64,000 bases of DNA from Citreicoccus inhibens (GCF_019039035.1 NZ_JAHNZT010000014.1:1-64000), one strand, 5' to 3'; numbered from the stretch's first letter, positions 1 to 64,000 are shown. Program-made: numbers and translations. The notes: generated by a model not told the origin, from the sequence alone.

Positions 1-529
1 CCGGCTGCGGCGCGGCGGCGGGGGCCTCGGCCTCCGGCGCGGCGGCGACAGGCTGCGCCGGGGCGGGCGCGGCGGCGGGCTGGGCCGCCGGGGGCTGCTC
101 ACGGCGACGGCCACCCCCACGGGACTCCGACTCCGTGCGCAGGCGGGCGTTCTCGGACAGGGCGTGGGCCAGCTCCTCGCGGGTGCGCTCGAGCTGCTGG
201 CTCGCGCTGCGCTCGACCTCGGCGCGGGCCTTCACCAGGTCCTCGGCGCCCTTCTCACCCTCACGCTGCTCGAAGAGCTTGCGCTTGGTCTGCTTGAGCT
301 GCTCCTTGACCTCCTGGAGCTGGGTCCGCTGTTCGTCCAGTTCCTTCTGCTTGCGCTGGAGCTCCGACTCCGCCTTGGCGCGCGCCTTGGATTCGGTCTC
401 CAGCTCGCCACGGACCGTGGGGGACGACATGGCCGCCGGGCCAGTGCCCGCCGAGCCGCGATCGCCGAAGAGCAGGATGCCGAGCGTCACGGCAAACCCG
501 ATCGATACGAGGATGAGTGCAACCAGCAC
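1..529 (-). CDS. Membrane-anchored coiled-coil protein, C-terminus cut by the window edge
   Basis: The reading frame starts at a GTG at 529 with a good ribosome-binding site (GGAGG, about 8 bases upstream) and runs off the left edge with no stop. The first ~20 residues form one hydrophobic segment (VLVALILVSIGFAVTLGILL). About 110 residues of Glu/Lys/Arg/Gln-rich heptad-like sequence follow, which should be a long coiled coil, and then an Ala/Pro-rich tail. The layout suggests a protein held in the inner membrane by its N-terminus with a rod-like soluble part. I do not recognise a family and infer no function. The CDS is partial at its 3' end. Confidence 0.75.
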   Translation of the reverse strand, partial: MLVALILVSIGFAVTLGILLFGDRGSAGTGPAAMSSPTVRGELETESKARAKAESELQRKQKELDEQRTQLQEVKEQLKQTKRKLFEQREGEKGAEDLVKARAEVERSASQQLERTREELAHALSENARLRTESESRGGGRRREQPPAAQPAAAPAPAQPVAAAPEAEAPAAAPQP

Positions 530-883
530 GAGAATAACCTCCGGAATGCAAAAAGCGGGGCAGCCTAACGCCCGAACGCGGCCCGTCAAGGGTCCGCTGC
601 CAGACGCCCGCCCTTGGGGCTCTCTATGCCTTGGAGGAGGGGGGCCTGCACACCCGAAACTGGGCCCTCCTGTCCCAGCGGCGGGCGTCCGGGCCCGTGG
701 TCGCCCGTCCGGGGCGCCGGGAGTGCCTGGGGCGCATGTTGGACGGGGGACGGTGGGCGCGGCCCGCGTGCGTGTCGCGGTGCGGCAGGTGTCACTGCCT
801 CGGGAGGGCCTTTTCTTCGTGCGCGAGGAGCCGCGACACTGGCGGGCCCTACCGTGCATGCCACCCAAGGAGGGACCGCGGCC
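530..883. other. Divergent intergenic region, 354 bp
   Basis: This gap lies between the leftward coiled-coil gene and the rightward acyltransferase gene, so it should hold both promoters. Frames crossing it are very Arg/Pro/Gly-rich, lack ribosome-binding sites, and look like chance openings in G+C-rich DNA. I saw no convincing -35/-10 pair, hairpin or repeat. Confidence 0.5.
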
Positions 884-1759
884 ATGGCGCACCTGGACCT
901 GATTCCGAAGCGCGACCTGTCGAGCTTTCGCAAGCTGGCGATCGGCACCTGGAAGACGGCGTATGACCCCACCGTCTACGGGACGCTGACCGTGCGCATG
1001 GACAAGGCCATGGCCTACATCGAGGCCTTCCGCCAGCGCACGGGCATCCGCCTGACGGTGACGCACCTGGTGACGAAGGCGATGGCCGAGGCGCTGCACC
1101 GCTGCCCGGACGCCAACGCCATCCTGCGCTTCAACCGCATCTACCTGCGCAAGCAGGTGACGCTGTCCACGCTGGTGGTTCAGACGGACGACGGTGACGG
1201 GAAGGTGGACCTCACCTCCGCGCGCATCGAGGACGCGGACAAGAAGAGCCTGCGAGAGATTGCCGCGGACCTGGAGGAGGCCGTGCGCCGGGTGCGCGAG
1301 CGGCGCGACGCGGCGCTGGAGCGCGGCAAGAGCACGGTGCAGCGCATCCCGTACTTGTTCCTCAACGCCTTCACCTGGCTGCTGTCCTTCTTCATGTACA
1401 CGCTGAACCTGGACCTGCGCCGGTTGGGGATGCCCAAGGACGCGTTCGGCTCGGCCATCATCACCAACGTGGGCTCGCTGGGGTTGGACACCGCCTACGT
1501 GCCGCTCGCGCCGTACACGCGGGTGCCCATCTTCATCGCGCCGGGCGCGGTGAAGGAGGTGCCGGTGGTGGAGGACGGCCGCGTGGTGCCGGGCAAGGTG
1601 ATGAACATCAACGCCACGTTCGACCACCGCTTCATCGACGGGTTCCACGCGGGCGTGCTCGCGAACACGATGCGCGAGATGCTGGAGAACCCTTTCGAGC
1701 GCTTCGATGCGCTGCCCGAGCCAGCCCGTGAGCCCGAGGTCCCCGGGCTCGCGGGCTGA
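884..1759 (+). CDS. 2-oxo acid dehydrogenase E2-type acyltransferase, catalytic domain only
   Basis: The 291-residue product starts at ATG 884, ten bases after an AAGGAGG (867-873). It matches the CoA-dependent acyltransferase core of E2 subunits. The catalytic motif DHRFIDG near the C-terminus is intact, with the His that deprotonates CoA in this family. Full-length E2 proteins carry N-terminal lipoyl and E1/E3-binding domains; both are absent here. A hydrophobic stretch in the middle (around LFLNAFTWLLSFFMYTLNL) is also unusual. No E1 or E3 gene is nearby. It may acylate a substrate other than lipoamide, or work with lipoyl domains encoded elsewhere. Confidence 0.8.
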   Translation: MAHLDLIPKRDLSSFRKLAIGTWKTAYDPTVYGTLTVRMDKAMAYIEAFRQRTGIRLTVTHLVTKAMAEALHRCPDANAILRFNRIYLRKQVTLSTLVVQTDDGDGKVDLTSARIEDADKKSLREIAADLEEAVRRVRERRDAALERGKSTVQRIPYLFLNAFTWLLSFFMYTLNLDLRRLGMPKDAFGSAIITNVGSLGLDTAYVPLAPYTRVPIFIAPGAVKEVPVVEDGRVVPGKVMNINATFDHRFIDGFHAGVLANTMREMLENPFERFDALPEPAREPEVPGLAG

Positions 1760-1771
1760 GGCCCGCCAGCA

Positions 1772-2743
1772 TCAGTAGGCGTACTCCCAACCGCCGCGCT
1801 CGCGCGTCCCGCCGCGGCGCGCGCCCATCTCGCGGAGGCGGCGCACGCGCTCGGGAATCGGCGGGTGCGTGGAGAACAGCGACATCACGCCGCCGTGGTG
1901 CAGCGGGTTGACGATGAAGAGGTGGGACGTGGCGGGCGCGCGGTCGTAGGGCATGGCCTCGGCGCCGCGCTCCAGCTTCAGCAGCGCGCTGGCCAGCGCG
2001 TCGGGGTCGCCCGTCAGCTCCGCGCCCGTGGCGTCCGCGCCGTACTCGCGCGAGCGGCTCACCGCGAGCTGAAGCAGCGTGGCCGCCAGGGGCGCCACGA
2101 GCAGCAGGCCCAGGTTGGACAGCGCGCTGGCGAGCCCGCCTTCCCGCTCATCGCCGCGGCTGAGCATGCTGCCGCCGAACCAGAACAGCATCTGCGCCGC
2201 GTAGCTGATGATGCCCGCGAGCGTCGCGGCCACCGTGCCGATGAGCGTGTCGCGGTTGCGAACATGGCCCAGCTCGTGCGCGAGCACGCCCTCCAGCTCG
2301 CGCTGGTCGAGGATGTCGAGGATGCCCGCCGTCACCGCCACCGCGGCGTGGCTCGGGTTGCGTCCGGTGGCGAACGCATTGGGCTGCGCGGTGGGCAACA
2401 GGTAGACCTTGGGCTTGGGCATGCCCGCGCGCGCCGCCAGCCGCTCCACCATCTGGTGCAGCCAGGGCGCCTGCTCATAGGGGATGGGCCGCGCGCCGTG
2501 GATGGCCAGGGCGATGCGATCGCTGAACCAGTACGAGCCGAAGTTCATCACCACCGCGAAGAGGCCCGCCATCATCAGGCCCTGCGCGCCGCCCAGCCGC
2601 TGCCCGATGAGCAGCACGAGCGCCGTGAGGCCGGCCAGCAACACCGTCGTCTTGAGCGCGTTGCCCACGCGGTGCCAGCCGCCTCCCTTCAGCGGCGGAC
2701 CGTCCACGCGCCGAGCCGCTTGCTCCATGCTCCCGTTCGCCAT
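1772..2743 (-). CDS. htpX: HtpX-type M48 membrane metalloprotease
   Basis: HtpX is an inner-membrane zinc endopeptidase that degrades damaged membrane proteins and overlaps FtsH in quality control. The 323-residue product shows two N-terminal membrane segments, the zinc motif HELGH with its catalytic Glu, two further hydrophobic segments, and the third-ligand motif SREYGADATGA. That is the normal family order, and the length is slightly above the usual ~290. GGAGAG lies just upstream of the chosen ATG. A second in-frame ATG (MEQAARR) five codons later is possible. It converges with the acyltransferase gene, the two stops being only a few bases apart. Confidence 0.93.
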   Translation of the reverse strand: MANGSMEQAARRVDGPPLKGGGWHRVGNALKTTVLLAGLTALVLLIGQRLGGAQGLMMAGLFAVVMNFGSYWFSDRIALAIHGARPIPYEQAPWLHQMVERLAARAGMPKPKVYLLPTAQPNAFATGRNPSHAAVAVTAGILDILDQRELEGVLAHELGHVRNRDTLIGTVAATLAGIISYAAQMLFWFGGSMLSRGDEREGGLASALSNLGLLLVAPLAATLLQLAVSRSREYGADATGAELTGDPDALASALLKLERGAEAMPYDRAPATSHLFIVNPLHHGGVMSLFSTHPPIPERVRRLREMGARRGGTRERGGWEYAY

Positions 2744-2864
2744 GGCTCTCTCCGTGCCTTTCGCCTCCCGGGGGGAGGGCTTTCGGAGAACGTAAACAGG
2801 GGCAGGGGAGCGTCAATGCGAGCGGGTATTCGCGACCCCGGGTCTCCGCTGTCTCACGGGAGGG

Positions 2865-3272
2865 TCAGAGATAGAAACGGTCCACGACACCCGCGGTGCG
2901 CTGGAGGATGGCGCTCCAGCCCAGCCACACGTCCACGCCCGAGGCCTGGGCCTGCTGCTCGGCACCCAGCGCGCCGAGCGAGCCCGTGCACCCCGCGATG
3001 GTGCCCAGCCCGGAGTCGCGCACGTGTTCCAGCAGCGCGCGCGCGGTGGGCATGCCGCGCGCCTCGAAGCGGTCGCAGATGTCCTCCCGGCCCGCGAAGT
3101 CCGGCTCGTCCAGGCGGTCCTGGAGGAAGCGCTCCAGGGCCCACCAGAAGAGGTACAGCTCCACGCGGCGGCCCGAGGCCACCGCGGCGGCGGCGATGGA
3201 CAGGCCCTGGTGGACGCGGTCGTAGTCTCCGCTATGCAGGAAGACGATGACCTTGGGTGCGGGCACGCTCAC
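2865..3272 (-). CDS. DsrE/DsrF-like small protein
   Basis: The 135-residue product has the DsrE-type alpha/beta pattern: an N-terminal strand (KVIVFLHSG), a helix reading GLSIAAAAVASGRRVELYLFWWAL, and a C-terminal segment with Cys in the context TIAGCTGS. DsrE-family proteins bind or relay sulfur, or act as small oxidoreductase-like partners. A Cys at this position is compatible with that, but the substrate is unknown. It lies downstream of htpX on the same strand order but is separated from it, and it is divergent from the mevalonate operon. The exact subfamily is uncertain. Confidence 0.72.
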   Translation of the reverse strand: MSVPAPKVIVFLHSGDYDRVHQGLSIAAAAVASGRRVELYLFWWALERFLQDRLDEPDFAGREDICDRFEARGMPTARALLEHVRDSGLGTIAGCTGSLGALGAEQQAQASGVDVWLGWSAILQRTAGVVDRFYL

Positions 3273-3442
3273 GGGGTCCGCTCATACCGTCCGCGGGCGG
3301 CGTCCGTCCATTCATGGCCACCGGCCGACCACCCGGGCCCTTTGGCTTGCACCCCGCCCCCCCCGCTTGCTAGGAAACCCACGCCCATTCGGGCACTTAC
3401 GCGACACTTCGAGGCCCCAACCGGGGGGCGGGCGAAAGCGAG

Positions 3443-4501
3443 ATGGGCGAGGACACGACAGCCAGGCGCAAGGATTCCCACCTCGACCTTTGCGCTACCG
3501 GTGAAGTCGAGCCCCGCGAGAACCGCACCCTGTTGGAGGATGTCCGGCTCATCCACTGCGCCATGCCAGAGCTGGCGGTGGACGAGGTGGACCTGTCGGC
3601 GAGCTTCCTGGGCAAGCGCCTGCGCTACCCGCTGCTCGTGACGGGCATGACGGGCGGCACCGAGCGCGCGGGCGCCGTGAACCGGGACCTGGCGCTCCTG
3701 GCCGAGCGCAACGGCCTGGCGTTCGGCGTGGGCAGCCAGCGGGCCATGGCGGAGGACGCGGCGCGCGCGGCCTCGTATCAAGTGCGCGACGTGGCGCCCA
3801 CCGTGGCGCTGGTGGGCAACATCGGGCTGTACCAGGCGGTGGGGCTGGGCGTGGACGGCGTGCGTCGGTTGGCGGATGCCATTGGCGCGGACGGCATGGC
3901 GCTGCACCTCAACGCGGGCCAGGAGCTCACCCAGCCCGAGGGCGATCGCGACTTTCGCGGTGGCTACCCGGTGGTGGAAGGGCTGGTGCGCGCGTTCGGC
4001 GACCGCCTGCTCGTGAAGGAGACTGGGTGCGGCATTGGCCCGGACGTCGCGCGGCGGCTCGCGGAGCTGGGCGTGCGGAACATCGACGTGTCGGGATTGG
4101 GCGGCACGTCGTGGGTGCGGGTGGAGCAGCTTCGCGCGCGGGGCGTGCAGGCGCAGGTGGGCGCCGAGTTCAGCGGCTGGGGCATCCCCACCGCGGCGGC
4201 GATCGCCAGCGTGCGCCGCGCCGTGGGCCCGGATGTCTGCCTGGTGGGCAGTGGCGGGCTGCGCACCGGGCTGGATGTGGCCAAGGCCATCGCGCTGGGC
4301 GCGGACCTGGGCGGGCTGGCGCTGCCGCTGTTCCGCGCGCAACAGGCGGGCGGACTCGAGGGCGCCGAGGAAGCACTCCAGGTCATCCTCGCCGGGCTGC
4401 GGCAGGCGCTCGTCCTGACGGGCAGCAGAAGCTGCGCTGAACTGCGGCAGCGACCCCGGGTGATTTTCGGAGAGTTGAAGGATTGGATGGCGGCGCTGTA
4501 G
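3443..4501 (+). CDS. fni: Type II isopentenyl-diphosphate delta-isomerase (FMN-dependent)
   Basis: This enzyme interconverts IPP and DMAPP using reduced FMN and Mg2+ and lies at the end of the mevalonate pathway. The 352-residue product has the family signature RKDSH at residues 9-13, the FMN-site motif VTGMTGG near residue 70, GVGSQRAM near 95, the Gln/Glu region NAGQE..QPEGDRDF, and the late glycine-rich phosphate-binding loops SGLGGTSW and GSGGLRTG. Length is normal. It is the first gene of a five-gene operon; a 32-bp gap precedes HMG-CoA reductase. It belongs to the type II family, unrelated to Nudix type I isomerases. Confidence 0.96.
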   Translation: MGEDTTARRKDSHLDLCATGEVEPRENRTLLEDVRLIHCAMPELAVDEVDLSASFLGKRLRYPLLVTGMTGGTERAGAVNRDLALLAERNGLAFGVGSQRAMAEDAARAASYQVRDVAPTVALVGNIGLYQAVGLGVDGVRRLADAIGADGMALHLNAGQELTQPEGDRDFRGGYPVVEGLVRAFGDRLLVKETGCGIGPDVARRLAELGVRNIDVSGLGGTSWVRVEQLRARGVQAQVGAEFSGWGIPTAAAIASVRRAVGPDVCLVGSGGLRTGLDVAKAIALGADLGGLALPLFRAQQAGGLEGAEEALQVILAGLRQALVLTGSRSCAELRQRPRVIFGELKDWMAAL

Positions 4502-4533
4502 AGGGGTGCCGTGACGCAGTGGGAAGGAAGACA

Positions 4534-5862
4534 ATGTCTGACACCGTGACGTCCCGGCTCTCCGGGTTCCACAAGCTGCCGCTGGAGGAGCGCCACGCGC
4601 AGCTCGCCCGGATGTTCCGGCTCACGCCCGAGGACCTGGCGCAGTTGCGGGGCGTCGACGGGCTCGACCTGGGGTTGGCCAACCAGATGATCGAGAACGC
4701 GGTGGGGACCTTCTCCCTGCCGCTGGGCCTGGGACTGAACCTCTCCGTCAACGGGCGCGACTACCTGGTGCCCATGGCGGTGGAAGAGCCGTCCGTGGTG
4801 GCGGCCGTGTCGTTCGCCGCGAAGATCGTCCGCGAGTCCGGCGGCTTCACCGCCGAGGCCGACGACTCGATGATGATCGGCCAGGTGCAGCTGACGCGGT
4901 ACGGGGATCCGGTCGAAGCGACCGAGAAGATTCTCGCCGCCAAGGAGCAGATCCTCGCGCTGGCCAACAGCTTCCACCCGAGCATGGTGGCGCGCGGCGG
5001 CGGTGCCCGGGACGTGGAGGTTCGCCTGTTGCCGGCGCCCGAGGGCCCGCGCGGCGAGCCGCTGCTCATCGTCCACCTGCTCATCGACACGCAGGAGGCG
5101 ATGGGGGCCAACCTCATCAACACGATGGCCGAGGGCGTGGCGCCGCTCATCGAGCAGGTGACGGGCGGCAAGGTGTACCTGCGCATCCTGTCCAACCTGG
5201 CGGACCGCCGGCTGGCGCGCGCCATGTGCCGCATCCCCGTGCCCATGCTGGCGGACTTCGAGATGCCGGGCGAGCTCATCGCCGAGGGCATCGCGCAGGC
5301 GAGCCGCTTCGCGCAGGCGGATCCGTACCGCGCGGCCACGCACAACAAGGGCGTGATGAACGGCATCGACTCGGTGGCCATCGCCACGGGGCAGGACTGG
5401 CGCGCCATCGAGGCGGGCGCGCATGCCTTCGCGTGCCGTGATGGCCAGTACCGTCCGCTGTCCTCCTGGTATCTGGAGGAGGGGCACCTGGTGGGCCGCA
5501 TCGAGCTGCCCATGGCGCTGGGCACGGTGGGCGGCCCCATCAAGGTCCACCCGGGCGTGCAGGTGGGGCTGAAGCTGCTGCGCGCCAACAGCGTGCGCGA
5601 GCTGTCCATGGTCTTCGCGGCGGTGGGGCTGGCGCAGAACTTCGCGGCGCTCCGGGCCCTGGGCTCGGTGGGCATCCAGAAGGGCCACATGGCCCTGCAC
5701 GCGCGCTGCGTGGCGGTGACGGCGGGCGCGCGCGGCGACTGGGTGGAGAAGATTGCCAACCTGCTGGTGAAGGCCGGGCACGTGAAGGTGGAGAAGGCGC
5801 GCGAGATCCTCGCGAGCCTCCCCGCCGACGAGGCGCGGGCCGCCACCGGAACCACCGGCTGA
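4534..5862 (+). CDS. mvaA: Hydroxymethylglutaryl-CoA reductase, class II
   Basis: It catalyses NAD(P)H-dependent reduction of HMG-CoA to mevalonate. The start is ATG 4534 behind GGAAGGAAG. The 442-residue product has the bacterial class II features: ENAVGTFSLPLG, the catalytic Glu in MAVEEPSVVAA (near residue 84), the dinucleotide-binding EAMGANLINTM, the Lys/Asp region HNKGVMNGIDSV, and the late catalytic His in KGHMALHAR. No membrane anchor is present, as expected for class II. Neighbouring genes carry mevalonate onward, so the role here should be biosynthetic rather than mevalonate degradation. HMG-CoA synthase is not in this window. Confidence 0.96.
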   Translation: MSDTVTSRLSGFHKLPLEERHAQLARMFRLTPEDLAQLRGVDGLDLGLANQMIENAVGTFSLPLGLGLNLSVNGRDYLVPMAVEEPSVVAAVSFAAKIVRESGGFTAEADDSMMIGQVQLTRYGDPVEATEKILAAKEQILALANSFHPSMVARGGGARDVEVRLLPAPEGPRGEPLLIVHLLIDTQEAMGANLINTMAEGVAPLIEQVTGGKVYLRILSNLADRRLARAMCRIPVPMLADFEMPGELIAEGIAQASRFAQADPYRAATHNKGVMNGIDSVAIATGQDWRAIEAGAHAFACRDGQYRPLSSWYLEEGHLVGRIELPMALGTVGGPIKVHPGVQVGLKLLRANSVRELSMVFAAVGLAQNFAALRALGSVGIQKGHMALHARCVAVTAGARGDWVEKIANLLVKAGHVKVEKAREILASLPADEARAATGTTG

Positions 5863-5875
5863 CCTGGGCGTGCCC

Positions 5876-6814
5876 ATGGCTCCTGCACCGACTCCCCTCG
5901 TCACCTTCGGCGCTGGCAAGGTCATCCTGCTGGGCGAGCACAGCGTGGTGTACGGCCACGCGGCCCTGGCGGGACCGCTCTCGCAAGGGGTGACGGCTCG
6001 CGGCGTGCCCGCGCGCAAGTGTCAGCTCTCGCTCCCGGCGGAGCTGTCCCGGCCGCAGCGCAAGCTGCTCACCCAGGCCTTCGCCCGCGCGGCGAAGCTC
6101 GTCGGCGAGCCTCCGGTGAAGGTGACGCTGGAGCCCAAGCTGCCCTTGTCCATGGGGCTGGGCAGCTCGGCGGCGCTGGCGGTGGCCACCTCGCGGCTGC
6201 TGCTCCAGGCCGCGGCCCTGCCCGCGAAGCCCAAGGACGTGGCGCGCGTGGCGTGGGCGATGGAGCAGGAGTTCCACGGCACGCCCTCGGGCGTGGACCA
6301 CACCACCAGCGCGGAGGAGCAGCTCATCCTCTACCGCCGCGTGCTGGACTCGACCCCCGCGACGGGCCGGGCTCGCGTGGTGAAGAGCCCTCGGGCGTTG
6401 AAGGTGCTGGTGGCGCTGGCTGGCGAGCGCAGTCCCACGAAGGTGACGGTGGGGGCGTTGCGCGAGCGGCAGAAGCGTTGGCCGGAGCGCTACAAGCGGC
6501 TCTTCACGGAGATTGGCCGGCTGGCGGCAGAGGCCGCGCGCTCGGTGGAGTCCGGTGACCTGGAGGCGCTGGGGGACGCGATGAACGTCAACCACGGTCT
6601 CCTGGCGGCCCTGGGGCTGTCCTCCCCCTCCTTGGAGGACATGGTGTACCGCCTGCGCGCGATGGGAGCGCTGGGCGCCAAGCTCACCGGGGCCGGCGGC
6701 GACGGGGGCGCTGTCATCGGCCTCTTCCTCGAACCTGAACCCGTGGTGGAGACACTCACCCGCGCGGGCGTGCGCTGCTTTGCCAGCCAGCTCGCGGGGC
6801 CGCGGGCGTTGTGA
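5876..6814 (+). CDS. mvk: Mevalonate kinase (GHMP family)
   Basis: It phosphorylates mevalonate to 5-phosphomevalonate with ATP. The three GHMP-kinase motifs are visible in order: GKVILLGEHSVVYG at the N-terminus, the phosphate-binding loop PLSMGLGSSAALAVA, and KLTGAGGDGGAV near the C-terminus. Asp in SGVDHTTS is the likely catalytic base. The gene begins 13 bp after the reductase stop. The start is ATG 5876; an in-frame GTG at 5870 is the alternative, and neither has a strong ribosome-binding site, which suggests translational coupling. The product is 312 residues, typical of bacterial mevalonate kinases. Confidence 0.94.
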   Translation: MAPAPTPLVTFGAGKVILLGEHSVVYGHAALAGPLSQGVTARGVPARKCQLSLPAELSRPQRKLLTQAFARAAKLVGEPPVKVTLEPKLPLSMGLGSSAALAVATSRLLLQAAALPAKPKDVARVAWAMEQEFHGTPSGVDHTTSAEEQLILYRRVLDSTPATGRARVVKSPRALKVLVALAGERSPTKVTVGALRERQKRWPERYKRLFTEIGRLAAEAARSVESGDLEALGDAMNVNHGLLAALGLSSPSLEDMVYRLRAMGALGAKLTGAGGDGGAVIGLFLEPEPVVETLTRAGVRCFASQLAGPRAL

Positions 6815-6824
6815 GAGTCCTTGC

Positions 6825-7811
6825 ATGAAAGCGACTGCGCTGGCGCATCCCAACATCGCCCTCGTGAAGTACTGGGGGAAGCGGGATGACGCCCTCATCC
6901 TTCCGCACCAGTCCAGCCTGTCCCTGACGCTCGCGCCCATGTCGGTGACGACGACGGTGGAGTTCGGCGTGGCGGCGGACCAGGTGGAGATCAACGGCCA
7001 CGTGTCCAAGGGCAGCGAGCGCGAGCGCGTGCTGCGCCTGTTGGACGCGCTGCGCGCCGAGGGGCGCCAGGCCCTGGGCCCGGCGCGCGTGGTGTCTCGC
7101 GGTGACTTCCCCATGGCGGCGGGGCTGGCGAGCAGCGCGGCGGGCTTCGCGGCGCTGGCGGTGGCGGCGCGCGCGGCGGCGGAGCTGCCCGCGGATCCAA
7201 AGTCCGCCAGCGTGTTGTCGCGCCTGGGCAGCGGCTCGGCGTGCCGCAGCGTGCAGGGCGGCTTCTGCGAGTGGCAGCGGGGCGAGCGCGCGGACGGCGC
7301 GGACAGCTACGCGGTGCAGCGCTTCGACGCCGGCCACTGGCCGGAGCTGCGCATGGTGGTGGCCATCCTCGACCGCGGCGAGAAAGAGGTGAAGTCGCGG
7401 GACGGGATGAAGCACACGGTGGACACCAGCCCGTACTACCCCGCGTGGGTGAAGGACGCGGAGGCCGAGGTGCCGCGCGCGCGGGATATCATCGCGCGTC
7501 GCGACCTGGAGGCGCTCGGCGACCTGTGTGAGCGCAACGCGTGGCGCATGCACGCCACGTCGTTCGCGGCGGATCCACCGCTCAGCTACATGAGCGCGGC
7601 GACGCTCGGGCTCATCCAGCACCTGCGTGAGCACCGGAAGAAGGGCATCCCGGTGTGGTTCACGCTGGACGCGGGGCCCAACCCGGTGCTGCTCACGGAC
7701 GCGGCGCACGAAGTGGCGGCCGAGGCCCTTGCTCGCGCGTGCGGCGCGCTGGACGTGGTGCGGTGCGTGCCGGGCGGCGACGCGGTGCTGCGCACGGAGC
7801 ACCTCTTCTGA
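6825..7811 (+). CDS. mvaD: Diphosphomevalonate decarboxylase
   Basis: It converts diphosphomevalonate plus ATP to isopentenyl diphosphate, CO2, ADP and Pi. The start is ATG 6825. The 328-residue product begins with the diagnostic segment HPNIALVKYWGKRDD, followed by SSLSLTL, the GHMP loop GDFPMAAGLASSAAGFA, the segment SRLGSGSACRS that binds substrate, and the late TLDAGPNP with the catalytic Asp. Length matches the family. The gene starts 10 bp after mevalonate kinase and its TGA overlaps the next ATG (TGATG), so it is firmly inside the operon. Confidence 0.95.
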   Translation: MKATALAHPNIALVKYWGKRDDALILPHQSSLSLTLAPMSVTTTVEFGVAADQVEINGHVSKGSERERVLRLLDALRAEGRQALGPARVVSRGDFPMAAGLASSAAGFAALAVAARAAAELPADPKSASVLSRLGSGSACRSVQGGFCEWQRGERADGADSYAVQRFDAGHWPELRMVVAILDRGEKEVKSRDGMKHTVDTSPYYPAWVKDAEAEVPRARDIIARRDLEALGDLCERNAWRMHATSFAADPPLSYMSAATLGLIQHLREHRKKGIPVWFTLDAGPNPVLLTDAAHEVAAEALARACGALDVVRCVPGGDAVLRTEHLF

Positions 7812-8890
7812 TGGACCGGGCCCTCTCCGCACCGGGCAAGCTGTTCGTCTCGGGCGAGTACGCGGTGCTGTGGGGCGGCGTGGCGCGTGTGGCCGCCGTG
7901 GCGCCGCGCACGCACGCGTACGTGCGCCGCCGAGCGGATGCGCGGGTCCACGTGTGTTTGGAAGAGGGCACGCTCGCCGGAAGCATGACGCCCCTGGGCG
8001 TGCGCTGGGAGCGCGACGTCCCCGCGGGCTTCTCCTTCGTGGCGCGCACGCTGGATGAGGCGCTGCGAGCCCACGGCCGCGCCAGCGTGGGCTTCGACCT
8101 CGCGATCGCGCCCGGAGCGGTGGGACCCAACGGGCACAAGCTGGGCATGGGCGGCAGCGCCTGCGCGACGGTGCTGGCGGCCGAGGCCGCGCGCTTCGTG
8201 TTGGAGGCTCGCTTCGATGCGTTGAAGCTCGCGTTGGTGGCGCACGCGCTGGGGCAGGGTGGCAAGGGCAGCGGTGGCGACGTGGCGGCGAGCTTCACCG
8301 GCAGCCTGTTGCGCTACCGCCGCTATGACGTGGCGCCGCTCGCGGAGGCGAGCAACACGGGCCGCTTCCTCGCCGCGCTCGCGGAGTCCGCGCCCGTGGA
8401 TGCGTGGCGGCTGCCCGCGCCGCGCGTCGCCATGGCCTACGCCTTCACGGGCGAGAGCGCCTCCACCAAGGTCCTCATCTCGCAAGTCGAGGCCCGGCTG
8501 AGTGAAGCGGGCCGGGGCGACTTCGTGGCGCGCTCGGACGCGTTGGGGTTGGAAGTGGAGGCCGGGCTGAGCGGGGGAGACTTCCGCGCCTTCACCGACG
8601 CCGTGAAGGCCCAGCACGCGCTGCTCTTGGAGTTGGGCCCGCTGGAGACCGAGGGCATGCGCCGCGTGCTCGCGCTGGCCGGCGCCTATGGCTGCGCGGG
8701 CAAGCTGTCCGGTGCGGGCGGAGGCGACGGGTGCATCCTCTTCGCGCCGGATGTCGCGGCTCGGGATGCGCTGCGCGAGGGCTTGGAGTCGCGCGGGTTC
8801 CTGACCCTGCCGCTGGACGTGGAGCCCGGCGTGCGCGGCGAGGCCGTGACGGATGCTCGGCTGCGCGGCTGGGTCGACGCGCGCGCCTGA
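7811..8890 (+). CDS. Phosphomevalonate kinase (GHMP family)
   Basis: It phosphorylates 5-phosphomevalonate to the diphosphate, supplying the decarboxylase encoded just before it. ATG 7811 overlaps the preceding stop. The 359-residue product has GHMP motifs SAPGKLFVSGEYAVL, KLGMGGSACATV and KLSGAGGGDGC, and the phosphomevalonate-kinase-like run GKGSGGDVAASFTG. The second motif has GMGGS where many family members read GLGSS, a mild variation. Assignment to phosphomevalonate rather than another GHMP substrate rests on these motifs plus operon context: every other step from HMG-CoA to IPP is accounted for. Confidence 0.92.
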   Translation: MDRALSAPGKLFVSGEYAVLWGGVARVAAVAPRTHAYVRRRADARVHVCLEEGTLAGSMTPLGVRWERDVPAGFSFVARTLDEALRAHGRASVGFDLAIAPGAVGPNGHKLGMGGSACATVLAAEAARFVLEARFDALKLALVAHALGQGGKGSGGDVAASFTGSLLRYRRYDVAPLAEASNTGRFLAALAESAPVDAWRLPAPRVAMAYAFTGESASTKVLISQVEARLSEAGRGDFVARSDALGLEVEAGLSGGDFRAFTDAVKAQHALLLELGPLETEGMRRVLALAGAYGCAGKLSGAGGGDGCILFAPDVAARDALREGLESRGFLTLPLDVEPGVRGEAVTDARLRGWVDARA

Positions 8891-8894
8891 GCGC

Positions 8895-10061
8895 TCAGAA
8901 CATGTGCCCGAAGGTGATGTAGAAGCGCTGGCGCCCCGTCTCGGTGGAGCGCGCATAGTCCAGGCGCACCACCGCCGCGCGCCGCGACAGGCGCACGCCG
9001 CCGCCGATGCCCGGGTGCCACTCGTGCCACGGGCCGTTGGGCACGCCGGGGTGCCACACGCGGCCCAGGTCCAGGAACAGCACCACGCCCAGCTTCATGG
9101 GCTGCCCGAGGATGGACAGCTGCGTGGCCTGATAGCGCAGCTCCGAGTTGCTGAAGGCCTTCACGTTGCCGGCGAAGCGGTTGCGCTCGATGCCGCGCAC
9201 GCTGTTCATCCCACCGATGCCTTCGGACACGTTCACGCCGCCCGTCATCGTCCACTCGAAGAAGGGCACCTCGCCGAACAGCATGTCCAGGGTGAGCCGC
9301 TGCGCGAACAGGAGCCGGGGTGACAGCTTCAGATAGCGGCGCTCGCTGAGGGTGATGCCCGCGTACTGGTAGCGGCTGAAGGTGGCCAGCCCGGAGACGC
9401 GCAGCGACAGCTCCTCCACGCCGCCCGTTGTCGGGTCCGACTCGTCATCGCGCGTGTCCCAGAGCGCGCCGGCCAGGAGTTGTCCGTTGGGGCCGCCCTC
9501 GATGCCGATGGGCTTCTCCTGTGCCAGCACCGAGACGGCATACGGAGAGACCTGCGTGTAGCGCCACCCGTAGCCCACGTAGGACTGGAGCGGGTGGTTG
9601 GGGCCGAAGGGCCGCCCGCGCAGGCGCACCCAGAACCCCGGGGAGCCCTTGTCGTAGTTGTAGCGCTCGTCGTCCATGTTGCCCCGGAAGTCCGGGGCGG
9701 AGCGGTTGCCCGCGCCAAAGAAGGGACTGCGGTTCTCCCGTCGGTACTCCAGCCGTGCTTCCAGGCGCAGCGGGCCGATGAGCTGCGGGCCGTCGTAGCG
9801 CAGGTAGTGGTTCTGCGCGCCGTTGCTGGTGAAGAAGACCTGAGCGCCAATGGCGTGCGCGTAGGGCGTCTTGCCGGGCGCGTACAGGTACATGCCACCC
9901 ACGCCGCCGTAGCCCAGGCCCTGGTCCGAGTTGAAGCTCACCAAGGGCAGCGCGATGGCGTCCATCGCGGGCGTCTTCGGCGCGGGCGTCAGCCCAGGCG
10001 CGGGCCGTCCCGCGGTGGCCGCGCCCAACGTGACGAGCAGGAGTACTGCGGGAACGAGCAT
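8895..10061 (-). CDS. Omp85-superfamily outer-membrane beta-barrel without POTRA domains
   Basis: The 388-residue product begins with a signal peptide (hydrophobic LVPAVLLLVTLGAATA) followed by alternating polar/aromatic strands. It carries the Omp85 loop-6 signature VRGIERNRF and ends in an aromatic residue (ITFGHMF), as outer-membrane barrels do. There is no room for POTRA domains between signal peptide and barrel, so it resembles the short surface-antigen (D15-like) or patatin-associated barrels rather than BamA or TamA. It converges with the mevalonate operon (4 bp between stops). Its substrate is unknown. Confidence 0.82.
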   Translation of the reverse strand: MLVPAVLLLVTLGAATAGRPAPGLTPAPKTPAMDAIALPLVSFNSDQGLGYGGVGGMYLYAPGKTPYAHAIGAQVFFTSNGAQNHYLRYDGPQLIGPLRLEARLEYRRENRSPFFGAGNRSAPDFRGNMDDERYNYDKGSPGFWVRLRGRPFGPNHPLQSYVGYGWRYTQVSPYAVSVLAQEKPIGIEGGPNGQLLAGALWDTRDDESDPTTGGVEELSLRVSGLATFSRYQYAGITLSERRYLKLSPRLLFAQRLTLDMLFGEVPFFEWTMTGGVNVSEGIGGMNSVRGIERNRFAGNVKAFSNSELRYQATQLSILGQPMKLGVVLFLDLGRVWHPGVPNGPWHEWHPGIGGGVRLSRRAAVVRLDYARSTETGRQRFYITFGHMF

Positions 10062-10215
10062 CGAGACCCCGGTGGGCTCCCAGGAGGGAGCGGATCATTC
10101 CAGCCCAGGACGGGAAGTCTGCCCGCTCGCTCTGCAAGAGAGCTCCACGGCCCCAGAAGTTCCCGTCCCCCCGGATGCCCATTTTCGCTGCCTGGGGAGG
10201 GGAGGCGTCAACCTC

Positions 10216-11805
10216 GTGCACACCGCAAGCAACGTGATCAGCCCGCAAGCCCAGAAATGGGCCCAGTCCCTGGTGTCCAGAATCGGAGCGAAGATTCCGC
10301 CGGTGGCGGCGCCACGGTCCAGGAACGTGCTGTTGGTGCACCTGGACGGCGTCCCCAAGGCCCTGCTGGACGAGGCGATTGTCGCTGGGAGAATGCCGTT
10401 CGTCGGGCGACTGGTGCGCTCGGGGGCGTTTCACCTGGACGACGCTTTCTGGGGCGCCCCCACCTCCACGCCGTTCTTCCAGGCGGGGCTGCTCTACGGC
10501 CTCCAGCACCCCAACCTGCCGGGCTACAGCTGGTTCGACCGGGAGCTGGGTCGCAAGGTTCAGATGAACACGCCCTCGGACGCGCTCGCGGTGGACGTGC
10601 GCCTGCGCGGCCTGGGGCGCATGAGCCTCCTGGACGGGGGCGGCCACACCTACTTCTCGCTCTTCCAGGCGGGGGCGGCCAATCGCCTCTGCATGAGCAC
10701 GCTGGGCAGCTACAAGCTGATGGCGCGCTCGTTCTCTTCGGAGATGGAGGGGCTCCTGCCGGCGCGCACGCGCAGCGCCTGGGACTTCCTGCGCTCGTTC
10801 GGCATGGAGTCGTGGCTGGCCGCGCGCGAGGTGCTCGCCTGGTCCGCCGCGCTGCGGGACTGGCGACACGAAGCGTCCTTCCTCCTGAGTCGCATCCTCC
10901 TGCAGCGGCTCGGGTGGAGCTTCGCGTTCACCAAGTCCCTGGTGGATTTGGTTCGCGGCGTGCCGTTCATCTACCTCGTGTACGGCAACTACGACGAGGT
11001 GGCCCACCGCCGTGGGCCACGCTCGGCGCTGGCGCTGGAGGAGCTGTACCGGGTGGACCACACGCTGGCGCGGCTGTACGCGGTGGCTCGCGCGGCGCCC
11101 ACGCCCTACGACGTGGTGCTCGTCTCGGATCACGGCCACGTGGAGAGTCTTCCCCTGGAGCAGCGCCAGGGCCGGCGCCTGGAGGCGGTGCTGCTGGAGG
11201 GGCCGCCCGCCACGCTCTCGGCGGATGTGACACGGGGGCTCCTGGATGGACGCGCGCCCTTGCCCTCGGTGCTCCCGGCGCGCGAGCCCTTCACGCCCGT
11301 GGTCATCGAGGCCGGCAACTTCGCGCACGTCTACCTCTCGGGCGAGCCGGCGCCGATGGAGGCGCGCGAACTGCTCGCCCGACACGGCGATGTGCTCGCG
11401 AGGGCTACGCGCAACCGGGACATTGGAATGGTGGCGGTGCGGCGCGGCGCTCACGCGGTGGTCATCGTGGGCGAGGGCGTCTATGGCCCCGACGACTTGG
11501 AGCGCGCGCCGCTGGACAGCGAGTTCAGCCGCCGCGCCGTGGCGGACTTCCTGTTGGGGCTGCCGCGCATGGCCACGGCGGGGGACCTGGTGCTGTTCGG
11601 CCAGCCGGTGAGACGGGGCGCCACGGTGGGCTTCGCCTGGGAGTTCGGCTCGCACGGGGGGCTGACGCGCACCGAGGCCAACAGCCTGGTGTGCTGGCCC
11701 GCGGACGCGCGGCTGGACCTGGGCGGGTTGGGGCACTGCTCTCGCCTGCATGAGCGACTGGCCGAGGCCTATCTGGATCCGGCCCCGAGGCGCGTGGTGC
11801 TGTGA
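10216..11805 (+). CDS. Alkaline-phosphatase-superfamily phosphodiesterase/phosphatase
   Basis: The 529-residue product has the metal-site pattern of the type I phosphodiesterase/nucleotide pyrophosphatase family: VHLDG (Asp near residue 44), a Thr nucleophile in PTSTPFF (near 85), YDEVAH, SDHGH and a late SHGG. All expected ligands are present. The start is GTG 10216, ten bases after GGAGG; GTG 10234 is an alternative. No signal peptide is obvious. Its stop overlaps the start of a flippase-like membrane gene (GTGA), so the two are co-translated. Relatives act on nucleotides or on phospholipid and GPI-type head groups; a lipid-linked substrate is my inference from the partner gene. Confidence 0.78.
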   Translation: MHTASNVISPQAQKWAQSLVSRIGAKIPPVAAPRSRNVLLVHLDGVPKALLDEAIVAGRMPFVGRLVRSGAFHLDDAFWGAPTSTPFFQAGLLYGLQHPNLPGYSWFDRELGRKVQMNTPSDALAVDVRLRGLGRMSLLDGGGHTYFSLFQAGAANRLCMSTLGSYKLMARSFSSEMEGLLPARTRSAWDFLRSFGMESWLAAREVLAWSAALRDWRHEASFLLSRILLQRLGWSFAFTKSLVDLVRGVPFIYLVYGNYDEVAHRRGPRSALALEELYRVDHTLARLYAVARAAPTPYDVVLVSDHGHVESLPLEQRQGRRLEAVLLEGPPATLSADVTRGLLDGRAPLPSVLPAREPFTPVVIEAGNFAHVYLSGEPAPMEARELLARHGDVLARATRNRDIGMVAVRRGAHAVVIVGEGVYGPDDLERAPLDSEFSRRAVADFLLGLPRMATAGDLVLFGQPVRRGATVGFAWEFGSHGGLTRTEANSLVCWPADARLDLGGLGHCSRLHERLAEAYLDPAPRRVVL

Positions 11806-12890
11806 CCGTGGGGGCCTCGCGCCTGGAGAGAGGCCGTGCGCTGCTCAAGGCCCTGGCCGCGGTGCTGGGCGCGGCGTTCTCCGTCGCGCTCATCTCCACC
11901 GCCTTCTTCCGGTGGAACCTGCGCGGCGGTTCGCTGCTCACGCCGCGCTTCCCGCTGGGCGACTTCGTGCGGAGCCTGCCCCATCACCTCGTGTGGTGGG
12001 TGCCCTTCATGCTCTTGCAGGCGTCGCTCATTCCCCTGCGCGCGGTGCAGTGGCAGGCCACGCTGCGACGGCGCATCCCCTTTCGCGAGCGCTACCACCT
12101 GGTGGCCATTGGCGCCTTCGTCCACAACGCGCTGCCGGGAAAGCTGGGGGAGGTGACGCGCGCCTTCCTTCTGTCCCGCACGGAGCGCGTGCCCTTCGTG
12201 CGGTGTCTGGGCACGGTGGCGGTCTGCAAGCTGCTCGAGTTCGCCTGCCTCATGCTGCTGGTGGCGCTCTCGTTCCTGGGCCCCTTCGCGCCGACCCTGG
12301 CGCGCTTCCGCACCGAGCTGCGCGTGGCGCTGTCGCTGTGCATCGGGCTGGTGGCCCTGGTGGTGTTGCTCGCGCACTGGGCCGCGCCGCTGGGGAGCTG
12401 GCTGCACCGCCGTCACAGCCTGCCGCGCGTGGACAGCTTCCTGTCCCACGTGGGCGAGGGCCTGGGCACCGCGCGCTCGTTCCGAGGGCTGGCGAAGGTC
12501 TTCCTCTTCTCCATCCCCCCGGTGCTCGCCTCCGCGACCGCCTACAGCCTCGCGCTCCAGGGCATTGGCGTGCGAGGCGGGCTGTTCGCGGGGGCCGTGG
12601 TGCTGGGCGCGATCTCTCTGGGGCAGGCGGTGCCGGGAGTGCCCGCGGGCCTGGGCATCTACTACTTCGTCACGAGCTGGGCGGCGCGCGAGCTGGGCGC
12701 TTCACCCGAGTCCGCGGCGGCGTTCTCCGCGCTCACGCACCTGGGCACCGTGTTCAGCCAGGTGGCGGTGGGCACCGTCTCGGTCGTCGCGCGCAAGCTG
12801 CGGCTCAAGGACCTGCGCAAGGGGGGGAAGCTCGCGAGCGAGGCCGTGCACCACGTGGCCCACGAAGCGGTGGAGCCGGCGGTGCCTTGA
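11802..12890 (+). CDS. Flippase-like integral membrane protein (MprF N-terminal/UPF0104-like)
   Basis: A polytopic membrane protein of 362 residues with roughly eight hydrophobic segments. It carries the signatures of the lysylphosphatidylglycerol-synthase transmembrane family: LPGKLGEVTRAFLL near residue 110 and PGVPAGLGIYYFVT in the last third. Members of this family move or present lipids across the inner membrane (in MprF the domain flips aminoacylated phosphatidylglycerol). The start GTG 11802 overlaps the upstream stop; GTG 11808 is also in frame. It has no synthase domain, so it would flip a lipid made or trimmed elsewhere, perhaps by the phosphodiesterase encoded just before it. Confidence 0.78.
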   Translation: MTVGASRLERGRALLKALAAVLGAAFSVALISTAFFRWNLRGGSLLTPRFPLGDFVRSLPHHLVWWVPFMLLQASLIPLRAVQWQATLRRRIPFRERYHLVAIGAFVHNALPGKLGEVTRAFLLSRTERVPFVRCLGTVAVCKLLEFACLMLLVALSFLGPFAPTLARFRTELRVALSLCIGLVALVVLLAHWAAPLGSWLHRRHSLPRVDSFLSHVGEGLGTARSFRGLAKVFLFSIPPVLASATAYSLALQGIGVRGGLFAGAVVLGAISLGQAVPGVPAGLGIYYFVTSWAARELGASPESAAAFSALTHLGTVFSQVAVGTVSVVARKLRLKDLRKGGKLASEAVHHVAHEAVEPAVP

Positions 12891-12893
12891 GCC

Positions 12894-12933
12894 TGGAAAA
12901 GAAAAAGGCCCCCGGTCTTTCGACCGGGGGCCT
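12894..12933 (-). terminator. Intrinsic terminator of the tRNA-Leu gene
   Basis: A perfect 12-bp stem (12906-12917 with 12922-12933) is closed by a GAAA tetraloop read on the minus strand and followed by TTTTTCTTTT. It lies 5 bp past the tRNA 3' end. The opposite strand has no T-tract after the stem, so it should act mainly leftward. Confidence 0.92.
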
Positions 12934-12938
12934 CTTGA

Positions 12939-13022
12939 TGCCCAGGAGAGGACTCGAACCTCCATGCCCTTGCAGGCGCTAGACCCTGAATCTAGTGTGT
13001 CTACCAATTCCACCACCTGGGC
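12939..13022 (-). tRNA. tRNA-Leu, anticodon CAG
   Basis: This 84-nt cloverleaf folds with a 7-bp acceptor stem (GCCCAGG/CCTGGGC, discriminator A), a D-arm containing GGAATTGGTAGAC, a 5-bp anticodon stem (CTAGA/TCTAG) around the loop TTCAGGG, a long class II variable arm, and a T-arm with GGTTCGAGTCC. The anticodon CAG lies at 12986-12988. CCA is not encoded. It has its own sigma70-like promoter and terminator and is a stand-alone transcription unit. Confidence 0.97.
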
Positions 13023-13047
13023 GGGTGGGGCGCTGCGATGGGCAGGA

Positions 13048-13076
13048 CATATAGGGAACCTGCCCCGCTCCGTCAA
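13048..13076 (-). promoter_or_regulatory. Sigma70-type promoter of tRNA-Leu
   Basis: Read on the minus strand, TTGACG (13071-13076) and TATATG (13048-13053) are separated by exactly 17 bp. Transcription should start near 13041, about 19 bases before the mature tRNA. This is one of the two best housekeeping promoters in the window. Confidence 0.85.
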
Positions 13077-13092
13077 GCACTACGTTGCGCCG

Positions 13093-13470
13093 TCACTTCT
13101 TCAGCGGCCAACGCCCCTCGGCCTCGAGCCGATGACGAATGGCGGGGTTCTCATCCATGAACGCGGACAGGGACTCCTCGGTGATCTCCACCAGGAGGTC
13201 CTCGTTGCCGATCTCCGACTGGCAGCTCAACCGGGAGTACGGGCGGACGTCGAACCCCATGTCCAGCCGGTCGGCTTCCTGATCCGTCTGCTCGCTCAGC
13301 GAGTCGAGCCCCTTGCGGATCCACACGTGGCAGGTGGAGCACGCGCAGACCCCGCCGCAGCTGTGGCCCACCTGGGCCTCGCCCTTCTCGGCGGCGTCCA
13401 GGAGCGTGGTGCCGGGGGGAACGTCCACGCTCAGCTCGGCCAGCGGACTCTTGAAGGTCACCTTGGGCAC
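13093..13470 (-). CDS. fdx: ISC-type [2Fe-2S] ferredoxin
   Basis: A 125-residue plant-type ferredoxin with the cluster ligands in CGGVCACSTC (CX5CX2C) near residues 38-47 and a fourth Cys in LSCQSEIG. It should donate electrons in Fe-S cluster assembly, as Fdx does beside HscBA in ISC operons. The start is GTG 13470, two bases after the hscA stop; GGAGGAG inside the hscA end serves as ribosome-binding site. It is the last gene of the isc cluster. The extra C-terminal segment (DENPAIRHRLEAEGRW) follows the usual fold. Confidence 0.93.
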   Translation of the reverse strand: MPKVTFKSPLAELSVDVPPGTTLLDAAEKGEAQVGHSCGGVCACSTCHVWIRKGLDSLSEQTDQEADRLDMGFDVRPYSRLSCQSEIGNEDLLVEITEESLSAFMDENPAIRHRLEAEGRWPLKK

Positions 13471-13472
13471 GG

Positions 13473-15317
13473 TCAGTACTCCTCCACCGAGTGGCCAGCC
13501 ACCACCTGGGTGATGGCGCGGTTCATCACCCGCTCGATGAACGGCCGAGAGGCCTCGTCGAGCGCGTGGATGGCGTCCTTGATGGCCAGGTACTCCGAGC
13601 CCCCGGCCGACTGGCGCAGCTTCTCGAGCGCCGCGTCGATGGTGGCGCGCTCGCCCGCGTCCAACAGGGTGGGGTTCTCGCGAAGCTGACGCTCGGCCTC
13701 GGCCAGGACGCGCTCGGCGTCCACGCGCTGCTCGCGCAGCTGCCGCGCTTGGATGTCGTCCTCGGCCGAGTCGATGGAGTCGAGCAGCATCTGCTCGATC
13801 TCCTCCTCGGACAGGCCGTGGCTGGGCTGCACGGTGATGGATTGCGCCACGCCGCTGCTCTGCTCTTTGGCCGTGACGGACAGGATGCCGTTGACGTCCA
13901 CCGAGAAGCGCACCTCCACCCGGGCCAGACCCGCGGCCTGCGGCGGAATGCCGGACAGCGTGAAGCGCGCGAGGCTGCGGTTGTCCTCCACCAGCTCGCG
14001 CTCGCCCTGGAGCACGTGCACGTCCAGGCCGGTCTGCCCGTCCTTGAACGTGGTGAACACCTGCGCGGCCGCGGTGGGGATGGTGGTGTTGCGCGGGATG
14101 AGCTTCTCCACCAGCCCGCCCATCGTCTCCAGCCCCAGCGACAGGGGGATGACGTCGAGCAGCAAGAGCTCGTCTTGGCGGTTCTCGTTGGTGAGCAGGT
14201 CCGCCTGCACCGCGGCGCCCAGCGCGACCACCTGATCCGGGTCGATGTCGCCCAGCGGCTCGCGGCCGAACAGCTCCGCCACGAAGCGCCGCACGGCCGG
14301 CACGCGCGTGGAGCCGCCCACCAGGATGACGCCGTCCAGCTCTCCGGCTGCCACGCCCGCGTCCTTCATCGCTCGCCGGCACACCACGCCCGTCTTCTGC
14401 ACGAGCGGGAGGATCCACTGCTCGAAGTCCGCGCGCTTCACCGCGTGCTCGCGGCCGCCCACGGTGAGAATCACCTCGGCCGCGTCGGTGAGGGACTCCT
14501 TCGCCTTGCGCGCGGCGGCGAGCGCCTCGGCCACCAGGCTCGCGTCCGGCGCGGTGGCGCCCAGGGCCTCCAGCACGCGCGTCGCGATGGCGCGGTCGAA
14601 GTCATCACCGCCCAGCGCGGAGTCGCCGCCGGTGGACTTCACCTCGAAGATGCCGTCCACCAGCTTGAGGATGGAGACGTCGAAGGTGCCGCCGCCCAAG
14701 TCATAGACGGCGAAGGTGCCCTGGCTGCCCCGGTCCAACCCGTAGGCGAGCGCGGCGGCGGTGGGCTCATTGATGAGCCGCAGCACCTCCAGGCCCGCGA
14801 GCCGGCCCGCATCCTTGGTGGCCTGTCGCTGGGCGTCGTCGAAGTAGGCGGGCACGGTGATGACGGCCTGCTCCACCTTGCCGGAGAAGTGGGCCTCGGC
14901 GCGGCGCTTGAGGGCGCGCAGGATTTCACCGGACACCTCGATGGGCGTCACGGGCTGGCCGCCGGCGACCTCGAAGCGCACCACCTTGCCGCCGGGGACG
15001 AAGCGGGCGTGGCCCAGCTTGCGCGTCTCGGCGTCATCCGGGCTGCGGCCCATGAAGCGCTTCACGGAGACGATGGTGTCCGTGGGGGCCTGCGCCGCGA
15101 GCTCCCGCGCGCGGGCGCCCACCAGCACGCCGCCATCCTTCGCGTAGCTCACCACCGAGGGGAGCAGCAGCGACGCGTTCTCGTCCACCGGCACGCACTG
15201 CGGCTTGCCATGAACGACGGACGCCACCAGTGAATTGGTGGTGCCCAGGTCGATGCCCACCGCGTACCCCTTGGGCTTGAGCGGGTCGTGGATCTGCAGG
15301 TAGCCGTTCTTGCTCAC
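13473..15317 (-). CDS. hscA: Fe-S cluster assembly chaperone HscA (Hsp70 family)
   Basis: The 614-residue ATPase has the Hsp70 phosphate loop GIDLGTTNS near residue 21, a second ATP-site element [15 protein letters not shown], and [15 protein letters not shown] before the substrate-binding domain. HscA with HscB releases the nascent cluster from IscU. The length matches HscA (about 616) rather than DnaK (about 638), and the neighbours are hscB and fdx, which decide the assignment. GTG 15317 overlaps the hscB stop by 4 bp (GTGA), with GAGGAGG upstream. Confidence 0.95.
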
Positions 15318-15859
15318 GCGAGCACCTCCTCCTCGAACGCGTCCACCTGCTCGAGGAAGCGCGTGAAGTAGCGCAAGCGCCCCAGCGCATGCGATGCCTT
15401 TCTCACCTGGGCCCCATCCCCGCTCCCTTCCAGGGCACGCAGGGCCTCGGCCGCCTCCGCGAGCGCCGCCCTCCGGCGCGCCTCCACGTCGGTGGCCATG
15501 CCGCGAGCCTGCGCCACGTTCCGGGCCGCCATGGCGTCGTCCAGGGCCTCGCGCAGGGTCATGACCTCTTCCAGGAACTCCATGGGCATGTCCTTCTGGG
15601 CGCCGGCGTCCTCCCGGTCCAGGTCCACCCCATGCAGCTTCAGCAGGTAGAAGGCGCGGCGCACCGGGTCCTTCAGCGTCTTGAAGGCCTCGTTGAGGGC
15701 CGTGGTGCGCTCGGCCGCCTCCAGCCGCTCGCGGGCGCTGGCGCCCGCCTGGCGATCCGGGTGGAGCTGGAGCGACAGCTCCCGGTACTGCTTCTCCAGC
15801 GCCGGCACGTCCACGTCATAGGCGCGGGGCAGCCCGAACACGTCGAAGTGGGTCCTCAC
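15314..15859 (-). CDS. hscB: Fe-S cluster co-chaperone HscB (J-domain)
   Basis: The 181-residue product begins THFDVFGLP and has the J-domain signature LHPDRQ (HPD), which stimulates HscA ATPase. The C-terminal helical bundle that binds IscU follows ([15 protein letters not shown]). I place the start at GTG 15859; the frame is open back to a TTG at 15889, but those extra residues would lie inside the preceding terminator T-tract. It overlaps hscA by 4 bp. Confidence 0.9.
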
Positions 15860-15883
15860 GGTGGAAGTCGTCCTCGTCGGGGG

Positions 15884-15917
15884 AAACAAAAATGGGCCCG
15901 GCGTCGGGGCCGGGCCC
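15884..15917 (-). terminator. Terminator between iscA and hscB
   Basis: On the minus strand, downstream of iscA, GGGCCCGGC (15909-15917) pairs with GCCGGGCCC (15894-15902) as a perfect 9-bp stem with a 6-nt loop. ATTTTTGTTT follows immediately. It separates iscSUA from hscBA-fdx although all six genes point the same way, so it may make expression of the downstream half lower or independent. Confidence 0.8.
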
Positions 15918-15965
15918 AGCCGCCCGCTCTCCCGGAGGAGAGGGGCGTGGCGATGAAGGGGGGCG

Positions 15966-16355
15966 TCAGACGGAGAAGCTCTCTCCGCAGCCGCACGCGG
16001 CCTTCACGTTGGGGTTGTTCAGCTTGAAGCCGGACGCCATCAGCGTCTGCTCGAACACCAGCTCGGTGCCGATGAGGTACAGGTAGCTCTTGGGATCCAC
16101 GAAGACGCGCACGCCGTCCCGCTCGAACACCTTGTCGCGCTCCTTGGCCTTCTCCGCCCACTCCATGGCGTAGGCCAGACCCGAGCACCCGCCGCCGCGC
16201 ACCGCCAGCCGCAGTCCCGCTTCAGGCGTCTGGCGTTGCTCCAGCAGCTCCTTCAAGCGCTGCACGGCGCTGTCCGCCAGGGTGATGCCGCGCGGCGCCT
16301 TCGCCGGCGGGGCCGGAGTGGGCGTCTGCTGGGGGCTGATTGCCTGCTCGCTCAT
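15966..16355 (-). CDS. iscA: A-type Fe-S cluster carrier IscA
   Basis: The 129-residue product has the three conserved cysteines of A-type carriers: GGGCSGL and the C-terminal CGCGESF. It has the family start region ITLADSAVQRLKELL after a 22-residue Pro/Ala-rich N-terminal extension that is not part of the core. A-type carriers accept clusters from the IscU scaffold and pass them to target enzymes. It lies 27 bp after iscU and just before a strong hairpin terminator. Confidence 0.93.
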   Translation of the reverse strand: MSEQAISPQQTPTPAPPAKAPRGITLADSAVQRLKELLEQRQTPEAGLRLAVRGGGCSGLAYAMEWAEKAKERDKVFERDGVRVFVDPKSYLYLIGTELVFEQTLMASGFKLNNPNVKAACGCGESFSV

Positions 16356-16382
16356 GGTGTCCTCGCTTCCGGCGCTCGCGCT

Positions 16383-16778
16383 TCAGGGCTGCTGGCGCGT
16401 GGCGCGCTTCTTCTTGAAGTCCTCGATGGCCGCCTTGATGGCGTCCTCGGCCAGCACGGAGCAGTGGATCTTCACCGGCGGCAGGGCCAGCTCGCGGGCC
16501 ACGTCCTTGTTGGAGATGGTCATCGCCTGGTCCACCGTCTTTCCCTTCACCCACTCGGTCACGAGCGAGCTGGACGCGATGGCCGACCCGCAGCCGAACG
16601 TCTTGAACCGGGCGTCCTCGATGACGCCCTCGTCGGTGATCTTCAGCTGCAACCGCATCACGTCGCCGCAGGCCGGCGCGCCCACCAGCCCCGTGCCCAC
16701 GTTCGGATCGTTCTTGTCGAGCGTGCCGACGTTGCGCGGGTTCTCGTAGTGCTCGATGACCTTGTCGCTGTAAGCCAT
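16383..16778 (-). CDS. iscU: Fe-S cluster scaffold IscU
   Basis: A 131-residue scaffold protein with all three cluster-ligand cysteines in family context: GAPACGDVMRLQ, FKTFGCGSAIASSS and KIHCSVLAEDAI. The HscA-recognition motif is LPPVK, as in other IscU proteins. It receives sulfur from IscS and builds the nascent [2Fe-2S] cluster. It starts at ATG 16778, 111 bp downstream of the iscS stop. Confidence 0.97.
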   Translation of the reverse strand: MAYSDKVIEHYENPRNVGTLDKNDPNVGTGLVGAPACGDVMRLQLKITDEGVIEDARFKTFGCGSAIASSSLVTEWVKGKTVDQAMTISNKDVARELALPPVKIHCSVLAEDAIKAAIEDFKKKRATRQQP

Positions 16779-16889
16779 TGCTGCTCCTTCAACTGCCGCT
16801 GGGACGGATGCGGACCGGGAGAAAACGACTCGCGGCCTGGGGGGCGGGGGCTCCCATATCCGCCCGGACCGCCGTTGAGAAGGGGGGCG

Positions 16890-18254
16890 CTAGTGCGCCG
16901 TCCACTCGATGCTCTTGAGGTCGATGCCTTCCTTCGCCATCTCGTAGAGGGGGCTCATCTCGCGCAGCTTGCGCACCTTGTCCACCATGAGTCGGATGAC
17001 GTAGTCGACCTCCTCCTCGGTGTTGAAGCGGCCGAGCCCGAAGCGGATGGAGCTGTGGGCCATGTCCTCTTCCACGCCCACCGCGCGCAGCACGTAGGAC
17101 GGCTCCAGTGACGCGGACGTGCACGCCGAGCCGGACGACACCGCCACGTCCTTGATGGCCATCATCAGCGCCTCGCCCTCCACGTAGGAGAACGAGATGT
17201 TGAGGTTGCCCGGCAGCCGGTGCTCCAGCGAGCCGTTCACCACCGTCATGTCCAACTGCTCCATGATGCCGGTGCGCAGGCGCTCGCGCAGCCGCGTGAG
17301 GCGCTGGGCCTCGGCCTCAAGCTCCGTGCGAGCCAGCTCCGCCGCCGCGCCGAAGCCCACGATGGCCGCCACGTTGAGCGTGCCGCTGCGCATGCCGCGC
17401 TCATGTCCGCCGCCGTCCACCAGCGGCGCCAGGCGCACGCGCGGCTTGCGGCGCACGTACAGCGCGCCCACGCCCTTGGGGCCGTACATCTTGTGCGAGG
17501 TGATGGAGGCCAGGTCCACGCGCATGGCCTCCACGTCGAAGGGCACCTTGCCAATGCCCTGCACCGCGTCGCAGTGGAAGAGCACGCCCTTCTCGCGGCA
17601 CAGCTTGCCGATCTCCGCGACGGGCTGCAGGACGCCAATCTCGTTGTTGGCGAACATGATGGAGACCAGCACCGTGCGGGGGGTCATCGCCGCGGCCAGC
17701 TTCTCCAGGCTCACTCGGCCATCCGCCTCGACGTCCAGGTACGTCACGCGCGCGCCGCCCGTGGGCAGCTCCGCCCACTTGCGGTAGGTCGGGTCGTTCT
17801 CGATGTCGTGGCGCGACGCCAGCTCAGCCAGCTCCTCGGGCTGCACGTCGCGGTCCGCCAGCTGCGACAGTCGCAGGAGCTTCAGCTCGTCCAGCCGCTC
17901 CTGGCGCACGCGCTCCAAGCGCTTGCAGGTGTCCAGGACGGCCTTGTGCTCGGTCTTCAGGGTGATGATGTGGTCGCCCTTGGACTTGTAGAACTCGAGG
18001 ACGCCCTTGATGGCCAGGTTGTCCGACTCGGTGGCGCCCGAGGTGAAGACAATCTCCTTGTCCGAGGCGCCGATGAGCTCCGCCACCTGCTTGCGGGCCT
18101 TCTCCACCGCCGCCTCCGCCTTCCATCCAAAGGCGTGGTTGCGGCTGGCCGCGTTGCCGAAGTCCTCGCGCAGGTACGGCATCATGGTTTCCAGCACCCG
18201 CGGATCCAGCGGCGTGGTGGCGTGGTTGTCCATGTAGATGGGCAGCTTCAGCAT
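16890..18254 (-). CDS. iscS: Cysteine desulfurase IscS with a ~50-residue insertion
   Basis: A PLP-dependent enzyme that removes sulfur from L-cysteine for Fe-S and thio-cofactor synthesis. The start [17 protein letters not shown] is at ATG 18254 behind GAGGA. The PLP lysine lies in [11 protein letters not shown], the active-site Cys loop is [19 protein letters not shown], and the C-terminus ends SIEWTAH like Escherichia coli IscS. The product is 454 residues against 404 in E. coli. The difference is an insert at residues 115-167 (about 17754-17912), between TCKRLE and the strand ARVTYL. The insert is charged and probably helical. No iscR gene precedes it. Confidence 0.95.
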
Positions 18255-18341
18255 GGGTTCCTCGAGAAGAGACATGGGAGGGGAACACCCTCCGCTCCCC
18301 GGCGACGCGGTGAATCCGCGCGCAGCGGCAGGGCCTACAAC

Positions 18342-18361
18342 GGACCACATGAATGTGGACC
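18342..18361. promoter_or_regulatory. Palindrome just downstream of the iscS start site
   Basis: GGACCACAT-GA-ATGTGGACC is an inverted repeat with 9-bp arms and one mismatch. It falls at about +4 to +23 of the predicted iscS transcript, a position where a bound repressor would block transcription. Its sequence does not obviously match the Rrf2/IscR consensus. The regulator is unknown. Confidence 0.5.
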
Positions 18362-18371
18362 GGACTGGTCA

Positions 18372-18399
18372 AATATAAAAGGGGGTGCCCTCGGGTCAA
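18372..18399 (-). promoter_or_regulatory. Sigma70-type promoter of the isc operon
   Basis: On the minus strand TTGACC (18394-18399) and TATATT (18372-18377) are spaced by 16 bp, close to the housekeeping consensus and in a locally A+T-rich patch. The predicted start near 18365 gives a leader of about 110 bases before iscS. The rest of the 345-bp gap to the SPFH gene (18400-18599) shows no other strong signal. Confidence 0.78.
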
Positions 18400-18599
18400 G
18401 CGAACATGAGGCCGGCTTCCGGGGGCGGGGCATGGTTGCTCGGTGCGCGCGGCCGCGCCGGGGTGGGGCGCCAGGGTGCGCCAATCTGGAGCAGCGACGC
18501 GCCGGAATGGGGCGCTCCGGGGGATGCGACGGGTGGGGCTCCCGAGGGGCGGGCCCCTGGCCGGGCGCCTGCATTGGGCCGTGCGTGGAGGGAGCACGC

Positions 18600-20483
18600 A
18601 TGAGCGCCAACGCGAAGCAGCCATCGAGGAGCACGGGGTCCGACGGCGATGGGATGGGGCGGCCCCACCTCGCCCGGGTGGAGGGAGGGGGGCTGTCCGA
18701 GCGGCCCCGCTACGCGGACGGCTGGCGCGCCGGCAAGCCCGCGGAGGATCCGGACAAGGTGAAGCGCTGGGGGCTCGTCACGGCGCGGCCCAGCGAGTTC
18801 CTCATCCACATGCGCCGTGGCCGCGTGCGCGAGGTGAGCGGGCAGGGGGCGAGCTGCTTCAAGTGGCCGGGAGACTCGGTGGCCATCGTCCCCACCAGCA
18901 TCCAGCGGCTCCAGTTCACCGCGGATCAGGTGACGAGCGAGAAGGTGGGCGTGCAGGTGACGGGCCTGGCGGTGTACCGCATCGCGGAGCCGCTGGTGGC
19001 CTTCCGGATGCTCAACTTCTCCTATCCAGAGCGCGCGCAGGAGAAGCTCGCGGAGCTGCTGCGCGAGATGTTCGTGGGCGCCGCGCGGCGCTTGGTGGCG
19101 AACCTCACGGTGGAGGAGTGCCTGTCGCGGCGCAAGGAGGGCATCGCCGCGGAGTTGGTGCGCGAGATTGCCCCGGTGCTGTCAGGGCATGGCCGGGTGG
19201 AGGACCGGACGGACACCGGCTGGGGCGTGCTGTTGGACACGATTGAAATCCAGGACGTGCGCGTCCTGTCCTCGACCGTCTTCGAGAACATGCAGGCCCG
19301 CTATCGCCGCGAGCAGGAGCGACAGGCGCGCGAGGCGGAGCTGGCCAAGGAGCGCTTCGTCCGGCGCGAGGAGACCGAAGCCGAGCGCCAGTGGAACCTC
19401 CAGCGGCTCGGCGCGCAGGACGAGGTGCGCCAGCGCAAGCAGGCCACCGAGGAGCAGGCCAGGCTGGAGCAGCTCGCGGTGGAGGCGCGCGTCGCGGAGG
19501 CGAAGCTGGCGCAGGACCGCAAGGCGCAGCAGGAGCAGACGGAGGTCGAGCGCGAGCTGGCCATCGCCAAGCTCGCGGCGCAGGACGAGGTGCGCCAGCG
19601 CAAGCAGGCCGCCGAAGAGAAGGCGAAGCTGGAGTTGCTCGCCGCCGAGGCGCGCATGGTCGAGGCGAAGGTCGCCAGCGAGCGCCACCTCGCGGTGGGA
19701 CGCGCGCAGGTGGAGATGGAGAAGCTGGAGCGCGAACAGGAGACAGAGGCCGCGCGGGCACGCATGGCGGTGGAGCGCGTGGAGCGCGAGAAGGCCGCGG
19801 AGGGCGCGCGCGCCAGGCTGGAGCTGGAGAAGCTGCGGCTCGCGAAGGAGGCCGAGGGCGGCAAGGCGGAAATCGAGCTGGAGAAGCTGCGGCTCTCCCA
19901 GGAAGCCGAGGGCGCCAGGTCCCAGATTGAGCTGGAGAAGCTGCGGCTGGCGCAGGAGACGGAGGCCGCCAAGGCGCAGATGGAACTCGAGCGCCTGCAG
20001 CGCGAGCAGGAGGCCCAGAACGCGCTGGCGCTCATGGCGCTCGAGCGCATGCGCCGCGAGCAGGAGCAGATGGCTGCTCGCCACGAAGGACTCCTGGCCG
20101 AGTCGCTCCAGGAAGCGGAGCGACTCAAGGCCCAACTGCAGGTGATGCAGGCGAAGCAGGCCATCGCCGAGGCGGAGACGGCCATCACCGAGCTGGAGGT
20201 GCGCAAGACGCGCGCGCAGCATGAGCTGGAGCTGTCGCGTGCTCGGGCGCTGCGAGACATCGAGAACACGGTGAGCCCCGAGGTCATCCAGATGACGTTG
20301 GCGCGGCAGCTCCCGCAAGTGGCCGCGGCCTTCCAGCAGAAGATGGGCGAGGTTCACGTGACGGCCGTGGATGGCGCCAACCCGTTTGGATACATCGCCG
20401 CCGCCGTGGAGGGCGTCATGGGACTGGCTCGCTCGGCGGGGTTGAAGGTGCCTGCCTCCTCGGCTGCTTCACCGGCGCAATAG
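18600..20483 (+). CDS. Soluble SPFH (band 7)-like protein with a long coiled coil
   Basis: The start is ATG 18600 behind GGAGGGAG. The 627-residue product has a polar N-terminus, an SPFH/band-7-like core at about residues 60-235 (ending TIEIQDVRVLSSTVFENMQ), and then about 300 residues of nearly unbroken Glu/Arg/Ala coiled coil. The coil contains a repeated QDEVRQRKQA block and about four tandem 18-residue units of the form ELEKLRL.QEAEGA. A C-terminal region with NPFGYIAAAVEG follows. Flotillins have this core plus coiled coil but attach to membranes; no signal peptide or membrane segment is visible here. It is divergent from the isc operon. Confidence 0.75.
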   Translation: MSANAKQPSRSTGSDGDGMGRPHLARVEGGGLSERPRYADGWRAGKPAEDPDKVKRWGLVTARPSEFLIHMRRGRVREVSGQGASCFKWPGDSVAIVPTSIQRLQFTADQVTSEKVGVQVTGLAVYRIAEPLVAFRMLNFSYPERAQEKLAELLREMFVGAARRLVANLTVEECLSRRKEGIAAELVREIAPVLSGHGRVEDRTDTGWGVLLDTIEIQDVRVLSSTVFENMQARYRREQERQAREAELAKERFVRREETEAERQWNLQRLGAQDEVRQRKQATEEQARLEQLAVEARVAEAKLAQDRKAQQEQTEVERELAIAKLAAQDEVRQRKQAAEEKAKLELLAAEARMVEAKVASERHLAVGRAQVEMEKLEREQETEAARARMAVERVEREKAAEGARARLELEKLRLAKEAEGGKAEIELEKLRLSQEAEGARSQIELEKLRLAQETEAAKAQMELERLQREQEAQNALALMALERMRREQEQMAARHEGLLAESLQEAERLKAQLQVMQAKQAIAEAETAITELEVRKTRAQHELELSRARALRDIENTVSPEVIQMTLARQLPQVAAAFQQKMGEVHVTAVDGANPFGYIAAAVEGVMGLARSAGLKVPASSAASPAQ

Positions 20484-20557
20484 TCGGCGCAGTAGCCGGG
20501 ACGAGGGGCGCCGCGTATAGATACGGGCCGCGAGCGAGCCTCGGGAGCCAGGGACGC

Positions 20558-21982
20558 ATGGATACGAAGAAGCTGGGACTGGTGGCCCTCGTGGCCGGTG
20601 TGGCGGTGATGGTGGTTCCGTGGCTCTTGCCTACGGGACCGAGCGCGGGCCTGGACGCGGCGAAGTTCCTCGAGTCCGGCAGCTTCGCGGTGGGCGCCGC
20701 GGTGGTGTTCGCCGGCGGCCTGCTCACGGCGATGACGCCCTGTGTCTATCCGCTCATCCCCATCACCGTGTCCGTGTTCGGCGCGCGCAAGACGGAGGGC
20801 CGCGGTCGCGCGCTCATCCTCACGTCCGCGTACATCGTCGGCATGGGCGTGGTGTTCAGCGCGCTGGGCATCCTGGCGGCGAAGACGGGCCAGGCCTTCG
20901 GCGCGATGCTGGGCAGCCCGTGGGTGGTGATGGGGCTGGCGGCGTTCCTGCTCCTGCTGGCGACCTCGATGTTCGGCGCGTTCGAGCTGGCGCTGCCGTC
21001 GTCGCTCCAGACGAAGCTCAACTCGGTGGGCGGCGCGGGCGTGGCGGGCGCGTTCCTCATGGGCAGTGTGTCGGGCTTCCTGGCCGCGCCGTGCACGGGG
21101 CCGGTGCTCACCGGCCTGCTGGCCTTCGTGGCGAAGTCCGCCAACACCACGCTGGGCGCGGCGCTCCTCTTCGTCTACGCGCTGGGCATCGGCGTGCCGT
21201 TCTTTCTCATCGGCGTCTTCACCGTGCGCCTGCCCCGCAGCGGCGTGTGGATGGAGTGGGTGAAGAGCGTGCTGGGCATCGTGCTCGTGGCGCTCGCGTT
21301 CTCCTACGTGAAGGACGCGATGCCGTGGGCGCGCGACGCGGTGAAGGCGCTGGGCTCTCAGGTGGGCCGGATGCCGGGGGCGCTCATCGCGGCGGTGCTC
21401 GCCACCGTGGGCGTGCTCCTGGGCGCGGTGCACCGCTCATTCAAGGAGGGCGCACGCGAGTTCGCGTGGAAGGCGGCGGGCGTGCTGCTCGTGGTGGGCG
21501 CGCTGGTGCTGCGCGGCGGCGCGCTGGATGCGAGCCCGTCCGGAGCGCTGTGGGTCCGCATGGGCTGGGCCGAGGCTCCGCGCGCGCCGATGTTCGCCTG
21601 GCACCACGTCATGCCTGAGAAGAAGGCCACGTTCTCCGTCCAGGACTTCGAGCAGGTGCTCGCGCAGGCGAAGGCGGATGGGCGCCCGGTGCTCATCGAC
21701 TTCTTCGCGGACTGGTGCGCGGCCTGCAAGGAACTGGACCGCGAGACGTACCCGTCCACCCAGGTCATCACCGAGGCCGAGTCAGGGCGCTTCCTCACCA
21801 TCAAGATTGACGCGACCCAGAGCGAGGACTCGCTCGACGCGCTGATGGAGCGGCTGGGCGTGGAGGGCCTGCCCACCGTGGCGTTCGTGTCCGCGGACGG
21901 CACGGTGTTGGAGAAGCCCCGCGTCACCGGCTTCCTGGAGCCGGCGCCGTTCGTGGCAGAGATGAAGAAGGTGCTGCGCTGA
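20558..21982 (+). CDS. dsbD: Thiol:disulfide interchange protein DsbD, lacking the N-terminal periplasmic domain
   Basis: DsbD carries electrons from cytoplasmic thioredoxin across the inner membrane to periplasmic thiol proteins. The 474-residue product has a multi-span core with the two redox cysteines in TPCVYPLIPITVS and AAPCTGPVLTG, further membrane segments, and a C-terminal thioredoxin-like domain with DWCAACK. The N-terminal DsbD-alpha domain of E. coli DsbD (565 residues) is absent, as in many shorter homologues. It starts 74 bp after the SPFH gene. Confidence 0.88.
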   Translation: MDTKKLGLVALVAGVAVMVVPWLLPTGPSAGLDAAKFLESGSFAVGAAVVFAGGLLTAMTPCVYPLIPITVSVFGARKTEGRGRALILTSAYIVGMGVVFSALGILAAKTGQAFGAMLGSPWVVMGLAAFLLLLATSMFGAFELALPSSLQTKLNSVGGAGVAGAFLMGSVSGFLAAPCTGPVLTGLLAFVAKSANTTLGAALLFVYALGIGVPFFLIGVFTVRLPRSGVWMEWVKSVLGIVLVALAFSYVKDAMPWARDAVKALGSQVGRMPGALIAAVLATVGVLLGAVHRSFKEGAREFAWKAAGVLLVVGALVLRGGALDASPSGALWVRMGWAEAPRAPMFAWHHVMPEKKATFSVQDFEQVLAQAKADGRPVLIDFFADWCAACKELDRETYPSTQVITEAESGRFLTIKIDATQSEDSLDALMERLGVEGLPTVAFVSADGTVLEKPRVTGFLEPAPFVAEMKKVLR

Positions 21983-21991
21983 CCGCGCGGC

Positions 21992-22585
21992 TCAGTCCCA
22001 GTTCCCACCCAGCCGTCCGCGGCTGGTGAGGACCCGGTCGATCATCAGCTCGTGCAGGTCATAGAGCGGCCGCGCCACCTCTTCGCCTTCGAGGTGGCCG
22101 ATGGCGCCCGCCATGGCCTCCAGCGTGGACATGCCGTCGGGATGCGGGGGACGGCGCAGGCGGCGCGAGTCCGGAGGCGGCGGAGGCAGTCGGAGCCCCG
22201 GCAAGCGGCGCAGCTCGGGCAGGCGCTGGGCCATGCGCCGCGCCTGGCCCCAACTCCCATCCAGCACGACGAGGCGCTGGGGCGGAGGCGCGCCGGGCTC
22301 GGGCGGCTGCGCGTCTGGAAAGAGCAGCCACGTGTCGGGCGCTTCCAACTGCGAGGCATCGAAGGGCTTCCCCGGCGCGCCGTACGGAATGATGCGGCAG
22401 CGGGGCAGGGCGAGCGCCGCCATGCGCGCGGTGTTGCTCGACTTCTCCGCCTCCTTGTTGTGGCGGATGATGAGCAGCTCCGTGCGCGTGACGACGCGGG
22501 GCACGTGCTCACACAGGCACAAGGCGGTGGGCAGATAGCAACGCGGGCAGCGCCCGGCGAGGTCCTCCGGGGTACGCGACCTCAT
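21992..22585 (-). CDS. tapT: DTW-domain tRNA-uridine aminocarboxypropyltransferase
   Basis: The 197-residue product has the Cys pattern CPRCYLPTALCLCEHVP at the N-terminus, then LLIIRHNKEAEKSSNTARM, the DTW-type motif VVLDGSWGQARRM (DGSW in place of DGTW), and STLEAMA. TapT enzymes use S-adenosylmethionine to add a 3-amino-3-carboxypropyl group to uridine 47 of tRNA (acp3U). A Pro-rich spacer (RLPPPPPDSRRL) sits before STLEA. Its ATG overlaps the stop of the upstream unknown gene (ATGA), so the two are coupled. Confidence 0.85.
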   Translation of the reverse strand: MRSRTPEDLAGRCPRCYLPTALCLCEHVPRVVTRTELLIIRHNKEAEKSSNTARMAALALPRCRIIPYGAPGKPFDASQLEAPDTWLLFPDAQPPEPGAPPPQRLVVLDGSWGQARRMAQRLPELRRLPGLRLPPPPPDSRRLRRPPHPDGMSTLEAMAGAIGHLEGEEVARPLYDLHELMIDRVLTSRGRLGGNWD

Positions 22586-23136
22586 TTCCCCTGGCGGTAC
22601 CGTTCGATGAGGGCGCGGGCCTCGCGCAGTTTCTCCTCGACGAAGCGATCATCCTCGTCGGGTTCGTACTCGGCGTCCGGCGCGTCCAGATGGAAGAGGG
22701 CGGAGAGGCTGCCAGGGGCGACCTCGAGCCACTCGGCGGTGCGTGACAGGGCGGCCTGCCGACGTCCGGCGAAGGTCTCCGGGCCCTCCTCGGGACCGCA
22801 GCGACAGATGCGCGCCGAGTCCCCTGACACGTCCACGTAGAGGCCCAGCACCTCCGCGTCGACCTCGGCCGCCAGCGCGCACGTGGCCTCGCTGACGTAC
22901 GCGGCCAGGGCCTGCGCCGCTGAGCGCTCCGTCAACGAGCGCACCAGGTACACCTGCCACCCCGCCTCCGTCAGCGCGCCCGCCTCCGTCAGCGGCGCCA
23001 GCTCCGCGGGCGGTGCCTGGATGCGAGACAGCAGCCGGCGCACGGGCACCTCCAGCCGCTCCAGCCGAGCGCTCGACGCGGGGCAGAAGAAGACCACGCG
23101 GTACTCACGGCTGTTGGCGGCGGTTTCCATGGGCAT
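22582..23136 (-). CDS. Unknown protein coupled to TapT
   Basis: The 184-residue product starts MPMETAANSREYRVVFFCP. I recognise no family. It has an N-terminal strand-like segment, a charged helical middle (ERSAAQALAAYVSEATCALA), a segment AEVLGLYVDVSGDSARICRC that reads like two beta strands, and an acidic C-terminus (EYEPDEDDRFVEEKLREA). No signal peptide or membrane segment. ATG 23136 is used; ATG 23130 is two codons later, and no strong ribosome-binding site separates them. Its stop overlaps the TapT start. Confidence 0.68.
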   Translation of the reverse strand: MPMETAANSREYRVVFFCPASSARLERLEVPVRRLLSRIQAPPAELAPLTEAGALTEAGWQVYLVRSLTERSAAQALAAYVSEATCALAAEVDAEVLGLYVDVSGDSARICRCGPEEGPETFAGRRQAALSRTAEWLEVAPGSLSALFHLDAPDAEYEPDEDDRFVEEKLREARALIERYRQGK

Positions 23137-23183
23137 ACGGCGGTGCGGGGAGGATAGGGCAAAGGGGGGAGTTTTCCAGGGGA

Positions 23184-24047
23184 TTACGGCGCGGTCGCCG
23201 GGGCCGGTGACGTCGAGGGCTCGCGCGACCCGGCGGCAACCCACACGCCCGCGGCCAGCACGAGGGCGCCGCCCGCCACGCCCCAGGGCGTGAGCGCCTC
23301 CTGGAAGAACGCCCAGCCGATGAGGGCCGCGGTGAGGGGCTCCAGGTATGTCAGCGCGCCGGCCGCGGCGGTGGGCACGCGGCGCAGTCCCGCGTTGAAC
23401 AGGAGGTTGCCGCCCAGGCCGCACATCAGGCCTCCGGCCAGCACGCACGCGACATTCACGTCCAGCGCCGGAGGGAGCGCGCCGCGCCCGAAGCAGAGCA
23501 GCAGTGTCACCATGGACAGGGGCGCGTGCAACGACGTGACGGCCAAGGGAGACCACGCGCGCGCGGCCTCCTTGCCTCCCAGGATGATGACTCCGTAGAA
23601 GAGCGCGCTTCCCGCGCCCAGGGCCGCCGTCGTCGCGGAGAAGCCGCCCCCGGGACGCAGGATGAGCAGCCCGAGTCCCAGCAGTGTCGCGGGCCCCGCG
23701 ACCACCGCGCGGACCGAGCGCGGCTCGCGCAGCACCCACGGGGCGGCGAGTGCCACGAGCAGCGGCGCCAGATAGTGAGACAGCACGGCCACGGCCACGG
23801 GCCCGCGCTGGACGGCCGCGAAGAAGAGGGCCGCGTTGCCTGCGTCCGCCAGGCCCACCGCCGCGAGCGCCAGCGTGGCGCGTCGGTCTCGCAGGGGCTC
23901 GCGCCGCAGGAGGAAGGGGGCGGGCAGCGACATGGCGAACAGCGCGAGGAGCGCGATCTGCTCGCCGCTGAGGCTCGTGGAATGGAGGAACAGCGGCCAG
24001 CACCCCCAGAGGATGGCGCCGGACGCGACCGTGGCGAAGGACCGCAT
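23184..24047 (-). CDS. EamA/DMT-family membrane transporter
   Basis: The 287-residue integral membrane protein has about ten hydrophobic segments in two halves, each with EamA-like features: LSHYLAPLLVALAAPWVLRE in the first half and GALTYLEPLTAALIGWAFF in the second. EamA proteins export metabolites or amino acids; the substrate cannot be read from sequence. The start at ATG 24047 follows GGGAGT. It faces leftward, with its promoter somewhere in the 367-bp divergent region that also holds the tandem repeats and a sigma54-like site for the opposite strand. Confidence 0.88.
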   Translation of the reverse strand: MRSFATVASGAILWGCWPLFLHSTSLSGEQIALLALFAMSLPAPFLLRREPLRDRRATLALAAVGLADAGNAALFFAAVQRGPVAVAVLSHYLAPLLVALAAPWVLREPRSVRAVVAGPATLLGLGLLILRPGGGFSATTAALGAGSALFYGVIILGGKEAARAWSPLAVTSLHAPLSMVTLLLCFGRGALPPALDVNVACVLAGGLMCGLGGNLLFNAGLRRVPTAAAGALTYLEPLTAALIGWAFFQEALTPWGVAGGALVLAAGVWVAAGSREPSTSPAPATAP

Positions 24048-24150
24048 TGCGAGGACTCCCTGCGTGGATGGGGGCGCGACCCGTGCGGCCCCGGACCCGG
24101 GCGCGCAGCCTGGACCAGCGTGCGTCCGTTGTGAAGACCACCCCGAGCGG

Positions 24151-24270
24151 CCGGGCAATTCCAAGGAGGCAGCGCCGGGCAGTTCGGACGAGGCAGCGCC
24201 GGGCAGTTCGGAGGAGGCAGCGCCGGGCAGTTCGGAGGAGGCAGCGCCGGGCAGTTCGGAGGAGGCACGG
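24151..24270. repeat. Five tandem 24-bp repeats in a divergent intergenic region
   Basis: Five head-to-tail units of 24 bp at 24151, 24175, 24199, 24223 and 24247, consensus CCGGGCAGTTCGGAGGAGGC plus AGCG. Units 3 and 4 are identical, unit 2 differs at one base, and the outer units are more diverged. Because 24 is a multiple of three, both strands stay open (AAPGSSEE on +, SSELPGAA on -), but no start codon with a ribosome-binding site precedes them. They end about 93 bp upstream of a sigma54-like promoter. Confidence 0.9.
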
Positions 24271-24362
24271 CTGTCAACGTCGACGACAGCCACCGTCAAC
24301 CCATGTGTCGCTCCATGGGCGCGTTTGAGGGCAAGTGCTCGGAACGTCTCGGGACCGTCGGG

Positions 24363-24377
24363 TGGCACGCGCGCTGC
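24363..24377 (+). promoter_or_regulatory. Sigma54-type -24/-12 promoter of the membrane/kinase cluster
   Basis: TGGCAC-GCGCG-CTGC followed by TTT gives the invariant GG (24364-24365) and GC (24376-24377) at correct sigma54 spacing. Transcription would start near 24389, about 26 bases before ATG 24415 and its GAGGA ribosome-binding site. Such promoters need an enhancer-binding AAA+ activator; the tandem repeats upstream are candidate sites. Confidence 0.65.
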
Positions 24378-24414
24378 TTTGTCGCCGCGCGAGACACCCA
24401 CCCGAGGACCTTCG

Positions 24415-25029
24415 ATGAACCTCCTTCCCCATCTGAACGCGTCGCTGTCTGAGATTGGCGTGGCGCTGCGCCGCCCCGAGGCCTTCACCCTGCGCTGGAG
24501 AGACCGCGCCCGCGCCGCCGCCGAGGCGCCCTCGCCGCTTGTCTTTCCCGTGCTGGTGGCGACCGCCATCGTGGGCGTGTCGCTCTACGGGATGGTGATG
24601 CGGCTGCACGAAGGGTGGGGCGGCATGTTGCTGGGGGCGGTGAAGGCGCCTGTGGCCGCGGGGCTCGCGTGGACGGTGGCTCTGCCGGCGCTCTACATCC
24701 TCAACTCGGCGCTGGGCTCGCGGCTGGATGCCTCCACCACGCTGTTGGCGGCGCTGGCGACGGTGAGCTTCGGCTCGTTGGCGCTGCTGGCGAGCGTGCC
24801 CATCACCTGGTTCTTCGGGCTGGCGCTCCCGTTTCCCTGGGCGCGCGTGGGGGCCAACCTCGTCGTCTTCTCGGGCGTGGGCCTGTGCATGGTGGACGTC
24901 TTCCTGAGGACCCTGAAGGCGCTCGAACCCGAGCGGGGCGCCCTCTTCGCCACCGTCTGGGTGGGCCTCGTCGGCGTCATCGGCGCGGAGCTGATGGCCC
25001 TCTTCTCCCTCTTCCACTTCGACGCGTGA
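24415..25029 (+). CDS. Polytopic membrane protein of unknown function
   Basis: The 204-residue product has a soluble N-terminus of about 40 residues (ALRRPEAFTLRWRDRARAAA) and about five hydrophobic segments, with VPITWFFGLALPF between the third and fourth. This pattern resembles Yip1-like five-span proteins, but I cannot confirm the family. It is the first gene of a cluster with 25053, 25825 and the histidine kinase gene. It lies directly behind a sigma54-like promoter. No catalytic motif is visible. Confidence 0.75.
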   Translation: MNLLPHLNASLSEIGVALRRPEAFTLRWRDRARAAAEAPSPLVFPVLVATAIVGVSLYGMVMRLHEGWGGMLLGAVKAPVAAGLAWTVALPALYILNSALGSRLDASTTLLAALATVSFGSLALLASVPITWFFGLALPFPWARVGANLVVFSGVGLCMVDVFLRTLKALEPERGALFATVWVGLVGVIGAELMALFSLFHFDA

Positions 25030-25052
25030 GCCGCGTCCTCCGGAGCCTCGTC

Positions 25053-25811
25053 ATGGACACCCTGAATCCTGTCGCGCCGTCGTCGCCCCTTCCTCTAATC
25101 ACTGTCCCCTCGGCGTCGAACTCCGAGGCGCGTGAGCTGGACTCGGGCCTCCCCATCCCGGGCATCCTGGACCTGGTGCTGCGCCGCGAGCAGCGCTTCA
25201 ACCAGGTGCTGCGCGAGGAGTCCGCGCTGCCCGAGCTGCTGCCTCGCATGCTGGGCCTGTCGGTGTTGGGGCTCGCCACGCACGGCGCAGTGCTGGGGCT
25301 GGGCGCGCGCTTCCTGCCACCCGAGTTCGTCCCCGCGTGGTTTCAATCCGGCGTGCCGCTCGCGTGGCTGCCGGTGGCCTTCACGGGGGCCTTCCTCGGT
25401 GCCCTCTGCGTGTGCCTGCCGTCGTTCTACTTCTACACGCAGCTGGCGGGACTGGACGCGTCCTTCCGCTTGGTGACGGCGCAGGCGCTGCGCGGACAGA
25501 CCACCGCGTCGGTGCTGCTGTTGGGCGCGCTGCCATTCTATGCCGCGTGGGTGCTCGGCTCGGTGCTGGGGCTGCCGTTCGCGCCTGACTGGGTGATGGG
25601 GATGGGCGTGGTGCTGCCCTTCTTCGTGGGCCTGTGGGGCGTGGCCGCTGTCTATCGCGGCTTCGTGCATCTGGCCGGGCACCTGCCCGTGACGCATCAG
25701 CGGCGCGCGGGCTTCCTGCGGCGGCTCGTCCTGGCCTGGGGCGCGGTCTACACGGCGGTGGCGCCGGTGGCGCTCTGGCGGCTGGGCGAGGCGTTCGGGA
25801 AGTGGTCGTGA
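25053..25811 (+). CDS. Second polytopic membrane protein, possible distant paralogue of the first
   Basis: The 252-residue product starts at ATG 25053, 23 bp after the preceding stop, with GGAG upstream. A polar N-terminus of about 50 residues (GILDLVLRREQRFNQVLREE) is followed by about five membrane segments. The order (soluble arm, five spans, LPFYAAWVLGSVLGLPF where its neighbour has VPITWFFGLALPF) suggests common ancestry with the upstream gene product. I recognise no family with certainty and no active-site residues. Confidence 0.74.
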   Translation: MDTLNPVAPSSPLPLITVPSASNSEARELDSGLPIPGILDLVLRREQRFNQVLREESALPELLPRMLGLSVLGLATHGAVLGLGARFLPPEFVPAWFQSGVPLAWLPVAFTGAFLGALCVCLPSFYFYTQLAGLDASFRLVTAQALRGQTTASVLLLGALPFYAAWVLGSVLGLPFAPDWVMGMGVVLPFFVGLWGVAAVYRGFVHLAGHLPVTHQRRAGFLRRLVLAWGAVYTAVAPVALWRLGEAFGKWS

Positions 25812-25824
25812 AAAGGAGGCCGTC

Positions 25825-26490
25825 ATGGGCATCATCGAGACGGGTGTCATCTACTTCCTGCTGGGCGGCGTGGTTGCGGTGGCGCTGGTGTTGCGCGAGG
25901 AGGGCCGAGGCGCGAGCCGCCGCGTGGCTACCTTCGTGACGGGCGTGTTCTTCTGGCCGGTGTTCGCGCCCTTCCTGCTGGCGCCACCCCGCGCCTCGGT
26001 GTCTCGCGGGCTGGTTGAGGGGCTTGTCGCGAGCACGGCGAAGGCGCGATTGCTGAGCGCGCTGCAACGGGTGGAGGGGCTCGCGGCGGATGTGCTCCGG
26101 CCCGAGATGGCGCGGCTGCGTGCGCTGGTGGAGGCCGTGGGGCGCATGGAGGCACGCGCGGCGGAGATGGCCGCGCTCCTGGCCACGCCTGAGTTCGACA
26201 AGGGCGCCGCCACGGCCCAACTGGAGGCGCTGGGGCGTCGCGGCTTGAGCGCCGAGGACCCTCGGGTGCAGAGCGTGCAGGCGAGGCTGCGGGACATGGA
26301 GCGCCTGCGGGCCATGCACGAGCGCTCCAGCGCGGACCTGGAGCGCGTGGTGCTCCAGTTGGAGGAGATGGGCGCCCGGCTGCAGCTCTTGCGCTTCGCG
26401 GGCAGGCCGGACGCCGAGCTGGTGGAGCTGCTGCAATCGGTGGCGGGCTCGGTGGAGGAAGTCACCGAGGGGCTCCTGGAGGCGGGATGA
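25825..26490 (+). CDS. Membrane-anchored coiled-coil protein of unknown function
   Basis: The 221-residue product begins behind a very strong AAGGAGG. It has two N-terminal hydrophobic segments ([16 protein letters not shown] and [19 protein letters not shown]) and then about 150 residues of predicted helix and coiled coil rich in Ala, Arg, Leu and Glu ([19 protein letters not shown]). It may be a scaffold or signal relay between the two membrane proteins upstream and the histidine kinase, whose start overlaps this stop (ATGA). That role is inferred only from position. Confidence 0.76.
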
Positions 26491-28133
26491 GCCGCGGGGC
26501 ACGGGAGTCTGACAGACTGCCGCGCATGGGGCCTCTCTTCGCCTACAGCCTCGTGCCGGTGCTCTCCGTGGCGTTGCTCCTCGGGTTCACCGCCGTGCTC
26601 CGGGGCCGCAACGCGCGCGGCCTGGCCTTCTTCTGCCTGGCCACCGCGCTGTGGAGCGCGGACTTGTTGCTGCTGTGCATCCCCCGGATGGTGTGGCTGG
26701 GGGAGCGCTTCGCCGCCGTCGGGGCCTTCATCGCCGCGGGCTACCTGCACGCCGCCTACGACGTCACCCGCCAGCGCTCCTATCGGCTGCTCACGCTGGC
26801 CTATGCCGTGGCGTTCGTCATCACCGCGCTGGGCGCCTTCGCCCCCGAGGCGCTCTATGGGCCGCTGGCCATGCGACGCGGGCCGCTGTTCTGGCCGAGC
26901 ATGGCGCTGGCCGTCGCCGCCGCGACCGTCCCCTTGGTTCACCTGGGCCGCGCGTACGGCGCCGAGTCGCCCGAGCGCCGCAAGCTCCTCATCAGCCTCG
27001 GCCTCGCGGGCGTGCTCGCGTACGCGGGGGGAATCGGCACCGCGCTGCTCTTGTCATCGGGCCGGGCGGTGCCGCAGGGCATGTACCTGGTGCTCGCCTC
27101 GCTGCTCGTGCTGGCGCGGGTGATTGGCGCGCATCAGCCCGCGTCGGATCGGCGGCTCCTGGAGCGCAGCCTCGTGTACTCGGCGCTCGCCTCCGTGCTG
27201 TCCGCCGGTTTCCTCTTCGGGGTGCTGACGTTGCTCGCGGGCTCGGGCGAGCCGTTCCTGGCCGAGTTCCGGCTGGGCGCCTTCTTCCTCCTGGTCCTCG
27301 CGGCGCTGGCCTTCGAGCCCGTGCGCCAGGGCTTCCAGGAGTGGCTGGGGCGCAGGCTCCTCAAGGGCCGCGCTGGCGCCACCGAGCTGGTCGAGGCCCT
27401 GACCGTGCAGGAAGCTCGGGCCGAACAGGCGGCGCGGCTGGCCGAGCTGGGCCAGTTCACCTCCGCCGTGGCACACGAGGTCCGCAATCCCCTGGGCGTG
27501 CTGGCCGCGCACCTGAAGCTCCTGGAGCGCCAGGGCGTGGACGCGGAGTCCCTCGGCGCCATGCGCGAGCAGATCTCCCGCGCCAGTCACTTCGTGGACG
27601 AGCTGTTGCGCTACGGCCGCCCGCGCCCGCTGGAGCCGCGTCGCGTGGATGTGGCCGCCACCGTGGCGCTGGCGTACTCCACCGCGCGCCAGGGATTGGG
27701 CCCGCTGGCGCCCGAGGTCGAGTTCACGCCTCCGGTGGGTGAGGGGCTGGAGCTGGAGGCGGACCAGGCGCAGCTCCACCAGGTGTTTGTCATTCTTCTG
27801 GAGAATGCCTTGCTCGCGTTGGGAGATGTCGCATCCGCGCGGTTGCGGGTGAGATGTGAGCCCAGGGACGAGCACCTCCATGTCTGGGTGGAGGACAACG
27901 GCCCCGGTATCCCACCCGAGCTGCTGCCTCGGCTCTTCCAGCCCTTCGTCACCGGGCGCAAGCGTGAGGGGCCCCGCCCCGGGACGGGCCTGGGATTGGC
28001 CATCGCGCGAGGCATCGTCGAGCGGCACGGTGGCAGCGTGCGCGCTGGCCCGTCGGAAGCCTGGGGCGGCGCCTGCTTCGGGGTGATCCTCCCATTCACC
28101 CCGCCGCTCCCTGTGTCCGTCGCGGCGTCGTGA
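26487..28133 (+). CDS. Multi-span membrane sensor histidine kinase
   Basis: The 548-residue product has about eight N-terminal membrane segments (residues ~15-290), resembling 7TM-type sensory modules, then a kinase core. The H-box is [10 protein letters not shown] with the phosphorylated His at residue 330. The N-box has [10 protein letters not shown], the D-box is DNGPGIPPE, and the G2 box is GTGLGLAI. All catalytic motifs are present. ATG 26487 overlaps the upstream stop; ATG 26526 (MGPLFAYSL) is an alternative that would trim a polar leader. No response regulator is adjacent. It is the last gene of the cluster that starts at 24415. Confidence 0.9.
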
Positions 28134-28217
28134 ACTGAACCTGACCTGCGAGGATGTCTGTGTTTTCGCGGTTGGGGGTGAAGCCAGAGCGCAGTCTTCC
28201 AGTCTGTGTGTCACATG

Positions 28218-28243
28218 TCAGGGCAATCCCTGACGTCAGGGGT
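28218..28243. promoter_or_regulatory. Palindrome plus half-site upstream of the first ECF sigma gene
   Basis: GTCAGGG-CAAT-CCCTGAC is a perfect inverted repeat (28218-28224 with 28229-28235), followed directly by another GTCAGGG half-site at 28236. It lies 58-83 bp before the sigma start and 85 bp after the kinase stop. There is no T-tract, so an operator is more likely than a terminator. Confidence 0.45.
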
Positions 28244-28300
28244 TCGGTAATGAAAGGATTTCGGCGGATGGCGTTTTGAGGGGAGAGGGAGGGCCTCCCG

Positions 28301-28858
28301 ATGCCAGATACCCCCGAACAGGCCTCCGAGGAGTTCGCGGCTTTCGCCATCCGTTATCAACCTGTGTTGTTGCCCATCGCACGAACCCTCAGCGGGGGCC
28401 GCGCGAGTGATTGCGATGACCTGGTCCAGGACGTCCTGCTGCGCGTGCTCCTTCGCTGGGATCGCCTGAAGACCTGGGCCGAGCCGGCGCGGCGCGCGTG
28501 GATGGTGCGCGTGCTGCGCAATTGTTTCCTCGACCGCTGCCGCCGCCAGGGCGCGGAGTCCGAGCGCATCATCGACCTGACCAACGTGCACCAGCTCTTC
28601 GTGGATCCAGAGGCCGGAGAGTTCGAGCTGTGGGAGTTCATCACCGAGGACGAGCTGCGCGAGGCCGTCTCGGAGCTCCAGGACAACCAGCGCAAGGCGT
28701 TCGAGCTGCGCTGCCAGGGCCTGCGTCACGCGGAGATTGGCCGCCGGCTGGGCGCGCCGGTGGGCACCGTGGGCACGTGGCTGTTCCATGCGCGCCAGGG
28801 CCTGCGCGAGAAGCTGCGCGAGAGAGCGGAGGCCCGCCGCCAGCAGAGGAAGCGATGA
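28301..28858 (+). CDS. ECF sigma factor 1
   Basis: The 185-residue product has sigma region 2 (DDLVQDVLLRVLLRWDRL, then AWMVRVLRNCFLDRCRRQ) and region 4 (AVSELQDNQRKAFELRCQGL, HAEIGRRLGAPVGTVGTWLFHAR), with no region 3. This is the standard ECF (group 4) layout. It is clearly paralogous to the sigma factor at 29420: region 4 ends (V/E)GTVG(T/S)WLF(H/Q)AR in both. The stop overlaps the next ATG (ATGA), coupling it to a zinc-finger anti-sigma-like protein. Confidence 0.9.
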   Translation: MPDTPEQASEEFAAFAIRYQPVLLPIARTLSGGRASDCDDLVQDVLLRVLLRWDRLKTWAEPARRAWMVRVLRNCFLDRCRRQGAESERIIDLTNVHQLFVDPEAGEFELWEFITEDELREAVSELQDNQRKAFELRCQGLRHAEIGRRLGAPVGTVGTWLFHARQGLREKLRERAEARRQQRKR

Positions 28859-29340
28859 GCCCCGCGTGCGCGCGCCTGCGCTCCTTCCTGGATGGACTCC
28901 TGGATGCGCGGGCGCAGCGCCACTTCCTCAGGCACCTTGGGAGCTGTGAGGCGTGTGGGCGCCGGCTTCTGGAGATGCTCCAATTGGAAGTGCTGGCGCG
29001 GCTGGCCCTGGATGACGTCGCGGCCCGCGAACGCGCGGTGGCGGCGCGGCGGGTCCGTGACGACACGCCTCGACCGGGACGCGCGGGAGTGGATGCCGCG
29101 CGGAAGGACTTGGACGCGGCGGTGCGCCGGCGGGGCACGCGACGAGGTGGGCCACGGTGTGCTTCGGAGATACATGTCCGGGGTGGCGCCCCTTCTGGCG
29201 CGGCGCGCCGCGAGCCTGGGGGGCCGCCGGAGTGGGTCCGAACCGCTCTTCGAGGGGAGTCGCTGGACGCGCTGCGAGCAGGCGAGCCCGGGCGCAGGAG
29301 GCCGCGAGGCGGACCGGTTAAGGCGCCGTCATGCCTGTGA
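28855..29340 (+). CDS. Short zinc-finger anti-sigma-like protein, possibly decayed
   Basis: The 161-residue product begins with a zinc-finger anti-sigma motif: His27, Cys31 and Cys34 in RHLGSCEACG (HX3CX2C), followed by LEMLQLEVLARLALDDV. The same residues sit at the same positions in the CHAT protein at 30019, which reads HHLAHCEECA and MQLEVLGMHALRDV. After residue ~55 this protein loses any match. The rest is Arg/Gly/Pro-rich with no membrane segment, like translated noncoding G+C-rich DNA. It may be a soluble anti-sigma factor or the remnant of a longer protein that lost its TM-TPR-CHAT part. Confidence 0.65.
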   Translation: MSPACARLRSFLDGLLDARAQRHFLRHLGSCEACGRRLLEMLQLEVLARLALDDVAARERAVAARRVRDDTPRPGRAGVDAARKDLDAAVRRRGTRRGGPRCASEIHVRGGAPSGAARREPGGPPEWVRTALRGESLDALRAGEPGRRRPRGGPVKAPSCL

Positions 29341-29419
29341 TTCCCGTGCATGTCCTCTGAGGGCCCAAGGATTCAGGGGCCGCGCGTTAGGAGGGGGCTG
29401 AGGGAGGGCGCGGGCTCGA

Positions 29420-30022
29420 ATGCGGGTGCATCTCAATGCGACGGCGGCGGAGGCCCATGTGGCCTACAGTGCCGGCGTGACCCACGACGGTGGCTTCGAG
29501 CAGTTCGCGCGCGAACTCCGGCCTGTCCTGCTGTCCCTGGCGAAGCGTTTGTGTGGCCAGGGCGGTATCGACCCGGAGGACCTGGTCCAGGAGACGTTGG
29601 AGCGCGCCTTGCGGCACTTCGGCACGCTCAAGGTCCTGCCCGAGCCGGTGTGTCGCGCGTGGTTGTGCCGCGCGCTCAACAACCGGTTCCTCGACCTCTG
29701 TCGCCGTCGGCGCACGGAGGTGATGGAGGAGCCGAAGCTGCGGCTGTTGCGCACCGACACGGTGAGCCCGGACGACGTCTCGGGCGAGGTGTGGGAGCAC
29801 ATCAGCGAGAACGACTTTCGTGCGGCCATCTCCCGGTTGCCGAACCCTCGCGTTCGCGAGGCCTATGAGCTGCACGTCGCCGGAAAGCGCTATCGCGCCA
29901 TCGCGCAGCAGATGGGGGTGCCGGAGGGCACCGTGGGGAGCTGGCTCTTCCAGGCCCGCAAGGAACTGCGGGACCTGTTGTTGCCACTGACCGGCGGCGA
30001 TGGAGGCGGGGAACCGAGATGA
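29420..30022 (+). CDS. ECF sigma factor 2
   Basis: The 200-residue product has region 2 (PEDLVQETLERALRHFGTL and AWLCRALNNRFLDLCRRR) and region 4 (RVREAYELHVAGKRYRAIAQ, EGTVGSWLFQARKELRDLL). It is a paralogue of the sigma factor at 28301. ATG 29420 has a GGGAGG about 12 bases upstream; GTG 29477 would give a shorter N-terminus closer to the paralogue. Its stop overlaps the ATG of the zinc-finger/CHAT protein, so sigma factor and presumed membrane anti-sigma factor are co-translated. Confidence 0.9.
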   Translation: MRVHLNATAAEAHVAYSAGVTHDGGFEQFARELRPVLLSLAKRLCGQGGIDPEDLVQETLERALRHFGTLKVLPEPVCRAWLCRALNNRFLDLCRRRRTEVMEEPKLRLLRTDTVSPDDVSGEVWEHISENDFRAAISRLPNPRVREAYELHVAGKRYRAIAQQMGVPEGTVGSWLFQARKELRDLLLPLTGGDGGGEPR

Positions 30023-32982
30023 GTGCCCAGTGTCAGCGGCTGTATCTCTTCGTGGACGGGGAGCTGGGGTCGGTGGATGAGGAGACCTTCCGTCACCACC
30101 TCGCGCATTGTGAGGAGTGCGCCTCCGGACTCCATGACGCCATGCAGTTGGAGGTGCTCGGCATGCACGCGCTGCGGGATGTTCCCGTCGAGCGCGCGCA
30201 GCCCGCCGAGCCCCCTCCGGTCGTGGTCCCCCTGACGCGCCCCACGCGCGCTCCGAAGTGGTCGCCCGCGGCGGGCTGGCGGCTGGGGGCGGGGTTGGCG
30301 CTGGCGGCGGGGCTCGCGGCGGTCGTCGTGATGACGCGAGGGCCCCGCGACGTCCCGGCGGAGGTGTGGCTGGCGGATGCGTCCACGCGCACGTTGGAGG
30401 CGCGCGTGGCCTACGGCGCGGCGGATCATCACCATCCCTATGTGCCCATGCGTGGGGAGCGCAGCCCCGAGGCCGCGCGCGCGCCGCTGCCCCTGCGCAA
30501 GCTGGCGGACCTCCAGGACCGAGGAGACCTGCACGGCATCGCGGCGGCGTATCTGGTGCGCAAGGACCTGCGGCAGGCGGCGGACTTCCTCCAGCGCTCG
30601 CCTCCGTCGCTGGACCGAGACTGCGACCGCGCCGTGATTGCGATGGAGCAGGGCGAGTTCGACGAGGCGCTGGCGCTGCTGGACGGAGTGCTGCGGCAGC
30701 GGCCCGGGCATCCGCAAAGTCTGTGGAACCGGGCGCTGGTGCTGCGCGAGCTGGGGCTGACGCTCCAGGCCGCCGAGGCCTTTGACGCGGTGGCGAAGCA
30801 AGGCGAGCCGGGCTGGGCGGAGGAGGCGGCGGTGCGAGCCCGCGCCTTGCGACAAGGCACCCTGCGGCGCGCCCGCGCCTTCGAGGAAGCCTACGCGTCG
30901 ACGCGCGGACTGATGACGGACGCGGGAGCCCCCCTCCCTTTTGAGGAAGCCCGGCGCCAGCCGGGCATCGCTCGACTCAACTTCTACGACGCCGTGCGCG
31001 CCGCGCCCACCCGGGACGCGGCGCTTCGTTTATTGCCCCTGGCGGAGGCACTGGACGGCGTGCAGGGCGGAGCGGTGCTGCGCGAGTACGTGCAGCGCGT
31101 GGCGGCCCGAGACTTCCAGACGCGCGGCCCCCTCGCGCGCGAGTACGCCCAGCTCGTGCTGGGCTCGCACCCCGCGAAGGATGTCTTCGTGGAGGCCCTC
31201 CGGCGCTCGGGCGAGGACGACTTGTACCTGGGCGCGCTCGTCTACGCGGGGCGCGTGGGGACGCACCTGGGGGACTTCACGCGCATTGCCCAGGCGTCGC
31301 GAGACCCGTGGCTCCAGCTCCTCTCCGAGCGAGAGCTGGCGGGGCAGGAGAGCCAGGCCTCGCAGTGGTGGAAGGCCGAGTCTCGCCTGCTGGCCGCGCT
31401 GAAGGACTGCCGGGGCGCGGGGCTGGCCTATCGCTGCCTTACGTTGAAGAAGCGGCTGGTGGACCTGTACGTGGCGCTGCACCGCCCCGCGGACGCGTAC
31501 GAGCAGGCTTCGAGCGGATGGCGCTGGGCGAAGGACCTGGGGGAGTGGAACCTGGAGCAGCAGTTCCTCGAGGAGCTCTCCATCGTCGCGCGCTATCGCC
31601 ATAGCACCGCCAGCGCGCGCGCCTTCTTGCAGGAGTCGCTGGCGCGAATGCCCGACGATTGCGAGCAGCGCTCCTTCGTGCACCGCAACCTCGCGCAGTT
31701 GGCATGGCTGGATTTGCGTCCGGAGGAGGCCCGAGGTGAGTTGGAGCAGGCCGCGCGCTGTGGCCAGGCGTTGGGCGTGCCGGGCGCGCTGGTGCTGGCG
31801 GACCTCGCTCGGCTGGGGCGCGGTCCCGAGGACGCGCGGTGGTTGGAGCGGACGCTCGTGATGGCGCGCGAGGGGCGGCCCTCTCCGGGTGAGCAGTCGC
31901 TCTTGAGCCTCATCGAGGGACAGTTCGAACTGGAGCGTGAGCCGCCGCTGGGGCGACGGCTCTTGCACAGCGCCATCTCGCAGGCGGAGCTGCTGCCGGA
32001 TGACACGGACGCGCGCAAGGCGCGGCGTGGTGCGTACGGCGCCTTGGTGGCGGACGCCGGGAGGGCGAGCGCGCACGGAGAGGTGCTGGCGTTGATGGGC
32101 GCGGCGCTTCGCGTGGACGTGCCCGAGCGCTGCGTGCTGGCCGTCATGGTGCAGTCCGAGCGAACGGTGGTGGCCGCGCGCGGCGCGAATGGCCAGTGGT
32201 TGGGGCACTCCGATGCGGGGCGCACGGTGCCGCTCGGGCAGGATGCGTCGGGGCTCGTGCCCGCGTCGATCCAGGACGCGCTGCGGGGGTGTCCCTGGGT
32301 GGAGGTGCTGGCGCTGCCGCCGGTGCAGGGGCTCGCGGGGTTGCTGCCCGTGGACTTCGCGTGGGGGTATCGGGTGAGTGGGGCGGGGGCTCGCTCTCCC
32401 GCGCCGTCCGGGGCGCATCTGGTGGTGACGGGCGTGGAGGCGCCTGCGTCGCTGGGCCTGCCAAAGCTCTCGCCGCTGGAGTCACCCGGGGGCGAGGACC
32501 CTCGCCGCATCGAGCTGCGCGGCGCGCAGGCCACGCCCTCTCGCGTGCTGTCCGAGATGCAGTCCGCGGAGGAGGTGGAGATCCACGCGCATGGCCTCTT
32601 CAGTCCGGAGTTGTCGGACGCCTCGCTCGTGGTGCTCTCGCCGGAGGATGACGGGCGCTACGCGCTCACGGCCGCGGATGTCCGAGCCCGAAAGCTGAGC
32701 GGCGCGCCGCTGGTCTTGCTCGCCGCATGTGGCGCGGCGCGCGCGTGGCCCTTTCCTCACGAGTCCTTCAGTCTCCCCGTGGCGTTCATGGACGCGGGGG
32801 CGCGCGCGGTGCTGGCCTCGACGGAACCCGTGCCGGATTCGGCCGGGCGCTTCTTCGAGTCCGTGCGCGAGCGCATTCGTTTGGGCGCGCATCCCGCCAT
32901 CGTGTTGCGTGACGAGCGGCAGCGGTGGCTCGCGGCGGATCCGACCGCGACATGGGTCTCCCACGTCCTACTGTTCGAATAA
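30019..32982 (+). CDS. Membrane zinc-finger anti-sigma factor fused to TPR-like repeats and a CHAT caspase-like domain
   Basis: The 987-residue product reads as: zinc-finger anti-sigma domain (His27, Cys31, Cys34), Pro-rich linker, one membrane segment at about 86-105, a long helical region (~150-700) with TPR-like pairs such as AVIAMEQGEFDEALALLDGV, then a CHAT domain. The catalytic dyad is visible: His858 in IHAHG and Cys904 in LLAACGAARA, with LTAADV between them. The finger would sit in the cytoplasm holding the sigma factor and the repeats and protease in the periplasm, if topology follows the usual N-in pattern. CHAT domains are clan CD peptidases related to caspases and separase. Sensing and proteolysis in one anti-sigma factor is my inference. 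Confidence 0.88.
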   Translation: MSAQCQRLYLFVDGELGSVDEETFRHHLAHCEECASGLHDAMQLEVLGMHALRDVPVERAQPAEPPPVVVPLTRPTRAPKWSPAAGWRLGAGLALAAGLAAVVVMTRGPRDVPAEVWLADASTRTLEARVAYGAADHHHPYVPMRGERSPEAARAPLPLRKLADLQDRGDLHGIAAAYLVRKDLRQAADFLQRSPPSLDRDCDRAVIAMEQGEFDEALALLDGVLRQRPGHPQSLWNRALVLRELGLTLQAAEAFDAVAKQGEPGWAEEAAVRARALRQGTLRRARAFEEAYASTRGLMTDAGAPLPFEEARRQPGIARLNFYDAVRAAPTRDAALRLLPLAEALDGVQGGAVLREYVQRVAARDFQTRGPLAREYAQLVLGSHPAKDVFVEALRRSGEDDLYLGALVYAGRVGTHLGDFTRIAQASRDPWLQLLSERELAGQESQASQWWKAESRLLAALKDCRGAGLAYRCLTLKKRLVDLYVALHRPADAYEQASSGWRWAKDLGEWNLEQQFLEELSIVARYRHSTASARAFLQESLARMPDDCEQRSFVHRNLAQLAWLDLRPEEARGELEQAARCGQALGVPGALVLADLARLGRGPEDARWLERTLVMAREGRPSPGEQSLLSLIEGQFELEREPPLGRRLLHSAISQAELLPDDTDARKARRGAYGALVADAGRASAHGEVLALMGAALRVDVPERCVLAVMVQSERTVVAARGANGQWLGHSDAGRTVPLGQDASGLVPASIQDALRGCPWVEVLALPPVQGLAGLLPVDFAWGYRVSGAGARSPAPSGAHLVVTGVEAPASLGLPKLSPLESPGGEDPRRIELRGAQATPSRVLSEMQSAEEVEIHAHGLFSPELSDASLVVLSPEDDGRYALTAADVRARKLSGAPLVLLAACGAARAWPFPHESFSLPVAFMDAGARAVLASTEPVPDSAGRFFESVRERIRLGAHPAIVLRDERQRWLAADPTATWVSHVLLFE

Positions 32983-33080
32983 CGCCAAGAAATCGAACCC
33001 ACGGCGTTCTTTTCGCCAGAAGGCCACGCATGGAGCCCGGCATGGGGTCGGCTCGCGGCGGCCAATCCGGGGGGAATCAC

Positions 33081-33239
33081 ATGGCGATCGATTCGAAGGG
33101 TTCGGGGAGCGGCGGGCAGAACATGGTGGATCCGAAGGACGTCCCTCCCGAGAAGAATCCGGGGCTTGTGGCGACGTCGCCCACGTCGACCGGCAAGGCG
33201 CGCTCGCACGGCGCCTCCACGCCCGCGTCCGGCGCGTAA
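33081..33239 (+). CDS. Small Gly/Ser/Pro-rich protein
   Basis: A 52-residue frame starts at ATG 33081 behind GGGGGAAT. It reads MAIDSKGSGSGGQNMVDPKD and continues polar and Pro/Ser-rich to the stop, with no Cys, membrane segment or signal peptide. Composition and ribosome-binding site are better than chance, but nothing identifies a function. It could be a small disordered protein. Confidence 0.4.
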   Translation: MAIDSKGSGSGGQNMVDPKDVPPEKNPGLVATSPTSTGKARSHGASTPASGA

Positions 33240-34233
33240 TCGCCGCGCCGCTCGGTTCTTCCGCCCCTCCGTGAGGCCTCGAGAGGGGCGGCCTGGTGCT
33301 CAGCCACGACGTGAAGCCCCGGCGTGCGCGCAGCACGTCTCCGCGCGCTCCGTCGTGCCTGCCCCCGAGACATCCGTGAGACACGCGCCGGTTCCCCGAG
33401 ACATGTCGTTTGGAGCGACACCGGGAGCCACGGGCCCGGGGTGAGCCGTCTGCGCGTGCGAATGGGCCGCGTCCGGTCCGCGCGCTCCTCTGAGTAGCGC
33501 CAGTGTGTTCTTGAGTTTCTGTTTTGATTTGAATGTATCGAATTGATGACTTTGCTTGGAGTTGTGCTCGGCGTGTCTCTCGAAATCCCTGTGCTCCGTG
33601 CGCGTGTTTATCGCCAGGAACCCAAGGAAATATCCGGTGCGCGTTTAATTCAGTGAAGGGCGGAGCGGCGTCGGTTGGGGGGCTTGTCACCGGATCCAGC
33701 AGTGGGGGGATGTGATGTACGGCCATGACGCGTTGAGCCACGGGGTCGTTGGGATGTGGGCACCGGGTTCTCAGGATGCGCGCGGGCGGGACGGTGAGCA
33801 GGGGTGGGAGGCCCGGGGGGGCGGGGGGCAGGCGATGAGGTGCCAGCTTTGGGATGAGCCTTCCATCGGGGGGATGGAAGTCGAGGTGGAGGAGGTCGAG
33901 GTGCTTTCCCCAGAGGACGACCTGGAGTGCCGGATCGCCAGTTACTGAAGCACTTGGCGCGCGAGGTCGCTTCCTCCGCTCCAGCGGGTGCGCCATCGGG
34001 GGATGGCCGCTGTCGCCGTCGTCGGGCCGCACGGATGTCCGTGCGGGAGGCGTCGGGCTCGGATGGAGGGGGAACGAGCCCAATGGGCGGGGCTGGAGTC
34101 AGAGGGCCGTAGGGGAACAGGGCAGGTTGCGCCCCAGGTCCTCCGCTCCTGGAGTCACCAAGGACTCTGGGAGCGGGGGAACTCGGTTTGATTGCAGCTA
34201 GGGTGAGGCTCCATCCTGACAAGGAGTCCCCCG
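33240..34233. other. Gene-poor 1-kb gap with an A+T-richer core
   Basis: No convincing gene. The stretch from about 33500 to 33660 is clearly richer in A and T than anything around it (TTGAGTTTCTGTTTTGATTT at 33512-33531). Weak frames exist: + 33533-33715 (60 aa), + 33712-33948 (78 aa, acidic end EVEVEEVEVLSPEDDLECR), and a Pro-rich minus-strand frame across 33650-34083. None has both a good start region and clear codon bias. It may hold promoters, a decayed gene, or the scar of an insertion. Confidence 0.45.
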
Positions 34234-35580
34234 ATGCAGCGTTGGAAGGTCGCGGCCCTGCCGCTGGTGTTGTGGGGCGCCGCGTGCGCCACCGCGCCAG
34301 TCCGGTCCGTGGAGCCGGCCCCGGTGACACCCGTGCTGGCGTCCTGGTCCGAGCAACTCGCCGTGCGCGAGTCGTGGCTGGAGAAGCGGCACGCGCTCGT
34401 GTTGAACATGATGCGCCGCCACGGCGTGGGCATGTGGATCATCGTCAACGAGGAGTTCCACGAGGATCCGCTCACGGCCCACATCGCGCCGCCGCTGCCC
34501 TTCGCGGGCAACCGAGACATCTTCGTCTTCGTCGACGCGGGCGATGAGGGGCTCAAGCGCGTGGCGCTGTCGGGCTACGGAGAGGAGGCGCTGGCGCGCT
34601 TCTTCGAGCTGCCTCCAGAAGACACCACGCCACAGGCCCAGCTTCAGGCGTTGGACGCGCGCTATCACCCGCGCGCCATCGCGCTGGGCACGGGCGGCAA
34701 GCGCGGCGTCACCCGCAGCCTCACGCGTGACAGCTATCAATTCCTGGTGGACGCGCTGGGCGCGCAGGCCGAGTCCCGCTTCGTGAGCGCCGAGCCGCTC
34801 ATCGAGGAGTACCTGGACACGCGCCTGCCCGAGGAGTGGGAGACGTACCGGGGCATGGTGGCGCTCACCGAGTCGCTCACGCGCCGCGCGCTCTCCAACG
34901 AGGTGGTGGTGCCGGGCAAGACGACGGTGGGCGAGGTGCGCCGCTGGCTCTATGACGCCCTGTGGGCCGCGAACGTGCGCACGTGGTTCCAGCCGGACGT
35001 GCGCGTGCAGCGCCGGGGGCAGGAGAAGAGCACGGCGCGAGGCTTCCTGGCCGTGGCTCGCGAGGACGTCGTCATCCAGCGCGGCGACCTCTTGCACGTG
35101 GACTTCGGCATCACCCACATGGGCCTGAACACGGACTGGCAGAAGATGGCCTACGTCCTGCGCGAGGGCGAGACGGAGGTCCCCGCCGGCCTGGAGAAGG
35201 CGTTGGCGAACACGCACGCGCTCCAGGACGCGCTGATGCTCAAGGAGTCGCGGCCGGAGCGCTCCTCCGCCGACGTGTACACCGCGACCATGGAGGACAT
35301 GCGCCAGCAAGGCATCACGGCGATGGTCTACAGCCATCCGCTCGGCAACCAGGGCCACGCGCTGGGCGCGGCCATCGACTTCCGCTCGGCCGCGCGGAAG
35401 GAGTCACCCAAGGTGCTGCGCAAGGGCTCGTACATCGCCGTCGAGCTGAACACCGCCACCGCGGTGCCCGAGTGGGACGGGCAGACGGTGTATGTGATGG
35501 AGGAGGATCCGGCCTACCTCACGGACGAGGGCTTCAAGTTCTTCGTGCCCCGGCAGGAGGCCTTCTACCTGATCCGCTAG
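34234..35580 (+). CDS. Secreted or lipid-anchored M24 metallopeptidase (Xaa-Pro aminopeptidase-like)
   Basis: The start is ATG 34234 behind AAGGAG. The 448-residue product has an N-terminal signal sequence with a Cys at residue 18 (LPLVLWGAACATA; the lipobox is atypical). The C-terminal pita-bread domain keeps all five metal ligands: Asp in HVDFGI, Asp in NTDWQ, His in SHPLGNQGH, Glu in VELNTA and Glu in VMEEDP. Such enzymes remove N-terminal residues, often before proline. The periplasmic or lipoprotein location inferred here is less common for the family. Its TAG stop overlaps that of the convergent gene through a shared CTAG. Confidence 0.85.
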   Translation: MQRWKVAALPLVLWGAACATAPVRSVEPAPVTPVLASWSEQLAVRESWLEKRHALVLNMMRRHGVGMWIIVNEEFHEDPLTAHIAPPLPFAGNRDIFVFVDAGDEGLKRVALSGYGEEALARFFELPPEDTTPQAQLQALDARYHPRAIALGTGGKRGVTRSLTRDSYQFLVDALGAQAESRFVSAEPLIEEYLDTRLPEEWETYRGMVALTESLTRRALSNEVVVPGKTTVGEVRRWLYDALWAANVRTWFQPDVRVQRRGQEKSTARGFLAVAREDVVIQRGDLLHVDFGITHMGLNTDWQKMAYVLREGETEVPAGLEKALANTHALQDALMLKESRPERSSADVYTATMEDMRQQGITAMVYSHPLGNQGHALGAAIDFRSAARKESPKVLRKGSYIAVELNTATAVPEWDGQTVYVMEEDPAYLTDEGFKFFVPRQEAFYLIR

Positions 35581-36464
35581 AAGCCCACGCCCGCGCTCAC
35601 GTCGAGCGCCCACCCGCGGCCACCCGGCGCGCGCTGCCCCTCGGGTCCATCGAGGTTGAAGCGCGCGCCGGCTCGGACGAAGCCTCCGCCCAGACTCAGT
35701 CTCAGGAAGGGCTCGATGGAGAACTGCGCCTCGCGGTCGCGCGTGCCCAGGTCTCCGAGCGCCTCGCGCGGAGAGGACACCCACCAGGCGCGCACCCCGG
35801 GCTCGATGAAGAACAGGCCCAAGGTGGCCTCCGCGCCGGTCTGCAGCACGAAGCGCGAGCCACCCGCGTCGCGTGACACGGGCAGGAGGATGCCGAGCGC
35901 GGCGTCCGCCTCCAGGCGCAGCCCGGGCAAGTCCAGTCCCACCGCCACGGGCACCACCAACGAAGTGGTGTCGAGCGCCCAGAGCCATGGATCCGTCCGG
36001 CCTCGGACCGCGGACGCGGTGGTGTAGTTGGCGTCCTCGGAGATGGCCGGCACTTGCCGGTCCTCGCGGCCGCGGTCATGGAACGCCAGGGGCAGGGCCA
36101 CCGCGATGCCCACGCGCAAGAAGGCGAGGTCGGCGGCCGTGAACGCGGTGTTCAGGCCGGCGAGCAGGTTGGAGGGCCCCATCGACTTCCAGCGCGGCTC
36201 CCCCGGAGGTGTCAGCGACGTGTACGGCAGGCCCCAGTCGAGTCGAAGCTGGCTCTGCTCCCCCACGCGAAACCCCGCGCTGAGGGTGGGTGACACGTGG
36301 CGCGTCGAGACGTCGCGCAGCCGTGACGACGAGGAGAACAAGACGCTGGTCGCGATGAAGTTGTCGGGCTCTCGCGCACCCGCCGGGCCCCCGGGAAGGG
36401 CGAGCGCCACGAGGGCGACCCGCCCCGCCAGGTGGCGAGGCGAGAGGTGGAAGGGAAGGCGCAT
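35577..36464 (-). CDS. Outer-membrane beta-barrel-like protein
   Basis: The 295-residue product starts MRLPFHLSPRHLAGRVALVA, a signal peptide ending near GGPAGARE. The rest alternates short strands with Gly, Ser and aromatic residues (TLSAGFRVGEQSQLRLDWGLPY) and ends in Phe (DVSAGVGF), as barrels do. No specific family is recognised. ATG 36476, four codons upstream, is also possible. It converges on the M24 peptidase gene and overlaps its stop by 4 bp. Confidence 0.72.
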   Translation of the reverse strand: MRLPFHLSPRHLAGRVALVALALPGGPAGAREPDNFIATSVLFSSSSRLRDVSTRHVSPTLSAGFRVGEQSQLRLDWGLPYTSLTPPGEPRWKSMGPSNLLAGLNTAFTAADLAFLRVGIAVALPLAFHDRGREDRQVPAISEDANYTTASAVRGRTDPWLWALDTTSLVVPVAVGLDLPGLRLEADAALGILLPVSRDAGGSRFVLQTGAEATLGLFFIEPGVRAWWVSSPREALGDLGTRDREAQFSIEPFLRLSLGGGFVRAGARFNLDGPEGQRAPGGRGWALDVSAGVGF

Positions 36465-36595
36465 GACGGGTCCCACCGGCAGCCCGTCCGGCTCACGGGG
36501 CCACCGCGTGGAACACCGCGCCCCAACCCGGCTGTCACCGGCGCACGGCGAGATGTCGTTTCTCCCCGTGCTCCGGTGCCCTCACCGAGCCCTGC

Positions 36596-36916
36596 TCAGT
36601 TGAGGCAGCTCTTCGCGCAATACGGAGCGGAGCCCGCCCCGGTGTTCGGGTCGTACACGCCGGGGCAGCACCTGAACCCCGAGGAACACGCCGAGCCGCC
36701 GGCGTCGCACCGGGGCAGGCAGGAGTGGAACACACAGGTCGCGCTGGAGTTCGAGCAGTACAGCCCGGTGGCGATGTCGCAGTACTCCACGCCCTGCTCG
36801 GTCTGCCCGAGTTGGGGGGCTTCCTCCGACGGCGTCACGGGGCCACCACAGCCCGTCAGGGCGGCGGCCAGGATGATCGCGAGAGCTCCAAGACGACGTG
36901 CGCTGCGCTGGTGCAT
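36596..36916 (-). CDS. Small cysteine-rich lipoprotein
   Basis: The 106-residue precursor starts at ATG 36916 behind GGAGG and has a textbook lipobox, ALTGC, with lipidated Cys22. The mature part holds ten more cysteines (GLYC, ATC, HSC, PRC, SAC, RCC and so on), probably five disulfides, in a Gly/Ser-rich setting. This points to an extracytoplasmic, disulfide-stabilised protein. No family is recognised. It lies downstream of rtcR on the same strand, 61 bp after its stop, but a functional link is not suggested. Confidence 0.78.
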   Translation of the reverse strand: MHQRSARRLGALAIILAAALTGCGGPVTPSEEAPQLGQTEQGVEYCDIATGLYCSNSSATCVFHSCLPRCDAGGSACSSGFRCCPGVYDPNTGAGSAPYCAKSCLN

Positions 36917-36977
36917 GGTGCCTCCAGGGAAAGTGCTGCGCCCGGAAGCTAGCGGCAGACCCTGACAGTCCATGCTT

Positions 36978-38624
36978 TCAGCCATCATCGGGAAAGCTCT
37001 CGTCACGGCCACTTGCGTCCTTCCAGCCGAGGCCGAAGCGCGCGAGGTACTTCCTCAGCCGGTCCGCGTCGTTGACGCTCTTCTTCTGGGCCCGTGAGCG
37101 CGCGAAGAGCAGCCGCCCCGCATCCGAGAGCGAGCGCGCCGAGCGGCACACGCCGAGCACGTCCTCGAGCTGAACGCGATCGAACCGGTCCAGCTCCGCC
37201 GCGAGCGAGGCGCCCAGCACCTCGCTCACCCGGTCCGAGCCCGAGCCCATGGCGACCGGGGTGCTGGGCTGCCACTTCGCGCGCAGGCGCTCCAATTCTT
37301 CCTCGACCACGTCCCGGGTGATGCGACCGCCCGAGGCGAGCGTGGCCATGCGCAGCACGGCGGCGTTGAGGTCGCGGAAGTTGCCGGACCAGCGGCCTTC
37401 GGCAGACGTGGCGAAGCGGAGGAAGTGCGTCTGCGCTTCCTTGTTCATCGTCACCCGGGTGCCGAGCGCCTGGGAGGCCTGCTCCAGTTCGAACTGGAGG
37501 TTGGGCGGGATGTCCTCGGGGCGCTCGCGCAGCGCGGGCAGGCGGAACGTCCACAGGTTGATGCGGGCCAGCAGGTCCTCGCGGAAGCGCCCGCGCTCCA
37601 CCTCGGCCTGGAGGTCGCGGTTGGTGCCGGCGATGAGCTGGAAGTCGCTCTCGGCCTCCTTGTCCGCGCCCACCGGAAGGAAGCGCTTGTCCTCCAGCGC
37701 GCGCAGAAGCATGGCCTGCTCGTCCGCGCCCAACTCGCCAATCTCGTCCAGGAAGAGCACGCCGCCGTGGGCCTGCTTCAAGAGGCCCGGCCGGTCCGCC
37801 AGCGCGCCCGTGAAGGCGCCCTTCACGTGGCCGAACAGCGCGGACATGGCGGCGTCGCCGCGCAGCGTGGCGCAGTTGAGGTCCACGAACGGACCGCTCA
37901 CCTGTCTTCGCGTCTTCTTCAACGTGAAGACGCGCCGGGCGAGCTGCGACTTGCCCGCGCCCGTCGGGCCCGTGAGCAACATGGGCGCGCGCGACTGGAG
38001 CGCGACCTGCTCGATGCGCTCGATGAGGCGGTTGAAGGCGGTGTTGCGCGTGTCGATGCCGGCCTTGAGAAAGGCGAGCCCCTCGCGTTGCTCCTCGCGG
38101 AAGCGCGCGGCCAGGGCGTCATAGCGAGACAGGTCCAGGTCGATGAGCGTGTGCGTGCCCGGCCCGCTGCGGTCCCTCCCCGTGCCGGGGGTCATCTGGA
38201 TGAGCTTGCCGGGGATGTGGCGGCTCTCCACCAGCAGGAACATGCAGATCTGCATGATGTGCGTGCCGGTGGTGATGTGGACGAGGTAGTCCTCTTCCTC
38301 GGGCTGGAAGGGATAGGTGCGCACGTAGTCGAGCAGCGCGCAGTAGGTCTCCTCCAGGTTCCACGGGTCGCGGATGTCGAGCGGCGTGGGACGCACCTGC
38401 GTCTCCGGTGACACCTGCTGGATGTCGGCCTGAACCGTGGCGCACAGCAGCCCGGCGCTCGGCGGATGCAGCAGCTCCAGGCGGTGCACCACCAGGTCAT
38501 CCTGCTGGCACATCGCCACCGTGGGCCGCCACTTCGTCCAGCGGTGCGGTCCCTGGCCTGTGTCCAGGCTCGTCCCGAGCATCCCCAGCACGACCGTCCT
38601 GCGCCCCCGCGTCTTTTGAGCCAT
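36978..38624 (-). CDS. rtcR: RtcR, sigma54 activator of the RNA-repair operon (CARF-AAA+-HTH)
   Basis: The 548-residue product has the RtcR layout. An N-terminal CARF domain (about 1-170, starting VVLGMLGTSLDTG and with HITTGTHIMQ) senses an RNA-derived ligand. The AAA+ domain has Walker A GPTGAGKS (219-226), the sigma54-contact loop GAFTGA (269-274) and Walker B GVLFLDEIGE. A helix-turn-helix closes the protein. It is divergent from rtcB-rtcA, with a sigma54 promoter for rtcB between them. In E. coli, RtcR activates rtcBA when its CARF domain senses RNA-damage products. Confidence 0.96.
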   Translation of the reverse strand: MAQKTRGRRTVVLGMLGTSLDTGQGPHRWTKWRPTVAMCQQDDLVVHRLELLHPPSAGLLCATVQADIQQVSPETQVRPTPLDIRDPWNLEETYCALLDYVRTYPFQPEEEDYLVHITTGTHIMQICMFLLVESRHIPGKLIQMTPGTGRDRSGPGTHTLIDLDLSRYDALAARFREEQREGLAFLKAGIDTRNTAFNRLIERIEQVALQSRAPMLLTGPTGAGKSQLARRVFTLKKTRRQVSGPFVDLNCATLRGDAAMSALFGHVKGAFTGALADRPGLLKQAHGGVLFLDEIGELGADEQAMLLRALEDKRFLPVGADKEAESDFQLIAGTNRDLQAEVERGRFREDLLARINLWTFRLPALRERPEDIPPNLQFELEQASQALGTRVTMNKEAQTHFLRFATSAEGRWSGNFRDLNAAVLRMATLASGGRITRDVVEEELERLRAKWQPSTPVAMGSGSDRVSEVLGASLAAELDRFDRVQLEDVLGVCRSARSLSDAGRLLFARSRAQKKSVNDADRLRKYLARFGLGWKDASGRDESFPDDG

Positions 38625-38637
38625 GGAGATAGGACTT

Positions 38638-38651
38638 TATCCCAAAGGATA
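38638..38651. promoter_or_regulatory. Inverted repeat, candidate RtcR-binding site
   Basis: TATCC-CAAA-GGATA is a perfect 5-bp inverted repeat in the rtcR-rtcB intergenic region, about 70 bp upstream of the predicted rtcB start site and 14 bp upstream of the rtcR ATG. An enhancer here could serve rtcBA activation and limit rtcR. The short arms make it only suggestive. Confidence 0.4.
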
Positions 38652-38694
38652 GAGATGACGAGCCCCCACCCACGCTCTCCCTCGGGGGAGGAGT

Positions 38695-38709
38695 TGGCAC
38701 GCCGGCTGC
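38695..38709 (+). promoter_or_regulatory. Sigma54 promoter of rtcBA
   Basis: TGGCAC-GCCGG-CTGC has the -24 GG (38696-38697) and -12 GC (38708-38709) at correct spacing. The predicted start near 38721 leaves a leader of about 47 bases before rtcB. Presence of RtcR next door, a sigma54 activator, strongly supports it. Confidence 0.88.
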
Positions 38710-38767
38710 TCTAGGCCTCCCCCGTGACCGGGACGTAGCGCCCGGCGGACGACGAAAGGTGAAGGAC

Positions 38768-40003
38768 ATGAGCCGCGAGAACTTGGGTTACGAGGTGCTG
38801 TCGGACGAGGCGGGTCGCCCCATCAAGGCGTGGACGGTGGGGGTGCCGTTCGAGGACGAGGCGAAGCAGCAGCTGCGAAACCTCCGGGGTCTGCCGTTCA
38901 TCCACAAGTGGGTCGCGGCGATGCCGGACGTGCACCGCGGTTACGGCGCCACGGTGGGCAGCGTGGTGCCGACGGTGGGCGCGGTGATTCCCGCGGCGGT
39001 GGGCGTGGACATCGGATGCGGGATGATCGCCGTGCGCACGACGCTGCGCGCGGAGCAACTCCCGGACTCGCTGAAGGCGGTGCGCTCGGCCATCGAGCGG
39101 ACGGTGCCGCACGGCCGTACCGATAACGGCGGCCCCAATGACCGAGGGGCGTGGCGCGCGGCCCCCAAGGGCCACCAGGAGGCGTGGGCGAAGCTGGTGA
39201 CGGGATACGACGCCATCGTCGCCAAGCACCCGCGCATCGGCCGAGGCCCGGAGCTGGGGCACCTGGGAACGCTGGGAACCGGGAACCATTTCATCGAGCT
39301 GTGTGTCGATGAGTCCGACGGCGTGTGGCTGATGTTGCACTCGGGGTCCCGCGGGGTGGGGAACCGCATCGGGAGCTACTTCATCGAGCGGGCGAAGGAG
39401 GACATGCGCCGCTGGTTCGTGAACCTCCCGGACGCGGACCTCGCGTACCTGCCCGAGGGAACGACGCTCTTTGACGACTACGTGTTCGCGGTGGGGTGGG
39501 CGCAGGACTTCGCGGCGATGAACCGCGAGCTCATGCTGCGCTCCGCGGTGGAGGCGCTGCAGCGCTGCAACGAGCTGCCGCCGTTCGAGCTGTCCGAGTC
39601 GGCGGTGAACTGCCACCACAACTACATCTCCCGTGAGCACCACTTCGGGAAGAACTGCTTCGTGACGCGAAAGGGCGCGGTGCGGGCGCGTGCCGGGGAC
39701 CTGGGAATCATCCCCGGAAGCATGGGAGCGCGTTCGTACATCGTCCGCGGGAAGGGGAACGCGGACGCCTTCGAGTCGTGCAGCCACGGCGCGGGCCGAG
39801 CGATGTCGCGCGAGGCGGCGAAGAAGCGCTTCACGCTGGATGACCACGCGAAGGCGACGGCGGGGGTGGAGTGCCGCAAGGACGTGGATGTGATTGACGA
39901 GACGCCCGGTGCCTACAAGTCCATCGACGCGGTGATGGCGGCGCAGGCGGACCTGGTGGAAGTGGTCCACACCCTCAAGCAGGTCGTGTGCGTGAAGGGG
40001 TAG
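38768..40003 (+). CDS. rtcB: RNA-splicing/repair ligase RtcB
   Basis: RtcB joins RNA 2',3'-cyclic-phosphate or 3'-phosphate ends to 5'-OH ends using GTP and Mn2+. The 411-residue product has the metal and guanylate-site motifs: GVDIGCGM (Cys ligand), LGTGNHFIEL, MLHSGSRGVGN, NCHHNYISREHH, and CSHGAGRAMSR with the His that is guanylylated. The start is ATG 38768 behind AAGGTGAAGGA. The ligand set appears complete. It is the first gene of the RtcR-controlled transcript. Confidence 0.96.
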   Translation: MSRENLGYEVLSDEAGRPIKAWTVGVPFEDEAKQQLRNLRGLPFIHKWVAAMPDVHRGYGATVGSVVPTVGAVIPAAVGVDIGCGMIAVRTTLRAEQLPDSLKAVRSAIERTVPHGRTDNGGPNDRGAWRAAPKGHQEAWAKLVTGYDAIVAKHPRIGRGPELGHLGTLGTGNHFIELCVDESDGVWLMLHSGSRGVGNRIGSYFIERAKEDMRRWFVNLPDADLAYLPEGTTLFDDYVFAVGWAQDFAAMNRELMLRSAVEALQRCNELPPFELSESAVNCHHNYISREHHFGKNCFVTRKGAVRARAGDLGIIPGSMGARSYIVRGKGNADAFESCSHGAGRAMSREAAKKRFTLDDHAKATAGVECRKDVDVIDETPGAYKSIDAVMAAQADLVEVVHTLKQVVCVKG

Positions 40004-40064
40004 TCCCACCCTTCTTGTGCACGCCCCCCACGCGGAGGGTTCCATGCCGGGATGACCATGCCGA

Positions 40065-40117
40065 GGCGCCCGCTCCCTCCGAGACCGCAAGGTCGCCAGG
40101 TTGGGGGAGCGGGCGCC
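40065..40117 (+). ncRNA. Long structured hairpin between rtcB and rtcA
   Basis: A perfect 13-bp stem, GGCGCCCGCTCCC (40065-40077) with GGGAGCGGGCGCC (40105-40117), encloses an inner hairpin GACC-GCAA-GGTC (40083-40094) with a GNRA loop. What follows, GCTATTTCAG, is too poor in T for a standard terminator. It lies inside the rtcBA transcript, 62 bp after rtcB and 56 bp before rtcA. It could stabilise or process the message, cause partial termination, or be a small RNA of the repair system; which is unknown. Confidence 0.45.
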
Positions 40118-40172
40118 GCTATTTCAGGAGAGGGCTTGCACCCGCGTGAGGGGCGGCGGAGGAATACAGGAC

Positions 40173-41189
40173 ATGCTGACGATTGATGGTTCCAAGGGCG
40201 AGGGGGGCGGGCAGGTGCTGCGCACGGCGCTGGCGCTGGCGCTGGTGACGCGGACGCCGCTCCGCATGGTGAACATCCGCGCCGGGCGCGAGAAGCCGGG
40301 CCTCCTGCGCCAGCACCTCACCGCGGTGAAGGCCGCGGAGGCGGTGGGCGCGGCGGAGGTCTCCGGCGCGGAGCTGGGCTCGCGAGAGCTGACGTTCGAG
40401 CCGCGCGCGCTGGCGGCGGGCAACTACCACTTCGCGGTGGGCTCGGCGGGCAGCGCCACGCTGGTGCTCCAGACCGTGTTGCCCGCGCTCCTCCTGGCGG
40501 AGGGCCCTTCGTCGCTGCGGCTGGAGGGGGGGACGCACAACCCGGCGGCGCCGCCGTTCGACTTCCTGGCCAAGGCCTTCCTGCCGCTCGTCCAGCGAAT
40601 GGGGCCGCGCGTGGAGGCGACGCTGGAGCGCCCGGGCTTCTTCCCCGCGGGAGGCGGTCGCTTCCGCGTGGACGTGCACCCCGCGAAGCTCCAACCCCTG
40701 GACCTGCCGGAGCGCGGGCGGGTGGTGCGTCGCGCGGCGGTGGCCACGGTGTCGGGCATCCCCTACGACGTCGCGCGCCGCGAGCTGGACACCGTGGGGG
40801 ACATCCTCAAGCTGCGCCCGGACGAACTGCACCCGGACGAACTCAAGCGCGGCATCGGGCCGGGCAACGTGCTGCGCGTGGAGGTGGAGTGCGAGCACGT
40901 CACCGAGGTCTTCACCGCGTTCGGCTCGCGCGGCCGGGCCGCCGAGCACGTGGCCGAGGAGGTCGCGCGCGAGGCGAAGCAGTACCTCGACGCGGAGGTG
41001 CCCGTGGGCGAGCACCTGTGTGATCAGCTCCTGCTCCTGCTCGCGCTCGCCCGAGGCGGCAGCTTCCGCACGTTGCCGCTGGATGGCCACGCGCGGACGC
41101 AGATCGACACGATGGCGCACTTCCTCGACGTGAAGGTGTCCACGCGCGAGGTCAGCCGCGGGGTCCACGAAGTGGAAGTGCGCGGGTAG
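40173..41189 (+). CDS. rtcA: RNA 3'-terminal phosphate cyclase RtcA
   Basis: RtcA converts RNA 3'-phosphate ends to 2',3'-cyclic phosphates through an adenylylated His. The 338-residue product starts MLTIDGSKGEGGGQVLRTAL (ATG 40173 behind GGAGGA). It has REKPGLLRQHL, GSAGSATLVLQTVLPALL and the late segment CDQLLLLLALARGGS, with the probable nucleophile His in LDGHARTQID. The family residues are present and the length is normal. It is second in the RtcR-regulated operon, after rtcB and the intergenic hairpin, and converges with the GIN lipoprotein gene. Confidence 0.95.
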   Translation: MLTIDGSKGEGGGQVLRTALALALVTRTPLRMVNIRAGREKPGLLRQHLTAVKAAEAVGAAEVSGAELGSRELTFEPRALAAGNYHFAVGSAGSATLVLQTVLPALLLAEGPSSLRLEGGTHNPAAPPFDFLAKAFLPLVQRMGPRVEATLERPGFFPAGGGRFRVDVHPAKLQPLDLPERGRVVRRAAVATVSGIPYDVARRELDTVGDILKLRPDELHPDELKRGIGPGNVLRVEVECEHVTEVFTAFGSRGRAAEHVAEEVAREAKQYLDAEVPVGEHLCDQLLLLLALARGGSFRTLPLDGHARTQIDTMAHFLDVKVSTREVSRGVHEVEVRG

Positions 41190-41194
41190 GGGCG

Positions 41195-41926
41195 CTACTC
41201 CAGCGTGAGCGACGAGCCGCCGCTCAGGTTGGAGCTCAGCACCTGGGGGCTTCCGGAGACGTACACCGCCACGGCTCCGGAGCCGGTGACGCCCAGCGTG
41301 CCCCAGACGTGCATGCGGACATGGGCGCTGCCGCTGGCGGTCAGCGTGGCGTCCCGCGCCGCCAGCTCCCGCGCCTGGAGCCGGGTGGCGCCCGACAGGC
41401 TCCCCTGGAACCGTGCCGCGGTGCCTTGGATGCAAGCGTCCACGTCACCGCTCAGGTCGAGCAGGAGGTTGTCCACCGCGAGGCCCGCGGCCTTCACCGC
41501 GCCTCCGCCGCTGGCCTCCAACTCGAACGTGCGGCCGGTGACGTCCCCGCTGAGGTCCACGGCGCCCGTCCCCGAGCGCGAGAGCGCCTGGAGCACGGGC
41601 ACGCGCACCTGGACGCGGAGCGGATGGCTGGACGTCCAGTTGCCAGGGAAGGAGACGCGCAGGGTCCGGTGGTCCTCCACCCGGGTGCGCACGCGCGCGA
41701 CGAGGTTCTCATCTCCCAGGACGCGCACCTCGATGGGCTGCTCCGGGGCCACCACGACCATGGCCTCGATGTCGTCCTCCACGGCCAGCGCCAGGAAGGC
41801 CCCCGGCTCACGCGTCTCCTCGGTCCACGTGCCGTTTCCTTGGATGCCGACGCCCTCGCCGCACCCCGCGAGGAGTACCCAGAGGAGGGCCAAGCCCACC
41901 TGCGTCCCGTGCCGTCTGTTGTCCAT
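41195..41926 (-). CDS. GIN-domain (DUF2807-like) lipoprotein
   Basis: The 243-residue precursor starts at ATG 41926 (AAAGGA upstream), with a signal peptide and lipobox LLAGC (Cys near residue 22). The mature part has the repetitive beta pattern of head-GIN domains: alternating SG/SGT/SGA motifs (SRSGTGAVDLSGDV, EASGGGAVKAAGL, LSGATRLQARELA, TGSGAVAVYVSG). Such domains form right-handed beta-solenoid-like structures and probably bind envelope partners; function is generally unknown. Confidence 0.82.
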   Translation of the reverse strand: MDNRRHGTQVGLALLWVLLAGCGEGVGIQGNGTWTEETREPGAFLALAVEDDIEAMVVVAPEQPIEVRVLGDENLVARVRTRVEDHRTLRVSFPGNWTSSHPLRVQVRVPVLQALSRSGTGAVDLSGDVTGRTFELEASGGGAVKAAGLAVDNLLLDLSGDVDACIQGTAARFQGSLSGATRLQARELAARDATLTASGSAHVRMHVWGTLGVTGSGAVAVYVSGSPQVLSSNLSGGSSLTLE

Positions 41927-42051
41927 GGGGTGTCCTTTGTTTTCGCGCGATCGCGCCGTTTCTGGGGCGGGAACACCCGAGCTTCTGGCAAGTGTCACTG
42001 CCCTCTGGGGTGAGGCGCGGCGCCAGGATGCCCCGCGGGGCGGTGGTTGCT

Positions 42052-42306
42052 ATGAAGCGGGGCGTGTCCGACGTCACCGATTCCACACCCGCCGACCTCG
42101 ACGCCGCGCTCGCCCGGGCCAGCGCGGAGCTTCAGTTCCCCAGCTACTACCAGGCCTGTGTGCGCCCGCTGTTGCGCAACCCCGAGGGGCACTGGCCGCG
42201 ATGCTGTGGCGGTGGATGTGAGCCGTGCGCCCAGACGCTCATCCAGGTGGCCCTGCGCACGCTGGAGCTGATGGGCACGCCCCGTCAGGCGCCCCTCCCG
42301 GATTGA
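42052..42306 (+). CDS. Small protein with a CCxxGCxxC motif
   Basis: An 84-residue protein from ATG 42052. Its C-terminal half carries WPRCCGGGCEPCAQTL, close to the CCGSGCxxCV motif of small oxidoreductase-like domains, and the helix QVALRTLELMG. The four cysteines could bind metal or form disulfides. No signal peptide is present. It precedes the NtrC-like regulator by 20 bp and may be in its operon. The start is uncertain; GTG 42064 is also in frame. Confidence 0.58.
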   Translation: MKRGVSDVTDSTPADLDAALARASAELQFPSYYQACVRPLLRNPEGHWPRCCGGGCEPCAQTLIQVALRTLELMGTPRQAPLPD

Positions 42307-42326
42307 ACCTCGGCACCGAGCCCCGC

Positions 42327-43703
42327 ATGAGCCCGTCCGCGCACTCCCTGTTGCTCGTCGATGATGACTCCGCCTTCCGCAAGGTCTACGGCGGCTTGTT
42401 GCGCCAGTCGGGCTACGAGGTGGTGGAGGCCGCGGACCGTGCCGCGGCTCGGGCGGCCTTCGAGTCCCGCGCCTTTCCCCTGGTGCTCCTGGACCTGATG
42501 CTCCCGCCCGACGGCAGCGTGTCGTCCGGGCTGGAGCAATTGGGGGCGCTGCTGGGCGCGCGGCCCGGCTGCAAGGTCATCGTCGTCTCGGGCGTGGGGG
42601 ACACGCGGCACTCGCTGGAGGCCATCCGACTGGGGGCCTACGACTTTCTCACCAAGCCCGTGGATCCGGACGTGCTGCTCGTGGTCGTGCAGCGGGCCCT
42701 GGCGCGCGTGACGCTGGAGCGGCAGGTGGAGAGCCTGCGCTCGTCGCTGGCGCACGTGGGTGCGCAGACGGCCATGGTGGGGCAGAGCGCCCCCTTCCTC
42801 GCGGCCGTGTCGCTGGCGGAGCGGGTGGCGGCGAGCGACCTGCCCGTGCTCGTCACGGGCGAGAACGGCACGGGCAAGGAATTGCTCGCGCGCACGGTGC
42901 ACCAGCGGAGCCGGCGCCACGCGGGCCCGTTCGTACCCGTCAACTGCGGGGCGCTGGCGGAGACGCTGCTGGAGAGCGCGCTGTTCGGTCACGTGAAGGG
43001 GAGCTTCACGGGCGCCACGCGCGACCACCGGGGCCTCTTCATGGAGGCGGACGGCGGCACGCTCTTCCTGGACGAGATTGGCGACATGACGCCCGCGCTC
43101 CAGGTCAAGGTGCTGCGCGCGCTGGAGACAGGGGACTTCCTCCCGGTGGGGGCGGACGCGCCGGTCCACGTGGACGTGCGGCTCATCTCCGCGACGAACA
43201 AGGACCTGGCGCGCATGCAGCAGGAGGGCTCGTTCCGCGAGGACCTCTTCTGGCGCATCAAGGGCGTGGAGGTCCGCCTGCCCGCGCTGCGCGAGCGCGC
43301 CTTGGACGTGCCCGTGCTGGCCAAGCACTTCCTGAACCAGTGCGCGCACCTGTGCCCGGATGGCCGCGCGAGGCTGTTGTCGGACGGCGCCGCGGAGGCG
43401 CTCGGCGCGCACGCGTGGCCGGGAAATCTGCGCGAGCTGCGCCACGAGATGCAGCGCGCCACCGTGCTCGCGGGGGAGCGCCGGGAGATCCAACCCGAGG
43501 ACCTCTCCTTCACCGGCGCCGAGCGCGCCCGCCCCGCGCCGCCGGGGGGCAGCACGCTCGCGCAGAAGGTGGAGGCGCTGGAGCGGCGCGAAATCGAGGA
43601 GGCGCTCCGTCGCTTCCAGCACAACCGCACGCACACCGCCGAGGCGCTGGGGCTGTCTCGCCAGGGACTCCTGAAGAAGCTGGAGCGCCTGGGCCTCACC
43701 TGA
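42327..43703 (+). CDS. NtrC-family sigma54 response regulator (REC-AAA+-HTH)
   Basis: The 458-residue product has a receiver domain with the acidic pocket VDDDS (residues 11-15), phosphorylatable Asp56 in LLDLMLP and Lys in TKPVDP. The AAA+ domain follows, with Walker A GENGTGKE, then FGHVKGSFTGATRD, GGTLFLDEIGD, and a Fis-type helix-turn-helix (HTAEALGLSRQGLLKKLERL). The sigma54-contact loop reads GSFTGA instead of GAFTGA, a substitution at the second position. The start MSPSAHSLLLVDDD is at ATG 42327. No histidine kinase is adjacent; the unpaired kinase at 26487 is a conceivable but unproven partner. Confidence 0.93.
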   Translation: MSPSAHSLLLVDDDSAFRKVYGGLLRQSGYEVVEAADRAAARAAFESRAFPLVLLDLMLPPDGSVSSGLEQLGALLGARPGCKVIVVSGVGDTRHSLEAIRLGAYDFLTKPVDPDVLLVVVQRALARVTLERQVESLRSSLAHVGAQTAMVGQSAPFLAAVSLAERVAASDLPVLVTGENGTGKELLARTVHQRSRRHAGPFVPVNCGALAETLLESALFGHVKGSFTGATRDHRGLFMEADGGTLFLDEIGDMTPALQVKVLRALETGDFLPVGADAPVHVDVRLISATNKDLARMQQEGSFREDLFWRIKGVEVRLPALRERALDVPVLAKHFLNQCAHLCPDGRARLLSDGAAEALGAHAWPGNLRELRHEMQRATVLAGERREIQPEDLSFTGAERARPAPPGGSTLAQKVEALERREIEEALRRFQHNRTHTAEALGLSRQGLLKKLERLGLT

Positions 43704-43716
43704 GCGCGCTCGCGGC

Positions 43717-44376
43717 TCAGAACAGGCGCGTGCCCAGGCCCACGCGGGCGTTGAAGCCCAGGCGCGTGTGGCCCAGGCCGCTGCGCGCCTGGAACGTCTC
43801 CACGCCCAGCTGGCCCGCGGCGAGCAGCGACAGGTTGTCGCCCAGGTACAGCTCCACGCCGCCGCCGCCCAGCGCCTGGAAGCGCCGCTTCGCCTCGTGG
43901 CCCAGCCCGAAGTCGAACGGCAGATCCACCAGCCCCAGCAGGGCCGCCGTCTCGCCCATGCGCCAACTCGCCACCATCCCTGGCGACACCCGCATCAGCA
44001 CGCCGGAGAAGTTGTCCGAGTCCAGGTACGTGGCCCCTGAGTTGAGCACCACGCCCACGCCCAGCACGGGCGCCAGCCGCAGCGCCCCGCGCTCCAGCAC
44101 CTCCTTGCGCGCCGCCAGCTCCAGCGTGGCCGCGACCTTGAACCAGTCGAAGCGGGCCCGCGCCTCCATCTCCAGGCCGCCAATGCCCTGACGAAACCCC
44201 GCGCCCACCTCGGGCGCGCCCATGTAGCCGTACAGCGCGGTGGCGCCCGCCGGCAGCGTGGCCGGGCCCACCACCGAGCCCAGCGGATCATCCGCGGTCC
44301 GGCTCGGCTCCGCGCCCTCGGCGGCGGACACGGTGGGCACCAGCAACACGCACAGACACAACGCGAGGCGATTCAT
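43717..44376 (-). CDS. Outer-membrane beta-barrel-like protein
   Basis: The 219-residue product has a clean signal peptide (LALCLCVLLVPTVSAAEG) and then amphipathic strands with Gly and aromatic alternation (LYGYMGAPEVGAGFRQGI). It ends GLGTRLF, an aromatic terminus typical of outer-membrane barrels. About eight strands would fit the length. No family is recognised. It converges on the NtrC-like regulator gene (13 bp between stops). Confidence 0.74.
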   Translation of the reverse strand: MNRLALCLCVLLVPTVSAAEGAEPSRTADDPLGSVVGPATLPAGATALYGYMGAPEVGAGFRQGIGGLEMEARARFDWFKVAATLELAARKEVLERGALRLAPVLGVGVVLNSGATYLDSDNFSGVLMRVSPGMVASWRMGETAALLGLVDLPFDFGLGHEAKRRFQALGGGGVELYLGDNLSLLAAGQLGVETFQARSGLGHTRLGFNARVGLGTRLF

Positions 44377-44480
44377 GCGCGCACCCTACCTTGGGGGCTG
44401 CATGACCGGAACCCGACGCTTCCTCCGACTTGAGTGCCCCTTGCGTCTCTGTCAGGCTTCGCTCGAAGAATTAGAAATCC

Positions 44481-45554
44481 ATGTCTGCCAGTTCTCACCG
44501 CGCCTCGCATCCAGACGTGCCGCCTGCCTCCTCGGCGCCGGAGTCCTCCGCGCGCGAGGCCCCGGGGTGGGTGCTGCGGGTGGGGAGCGCGAGCGCGGGG
44601 ACCTCGGAGCTGGCGTCGGCGCTCGTCGCGGCGGGCTTCGCGACCGTGGAGGTCGAGGGACTGCGCGACGCGCTCGTCCTGCTGCTGGGCGAGGGGCCGT
44701 TGCCGGGCTTCGTGGTGGTGGACACGGAGCTGGTGGACGGAGACGGCTTCAGCTTGTGCGGTCAGCTGCGCGCGGAGGCCCGCACGGCGCACGTGCCGGT
44801 GCTGCTCCTGGCGCGGCGCGAGGAGGAGTTCCACCGCGACCTGGCCGGCGGAGTGGGCGCGGACGACTACCTGGCCGAGCCACTCGTGGCGGACGTCGTG
44901 GCGCTCGCGCGGCTGCGCGCGGGACACCGCAGCGCGGACGCGGCCTGCACGTCGGACACGTCGCTCCTTCCGCTGACCCACGTGGCGCGAGCGCTCCTGG
45001 CGGGCGTGCGCTCCGGGCGCGTGGCGCTGACGGACGGGGATGGCTGGTTCGCGTTCCGACACGGCCTCCTCGTGGACGCGGCCTTCCATGGCGAGCGCGG
45101 CAGTCAGGCCTTCCGCCGGCTCCTGTGCTTCGGCGCGGGGGCGTACGCGGTGGTGTTCGGCCCGGAGCTGCACAAGGGCTCGTTCACCATGGACCGCGCC
45201 TTCCTGTGCGAGCAGGTGCTGCCGGGGCTGGCGCGCTTCGATGTGCTCCGGGCCCGAGGGCTGCCCCTGGCCGCGCGGCTCACGGTGGACTTCGCGCGGC
45301 TCGCGCGGCACCTGCCCACGCTGCCCGAGGACGTGGGCGAGGTGGTGCGCCTGTTCGACGGGCGGCGCACGCTGCGCGCCATGCTGCTCGACTGCCGCTT
45401 CCCCGAGGCCGTGGCGTACGAGGCGGCCACCCGCCTGTTCATGCTGGGCGTGCTGGTGCCCGCGTGCTTCGTGGAGGAGCGCGAGCGCGTGCTCCCGGGC
45501 GCCGAGGCGCCTCGCCTCTTCGAGCCCGAGTCCCCCGAGCCCGCCGGTTCGTGA
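44481..45554 (+). CDS. Degenerate receiver domain fused to a DUF4388 (PATAN-like) domain
   Basis: The 357-residue product has a disordered N-terminus (~1-28), a receiver-like domain (~30-140) and a DUF4388-type domain (~155-330; LTHVARALLAGVRSGRVALT onward). The receiver keeps an Asp at the phosphorylation position (VVVDTELVDGDG) but lacks the acidic pair at the end of the first strand (LRVGSAS). It has Glu where the conserved Lys belongs (YLAEPL). It is probably not a normal phospho-switch. DUF4388 proteins are frequent in myxobacteria and are associated with signalling and motility complexes. Confidence 0.82.
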   Translation: MSASSHRASHPDVPPASSAPESSAREAPGWVLRVGSASAGTSELASALVAAGFATVEVEGLRDALVLLLGEGPLPGFVVVDTELVDGDGFSLCGQLRAEARTAHVPVLLLARREEEFHRDLAGGVGADDYLAEPLVADVVALARLRAGHRSADAACTSDTSLLPLTHVARALLAGVRSGRVALTDGDGWFAFRHGLLVDAAFHGERGSQAFRRLLCFGAGAYAVVFGPELHKGSFTMDRAFLCEQVLPGLARFDVLRARGLPLAARLTVDFARLARHLPTLPEDVGEVVRLFDGRRTLRAMLLDCRFPEAVAYEAATRLFMLGVLVPACFVEERERVLPGAEAPRLFEPESPEPAGS

Positions 45555-45641
45555 AGGTTTGACTCGGCGGCCCGCCTCAGGGCAGAAGGCCGGACAGGGT
45601 TGCACTCCCACCGCTGAGCACCCGCGAGAGGCGACGCTGCC

Positions 45642-46391
45642 ATGTCCGGTCATAACCGTTGGTCGAAGATCAAGCGCCAGAAGGCCGCGATGGGCGCGAC
45701 CAAGGGCGCGCTCTACTCCAAGGTCATCAAGGAGATCACCGTCTCGGCCCGCCTGGGCGGCGGTGACCCCGCGGGCAATGCGCGCCTGCGCGTCGCCATC
45801 GCCGCGGCGCGCGAGGCCAACATGCCCCGCGACTCCATCGAGCGCGCCGTCAAGAAGGGCACCGGTGAGCTGGAGGGCGAGAGCTACGAAGAGGTGACGT
45901 ACGAGGGCTACGGCCCCGGCGGCGTGGCCCTCATCGTCGAGTGCCTCACCGACAACCGCAACCGCACCGCCAGCGACGTGCGCTCCATCCTCGGCAAGTG
46001 GGGCGGCAACCTCGCCACCGAGGGCGCGGTGGGCTGGATGTTCCACAAGAAGGGCGTCATCACGGTGAAGCCCGGACCCAGCGAGGATGCGGTGATGGAG
46101 AAGGCGCTGGAGGCGGGCGCCGAGGACGTGCTCGAGCAGGGCGCGGATGGCTTCGAGGTCCGCACCGCGCCCACGGACCTGCACACCGTGGCCGCCAGCC
46201 TGGAGGCCGCGGGCATGAGCCTGGGCGAGCAGAAGTGGACCTACGTGCCGCAGAACACCCTCAAGGTGGACGGCGACAACGCGCGCAAGGTGCTGCGGTT
46301 GATGGACGCGCTCGAGGACAACGACGACGTGCAGAACGTGCACGCCAACTTCGAGATCGACGAATCCCTGATGGAGTCGCTGTCCCCCTAG
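45642..46391 (+). CDS. YebC/PmpR-family protein
   Basis: The 249-residue product starts MSGHNRWSKIKRQKAAMGA, the YebC/TACO1 signature, and contains NMPRDSIERAVKKGTGELEG, YEGYGPGGVALIVECLTDN and NLATEGAVGWMF. Length is normal. YebC proteins were annotated as transcription regulators; more recent work also ties them to translation of difficult sequences such as polyproline. It lies just before ruvC-ruvA, a common bacterial arrangement. Confidence 0.95.
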   Translation: MSGHNRWSKIKRQKAAMGATKGALYSKVIKEITVSARLGGGDPAGNARLRVAIAAAREANMPRDSIERAVKKGTGELEGESYEEVTYEGYGPGGVALIVECLTDNRNRTASDVRSILGKWGGNLATEGAVGWMFHKKGVITVKPGPSEDAVMEKALEAGAEDVLEQGADGFEVRTAPTDLHTVAASLEAAGMSLGEQKWTYVPQNTLKVDGDNARKVLRLMDALEDNDDVQNVHANFEIDESLMESLSP

Positions 46392-46417
46392 CGCGGGCCG
46401 CGGAAAGGACACTGGAC

Positions 46418-46999
46418 GTGCGCGTGCTTGGCGTGGACCCTGGCAGCCGCTTCATGGGCTACGGGGTGGTGGAGGACCGGCGGGGCAAGCTGGTGCACGT
46501 GGGCCATGGCGTCATCAAGGTGCCCGAGTCCGCGCCCCTGGCTGACCGCCTGCGCGACCTGCACTTCGCGCTGAGCGAGGCCATCGCGCGCTACAAGCCC
46601 ACGGCCGTGGCGGTGGAAGGCGTCTTCACCTTCCGCAATGCACGCAGCGCGCTGGTGCTGGGACACGCGCGCGGCGTGGCGCTGCTCGCGGCGGCGCAGG
46701 CGGGGCTCGCGGTGCATGAGTACCCGCCGGCCCGGGTGAAGAAGTCGGTGGGCGCGGGAGGCGCGGACGGCAAGGACGCGGTGGCGCGCATGGTGCGCAC
46801 GTTCCTGGACCTGGACGCCTCCACGCTGGAGCGCGCGGACGCCAGCGACGCGCTGGCCGTGGCGCTGTGTCATCTCAACCAGGGCCGGGCCGGCATTCCG
46901 TCGGCGGGCCCGTCAGCGGGCCGGGGCAAGCGCAAGGGCGCGGCGTCGTTGCTCGCGGAGCGGCTGGCGCCCGCCTACAAGCGCCCGGAGACGCGATGA
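46418..46999 (+). CDS. ruvC: Holliday-junction resolvase RuvC
   Basis: RuvC cuts four-way DNA junctions with RuvAB. The start is GTG 46418 behind GGAAAGGAC, giving the family N-terminus VRVLGVDPGSR. The four catalytic acids are visible: Asp in GVDPGS, Glu in VEGVFTF, and two Asp in ADASDALAVALCH. The 193-residue product has a basic C-terminal tail of about 35 residues (GRGKRKGAASLLAERL) beyond the usual core. It overlaps ruvA by 4 bp. Confidence 0.95.
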   Translation: MRVLGVDPGSRFMGYGVVEDRRGKLVHVGHGVIKVPESAPLADRLRDLHFALSEAIARYKPTAVAVEGVFTFRNARSALVLGHARGVALLAAAQAGLAVHEYPPARVKKSVGAGGADGKDAVARMVRTFLDLDASTLERADASDALAVALCHLNQGRAGIPSAGPSAGRGKRKGAASLLAERLAPAYKRPETR

Positions 47000-47610
47000 T
47001 TGCCCGGCTGCGTGGCACCGTGGTGGAGAAGGGGCTGGAAGACGCCGTCATCGACGTGAACGGCGTCGGGTATCGGGTGAACCTCTCCACGCTCTCGCTG
47101 GGGAAGCTGCCCGCGGATGGCCAGCCCGTGGAGGTGCGCATCCGCACCGTCGTGCGCGAGGACGCCTTCGAGCTGTTCGGCTTCCTCACCGTCGCCGAGG
47201 AGGAGGTGTTCCTCCTGCTCAACGGCGTGTCCCGCGTGGGCCCGCGCATGGCCCTGTCCGTCCTCTCCGGCATGGAGGTCGCGGAGCTGGTGACGGCGCT
47301 CGCGCACGGAGAAGTGGCCCGGCTGGCCAAGATTCACGGTGTCGGGAAGAAGACAGCCGAGCGACTGGTGCTGGAACTGAAGGACAAGGTGAAGTCCATT
47401 CACCTGGAGGCCGTGGCCCGGGGCGCCGCGGCCCCCACTCCCCAGGTCGGCGGTACGAAGTCCGACCTCGTCTCCGCCCTGCTCAACCTGGGCTACAAAC
47501 CACCCCAAGCGGAGAAGGCCGCCGAGTTGGCCAGTGAACGCTTGGGCCCCGAAGCGACGTTCCAGGCCCTCTTCCGCGAGGCACTCAAGGCGTTGCGCTC
47601 AGGCGGTTGA
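46996..47610 (+). CDS. ruvA: Holliday-junction branch-migration protein RuvA
   Basis: RuvA binds junction DNA and positions the RuvB motors. The 204-residue product starts MIARLRGTVVEKG. The OB-fold N-domain is followed by two helix-hairpin-helix motifs (FLLLNGVSRVGPRMA and LAKIHGVGKKTAERL), a flexible linker, and the C-domain that contacts RuvB (VSALLNLGYKPPQAEKA). All family parts are present. The ATG overlaps the ruvC stop. ruvB is not next in line but starts 3 kb downstream. Confidence 0.96.
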   Translation: MIARLRGTVVEKGLEDAVIDVNGVGYRVNLSTLSLGKLPADGQPVEVRIRTVVREDAFELFGFLTVAEEEVFLLLNGVSRVGPRMALSVLSGMEVAELVTALAHGEVARLAKIHGVGKKTAERLVLELKDKVKSIHLEAVARGAAAPTPQVGGTKSDLVSALLNLGYKPPQAEKAAELASERLGPEATFQALFREALKALRSGG

Positions 47611-47844
47611 AGTTCGGGACTCCGGGCAGAACCCGCACAAACTTCCATTCCAGTTAAAATGGAAGCGGTTGGAGGTTGGACGGCGCGGGTGTCGAGGTGG
47701 ACGCACGGTCGGATTGGCACGCAGGCTCTCGGACATGCCAACGGGTCCGAAGCCTGAGGGTTGCTGATGAATTCCGCCGGGGATGTCACTTTGCAGCCCG
47801 GACGGTGGAGGGGAGGGCTTCCACCGTGGACAAGGAGTCTCGCG

Positions 47845-49326
47845 ATGATGGCGTGGCGTGGTGTTCATGTCCTCGTTCCGTTGCTGGCGGGCTGTGGGGT
47901 GGGATGTGGCCCCATGGGTTGGGATGACGGGCTCCCGGGCGTGGGGGTGGAATCCCAGGAGTTGGACGCGGGGCGCTGTGGGGGCGCGCCGCATCGCGTG
48001 GGTGACGCGTCGCCCAATGCGCCGCCGGGGGGCGGCCGGCCGGACCTGCTGGTGTTGGGGGGCGAGCAGCTCTTCTACTCAGCGGATGACGGAGTCCACG
48101 GCCGCGAGCTGTGGGCGAGCAATGGCGAGGACACCGGCACGCGCATGCTGCGCGACGTGCGCCCGGGCCCCGCGGGAGGCACGCCTCGATTCCTGAAGCG
48201 GGTGGGGCGCCAGGTCTTCTTCGTGGCGGATGACGGCGTGCACGGGCCGGAGCTGTGGAAGAGCGACGGGACGTCTGGCGGCACGGTGCTGGTGAAGGAC
48301 GTGCGGCCGGGGCCCGCGGGCAGCGCGCCCGACTGGTTCACCGAGCTTCGAGGCAAGCTCTACTTCACCGCGGACGACGGCGTGCATGGCCGCGAGCTGT
48401 GGGTGAGCGATGGGACGTCGGCGGGGACGGTGCTCGCGCGGGAGTTCGCGCCGGGGCCCGCGGCGGTCTACTTGGAGGGGCTGGCGGTGTGGAACAACCG
48501 GCTGGTGCTGGTGGCGTCCGGCGAGCATGACGTGACGCTCTGGGCCCTGGAGACCTCCGGCGCGGCGCAGGTGCTGTTCCGTGCGCCGGAGACCTCGCTC
48601 GTGTTCTCGCTGACGCCGGTGGGCTCGCGGCTGTTCTTCCTGGTGGACCCCGGCGACGGCATCGCGGCGCTGTGGGTCTCCTGGGGCCTGCCCCTGCTCT
48701 CGTTCCCCTTGCGGCGCTTCCAGGGGGACTATCCGGCTTCGCTCACGCGCATGGGCGACGCCGTGTACTTCATGGCGGGCGCCGAGGGCTTCTGGGGGGG
48801 GCCCGGCGATGGGGCCCACGGCGGCGAGCTGTGGAAGAGCGACGGCACGTGGCTGGGGACGCGCATGGTGAAGGACATCCGGCCGGGCGCGGAGTCGTCC
48901 TTGCCCTCGGGGCTCGTGGTGCTGGACGGGAAGCTGTTCTTCTCCGCGGATGACGGCGTGCACGGCCGCGAGCTGTGGAGGAGCGACGGCACGTCCTCGG
49001 GCACACGCCTGTGGGCGGACTTGGAGCCGGGCTCCGTGGGCAGCTCGCCCGAGCAGCTGACCGTGGTGGGCGACGCGCTCGTCTTCTCCGCGGACACGCC
49101 GCAGCGCGGCCGCGAGGCGTGGCTCTCCGAGGCCCTTCCGTCCACGGCGCGGCGCCTGACGGACATCGCGCCGGGGCCCGCGTCGTCGAACCCGCACGGC
49201 TTCGTGGGGCTCGGGGGGAACGTCTACTTCGCGGCCACGGACGGGACGGGGGACGACGCGCTGTGGTCGCTCCCGCTGCGGGCCACGCCTCGGTGTCTGG
49301 AGGCGGTGGCGGCCGAGGCGCGCTGA
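47845..49326 (+). CDS. ELWxSDGT-repeat lipoprotein
   Basis: The start is ATG 47845 behind AAGGAG. The 493-residue precursor has lipobox LLAGC. It contains at least six units of about 48 residues built as ADDGVHGRELW.SDGT..GT..V.D..PGP, plus two or three diverged ones in the middle (VTLWALETSG, ALWVSWG). Repeats of this kind are common in myxobacterial surface proteins and probably fold as a beta-propeller-like ring for binding or adhesion. It sits between ruvA and ruvB with no obvious functional tie to them. The 234 bp before it (47611-47844) show no clear signal. Confidence 0.86.
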   Translation: MMAWRGVHVLVPLLAGCGVGCGPMGWDDGLPGVGVESQELDAGRCGGAPHRVGDASPNAPPGGGRPDLLVLGGEQLFYSADDGVHGRELWASNGEDTGTRMLRDVRPGPAGGTPRFLKRVGRQVFFVADDGVHGPELWKSDGTSGGTVLVKDVRPGPAGSAPDWFTELRGKLYFTADDGVHGRELWVSDGTSAGTVLAREFAPGPAAVYLEGLAVWNNRLVLVASGEHDVTLWALETSGAAQVLFRAPETSLVFSLTPVGSRLFFLVDPGDGIAALWVSWGLPLLSFPLRRFQGDYPASLTRMGDAVYFMAGAEGFWGGPGDGAHGGELWKSDGTWLGTRMVKDIRPGAESSLPSGLVVLDGKLFFSADDGVHGRELWRSDGTSSGTRLWADLEPGSVGSSPEQLTVVGDALVFSADTPQRGREAWLSEALPSTARRLTDIAPGPASSNPHGFVGLGGNVYFAATDGTGDDALWSLPLRATPRCLEAVAAEAR

Positions 49327-49338
49327 GCGCCTCGCGGC

Positions 49339-50424
49339 TCAGGCGGCGCGGCGGGCCGCGGGCGTGGGGCGCACGTCTCCCTCGTTCGGTGCGGGCAGCA
49401 CCACCGAGGGAGCGAGCCCGGGCGCGAGCAGGTGGGAGGTGAGGAGCGAGGACGGATGGAAGTTGATGTACGCGCCCTCGACGGCGGAGGGCCCGGCGAA
49501 CAGCTTCTCCACCACCATGGACGTGTACTGCTCCAGCGAGTCCTCGCGGGTGTTGCCGTTGAGCACCACCTCCCAGCCGAGCTGCTCGGCGAAGCGGCGC
49601 ACGCCGGGGATGTGCGACTGGAGCGGCGTGTAGCTCTCCGTGCACACGCCGTTCTCGCTGATGACGAACACCTCGCGCGCGTTGGCCACGGCCAGGGACA
49701 TGTTCCCCTGGGTGTGGCCGGGCGTGCTGAGGATGGCGGCGCCCTGGCCGAGCCACGCGTCGCCGTCGAGCAGCACCACGCGCTCCTCGGGGACCTCGGC
49801 GCCCCCGGGCACGAACCACACCTGCTGCATGGGGTGCAGGTGCTTCACCAGCTCCCACTCGGCGCGCTGCACGAGCAGCTTGGCGCGCGGGAAGAAGCCG
49901 GGCTGGCCATCCCCGCCCAGCCAGCCGCGCAGGTCCTGGATGTGGAGGTGGTCGAACGCGAGGTAGTCCACGTCGCCGGGCGTCAGCCCCAGGCGCTCCA
50001 GGTGGCTCTGGACGGTGCCGTGGCGGGTGGACATCACCTTGTCGGAGAGGAAGGCGCCGTAGCGCTCGCGCAGCGCGCGGTAGAAGGGCGCCGCGTAGCC
50101 CCGCTCGTAGTCGGTGGGGTTGAAGAGGAGGGTGCGCAGCTGTCCCGTCTCCGCCTCGACGAACTGCACCACCTGCATGCGGTTGGTCATCATCACGTAC
50201 GGCGCGGGAGACATGGCCGCGCCGCTGAAGGCGAAAATCGTGGGGTAGGGGAACGTGATGAGGTCGCACGTGGCCACCGCCGCCACGGGGCCCTCGGCGG
50301 TGAAGGCCTCGCGGGCCTGGAGGGTGGCGCGCCGCAGCCGCTGCATGCGCAGTCCGTGGACGCGCTCGGCGCGGGCCTCGGCGAGGAAGGGCAGGGCACG
50401 GAAGGACACGGCGCTGGGGCTCAT
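49339..50424 (-). CDS. Metallo-beta-lactamase-fold hydrolase
   Basis: The 361-residue product starts [20 protein letters not shown] (GGGAGA upstream). It shows MBL-fold elements: FDHLHIQD, a variant of HXHXD; the later metal-ligand segment [12 protein letters not shown]; and NFHPSS near the end. An N-terminal extension of about 70 residues ([20 protein letters not shown]) is not part of the core fold. Substrates in this family are diverse and none can be assigned. It is the only leftward gene between ruvA and ruvB. Confidence 0.83.
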
Positions 50425-50604
50425 GGTTCGTCTCCCATACTCAAAGCGGGGCACCTGGTGGCCGGCGGTCTCGGGCGATGTCTGGAATATGGCAGAAGCG
50501 CCCGGCGCGGGTCTTCCCGGGGAAGCCTCCCGGTCCCCGTCCGGCCAAGCCGCACCGCGGCAGATGTGCAGCGACATGCGCCCCCCATCCTGTATAGGGT
50601 CGGC

Positions 50605-51639
50605 ATGGTCATGGCGAGGAAGTCCGACACGCTCTCGGGGGCTAGCCAGCCGGAGGATGCCCGGCTCGATGCCTCCCTGCGCCCGCGCACCTTCGACGAG
50701 TACGTGGGGCAGGACGCCGTCACGGAGAAGCTCAAGGTCTACGTGACGGCCGCGCGCGCCCGAGGCGAGGCCCTGGACCACTGCCTGTTCTCTGGGCCCC
50801 CGGGCCTGGGCAAGACGTCCCTGGCGCACATCATCGCCAACGAACTGGGCGTGGGCGTGCACGTGACGAGCGGCCCCGCGCTGGAGCGCAAGGGCGACCT
50901 GGCCGGACTGCTCACCAACCTCAACGAGCGCGACGTCCTCTTCATCGACGAAATCCACCGGCTCAACGCGGCGGTGGAGGAGTACCTCTATCCGGCGATG
51001 GAGGACTTCCGGCTGGACATCACCATCGACACCGGGCCCGCGGCTCGGGCGATGAAGATTGACTTGCCGCCCTTCACGCTCATCGGCGCCACCACGCGCA
51101 CGGGCCTGCTCACGTCGCCCTTGCGCGACCGGTTCCAGATTCAGGAGCGGCTCGAGTACTACGAGCCCAAGTACCTGGAGCTCATCCTCGACCGCTCGGC
51201 GCGCATCCTCGGGGTGCCGTTGGATCGCGCGGCGAGCCAGGAAATCGCCACGCGCTCGCGCGGCACCCCCCGCATCGCCAACCGGCTGTTGCGCCGCCTG
51301 CGAGACTTCGCGGAGGTGGAGGGCAATGGCCGCATCACCTACGCGCTCGCGCACGACTCGCTGAGCCGATTGGGCGTGGACGCCAGCGGCCTGGACTCGA
51401 TGGACCGGAAGATCCTGCTCACCATCCTGGAGAAGTTCGGGGGAGGGCCCGTGGGCGTGGAGACCATCGCGGCCAGCGTGGGCGAGCAGCGCGATACCAT
51501 CGAGGACGTGTACGAGCCCTTCCTGCTGCAGGAGGGTTTCCTCCAGCGCACGCCACGCGGCCGCACCGCCACGCACCGCGCCTATCAGTACTTCAAGAAG
51601 GCGCCGCCCCCCAGCACGCCTCAGGGAAGTCTCTTCTGA
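50605..51639 (+). CDS. ruvB: Holliday-junction branch-migration motor RuvB
   Basis: RuvB is the hexameric AAA+ motor of RuvABC. The 344-residue product has [15 protein letters not shown], Walker [14 protein letters not shown], Walker [12 protein letters not shown], sensor 1 [11 protein letters not shown] and the arginine-finger/sensor 2 segment [14 protein letters not shown]. The winged-helix C-terminus ([20 protein letters not shown]) follows. ATG 50605 is chosen; ATG 50611 (MARKSD) is an equal alternative. It is detached from ruvCA by an ELW lipoprotein gene and an opposite-strand hydrolase gene, so it needs its own promoter in the 180-bp gap before it. Confidence 0.96.
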
Positions 51640-51655
51640 CCGCCGCAAGCGACCC

Positions 51656-53140
51656 ATGAGCCAAGCCACCGCCCCCGTGTCCGCGGCACCCCACGCTCCC
51701 CGGGACTTCTACGGGGACTTGATGCGCACCTCGCAGGCCGCGCGCGCCGGCTTCCTCGCCGAGCGCGAGCGCTGGCTGCGGGGCGTGCCGGTGGAAGGCC
51801 GCGAGCAGCTCCTCTTCGAGTTCGAGATGTGGCTGCGGGGCGTGGAGCGCTACCTGAACCTCCACAACGCGGTGGTGGACATGCGCGCCCGTCCGCTCGT
51901 CACGCGCGACTTCCACGAGGAACTCGTGGACGTGCGGGACGCCATGGAGCGCGCGGTGCGCGTCGCGCGCCACCTACAGGATCCGGACAGCGACCCGAAG
52001 ATGGTGTTCCGCAAGTACGTGGAGACCCAGCTCGCGGATGACCGGGTGCGCCGCCTGCTCATCGAGGAGGAGTTGGACCAGGTCACTCCGCCCGAGAGCC
52101 TCTTCGTCCTGCGCGAGGCCTTCGACGCGCTGAAGAACCTGTTGGACCACCTGCTGCAATTGCCCGTCATCGGCCTGAGCCTCTTCCAGGACGTGGGCAA
52201 GCTGGCGCTGCGCGAGGTGGTCCTCAACCGCTACTTCCGGCCGTTCCGCCCGCTCGAGTTCCGCGTCGAATACGACCGGCTGCGCTCGCTGCGACTGCTG
52301 GACTCGTTGGCCACGTTGCCCGAGGACACGCGCCCGCTCTTCACCACCGCGTTCCTGGGCCTGTTCCGCGTGCTGCACTACCTGGCGCACGTGGACGCGG
52401 AGGCGCAGCCGCCGTTCCCGCGGCGGATCCGCGTGCTGCTGTCGCTCGTGCGCGGCGAGTGCTCGGCGCTGGCCAACTACCTGCACACGGAGCTGTCGCC
52501 GAAGGCGGGCCCCAAGCCGCTCCAGGCCGCGGCGCTGCGGGCCGCGCGCGACCTCGCCAAGGAGACGGACCGCATCGCGCGCGAGGTGCTCGTGGACCTG
52601 GACCGCGAGCCCGAGGCGCCGCGCCGCGCCGCCGATGCCTTCATCACCGTGCTGCGCGCGCAGGTGGTGGCGCTCGCCGAGGCCCTCTTCCCGGGCCTTG
52701 GGACGGGCGATGACGCCTTCGCGCAGCTCACCAGCGCGCAAGAGGCCGCGCTGAGGTTGCGCAAGGACCTGTGGGTCTACGCGCAGCTGTGCCGCGCGGC
52801 CGAGGCGCACTTGCGCGCCGACGATGTCCCCGCCGCCGAACGTGTCTTGGAGGCGCTCCGCTCGTTCCTCGACTACTTCCACGACGGCGGCTACCAGCTG
52901 CTGCGCTACGCGGATTACGACGCCTTCGATCGCTTCACCTCGCTGCTGGTGGAGCTGCCCTGGCCGCCAGAGGGCCCCGGCATCCGCAGCCGCCTCGCCG
53001 AGGACCTGCGCCGTTTCTCGCAGACGCTCGAGACGACCTTCCACGCGGTCAGCCGGCGCGCGCTTCTGCAGGGCCGGGGGTTTGATCGCCAGGAGGCGGA
53101 GGCCTTGCGCGACCGTTTCTTGCCCCCGGCGGCCCGCTAG
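51656..53140 (+). CDS. Large all-helical protein of unknown function downstream of ruvB
   Basis: The 494-residue product is predicted almost entirely helical and is rich in Arg, Leu, Glu and Ala. It has no signal peptide, membrane segment, nucleotide-binding loop or metal motif that I can see. Notable segments are FEFEMWLRGVERYLNLHNAV, ELVDVRDAMERAVRVARHL and LRSFLDYFHDGGYQLLRYAD. It begins 16 bp after the ruvB stop, so it is probably co-transcribed with ruvB. I recognise no family. Confidence 0.75.
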   Translation: MSQATAPVSAAPHAPRDFYGDLMRTSQAARAGFLAERERWLRGVPVEGREQLLFEFEMWLRGVERYLNLHNAVVDMRARPLVTRDFHEELVDVRDAMERAVRVARHLQDPDSDPKMVFRKYVETQLADDRVRRLLIEEELDQVTPPESLFVLREAFDALKNLLDHLLQLPVIGLSLFQDVGKLALREVVLNRYFRPFRPLEFRVEYDRLRSLRLLDSLATLPEDTRPLFTTAFLGLFRVLHYLAHVDAEAQPPFPRRIRVLLSLVRGECSALANYLHTELSPKAGPKPLQAAALRAARDLAKETDRIAREVLVDLDREPEAPRRAADAFITVLRAQVVALAEALFPGLGTGDDAFAQLTSAQEAALRLRKDLWVYAQLCRAAEAHLRADDVPAAERVLEALRSFLDYFHDGGYQLLRYADYDAFDRFTSLLVELPWPPEGPGIRSRLAEDLRRFSQTLETTFHAVSRRALLQGRGFDRQEAEALRDRFLPPAAR

Positions 53141-53557
53141 AGCCGCCCTCCCGGGTTTGCCTCGGGCCCGCCCGTTGCGATAGAGACCCGCCGCTGTTTC
53201 ACCCAGGACACGCACTCTCCGCGAAGTCGTGTCCTGGGGGCGAGGCGAGGCGGGTCGGGTGATGGATCTCGGACAAGGTTGTCACGGTGGTGCGGATGAA
53301 TTCCGCATTTCTTGGCGGGGCCCTGCCGGAGAAAGGGCCGGAGGTCCCGGACCGCGGCACCATTTCGCTAGCAGTTCCAAGAGGTTGGCGGACACAAGGA
53401 CCCGCTCGGGCGCGAGCCGCCTGTCACAGCGGGATGGCATGCTGATTGCTGTTGTGTGCGGCGCGTCAGACCACTGATGAACGGTAGGGCTCCCATCCGG
53501 CCTGGAGTCACACCCAGAGAGCGGCAGCAGCGAAGCAGCCACCGAGGCGACACCCAC
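53141..53557. other. Intergenic region upstream of lpxC, 417 bp
   Basis: It should hold the lpxC promoter. Base composition is slightly less G+C-biased than the coding regions. A frame at + 53229-53477 lacks a ribosome-binding site and has poor codon bias, so I do not call it. GAGGCGA at 53544 is the likely lpxC ribosome-binding site, though spaced somewhat far. No convincing hairpin or repeat was seen. Confidence 0.5.
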
Positions 53558-54502
53558 ATGTCCCAGTCCTTCCACAGCCAGCGCACTCTCTCTCAGACCG
53601 CCACTTGCCAAGGGGTGGGCCTCCACTCGGGCACGCCGGTGACGCTCACCCTGCGCCCCGCGCCGGCGGGCCATGGGATTGTGTTCGTGCGCACGGACCT
53701 GCCTCGGCCGGTGTCCATCCCCGCGCTGGCGGAGTACGTGGTGGACACGGCGCTGGCCACCTCGCTGGGCAAGGACGGCGTGCGGGTGGGCACGGTGGAG
53801 CACCTGATGTCGGCGCTGGCGGGGCTGGGCATCGACAACGCGCGGGTGGAGCTGGACGGGCCCGAGGTGCCCATCATGGACGGCAGCGCCGCCGTCTTCG
53901 CGCAGGTCATCCAGGAGGCGGGGGTTCGCGAGCTGGACGCGCCCCGTGAGTACCTCGTCATCAAGAAGCACGTGGCGGTGGCGGAAGGGGACAAGCAGGC
54001 CTCGCTCGCGCCGGCGCGCCGTTTCCGGATCAGCTGCACCATCGACTTCGAGCACCCCGTCATCCAGGGGCAGTCCTTCGACGTGGAGCTGAACGACCGC
54101 GGCTTCTCACGAGAGATTTCCCGCGCGCGCACGTTTGGTTTTCTGCGCGACGTGGAGAAGCTCAAGAAGCTGGGCCTGGCGCGCGGCGGCTCGCTGGAGA
54201 ACGCCATCGTGGTGGACGAGGTGTCCATCCTCAACCCCGAGGGCCTGCGCTTCCCGGACGAGTTCGTCCGCCACAAGATCCTCGACGCGGTGGGCGATGT
54301 GTCGCTCTTTGGTCGGCCTGTCATTGGACACATGACGGCCTACAAGACGGGCCATGCGCTCAATCACAAACTCGTGCGCAAGGTCCTGTCCGACCCCAGT
54401 GCATATGAGATTGTCACGGTGCGCCGGCCCGAGGTGGAGGGCATGGAGTTGGCGATGCCGGGCCTGTCGGGTGGTCTCGAATTGGAGCCGCTGGTCGCGT
54501 AG
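53558..54502 (+). CDS. lpxC: UDP-3-O-acyl-N-acetylglucosamine deacetylase LpxC
   Basis: LpxC is the committed zinc deacetylase of lipid A synthesis. The 314-residue product has the metal ligands His82 in VEHLMSALAGLGIDN and the later pair in RHKILDAVGD. The catalytic Glu lies just before His82, and the late His is in YKTGHALNHKLV. It has VGLHSG near the start and SREISRARTFGF in the middle, both LpxC hallmarks. The start MSQSFHSQRTLSQTATCQGV is at ATG 53558. Its presence confirms a lipid A-making Gram-negative envelope. Confidence 0.96.
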   Translation: MSQSFHSQRTLSQTATCQGVGLHSGTPVTLTLRPAPAGHGIVFVRTDLPRPVSIPALAEYVVDTALATSLGKDGVRVGTVEHLMSALAGLGIDNARVELDGPEVPIMDGSAAVFAQVIQEAGVRELDAPREYLVIKKHVAVAEGDKQASLAPARRFRISCTIDFEHPVIQGQSFDVELNDRGFSREISRARTFGFLRDVEKLKKLGLARGGSLENAIVVDEVSILNPEGLRFPDEFVRHKILDAVGDVSLFGRPVIGHMTAYKTGHALNHKLVRKVLSDPSAYEIVTVRRPEVEGMELAMPGLSGGLELEPLVA

Positions 54503-54549
54503 TTCCATTTGCTTGCCAGCCCTGAGCGCCTCGACTAAGTCCGCGCCTT

Positions 54550-55659
54550 ATGTCCTCTATGCGCCCCACTCGCGTCATTCTGGCCGCCGCACTCCTTGCG
54601 GCATCCCTCACCACCGGCTGCAACAAGGAGAAGGCTCCGGCGACCGCGCCGACGCAGGCGGCGACCGCCTCGGCGGGTGAGCTTGCTCCGGACGCCGTCG
54701 TCGCCACGTACGGCAACGGCCAGAAGGTCACCTTCGCTGAGCTGAACGATCGCATCAAGGATCCGCTCGCGAACCTCGACAAGCAGAAGTACCAGCTGCG
54801 CAAGCGGGGCCTGGAGGGGCTCGTCACGGAGCGCCTGGTGCAGGCCGAGGCGAAGAAGCACAACCAGACGGAGGACCAGTTCCTCAAGTCGGAGATCGAC
54901 GACAAGATCCCCGCGCCTTCCGATGACAAGGTGAAGGAGGTCTTCGAGGGGGCCAAGGGCCAGCTGCCCCCGGGCGCCACCGTCGACCAGATGAAGCCGC
55001 AGATCGTCGAGTACCTCACCGGTCAGCAGAAGCAGGAGCGCGCGCAGGCGCTCTTCGACGAGCTCCGCAAGCAGAACAACGTGCAGTACCAGCTCCCCGA
55101 GCCCCCGCGCCCGGCCGCCGAGCGCAAGCAGGTGGCTGCGACCGGCCCGGCCAAGGGCCCGGCGAACGCGCCCGTCACCATCGTGGAGTTCAGCGACTTC
55201 CAGTGCCCGTTCTGCAGCCGCGCCATCGCGACGGTGGACGAGGTGACCAAGACGTACGGTGACAAGGTGCACCTGGTGTTCCGCAACTTCCCGCTCGACT
55301 TCCACAAGGACGCGCAGAAGGCCGCCGAGGCCGCTCAGTGCGCCAACGACCAGGGCAAGTTCTGGGAGATGCACGACAAGCTCTTCGCCAGCCAGCAGCA
55401 GGGCCTGGGCGTGGACAACCTGAAGAAGTACGCCGCCGAGCTGAAGCTGGACACGGCGAAGTTCGACAAGTGCCTGGACTCGGGTGAGAAGGCCGCAGTC
55501 GTGAAGGCGGACCAGGCGGACGGCGCGAAGGTCGGCGTCAACGGCACGCCGGCGTTCTTCATCAACGGCATCATGCTCTCGGGCGCGCAGCCCTTCGAGG
55601 AGTTCAAGAGCATCATCGACGCCGAGCTGGCGGGCGGTCAGAAGGCCGAGCAGAAGTAG
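54550..55659 (+). CDS. Lipoprotein joining a SurA-like N-domain to a DsbA-like thioredoxin domain
   Basis: The 369-residue precursor has lipobox LTTGC. Residues ~45-195 resemble the helical chaperone domain of SurA/PpiC proteins (FAELNDRIKDPLANLDKQKY, LEGLVTERLVQAEAKKHNQT, ending RAQALFDELRKQ). No rotamase domain follows. Instead, after a Pro/Ala linker, comes a DsbA/DsbG-like thioredoxin domain with FSDFQCPFCSRA (CPFC active site) and the cis-Pro region NGTPAFFING. A tethered chaperone-plus-thiol-oxidoreductase acting on unfolded envelope proteins is the natural inference. ATG 54559 is an alternative start. Confidence 0.85.
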   Translation: MSSMRPTRVILAAALLAASLTTGCNKEKAPATAPTQAATASAGELAPDAVVATYGNGQKVTFAELNDRIKDPLANLDKQKYQLRKRGLEGLVTERLVQAEAKKHNQTEDQFLKSEIDDKIPAPSDDKVKEVFEGAKGQLPPGATVDQMKPQIVEYLTGQQKQERAQALFDELRKQNNVQYQLPEPPRPAAERKQVAATGPAKGPANAPVTIVEFSDFQCPFCSRAIATVDEVTKTYGDKVHLVFRNFPLDFHKDAQKAAEAAQCANDQGKFWEMHDKLFASQQQGLGVDNLKKYAAELKLDTAKFDKCLDSGEKAAVVKADQADGAKVGVNGTPAFFINGIMLSGAQPFEEFKSIIDAELAGGQKAEQK

Positions 55660-55677
55660 TTTCTTGGAGGCCTCGCG

Positions 55678-56913
55678 GTGGCGGCGCGACCCAAGGCCCT
55701 TCCGAAAGTCAGCGGCGAGTCGGCCTCGCTCGAACTCGAGCGACCGCTCGCCGCTGCTGTTTCTGGCGAGCGTCCCCTCGCGGCGCACTTCCTGGCGCCC
55801 GAGGGGCTCGTCCTCTTGCAGGACTCGCCCGCGGTCGCCGGCTTCTTCGCGGGCAGCCTGGGCACGTTGTCCGTGGAGGAAGCCTTCGCCCACGTCCTGT
55901 CTGGCATCCGCACGGGGCAGCTCGTGGTGCAGCACGGGGCGGTGCGTCGCTCGGTGTCGTTCCGGGACGGGCAGGTGGTGTTCGCCACCTCCACGGAGCC
56001 CTGGGAGCGCCTGGGCACGGTGCTCACGCGCCTGGGGCTGGTGTCCGAGGCGCGGCTCCGCGAGGCGCTCACGCGGGTGACGTCGTCGCGCCGGCTGGGG
56101 CAGGTGCTGACGTCCTCGGGCTGGGTGACGGAGGCGAACCTCTACAGCGCGATGACGTACGTGGTGCGCGAGGTGGTGCTCAACCTCTTCGAGATGATGG
56201 AGGGCAGCTTCCTCTTCGTGGAGACGCGCGTGCCGGTGGCGGACGCGGTGAAGCTGCCCGAGCGCACGCGCGACCTGGTCCTCGCCGGCATCAAGCGCGC
56301 GGAGGAGACGGTCCGTTTGCGCCGGAACCTCCCGGATGAGCTGTGGGTGGTGCCGGGCTCCGAGGGGCCGCTGCCCGGGGACGAGGCCCTCTTCGCGAAG
56401 CTGGGCGCGGGCGCCTCGCTGGGCGCGATGCGCGCCGCGTACCCGGGCAGTCAGTACTCGTTCTACACGTGGTTCCAGGAGGGCCTGCGCGGGCGCAACC
56501 TGCTCACCCGCGCGCCCGAGCCCGTCACCTCGGCGGGGCCCGAGGTCGAGGGCATGGCGTGGGAGCTGCTCTCCGCCGAGGAGCGCTACAACCTCCTGCT
56601 GTCGCTGGTGCACCGCGCGCTGCGCGACGCGGGCAACCCGGTGGATCTGCTGCGCGGCTTCCTGGATGCACCACCTCCGGGGCTGGAGAGCGCCTACGCG
56701 GGCGTGGCGCTCGGTCCGGATGGGCGGGTGGACGTGGCGCGGCTTCGCGCGAATGTCTCCAGCGGTGGGGAGGCGGTGGGCCGCGCGCTCGCGTTGGAGG
56801 CCCTGGACGCGCTGGTGGCCTACGCCCTGTTCTCCGCGCGCAACGTCTTGCCCGCCGAGGTGGCCGAGCGGCTGGCGAACACCTACCGCACCCTGCAGGG
56901 AAGCCCCACGTAG
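55678..56913 (+). CDS. DUF4388 (PATAN-like) domain protein
   Basis: The 411-residue product starts at GTG 55678 behind TTGGAGG, 18 bp after the preceding gene. It contains a DUF4388-type region at ~60-185: GTLSVEEAFAHVLSGIRTGQ, then VSFRDGQVVFATS, then LYSAMTYVVREVVLNLFEM. A helical C-terminal domain of unknown type follows. No membrane segment or catalytic motif. Proteins of this family act as adaptors in signalling and motility in myxobacteria and cyanobacteria (PatA-related). It is the second DUF4388 protein of the window. Confidence 0.8.
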   Translation: MAARPKALPKVSGESASLELERPLAAAVSGERPLAAHFLAPEGLVLLQDSPAVAGFFAGSLGTLSVEEAFAHVLSGIRTGQLVVQHGAVRRSVSFRDGQVVFATSTEPWERLGTVLTRLGLVSEARLREALTRVTSSRRLGQVLTSSGWVTEANLYSAMTYVVREVVLNLFEMMEGSFLFVETRVPVADAVKLPERTRDLVLAGIKRAEETVRLRRNLPDELWVVPGSEGPLPGDEALFAKLGAGASLGAMRAAYPGSQYSFYTWFQEGLRGRNLLTRAPEPVTSAGPEVEGMAWELLSAEERYNLLLSLVHRALRDAGNPVDLLRGFLDAPPPGLESAYAGVALGPDGRVDVARLRANVSSGGEAVGRALALEALDALVAYALFSARNVLPAEVAERLANTYRTLQGSPT

Positions 56914-57048
56914 CGTCGCGCACGGGGCCGTGCGCGCGAGCTTCCTGCGCCGGACATCCCCACGCCTTCCCACCCGGCGGGCCCTGGTTGCCCCCTCTCG
57001 GTGTGCGCAGCTTGCCCTCCCAACGGCCTGCGGGCGGGGAGCGGCGAC

Positions 57049-57630
57049 ATGGGCGCGAAGTGGGTGTTGCGGTGGGGACTGTTGGTGCTGTGCACGGCGT
57101 GTGGCGCGACGCGCCAGCCCGTGGTGCGGGCCGACGAGGGCGTGGGCGGCTCGGGCAGCGCAAGCCAGTCCGCCGCGCCTCGTCGCTATGTGGATGAGGA
57201 CCTCGGCTTCGAGATCATCCGCCCCACCGCCGAGTGGCAGCTCGACGAGATGAACGAGCGCACCCCGGAGGGCCTCTCCATCCCCGTCATCCTGCGCCAC
57301 CGCTCCTCGGGCGCGCAGGTGGTGCTGCAGGTGGCGCCCGGCGTCGCGACGCCCACCCAGTTCGCCGAGCGGCTGACGGAGGGGCTGCGCCAGCAGCCGG
57401 GCTTCACCACCACGGACCCACAGCCCATCTCGCTGTCGGACAACGCGGTGGGCTTCAACTTCCAGGTGGGGGATGGCGTGCGCGGTCGCGTGGCCGTGCG
57501 CGAGGGCAACTCGGGCCGCGTCCTCATGCTGCTGGCCACGTGGCCCACGGAGGCGTCGGCGGAGGTGCTGCGCAGCGTGGACGCCCTGTTGGAGGGCGTC
57601 CATCCGCTGCCCGAGCCCGACCACGGCTGA
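57049..57630 (+). CDS. Small lipoprotein of unknown function
   Basis: The 193-residue precursor starts at ATG 57049 behind GGGGAG and has lipobox LCTAC. The mature part begins disordered (Gly/Ser/Ala-rich), then folds as alpha/beta with YVDEDLGFEIIRPTAEWQLD, IPVILRHRSSGAQVVLQVAP and a C-terminal helix ATWPTEASAEVLRSVDALL. This pattern is reminiscent of small PsbP/Mog1-like lipoproteins; I make no firm family call. A 9-bp GC hairpin (56917-56936) directly after the preceding stop may be a weak terminator. Confidence 0.75.
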   Translation: MGAKWVLRWGLLVLCTACGATRQPVVRADEGVGGSGSASQSAAPRRYVDEDLGFEIIRPTAEWQLDEMNERTPEGLSIPVILRHRSSGAQVVLQVAPGVATPTQFAERLTEGLRQQPGFTTTDPQPISLSDNAVGFNFQVGDGVRGRVAVREGNSGRVLMLLATWPTEASAEVLRSVDALLEGVHPLPEPDHG

Positions 57631-57654
57631 GCGCCGTGGCCGGGGTGCTTCAGC

Positions 57655-59232
57655 TCAGCGCGCGGCGGCCTTGCGGGGGGCCTTCGCGGGCTTCGGCGCG
57701 GGGACCTCGTCGTGCGTGTCGGCCGCGCGCTGGCGGACCAGCTCGACCAGGGTTCGCAGGCCCACGCCCGTGGCGCCCTTGCCGAAGTAGCCGCGCTCCT
57801 TGGGGCTGGTGGACGGGCCCGCGATATCCAGGTGCACCCACGGCGTGTCGCCGACGAACTCCTTGAGGAAGAGCGCCGCGTTGATGGCGCCGCCCCAGCG
57901 CTCGCCCGCGTTCTTCATGTCCGCGACCTCGGAGCGCAGCGCGTCCTTCTGCAGGTCCGAGATGGGCAGGCGCCAGAACTCCTCGCCGGCGTTGCTCGCG
58001 GCCTCCAGCACGGACCACATGGCCTCGTCGTCCTCGCCGAACGCGCCGACGATGTAGTTGCCCAGCGCGACGATGCAGGCGCCCGTGAGGGTGGCCAGGT
58101 CCACGATGGTGGCGGGCTTGTGCTCGCAGGCCCAGGTGAGGATGTCGCCCAGCACGAGCCGGCCCTCGGCGTCCGTGTTGGTGATCTCCACCGTCTTGCC
58201 CGAGCGCGCGGTGAGGATGTCCCCGGGGCGGTACGCCGTGCCGGAGGGCATGTTCTCGCACGCGCCGATGAAGGCATGCACGGGGAAGGGGGGCTTGAGC
58301 GCGCCGATGACCTTCATGGCGCCCAGCACCGCGGCCGAGCCCGCCATGTCCGTCTTCATGTCCACCATGGCATCGGCGGGCTTGAGCGACAGGCCACCCG
58401 AGTCGAAGGTGATGGCCTTGCCCACCAGCGCCAGCGGCGGACGCTTGGCGTCCTTGGCGTTCTTGGGGATGTAGGCCACGTGGATGAGCTTGGGCTCCTC
58501 CACGCTCCCGGCCGTGACGCCCAGGAACATGCCCATCTTCAGCCGCTCGATCTCCTTGCGGCCGCCGATGGTGGCCTTGAGGCCCGCGTCCTTGGCGGCC
58601 TCCTGCGCGGCCTGCGCGAGCCGCGTGGGCGTCACCACGTTGGGCGGCTCGTTGACCAGGTCACGCGCCCAGTTGACGGCCTCGGCCACGTTGCGGGCCA
58701 GGGTGACGGCGCCATCCAGCGCCTTGTCCTTCTGCACGCCCTCGGGCAGCAGCAGCGCGACGCGCCCCAGCTTGGGCCCGCCCTTGTCCTCCTTCGCGGA
58801 GGCCTTGTACTTGTCGAAGCGGTAGGCCCCCAGCTCCAGGCCCTCGACCGTGGCGCGGAGGGCCTCGTCGGCGTGGCTGGTGGTGGGCACCGCGATGGCG
58901 AGGCTCGTGACCTTCAGGCGCTGCGCCGTCTTGGCCGCGCGGCCCGCGGCGAGGCGGAGGACCTCGGGGCGGTAGCGCGCGCGGGCACCCAGGCCCAGCA
59001 GCAGCACGCGCTCGGCGCCGAGGCGGCCCAGGGTGTGGATGACGAAGGACTGCTCGGCCTTGGCCTTGAAGCCCTCTTGCGCGGCGGCGGCGCGCAGCTT
59101 GCCCTCGAAGGCCGCGTCCGCCGCGGCCAGGGGCTCGGGCGCGCTCGGCCCCAGGTCTCCCTCGAACAAGGGGATGACGAGCAGATCTCCGCTCGCGCGC
59201 GTGGCGTCGCCAGTGTGGAGACTGAATTGCAT
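57655..59232 (-). CDS. pepA: Leucyl aminopeptidase (M17 family)
   Basis: A two-metal aminopeptidase that removes N-terminal residues from peptides. The 525-residue product has the M17 C-terminal catalytic domain: VGKAITFDSGGLSLKP (Lys and Asp ligands), DMKTDMAGSAAVLGAM and the signature NTDAEGRLVLGD, with the catalytic Lys and Arg in place. The N-terminal macro-like domain is normal. A Lys/Ala/Pro tail (PAPKPAKAPRKAAAR) extends the C-terminus. The family also includes DNA-binding PepA proteins in enterobacteria; no such role can be read here. Confidence 0.95.
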   Translation of the reverse strand: MQFSLHTGDATRASGDLLVIPLFEGDLGPSAPEPLAAADAAFEGKLRAAAAQEGFKAKAEQSFVIHTLGRLGAERVLLLGLGARARYRPEVLRLAAGRAAKTAQRLKVTSLAIAVPTTSHADEALRATVEGLELGAYRFDKYKASAKEDKGGPKLGRVALLLPEGVQKDKALDGAVTLARNVAEAVNWARDLVNEPPNVVTPTRLAQAAQEAAKDAGLKATIGGRKEIERLKMGMFLGVTAGSVEEPKLIHVAYIPKNAKDAKRPPLALVGKAITFDSGGLSLKPADAMVDMKTDMAGSAAVLGAMKVIGALKPPFPVHAFIGACENMPSGTAYRPGDILTARSGKTVEITNTDAEGRLVLGDILTWACEHKPATIVDLATLTGACIVALGNYIVGAFGEDDEAMWSVLEAASNAGEEFWRLPISDLQKDALRSEVADMKNAGERWGGAINAALFLKEFVGDTPWVHLDIAGPSTSPKERGYFGKGATGVGLRTLVELVRQRAADTHDEVPAPKPAKAPRKAAAR

Positions 59233-59369
59233 GGGCGCTTGAACTCCTGAACGGATGGAAAGGGGATTTCGGAGCCGGCGACTGTAACGCCCAGGTTGTT
59301 ACGCGCAAAGCGATGGATTTCACTGAGGCATTGCATTGACGCGTCGCGCTGGCTAGCTGTGAGGTCGGG

Positions 59370-60263
59370 ATGCCCACCCTGTTGCTTCATCTGACCGCCA
59401 TCGAACGGTTGGCCGCCAATCCAGGCAGCCTTCCTCCGGACTGGGTTCGCGCCCTGGCGGAAGACCTTCCCTATGCGCGCTTCGGCGCGGCGCTGCCGGA
59501 TCTCCCGCTGTGCGCGGGCGTGCGCGGTGGACTCGCGGCGCTGTGGCCCGAGCACCACCTGCCACTGTTCGCGCGGCTGTATCACGAGCGCGCGCCCGTG
59601 GGCCTCGGCCTGAAGATGGCGGAGCTCGTGGCGACCGGCGCGCTCGTGGGCACCGAGCCCGGCATGGCGCTGCTCGCGGGCTACTTCACGCACCTGTGCC
59701 TGGATCGCCGCCTCCATCCGGAAGTGGATCGGCTGGTGGCGCGTCACCGGCGTCGGCCGGACAGCGCGCTCGATGCGCATCGCCAGGTCGAGTGGGCCCA
59801 GACGCTCTTCTACCTGCGCGAGCTGCACGGCATGGAGCTGCTCGGCACGTCGCGGCTGCGCGAGAAGTTCCAGGTGGTGAAGAGCCCCGGCTTCCCGTAC
59901 CGCGGCATCGGGCGCGGCATCTACGAACTGGTGCGACTGGCCTCTCAGGAGCGCGTGGGGCAGGCGCCGACCAAGGCGGAAGTGGACGGCTGGGTGCGCG
60001 GGCTCTACCTGTCCGGCGTCGTGCTCTCCAGCCCGGTGGGCCGCGCGCGGACGCTGCCGGCGTACACGCACCTGTCGTTCCAGGAGCTGTACCGCAACGA
60101 CAACTTCGACTTCGTGCAGGAGGTAGAGGGTGCGCTGGAGCTCACGCGCACGCTCCTTCGCCGGCTCCACGGCTACATGACGCGCGGGACCTTCACGCCG
60201 CGCACGCGCGCACGCTTCCTCGAGGAGTTTCCCGAGGGCACCATCGGCGCGAACGCCGCCTAG
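59370..60263 (+). CDS. Zinc-dependent phospholipase C-like protein
   Basis: The 297-residue product starts MPTLLLHLTAIERLAANPGS and has YARFGAALPDLPL, then GYFTHLCLDRRLHP, then AHRQVEWAQTLFY. The ordered His and Asp residues at these positions match the zinc-ligand pattern of the bacterial phospholipase C/S1-P1 nuclease-like family. No signal peptide is evident, so it is probably cytoplasmic. Family placement is by motif pattern only and moderately sure; substrate unknown. Confidence 0.68.
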   Translation: MPTLLLHLTAIERLAANPGSLPPDWVRALAEDLPYARFGAALPDLPLCAGVRGGLAALWPEHHLPLFARLYHERAPVGLGLKMAELVATGALVGTEPGMALLAGYFTHLCLDRRLHPEVDRLVARHRRRPDSALDAHRQVEWAQTLFYLRELHGMELLGTSRLREKFQVVKSPGFPYRGIGRGIYELVRLASQERVGQAPTKAEVDGWVRGLYLSGVVLSSPVGRARTLPAYTHLSFQELYRNDNFDFVQEVEGALELTRTLLRRLHGYMTRGTFTPRTRARFLEEFPEGTIGANAA

Positions 60264-60390
60264 TCAGCGCCGCATTCGCCCTGGAGTACGACGCGGGGCA
60301 CGCGGCGCGAGCAGCCGGCCGGGCGGGCCCCGTTCCGCGACGGGAATGCCGCTATTCGCACGGGGGATCCGCTCCTATCCTCGGTGAGGA

Positions 60391-61173
60391 ATGACGGTGC
60401 TTCTGCTCATGGCGGCGGGTGGTCTGGCGGGTGGCTTGGGCGCATTGCTCGGGATTGGGGGCGGCATCGTCCTGGTGCCGGTGTTGGTGCTGGGGTTCGG
60501 CATCCCCATGGAGCAGGCGGTCCCCGCGAGCCTGATGTGCGTGGTGGCCAACTCGTGCGCCGCCGCCGCCAGCTACGTGGAGAACAAGCTGAGCGACATC
60601 CGCCTGGGCCTCACGTTGGAGCTGGCCACCGTGCTGGGCGCCATCGTGGGCGGGCTCGTCGCGGCCTATGTCGCCGAGGCCACCGTCGCCATCGTCTTCG
60701 GCCTCTTCACCCTCTACGTCGCGCTCCAGATGTTGCTCGTTCGCGCGCCTCGGCAGGAGCCGATGACGGCCGCGAACTACGTGCCCTCGAACTATCCGCT
60801 GGGCATCTCCGGCTCGTTCGTGGCGGGCGGGCTGTCCGCGCTGCTGGGCGTGGGCGGCGGGCCGCTCAAGGTGCCGCTGATGGCGTATGGCATGCGCGTG
60901 CCATTCAAGGTGGCGAGCGCCACCAGCAATTTGATGATTGGCGTGACGGGCGCGGCGAGCGTGGCGGCCTACGCGTGGCGCGGGCACCTGGACCTGACGT
61001 TGGTGTCTCCGCTGGTGGTGGGGGTGCTCGGCGGCGCGGTGGTGGGCAGCCGGCTCATGCCGAAGGTTCCCACCGCGGTGCTCAAGAAGCTCTTCGCCGG
61101 GGTGCTGCTCGGCGTGGCGGGACAGATGCTGTGGAAGGGAGGGGCGGGATTGTGGCCGAGCGTGTTGAGGTGA
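60391..61173 (+). CDS. TauE/SafE-family membrane transporter
   Basis: The 260-residue product has about eight membrane segments and an internal repeat typical of TauE/SafE permeases: GGLGALLGIGGGIVLVPVLV in the first half and GGLSALLGVGGGPLKVPLMA in the second. These proteins export or import sulfite, sulfoacetate and related organosulfur anions; the substrate is not determined by sequence. It is followed by a DUF1634 gene whose start lies inside this gene's end, a pairing seen widely with this family. Confidence 0.88.
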   Translation: MTVLLLMAAGGLAGGLGALLGIGGGIVLVPVLVLGFGIPMEQAVPASLMCVVANSCAAAASYVENKLSDIRLGLTLELATVLGAIVGGLVAAYVAEATVAIVFGLFTLYVALQMLLVRAPRQEPMTAANYVPSNYPLGISGSFVAGGLSALLGVGGGPLKVPLMAYGMRVPFKVASATSNLMIGVTGAASVAAYAWRGHLDLTLVSPLVVGVLGGAVVGSRLMPKVPTAVLKKLFAGVLLGVAGQMLWKGGAGLWPSVLR

Positions 61174-61652
61174 GTGGGGGAGAGCCCGAACCCGCCGCCC
61201 CGCCTGCGTCCGTGACGGCGGCGGTGGTGACGGCTCCGGGAAGGGGAACGCGCGAGGTGGTGCTCGCGTCCACGGTGGTGATGCCCGCTGAGCTGGTGCC
61301 GGAGCCCGACACCGCCCCGGGCGTGCCGGCCCACGAGGCGCCGCTGCCGGTAGGGCGCGCCGTGGCGGGCGAGCGCTGGGTGGCGCGTGTCCTGCGCGCG
61401 GGCGCGATCATGAGCGGCGGGATGTTTCTCTTATCGCTGGTGCTGGAGGCGCTGCCTCGCTCCCAGGCCGTGCACGTGGCCATCGACCTGTTGCGCAAGG
61501 GGGCCGCGTCCATGTTGCTCGTGACGCCCGTGGCGCGGTTGGCCGTGGCGGGGACGCTCCTGGGCGTGCGAGGGGAGTGGCGCTACGCGGCCATCGCGGC
61601 CGGGGTGCTGGGGCTCTTGGCCGTGGCGGTGGGCGCGGGCTTCCAGGCCTGA
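61152..61652 (+). CDS. DUF1634-like membrane partner of TauE/SafE
   Basis: The 166-residue product starts at GTG 61152, overlapping the transporter gene by 22 bp, behind GGGAGGGG. After about 75 disordered Pro/Glu/Ala-rich residues come three membrane segments: VLRAGAIMSGGMFLLSLVLE, AASMLLVTPVARLAVAG and YAAIAAGVLGLLAVAVGAG. This is the DUF1634 three-span layout, and DUF1634 genes usually follow TauE/SafE genes. It probably assists the transporter. GTG 61170 is an alternative start. Confidence 0.75.
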   Translation: MAERVEVSGGEPEPAAPPASVTAAVVTAPGRGTREVVLASTVVMPAELVPEPDTAPGVPAHEAPLPVGRAVAGERWVARVLRAGAIMSGGMFLLSLVLEALPRSQAVHVAIDLLRKGAASMLLVTPVARLAVAGTLLGVRGEWRYAAIAAGVLGLLAVAVGAGFQA

Positions 61653-61733
61653 GGGCGAAGAACTTCGCGCGGCCTCGTGCGTGGAAGGGCGCGCGGATTT
61701 CTTCCGCTTCTCTTCCCCACCTCGAGGTGTCTT

Positions 61734-62690
61734 GTGCGCGCGCTTCGCCCTTTCCTGGCGTGTGTGGCGGTCGTGTTGTCGTCGTTCCCTGCTGCCGCGC
61801 AGTACACCTCGGTCGCGGGCGACAACATCCCCGTCGAGCGTGTGCGCGAGCAGGTCCGCCGCGCCGATGGCGTCGTCGAGACCCAGGAGGTCGTGCGCCC
61901 GGTCGCACGCGATGACTTCGGCAACGCGCGCGGCAATCAGAACGACCTCGCCATCGACGGCGCGTTCGATGGCCAGACGGTGGCGGTGCTCCAGCTCTAC
62001 ACGGGGGAGGGCTTCGACTTCTCGCTCCCCGAGGCCGCGCTCAAGGAGAAGGGCTTCTCGGTCTCTCGCTGGGTCAATGAACCGCCGAGCCCGGAGGAGC
62101 TGAACAAGGCACTCCAGAAGGCCTGCCAGTTGTGGATCCTCTCGGACTCCAGACGACACCTGTCGGACGCGCACCTGAAGGTCATCCGCAAGTTCTTCGA
62201 CGCGGGCCACGGCATCTACCTCTGGGGCGACAACGCGCCCTACTACGAGGACGCCAACGCGGTGGGCAACGCGCTGTTCGGGGCCTACCTGAGCGGCAAC
62301 GTCCATGGCGACCAGACCGTGGGGCTTCAGGTCGAGCCCGATGGCCCCGGACTCTTGCGCCGCCACCTGCTCACCACGGGGCTGGAGTTCCTCTACGAGG
62401 GCATCACCATCTCCGGCCTCGTGGCGGGCCGGCACTTGAAGCCGCTGCTGTACGGCTCGGCGGGCATCCTCGTGGCGGCCTTCTATGACAAGCGGGGGAA
62501 GCGAGCCCTCTTCGACGGCGGCTACACGCGCCTGTTCGTGAAGTGGGATACGGCGGGGACGGCGCGCTACGTGAAGAACGCGGCGGCGTGGCTCGCGAAC
62601 GCGGAGCGCTTCGGCGACGCGGTGGTGGCCCAGGGGGCGCGCTCGGGGGCCTCGCAGCAGCCCCCGTCGCGGCCCTCGCCCAAGCCGTGA
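61734..62690 (+). CDS. Secreted protein with a GATase1-like fold suggestion
   Basis: The 318-residue precursor starts at GTG 61734 (GAGGTG upstream) with a signal peptide (PFLACVAVVLSSFPAAAQ). The mature part alternates strands and helices: VAVLQLYTGEGFDFSLPEAA, LWILSDSRRHLSDAHLKVIR and KFFDAGHGIYLWGDNAPYYE. The pattern is reminiscent of class I glutamine-amidotransferase-like (ThuA/DUF4350-type) domains, but no catalytic Cys-His-Glu set is apparent. A Pro/Ser-rich tail ends the protein. It is probably periplasmic; no function assigned. Confidence 0.7.
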   Translation: MRALRPFLACVAVVLSSFPAAAQYTSVAGDNIPVERVREQVRRADGVVETQEVVRPVARDDFGNARGNQNDLAIDGAFDGQTVAVLQLYTGEGFDFSLPEAALKEKGFSVSRWVNEPPSPEELNKALQKACQLWILSDSRRHLSDAHLKVIRKFFDAGHGIYLWGDNAPYYEDANAVGNALFGAYLSGNVHGDQTVGLQVEPDGPGLLRRHLLTTGLEFLYEGITISGLVAGRHLKPLLYGSAGILVAAFYDKRGKRALFDGGYTRLFVKWDTAGTARYVKNAAAWLANAERFGDAVVAQGARSGASQQPPSRPSPKP

Positions 62691-62693
62691 GCG

Positions 62694-63563
62694 CTACACG
62701 CCCTTCGCCGTGAAGTGCGCCAGCACGTTGCGCACCTTGGCCGCCTCGTCGTGGCGTCCCTGCTCCTCGTAGAGGGGCAGCACCGCCTCGAACTGCGCGC
62801 GGGCGGCCGGGAAGTCCTGCAGGTAGTAGCAGGACAGCGCCAGGTCCCAACGGGCTCGCGCCTCGTAGGTGTGGTCGTGTGCTTGCGCGTACAGCTCCGT
62901 GGCGCGCAGGAGGTGGGGACGGGCGCCGTCGTGGTTGCCCAGGAGTCCCTCGGACTCGCCCAGCAGCAGATGGCCCATCGCGAGCGCGTCCGGATCATCC
63001 CCCTGCTCCAGGAGCGGAATGGCCTCCAGGAAGCGCTTGCGAGCCGGCTCGTACTCGGCCTTCTCCATGCGGATGTCGCCGATGTCGAGCAGCAGCCGGG
63101 CCATGCGCTCGGTGTTGCGCGACTGGCGGAAGAGGATGAGGGCCTCCTGGTACTTCTCCTCGGCGGCCTCGGGCTGACCCAGGGCGCGCAGCGACTCGCC
63201 GATGCAGGCGCGGGCCGTGGCCTCGCCCTCGCGGTCCTTCGCTTCGTTGAAGAGGAGGGCGGCCTGGGCGATCCGCTCGATGGCGCCGCGGTGGTCCTCT
63301 TCCTGGGCTCGGGCCACGCCCAGGCCGAAGAGGGCCTGCGCTTGTCCGGGCTTGTTGCCCGCGGAGCGGAACAGCTCGAGCGCCTCGTCGTAGAACTGGC
63401 GGCTCTGGGCATGCTCCTCGAGCAGACCGTGCAACTCGGCCAGGCTCACCAGGCCCTGGCCCACCTGGACGGGGGTGCCCGTGAAGCGCAGGGTGGCCAG
63501 CGAGTTCTTCTGCTGCTGGATGGCGTCGCGGATGTGGGCGCGTTCGGTGTCGGAGGGGTGCAT
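62694..63563 (-). CDS. TPR-repeat protein
   Basis: The 289-residue product is built of about six tetratricopeptide pairs with the normal TPR pattern (AELHGLLEEHAQSRQFYDEA, FGLGVARAQEEDHRGAIERI, IGESLRALGQPEAAEEKYQE, LLGESEGLLGNHDGARPHLL, LALSCYYLQDFPAARAQFEA). No signal peptide and no enzymatic domain. It should be a cytoplasmic protein-protein adaptor. It lies 2 bp after the adjacent regulator's stop on the same strand and is likely in its operon. It converges on the secreted-protein gene with 3 bp between stops. Confidence 0.88.
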   Translation of the reverse strand: MHPSDTERAHIRDAIQQQKNSLATLRFTGTPVQVGQGLVSLAELHGLLEEHAQSRQFYDEALELFRSAGNKPGQAQALFGLGVARAQEEDHRGAIERIAQAALLFNEAKDREGEATARACIGESLRALGQPEAAEEKYQEALILFRQSRNTERMARLLLDIGDIRMEKAEYEPARKRFLEAIPLLEQGDDPDALAMGHLLLGESEGLLGNHDGARPHLLRATELYAQAHDHTYEARARWDLALSCYYLQDFPAARAQFEAVLPLYEEQGRHDEAAKVRNVLAHFTAKGV

Positions 63564-63565
63564 GG

Positions 63566-64000
63566 CTAGGCCTCGCCACCCTTGCGGCGCCGGGGCGGCT
63601 TGTCCAGCGAATCGTGCTTCTCGGTGCCGTCAGCGCCGTTGCTGTGGGCCGGCTCGTGGTGGGGGACCTTCTCCTTCTCGTGGACGAGCAGCGGGGAGAA
63701 GAAGCAGTCCTTCTTCGTGTACTCGTCGAACGCGAAGGCGAAGCGGTAGCTGGCCGCCGCGCGCTGGTTGCAGTCCGTGCGCTCGCAGAACCGGCAGGAG
63801 ATGCCGCTGGGGATGGCGTCCTTGCGCAGGTCCGTGGTGGGCAGGCCATAGGCCAGGTACTTGGCGTTCTCCGCGTGGGTGCCCAGGCCGATGGAGTACG
63901 CGGTGCCCTTCACGATGGAGCCTTCAATCGGCTGCAACTGCACCTTGGCGAAGCAGAAGTACGTGGTGCCGTCCGGCATCATCGAATACTGCCGCGTGAG
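63566..64000 (-). CDS. C-terminal part of a ScfR/RamB-type transcriptional regulator, cut by the right edge
   Basis: The frame is open to the right edge, so the N-terminus (expected XRE helix-turn-helix and IrrE-like domains) is outside. The visible 144 residues match the C-terminal domain of short-chain-fatty-acyl regulators: QYSMMPDGTTYFCFAKV, then SCRFCERTDCNQRAAAS with its conserved cysteines, and FAFDEYTKKDCFFSPLL. A polar His/Lys/Arg-rich tail (PRRRKGGEA) ends the protein. Such regulators respond to acyl-CoA-type metabolites. The TPR gene follows 2 bp downstream. Confidence 0.78.
   Translation of the reverse strand, partial: LTRQYSMMPDGTTYFCFAKVQLQPIEGSIVKGTAYSIGLGTHAENAKYLAYGLPTTDLRKDAIPSGISCRFCERTDCNQRAAASYRFAFAFDEYTKKDCFFSPLLVHEKEKVPHHEPAHSNGADGTEKHDSLDKPPRRRKGGEA

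Follow-up and report, generated by a model that had tools for sequence, protein, structure and literature searches.

Myxococcus xanthus has an anti-sigma factor, DdvA, that is found with the sigma factor DdvS. The DdvS regulon reportedly includes a type III-B CRISPR–Cas system, and DdvA is reported to have a large C-terminal portion that was proposed as the sensor of the signal. DdvS is active once DdvA has been inactivated, by a signal stated to be unknown, and PddvS is active on removal of DdvA (PMC4374960); the DdvS/DdvA regulon is the subject of PMC6061681, according to the reference list of PMC11237760. The titles of two cryo-EM entries in the Protein Data Bank (PDB), 8rot and 8rw5, describe DdvA as a transmembrane anti-sigma factor, and that of 8rw5 describes it as dimeric. 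In systems of the RseA/DegS/RseP type, sigma release is thought to require cuts both outside and inside the membrane, and in CASP a sigma inhibitor is the substrate of the TPR-CHAT protease Csx29 (PMC10028731). Here we compare these systems with a locus of Citreicoccus inhibens, a predatory bacterium of the soil that belongs to the family Myxococcaceae and has a genome of 9.05 Mb. The window, by which we mean the whole stretch of 64,000 nucleotides that was analysed, carries a DdvA-type anti-sigma factor in the second of two tandem ECF sigma modules; the genes and elements of the two modules lie on its plus strand.

Two ECF sigma modules in tandem

The tandem ECF sigma genes of the preliminary description stand with exact coordinates, and each product has both Sigma70_r2 and Sigma70_r4_2 in Pfam. 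Sigma 1 (28301–28858, 185 residues) gives E values of 1.7e-12 and 3.7e-12, and sigma 2 (29420–30022, 200 residues, with an alternative GTG start at 29477) gives 2.2e-11 and 1.7e-12. The stop of sigma 2 overlaps the next gene by 4 bp (ATGA), as had been described. This gene (30019–32982) encodes a DdvA-type transmembrane anti-sigma factor of 987 residues with a TPR-CHAT ectodomain, and Pfam, hydropathy and the codons themselves bear out every part that had been read in it, namely an HX3CX2C finger, one membrane segment, TPR repeats and a CHAT domain with His858 and Cys904.

The zinc-binding anti-sigma finger occupies residues 1–62 (30019–30204). Pfam zf-HC2 matches residues 6–35 (5e-7, 30.1 bits against a cut-off of 22.2), and the candidate ligands are arranged as C5-H27-x3-C31-x2-C34, which is the ZAS pattern of H-x3-C-x2-C with an upstream Cys or His. 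Hydropathy places a single hydrophobic segment in the protein, at residues 88–106 (30280–30336), and it is followed by a juxtamembrane motif that is conserved among relatives (R-x-L-E-A-R-V ... A-D-x-x-R/H-P, residues 124–140, 30388–30438). The TPR region, about residues 158–698 (30490–32112), contains the cysteine pairs C464/C473 and C548/C581, has a TPR_16 match at 1.2e-8 and is predicted to form helical repeats in a full-length AlphaFold2 model. The CHAT domain covers residues 690–987 (32086–32979) and contains the pair C705/C758; the Pfam match lies within it at residues 833–975 (1.4e-15, 58 bits against a cut-off of 24). The predicted catalytic dyad is encoded by CAT at 32590–32592 (His858) and TGT at 32728–32730 (Cys904). 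On the 3′ side of the gene, no Pfam family was found in a small open reading frame at 33081–33239.

Between the window and the congener G017, dN/dS is 0.12 for sigma 1, 0.05 for sigma 2 and 0.10 for the whole 987-residue anti-sigma factor, and such low values in both sigma genes and the anti-sigma gene indicate that the locus is not a product of chance.

An open reading frame at 28855–29340, absent from the preliminary description, overlaps the sigma 1 gene by 4 bp and encodes a short zinc-finger protein, the putative anti-sigma factor of sigma 1. Its zf-HC2 match (3e-4, 21.2 bits) falls just below the cut-off of 22.2, it has no membrane segment, and its counterpart in g26 relatives is a conserved soluble protein of 157 residues. 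Relative to G017, residues 1–65 are under purifying selection (dN/dS of 0.14) and the tail is under looser constraint (0.40), from which it appears that the finger part is being kept and the tail is probably decaying. Both sigma modules therefore own a finger, that of sigma 1 being short and soluble.

A promoter element shared by the two modules

The sequence AAGGATT-N11-CGTT forms one conserved block in the aligned upstream regions of sigma 2 orthologues, and it stands before every orthologue examined, 28–46 bp from the gene start or the first homologous codon. The window contains two exact matches, one per sigma gene: 28254–28275, 25 bp before sigma 1 and conserved in G017, and 29367–29388, before sigma 2. 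When up to one mismatch is allowed, three matches are found in the window, against 0.11 expected. Genome-wide, there are five exact matches and none for a reversed-pattern control, and the three outside the sigma modules lie 11–55 bp before sense genes for an MshEN-domain protein, a FAD_binding_4 oxidase and a GMC oxidoreductase.

Eight relatives yielded 26 matches (control, 0). Sigma 2 is preceded by one of them in G017 and in all searched genomes of the genus Myxococcus (g23), the MshEN gene in four genomes and a FAD_binding_3 hydroxylase gene in three; in g26 genomes, the locus of which lacks sigma 2, the element precedes a truncated anti-sigma gene. Other clades of the DdvA family have related but different boxes, such as AAGGATT-N11-CGTC in loci of the split form described below, and the element that precedes the window sigma genes was not found before ddvS-type genes at 0–2 mismatches. 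From these placements, we infer that sigma 2 is autoregulated and that the promoter specificity of sigma 1 is the same as, or overlaps with, that of sigma 2, in which case the two modules would be coupled.

A paralogue within the DdvA family

A phmmer search against solved structures aligned residues 2–987 of the 987-residue protein with residues 3–991 of 8rot (478 bits, E value of 3e-142). The same search matched 8rw5, and the finger matched and resembles 8rlz, ‘Antisigma factor DdvA’. The idea of an unprecedented fusion between an anti-sigma factor and a CHAT domain is ruled out by the matches to 8rot and 8rw5. The preliminary description was nevertheless right to regard a protease-type domain as part of the anti-sigma factor itself: it takes the form of a fused, caspase-like CHAT domain, and DdvA already embodies it.

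Over the whole length, the window protein and DdvA have in common the order of finger, single membrane segment, TPR and CHAT, a His and a Cys at equivalent places in CHAT, and an ECF sigma gene directly upstream. They differ in that they are about 38% identical and belong to different clades, and the window protein has C548/C581 as an extra pair. L108, a protein of 991 residues from another genome, is DdvA or nearly so, judging by its 2,191 bits to 8rot; because L108 falls in a different clade, the window protein is, on sequence grounds, a paralogue within the DdvA family.

Myxococcaceae are rich in members of this family, which are scarcely found outside them. Matches were present in 34 of 58 sampled Myxococcaceae genomes, whereas the order sample beyond this family gave one genome with fragments, the class sample gave one weak match, and a profile search of the phylum sample (48 genomes) gave no match outside Myxococcaceae. 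A genome can hold up to ten or so DdvA-type paralogues, every one of them linked to a separate sigma gene, and the genome of the window has six full-length CHAT members together with CHAT-less pieces. The genome samples gave us 85 distinct CHAT members as relatives. Proteins that combine zf-HC2, a membrane segment and CHAT do recur next to ECF genes: each of the 53 CHAT relatives in which a profile found the finger is immediately preceded by an ECF sigma gene (53 of 53), the end of which lies between 4 nt inside the finger and 47 nt before it.

An invariant dyad in a caspase-like domain

His858 and Cys904 are invariant in all 85 relatives, ZAS-less ones included, at identities of about 30–40%, and R715, C705 and C758 are likewise present in 85 of 85. 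Among the segments of the 987-residue protein, CHAT has the lowest dN/dS (0.07). A full-length AlphaFold2 model from seven sequences has a mean pLDDT of 61, with values below 50 over long stretches of the CHAT part; a model of CHAT alone has a moderate mean pLDDT of 58 and was used for fold matching alone. This CHAT-only model matched DdvA, Csx29 (Z of 10.8), SAVED-CHAT (10.4) and separases (about 9), with gingipain and caspases ranking next. On this modelling evidence, the window domain has a caspase–hemoglobinase fold. The CHAT fold that had been expected from the sequence is thus recovered by structure prediction, and the two proposed catalytic residues are conserved among the relatives.

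Topology and paired cysteines

A finger that holds a sigma factor must be cytoplasmic and the protein has one membrane segment, which together place TPR-CHAT outside. In 69 of 81 relatives, the N-terminal flank of the membrane segment carries the more positive net charge. The hydrophobic segment of ZAS-less members stands right at the N terminus, at residue 8–36 in most cases, as in exported proteins.

The cysteines follow a strict pattern among the 85 relatives. All 85 have both C705 and C758; 80 have both C464 and C473, and 5 have neither; and 67 have both C548 and C581, and 18 have neither. For none of the three pairs did any of the 85 keep one cysteine without its partner. On the tree, the C464/C473 and C548/C581 pairs were each lost at least twice, always as a pair, with two independent events seen per pair and four altogether, a number too small for formal statistics. 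Such paired retention and loss is as expected of disulfides in an oxidising compartment, to the extent that co-conservation can indicate them. Taken together, the predicted topology and the three co-conserved pairs make it most likely that TPR-CHAT resides in the periplasm.

A periplasmic CHAT domain could not cut the cytoplasmic finger directly, and self-cleavage alone could not free the sigma factor; its release would take additional proteolysis or a conformational signal relayed through the membrane. The earlier suggestion of a one-protein switch therefore survives in part: CHAT is indeed fused to the anti-sigma factor, but the predicted location of TPR-CHAT speaks against a switch that is complete in one protein. 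The other earlier suggestion, a sigma-linked death or stress effector, fares worse. As a death effector, the activated protein would cut cellular proteins and kill the cell, and all that points this way is a fold related to those of caspases and CHAT effectors. The predicted compartment is the wrong one, up to ten or so paralogues with their own sigma genes coexist in a genome, and a promoter that is apparently autoregulated by its sigma factor fits gene control, so that we regard the death reading as highly improbable and without support.

Fused and split forms

The finger and CHAT also occur apart. Of 25 complete TM-TPR-CHAT genes that lack ZAS, at least 14 have, no more than about 5 kb away, an ECF gene followed by a gene for a CHAT-less ZAS-TM-TPR protein of 275–500 residues, usually with a cupin/JmjC-like gene in between on the other strand; the genome of the window carries one such split pair, on contig C101. 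For the remaining 11 of the 25, the stretch examined contains no ECF gene. With truncated genes left out, the tree has at least four changes in the state of the finger (seven with them). The split loci show that the finger half and the CHAT half are separable, and they are compatible with one membrane protein acting on another. The juxtamembrane motif is conserved in relatives that have the column (E127 in 77 of 80, R129 in 75 of 80 and Arg at 139 in 76 of 80), and the CHAT-less anti-sigma proteins retain its counterpart, R-x-L-E-A-R-L...A-D-x-Y-R-P.

CHAT-less anti-sigma proteins persist, and in g26 species they stand in front of sigma 1-type genes, indicating that a protein can do without CHAT in its anti-sigma role. 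Such CHAT-less members of the family, like the dimeric state given for DdvA, would suit a sensor that is conformational only, in which a ligand on TPR-CHAT reshapes the dimer and loosens the finger and the dyad does not cut the anti-sigma factor. We consider this unlikely, because a dyad that stays constant across such divergent relatives, even those with no finger, is hard to explain without catalysis.

Catalysis could also have another target, as the conserved dyad might be there to cut a different protein of the envelope. CHAT would then be an active periplasmic protease with an envelope or foreign protein as its main substrate, and sigma release would be a separate output of the same sensor. 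Exported TM-TPR-CHAT proteins that lack both the finger and a nearby ECF gene suggest that the protease part is useful without the finger, but the majority of ZAS-less genes still adjoin an ECF gene and a CHAT-less ZAS-TM-TPR partner, and we find this alternative distinctly unlikely.

Discussion

The reading that we prefer is of a DdvA-family ECF switch in which a periplasmic CHAT domain makes a site-1-like cut and a proteolytic cascade frees sigma 2; taken as a whole, we regard it as evenly poised between right and wrong. The cytoplasmic finger of the 987-residue protein would hold sigma 2 at the membrane, and the one membrane segment would connect this finger with a TPR-CHAT ectodomain that lies in the periplasm and is stabilised by disulfides. 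An envelope signal acting on the TPR region would activate the caspase-like His858/Cys904 dyad, which would then make its periplasmic cut either in its own chain or in that of the dimer partner; the conserved juxtamembrane stretch would be the probable site. Release would be completed by an intramembrane protease of the RseP/M50 type and then by cytoplasmic proteases, and the genome of the window does encode M50 proteases. Free sigma 2 would act on its own promoter, through AAGGATT-N11-CGTT, probably on that of sigma 1, and on a small number of genes that encode flavin oxidoreductases and an MshEN-domain protein. The cleavage, its site and the cascade downstream of it are conjectural parts of this proposal, whereas its topology, disulfides and autoregulation draw on the patterns described above.

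We also propose, tentatively and with some doubt, that the anti-sigma factor contains its own periplasmic site-1 protease. A signal on TPR would cause the CHAT domain of one dimer partner to cut the other just outside the membrane, and split loci would be the two-gene version, with a TPR-CHAT protease cutting the neighbouring CHAT-less anti-sigma factor. If true, such cutting would be a new start for the regulated proteolysis of anti-sigma factors, by a clan of proteases not known to act in this way in the periplasm. The invariant dyad, the cysteine pairs, the split form and a promoter element with few targets turn the question of how DdvA-type proteins are switched off into a testable one, and the small shared control network found here does the same for the trigger, which for DdvA was left as an unknown signal (PMC4374960).

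Compared with known systems, the architecture itself is already described and solved in DdvA, and what is new lies in the details of the protease residues, the cysteines, the split form and the promoter element. RseA/DegS/RseP likewise has a membrane anti-sigma factor with a cytoplasmic sigma-binding part; its site-1 protease is a PDZ serine protease, whereas the putative site-1 protease of the window is fused to the anti-sigma factor and is a cysteine protease of clan CD. In ECF54 neighbourhoods, CHAT proteins are also encoded beside ECF sigma genes, but these sigma factors are described without an anti-sigma factor (PMC8999054), whereas in the window CHAT is part of one. By analogy, the nearest functional parallel is CASP, the Csx29/Csx30/CASP-sigma system of type III-E CRISPR (PMC10028731), in which a TPR-CHAT protease is also tied to a sigma inhibitor. 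The CHAT folds match with a Z of about 10, and Csx29 is only remotely related in sequence to the window CHAT domain (about 11–16% in fold alignments). In CASP, the protease is separate, cytoplasmic and activated by RNA, and the inhibitor is not bound to the membrane, whereas in the family of the window protein the two form a single membrane protein or are encoded side by side.

Reduced and split loci

In g26, a group of related genomes, the counterpart of the window locus is reduced (L053 2754-3605; L071 4335-5396), having lost both sigma 2, the ECF sigma gene upstream of the DdvA-type anti-sigma gene, and the C-terminal caspase-like (CHAT) part. The promoter element AAGGATT-N11-CGTT now lies immediately upstream of a 283-aa ZAS-TM-TPR remnant (ZAS, zinc-binding anti-sigma finger), in which third-position GC is still high. 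This element also precedes a 121-aa protein (L155 1551-1913) without a Pfam match, which, judged from its sequence, appears to resemble sigma region 2 alone.

In split loci, the TPR-CHAT gene is separated from the ECF/ZAS-TM-TPR operon by a cupin/JmjC-like hydroxylase gene (around 335 aa), which in most cases is oppositely oriented (L052 5964-6992, L054 5571-6578, L061 6507-7514, L064 5463-6470, L068 6285-7295 and L081 6523-7530); L056 has three copies.

Other features of the window

Just upstream of the promoter of sigma 1, the first ECF sigma gene, the inverted repeat GTCAGGG-CAAT-CCCTGAC is followed by a third GTCAGGG (28216-28240); a congener genome (G017) has a substitution in one arm of the inverted repeat. 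A short tandem repeat encoding SSELPGAA units lies within the start region of a minus-strand ORF (about 24190-24290). An apparent RNA-repair cluster (36978-41189) comprises putative genes for an RtcR-like regulator (36978-38624, minus strand), an RtcB-like ligase (38759-40003, plus) and an RtcA-like cyclase (about 40174-41189, plus), all as read from the sequence.
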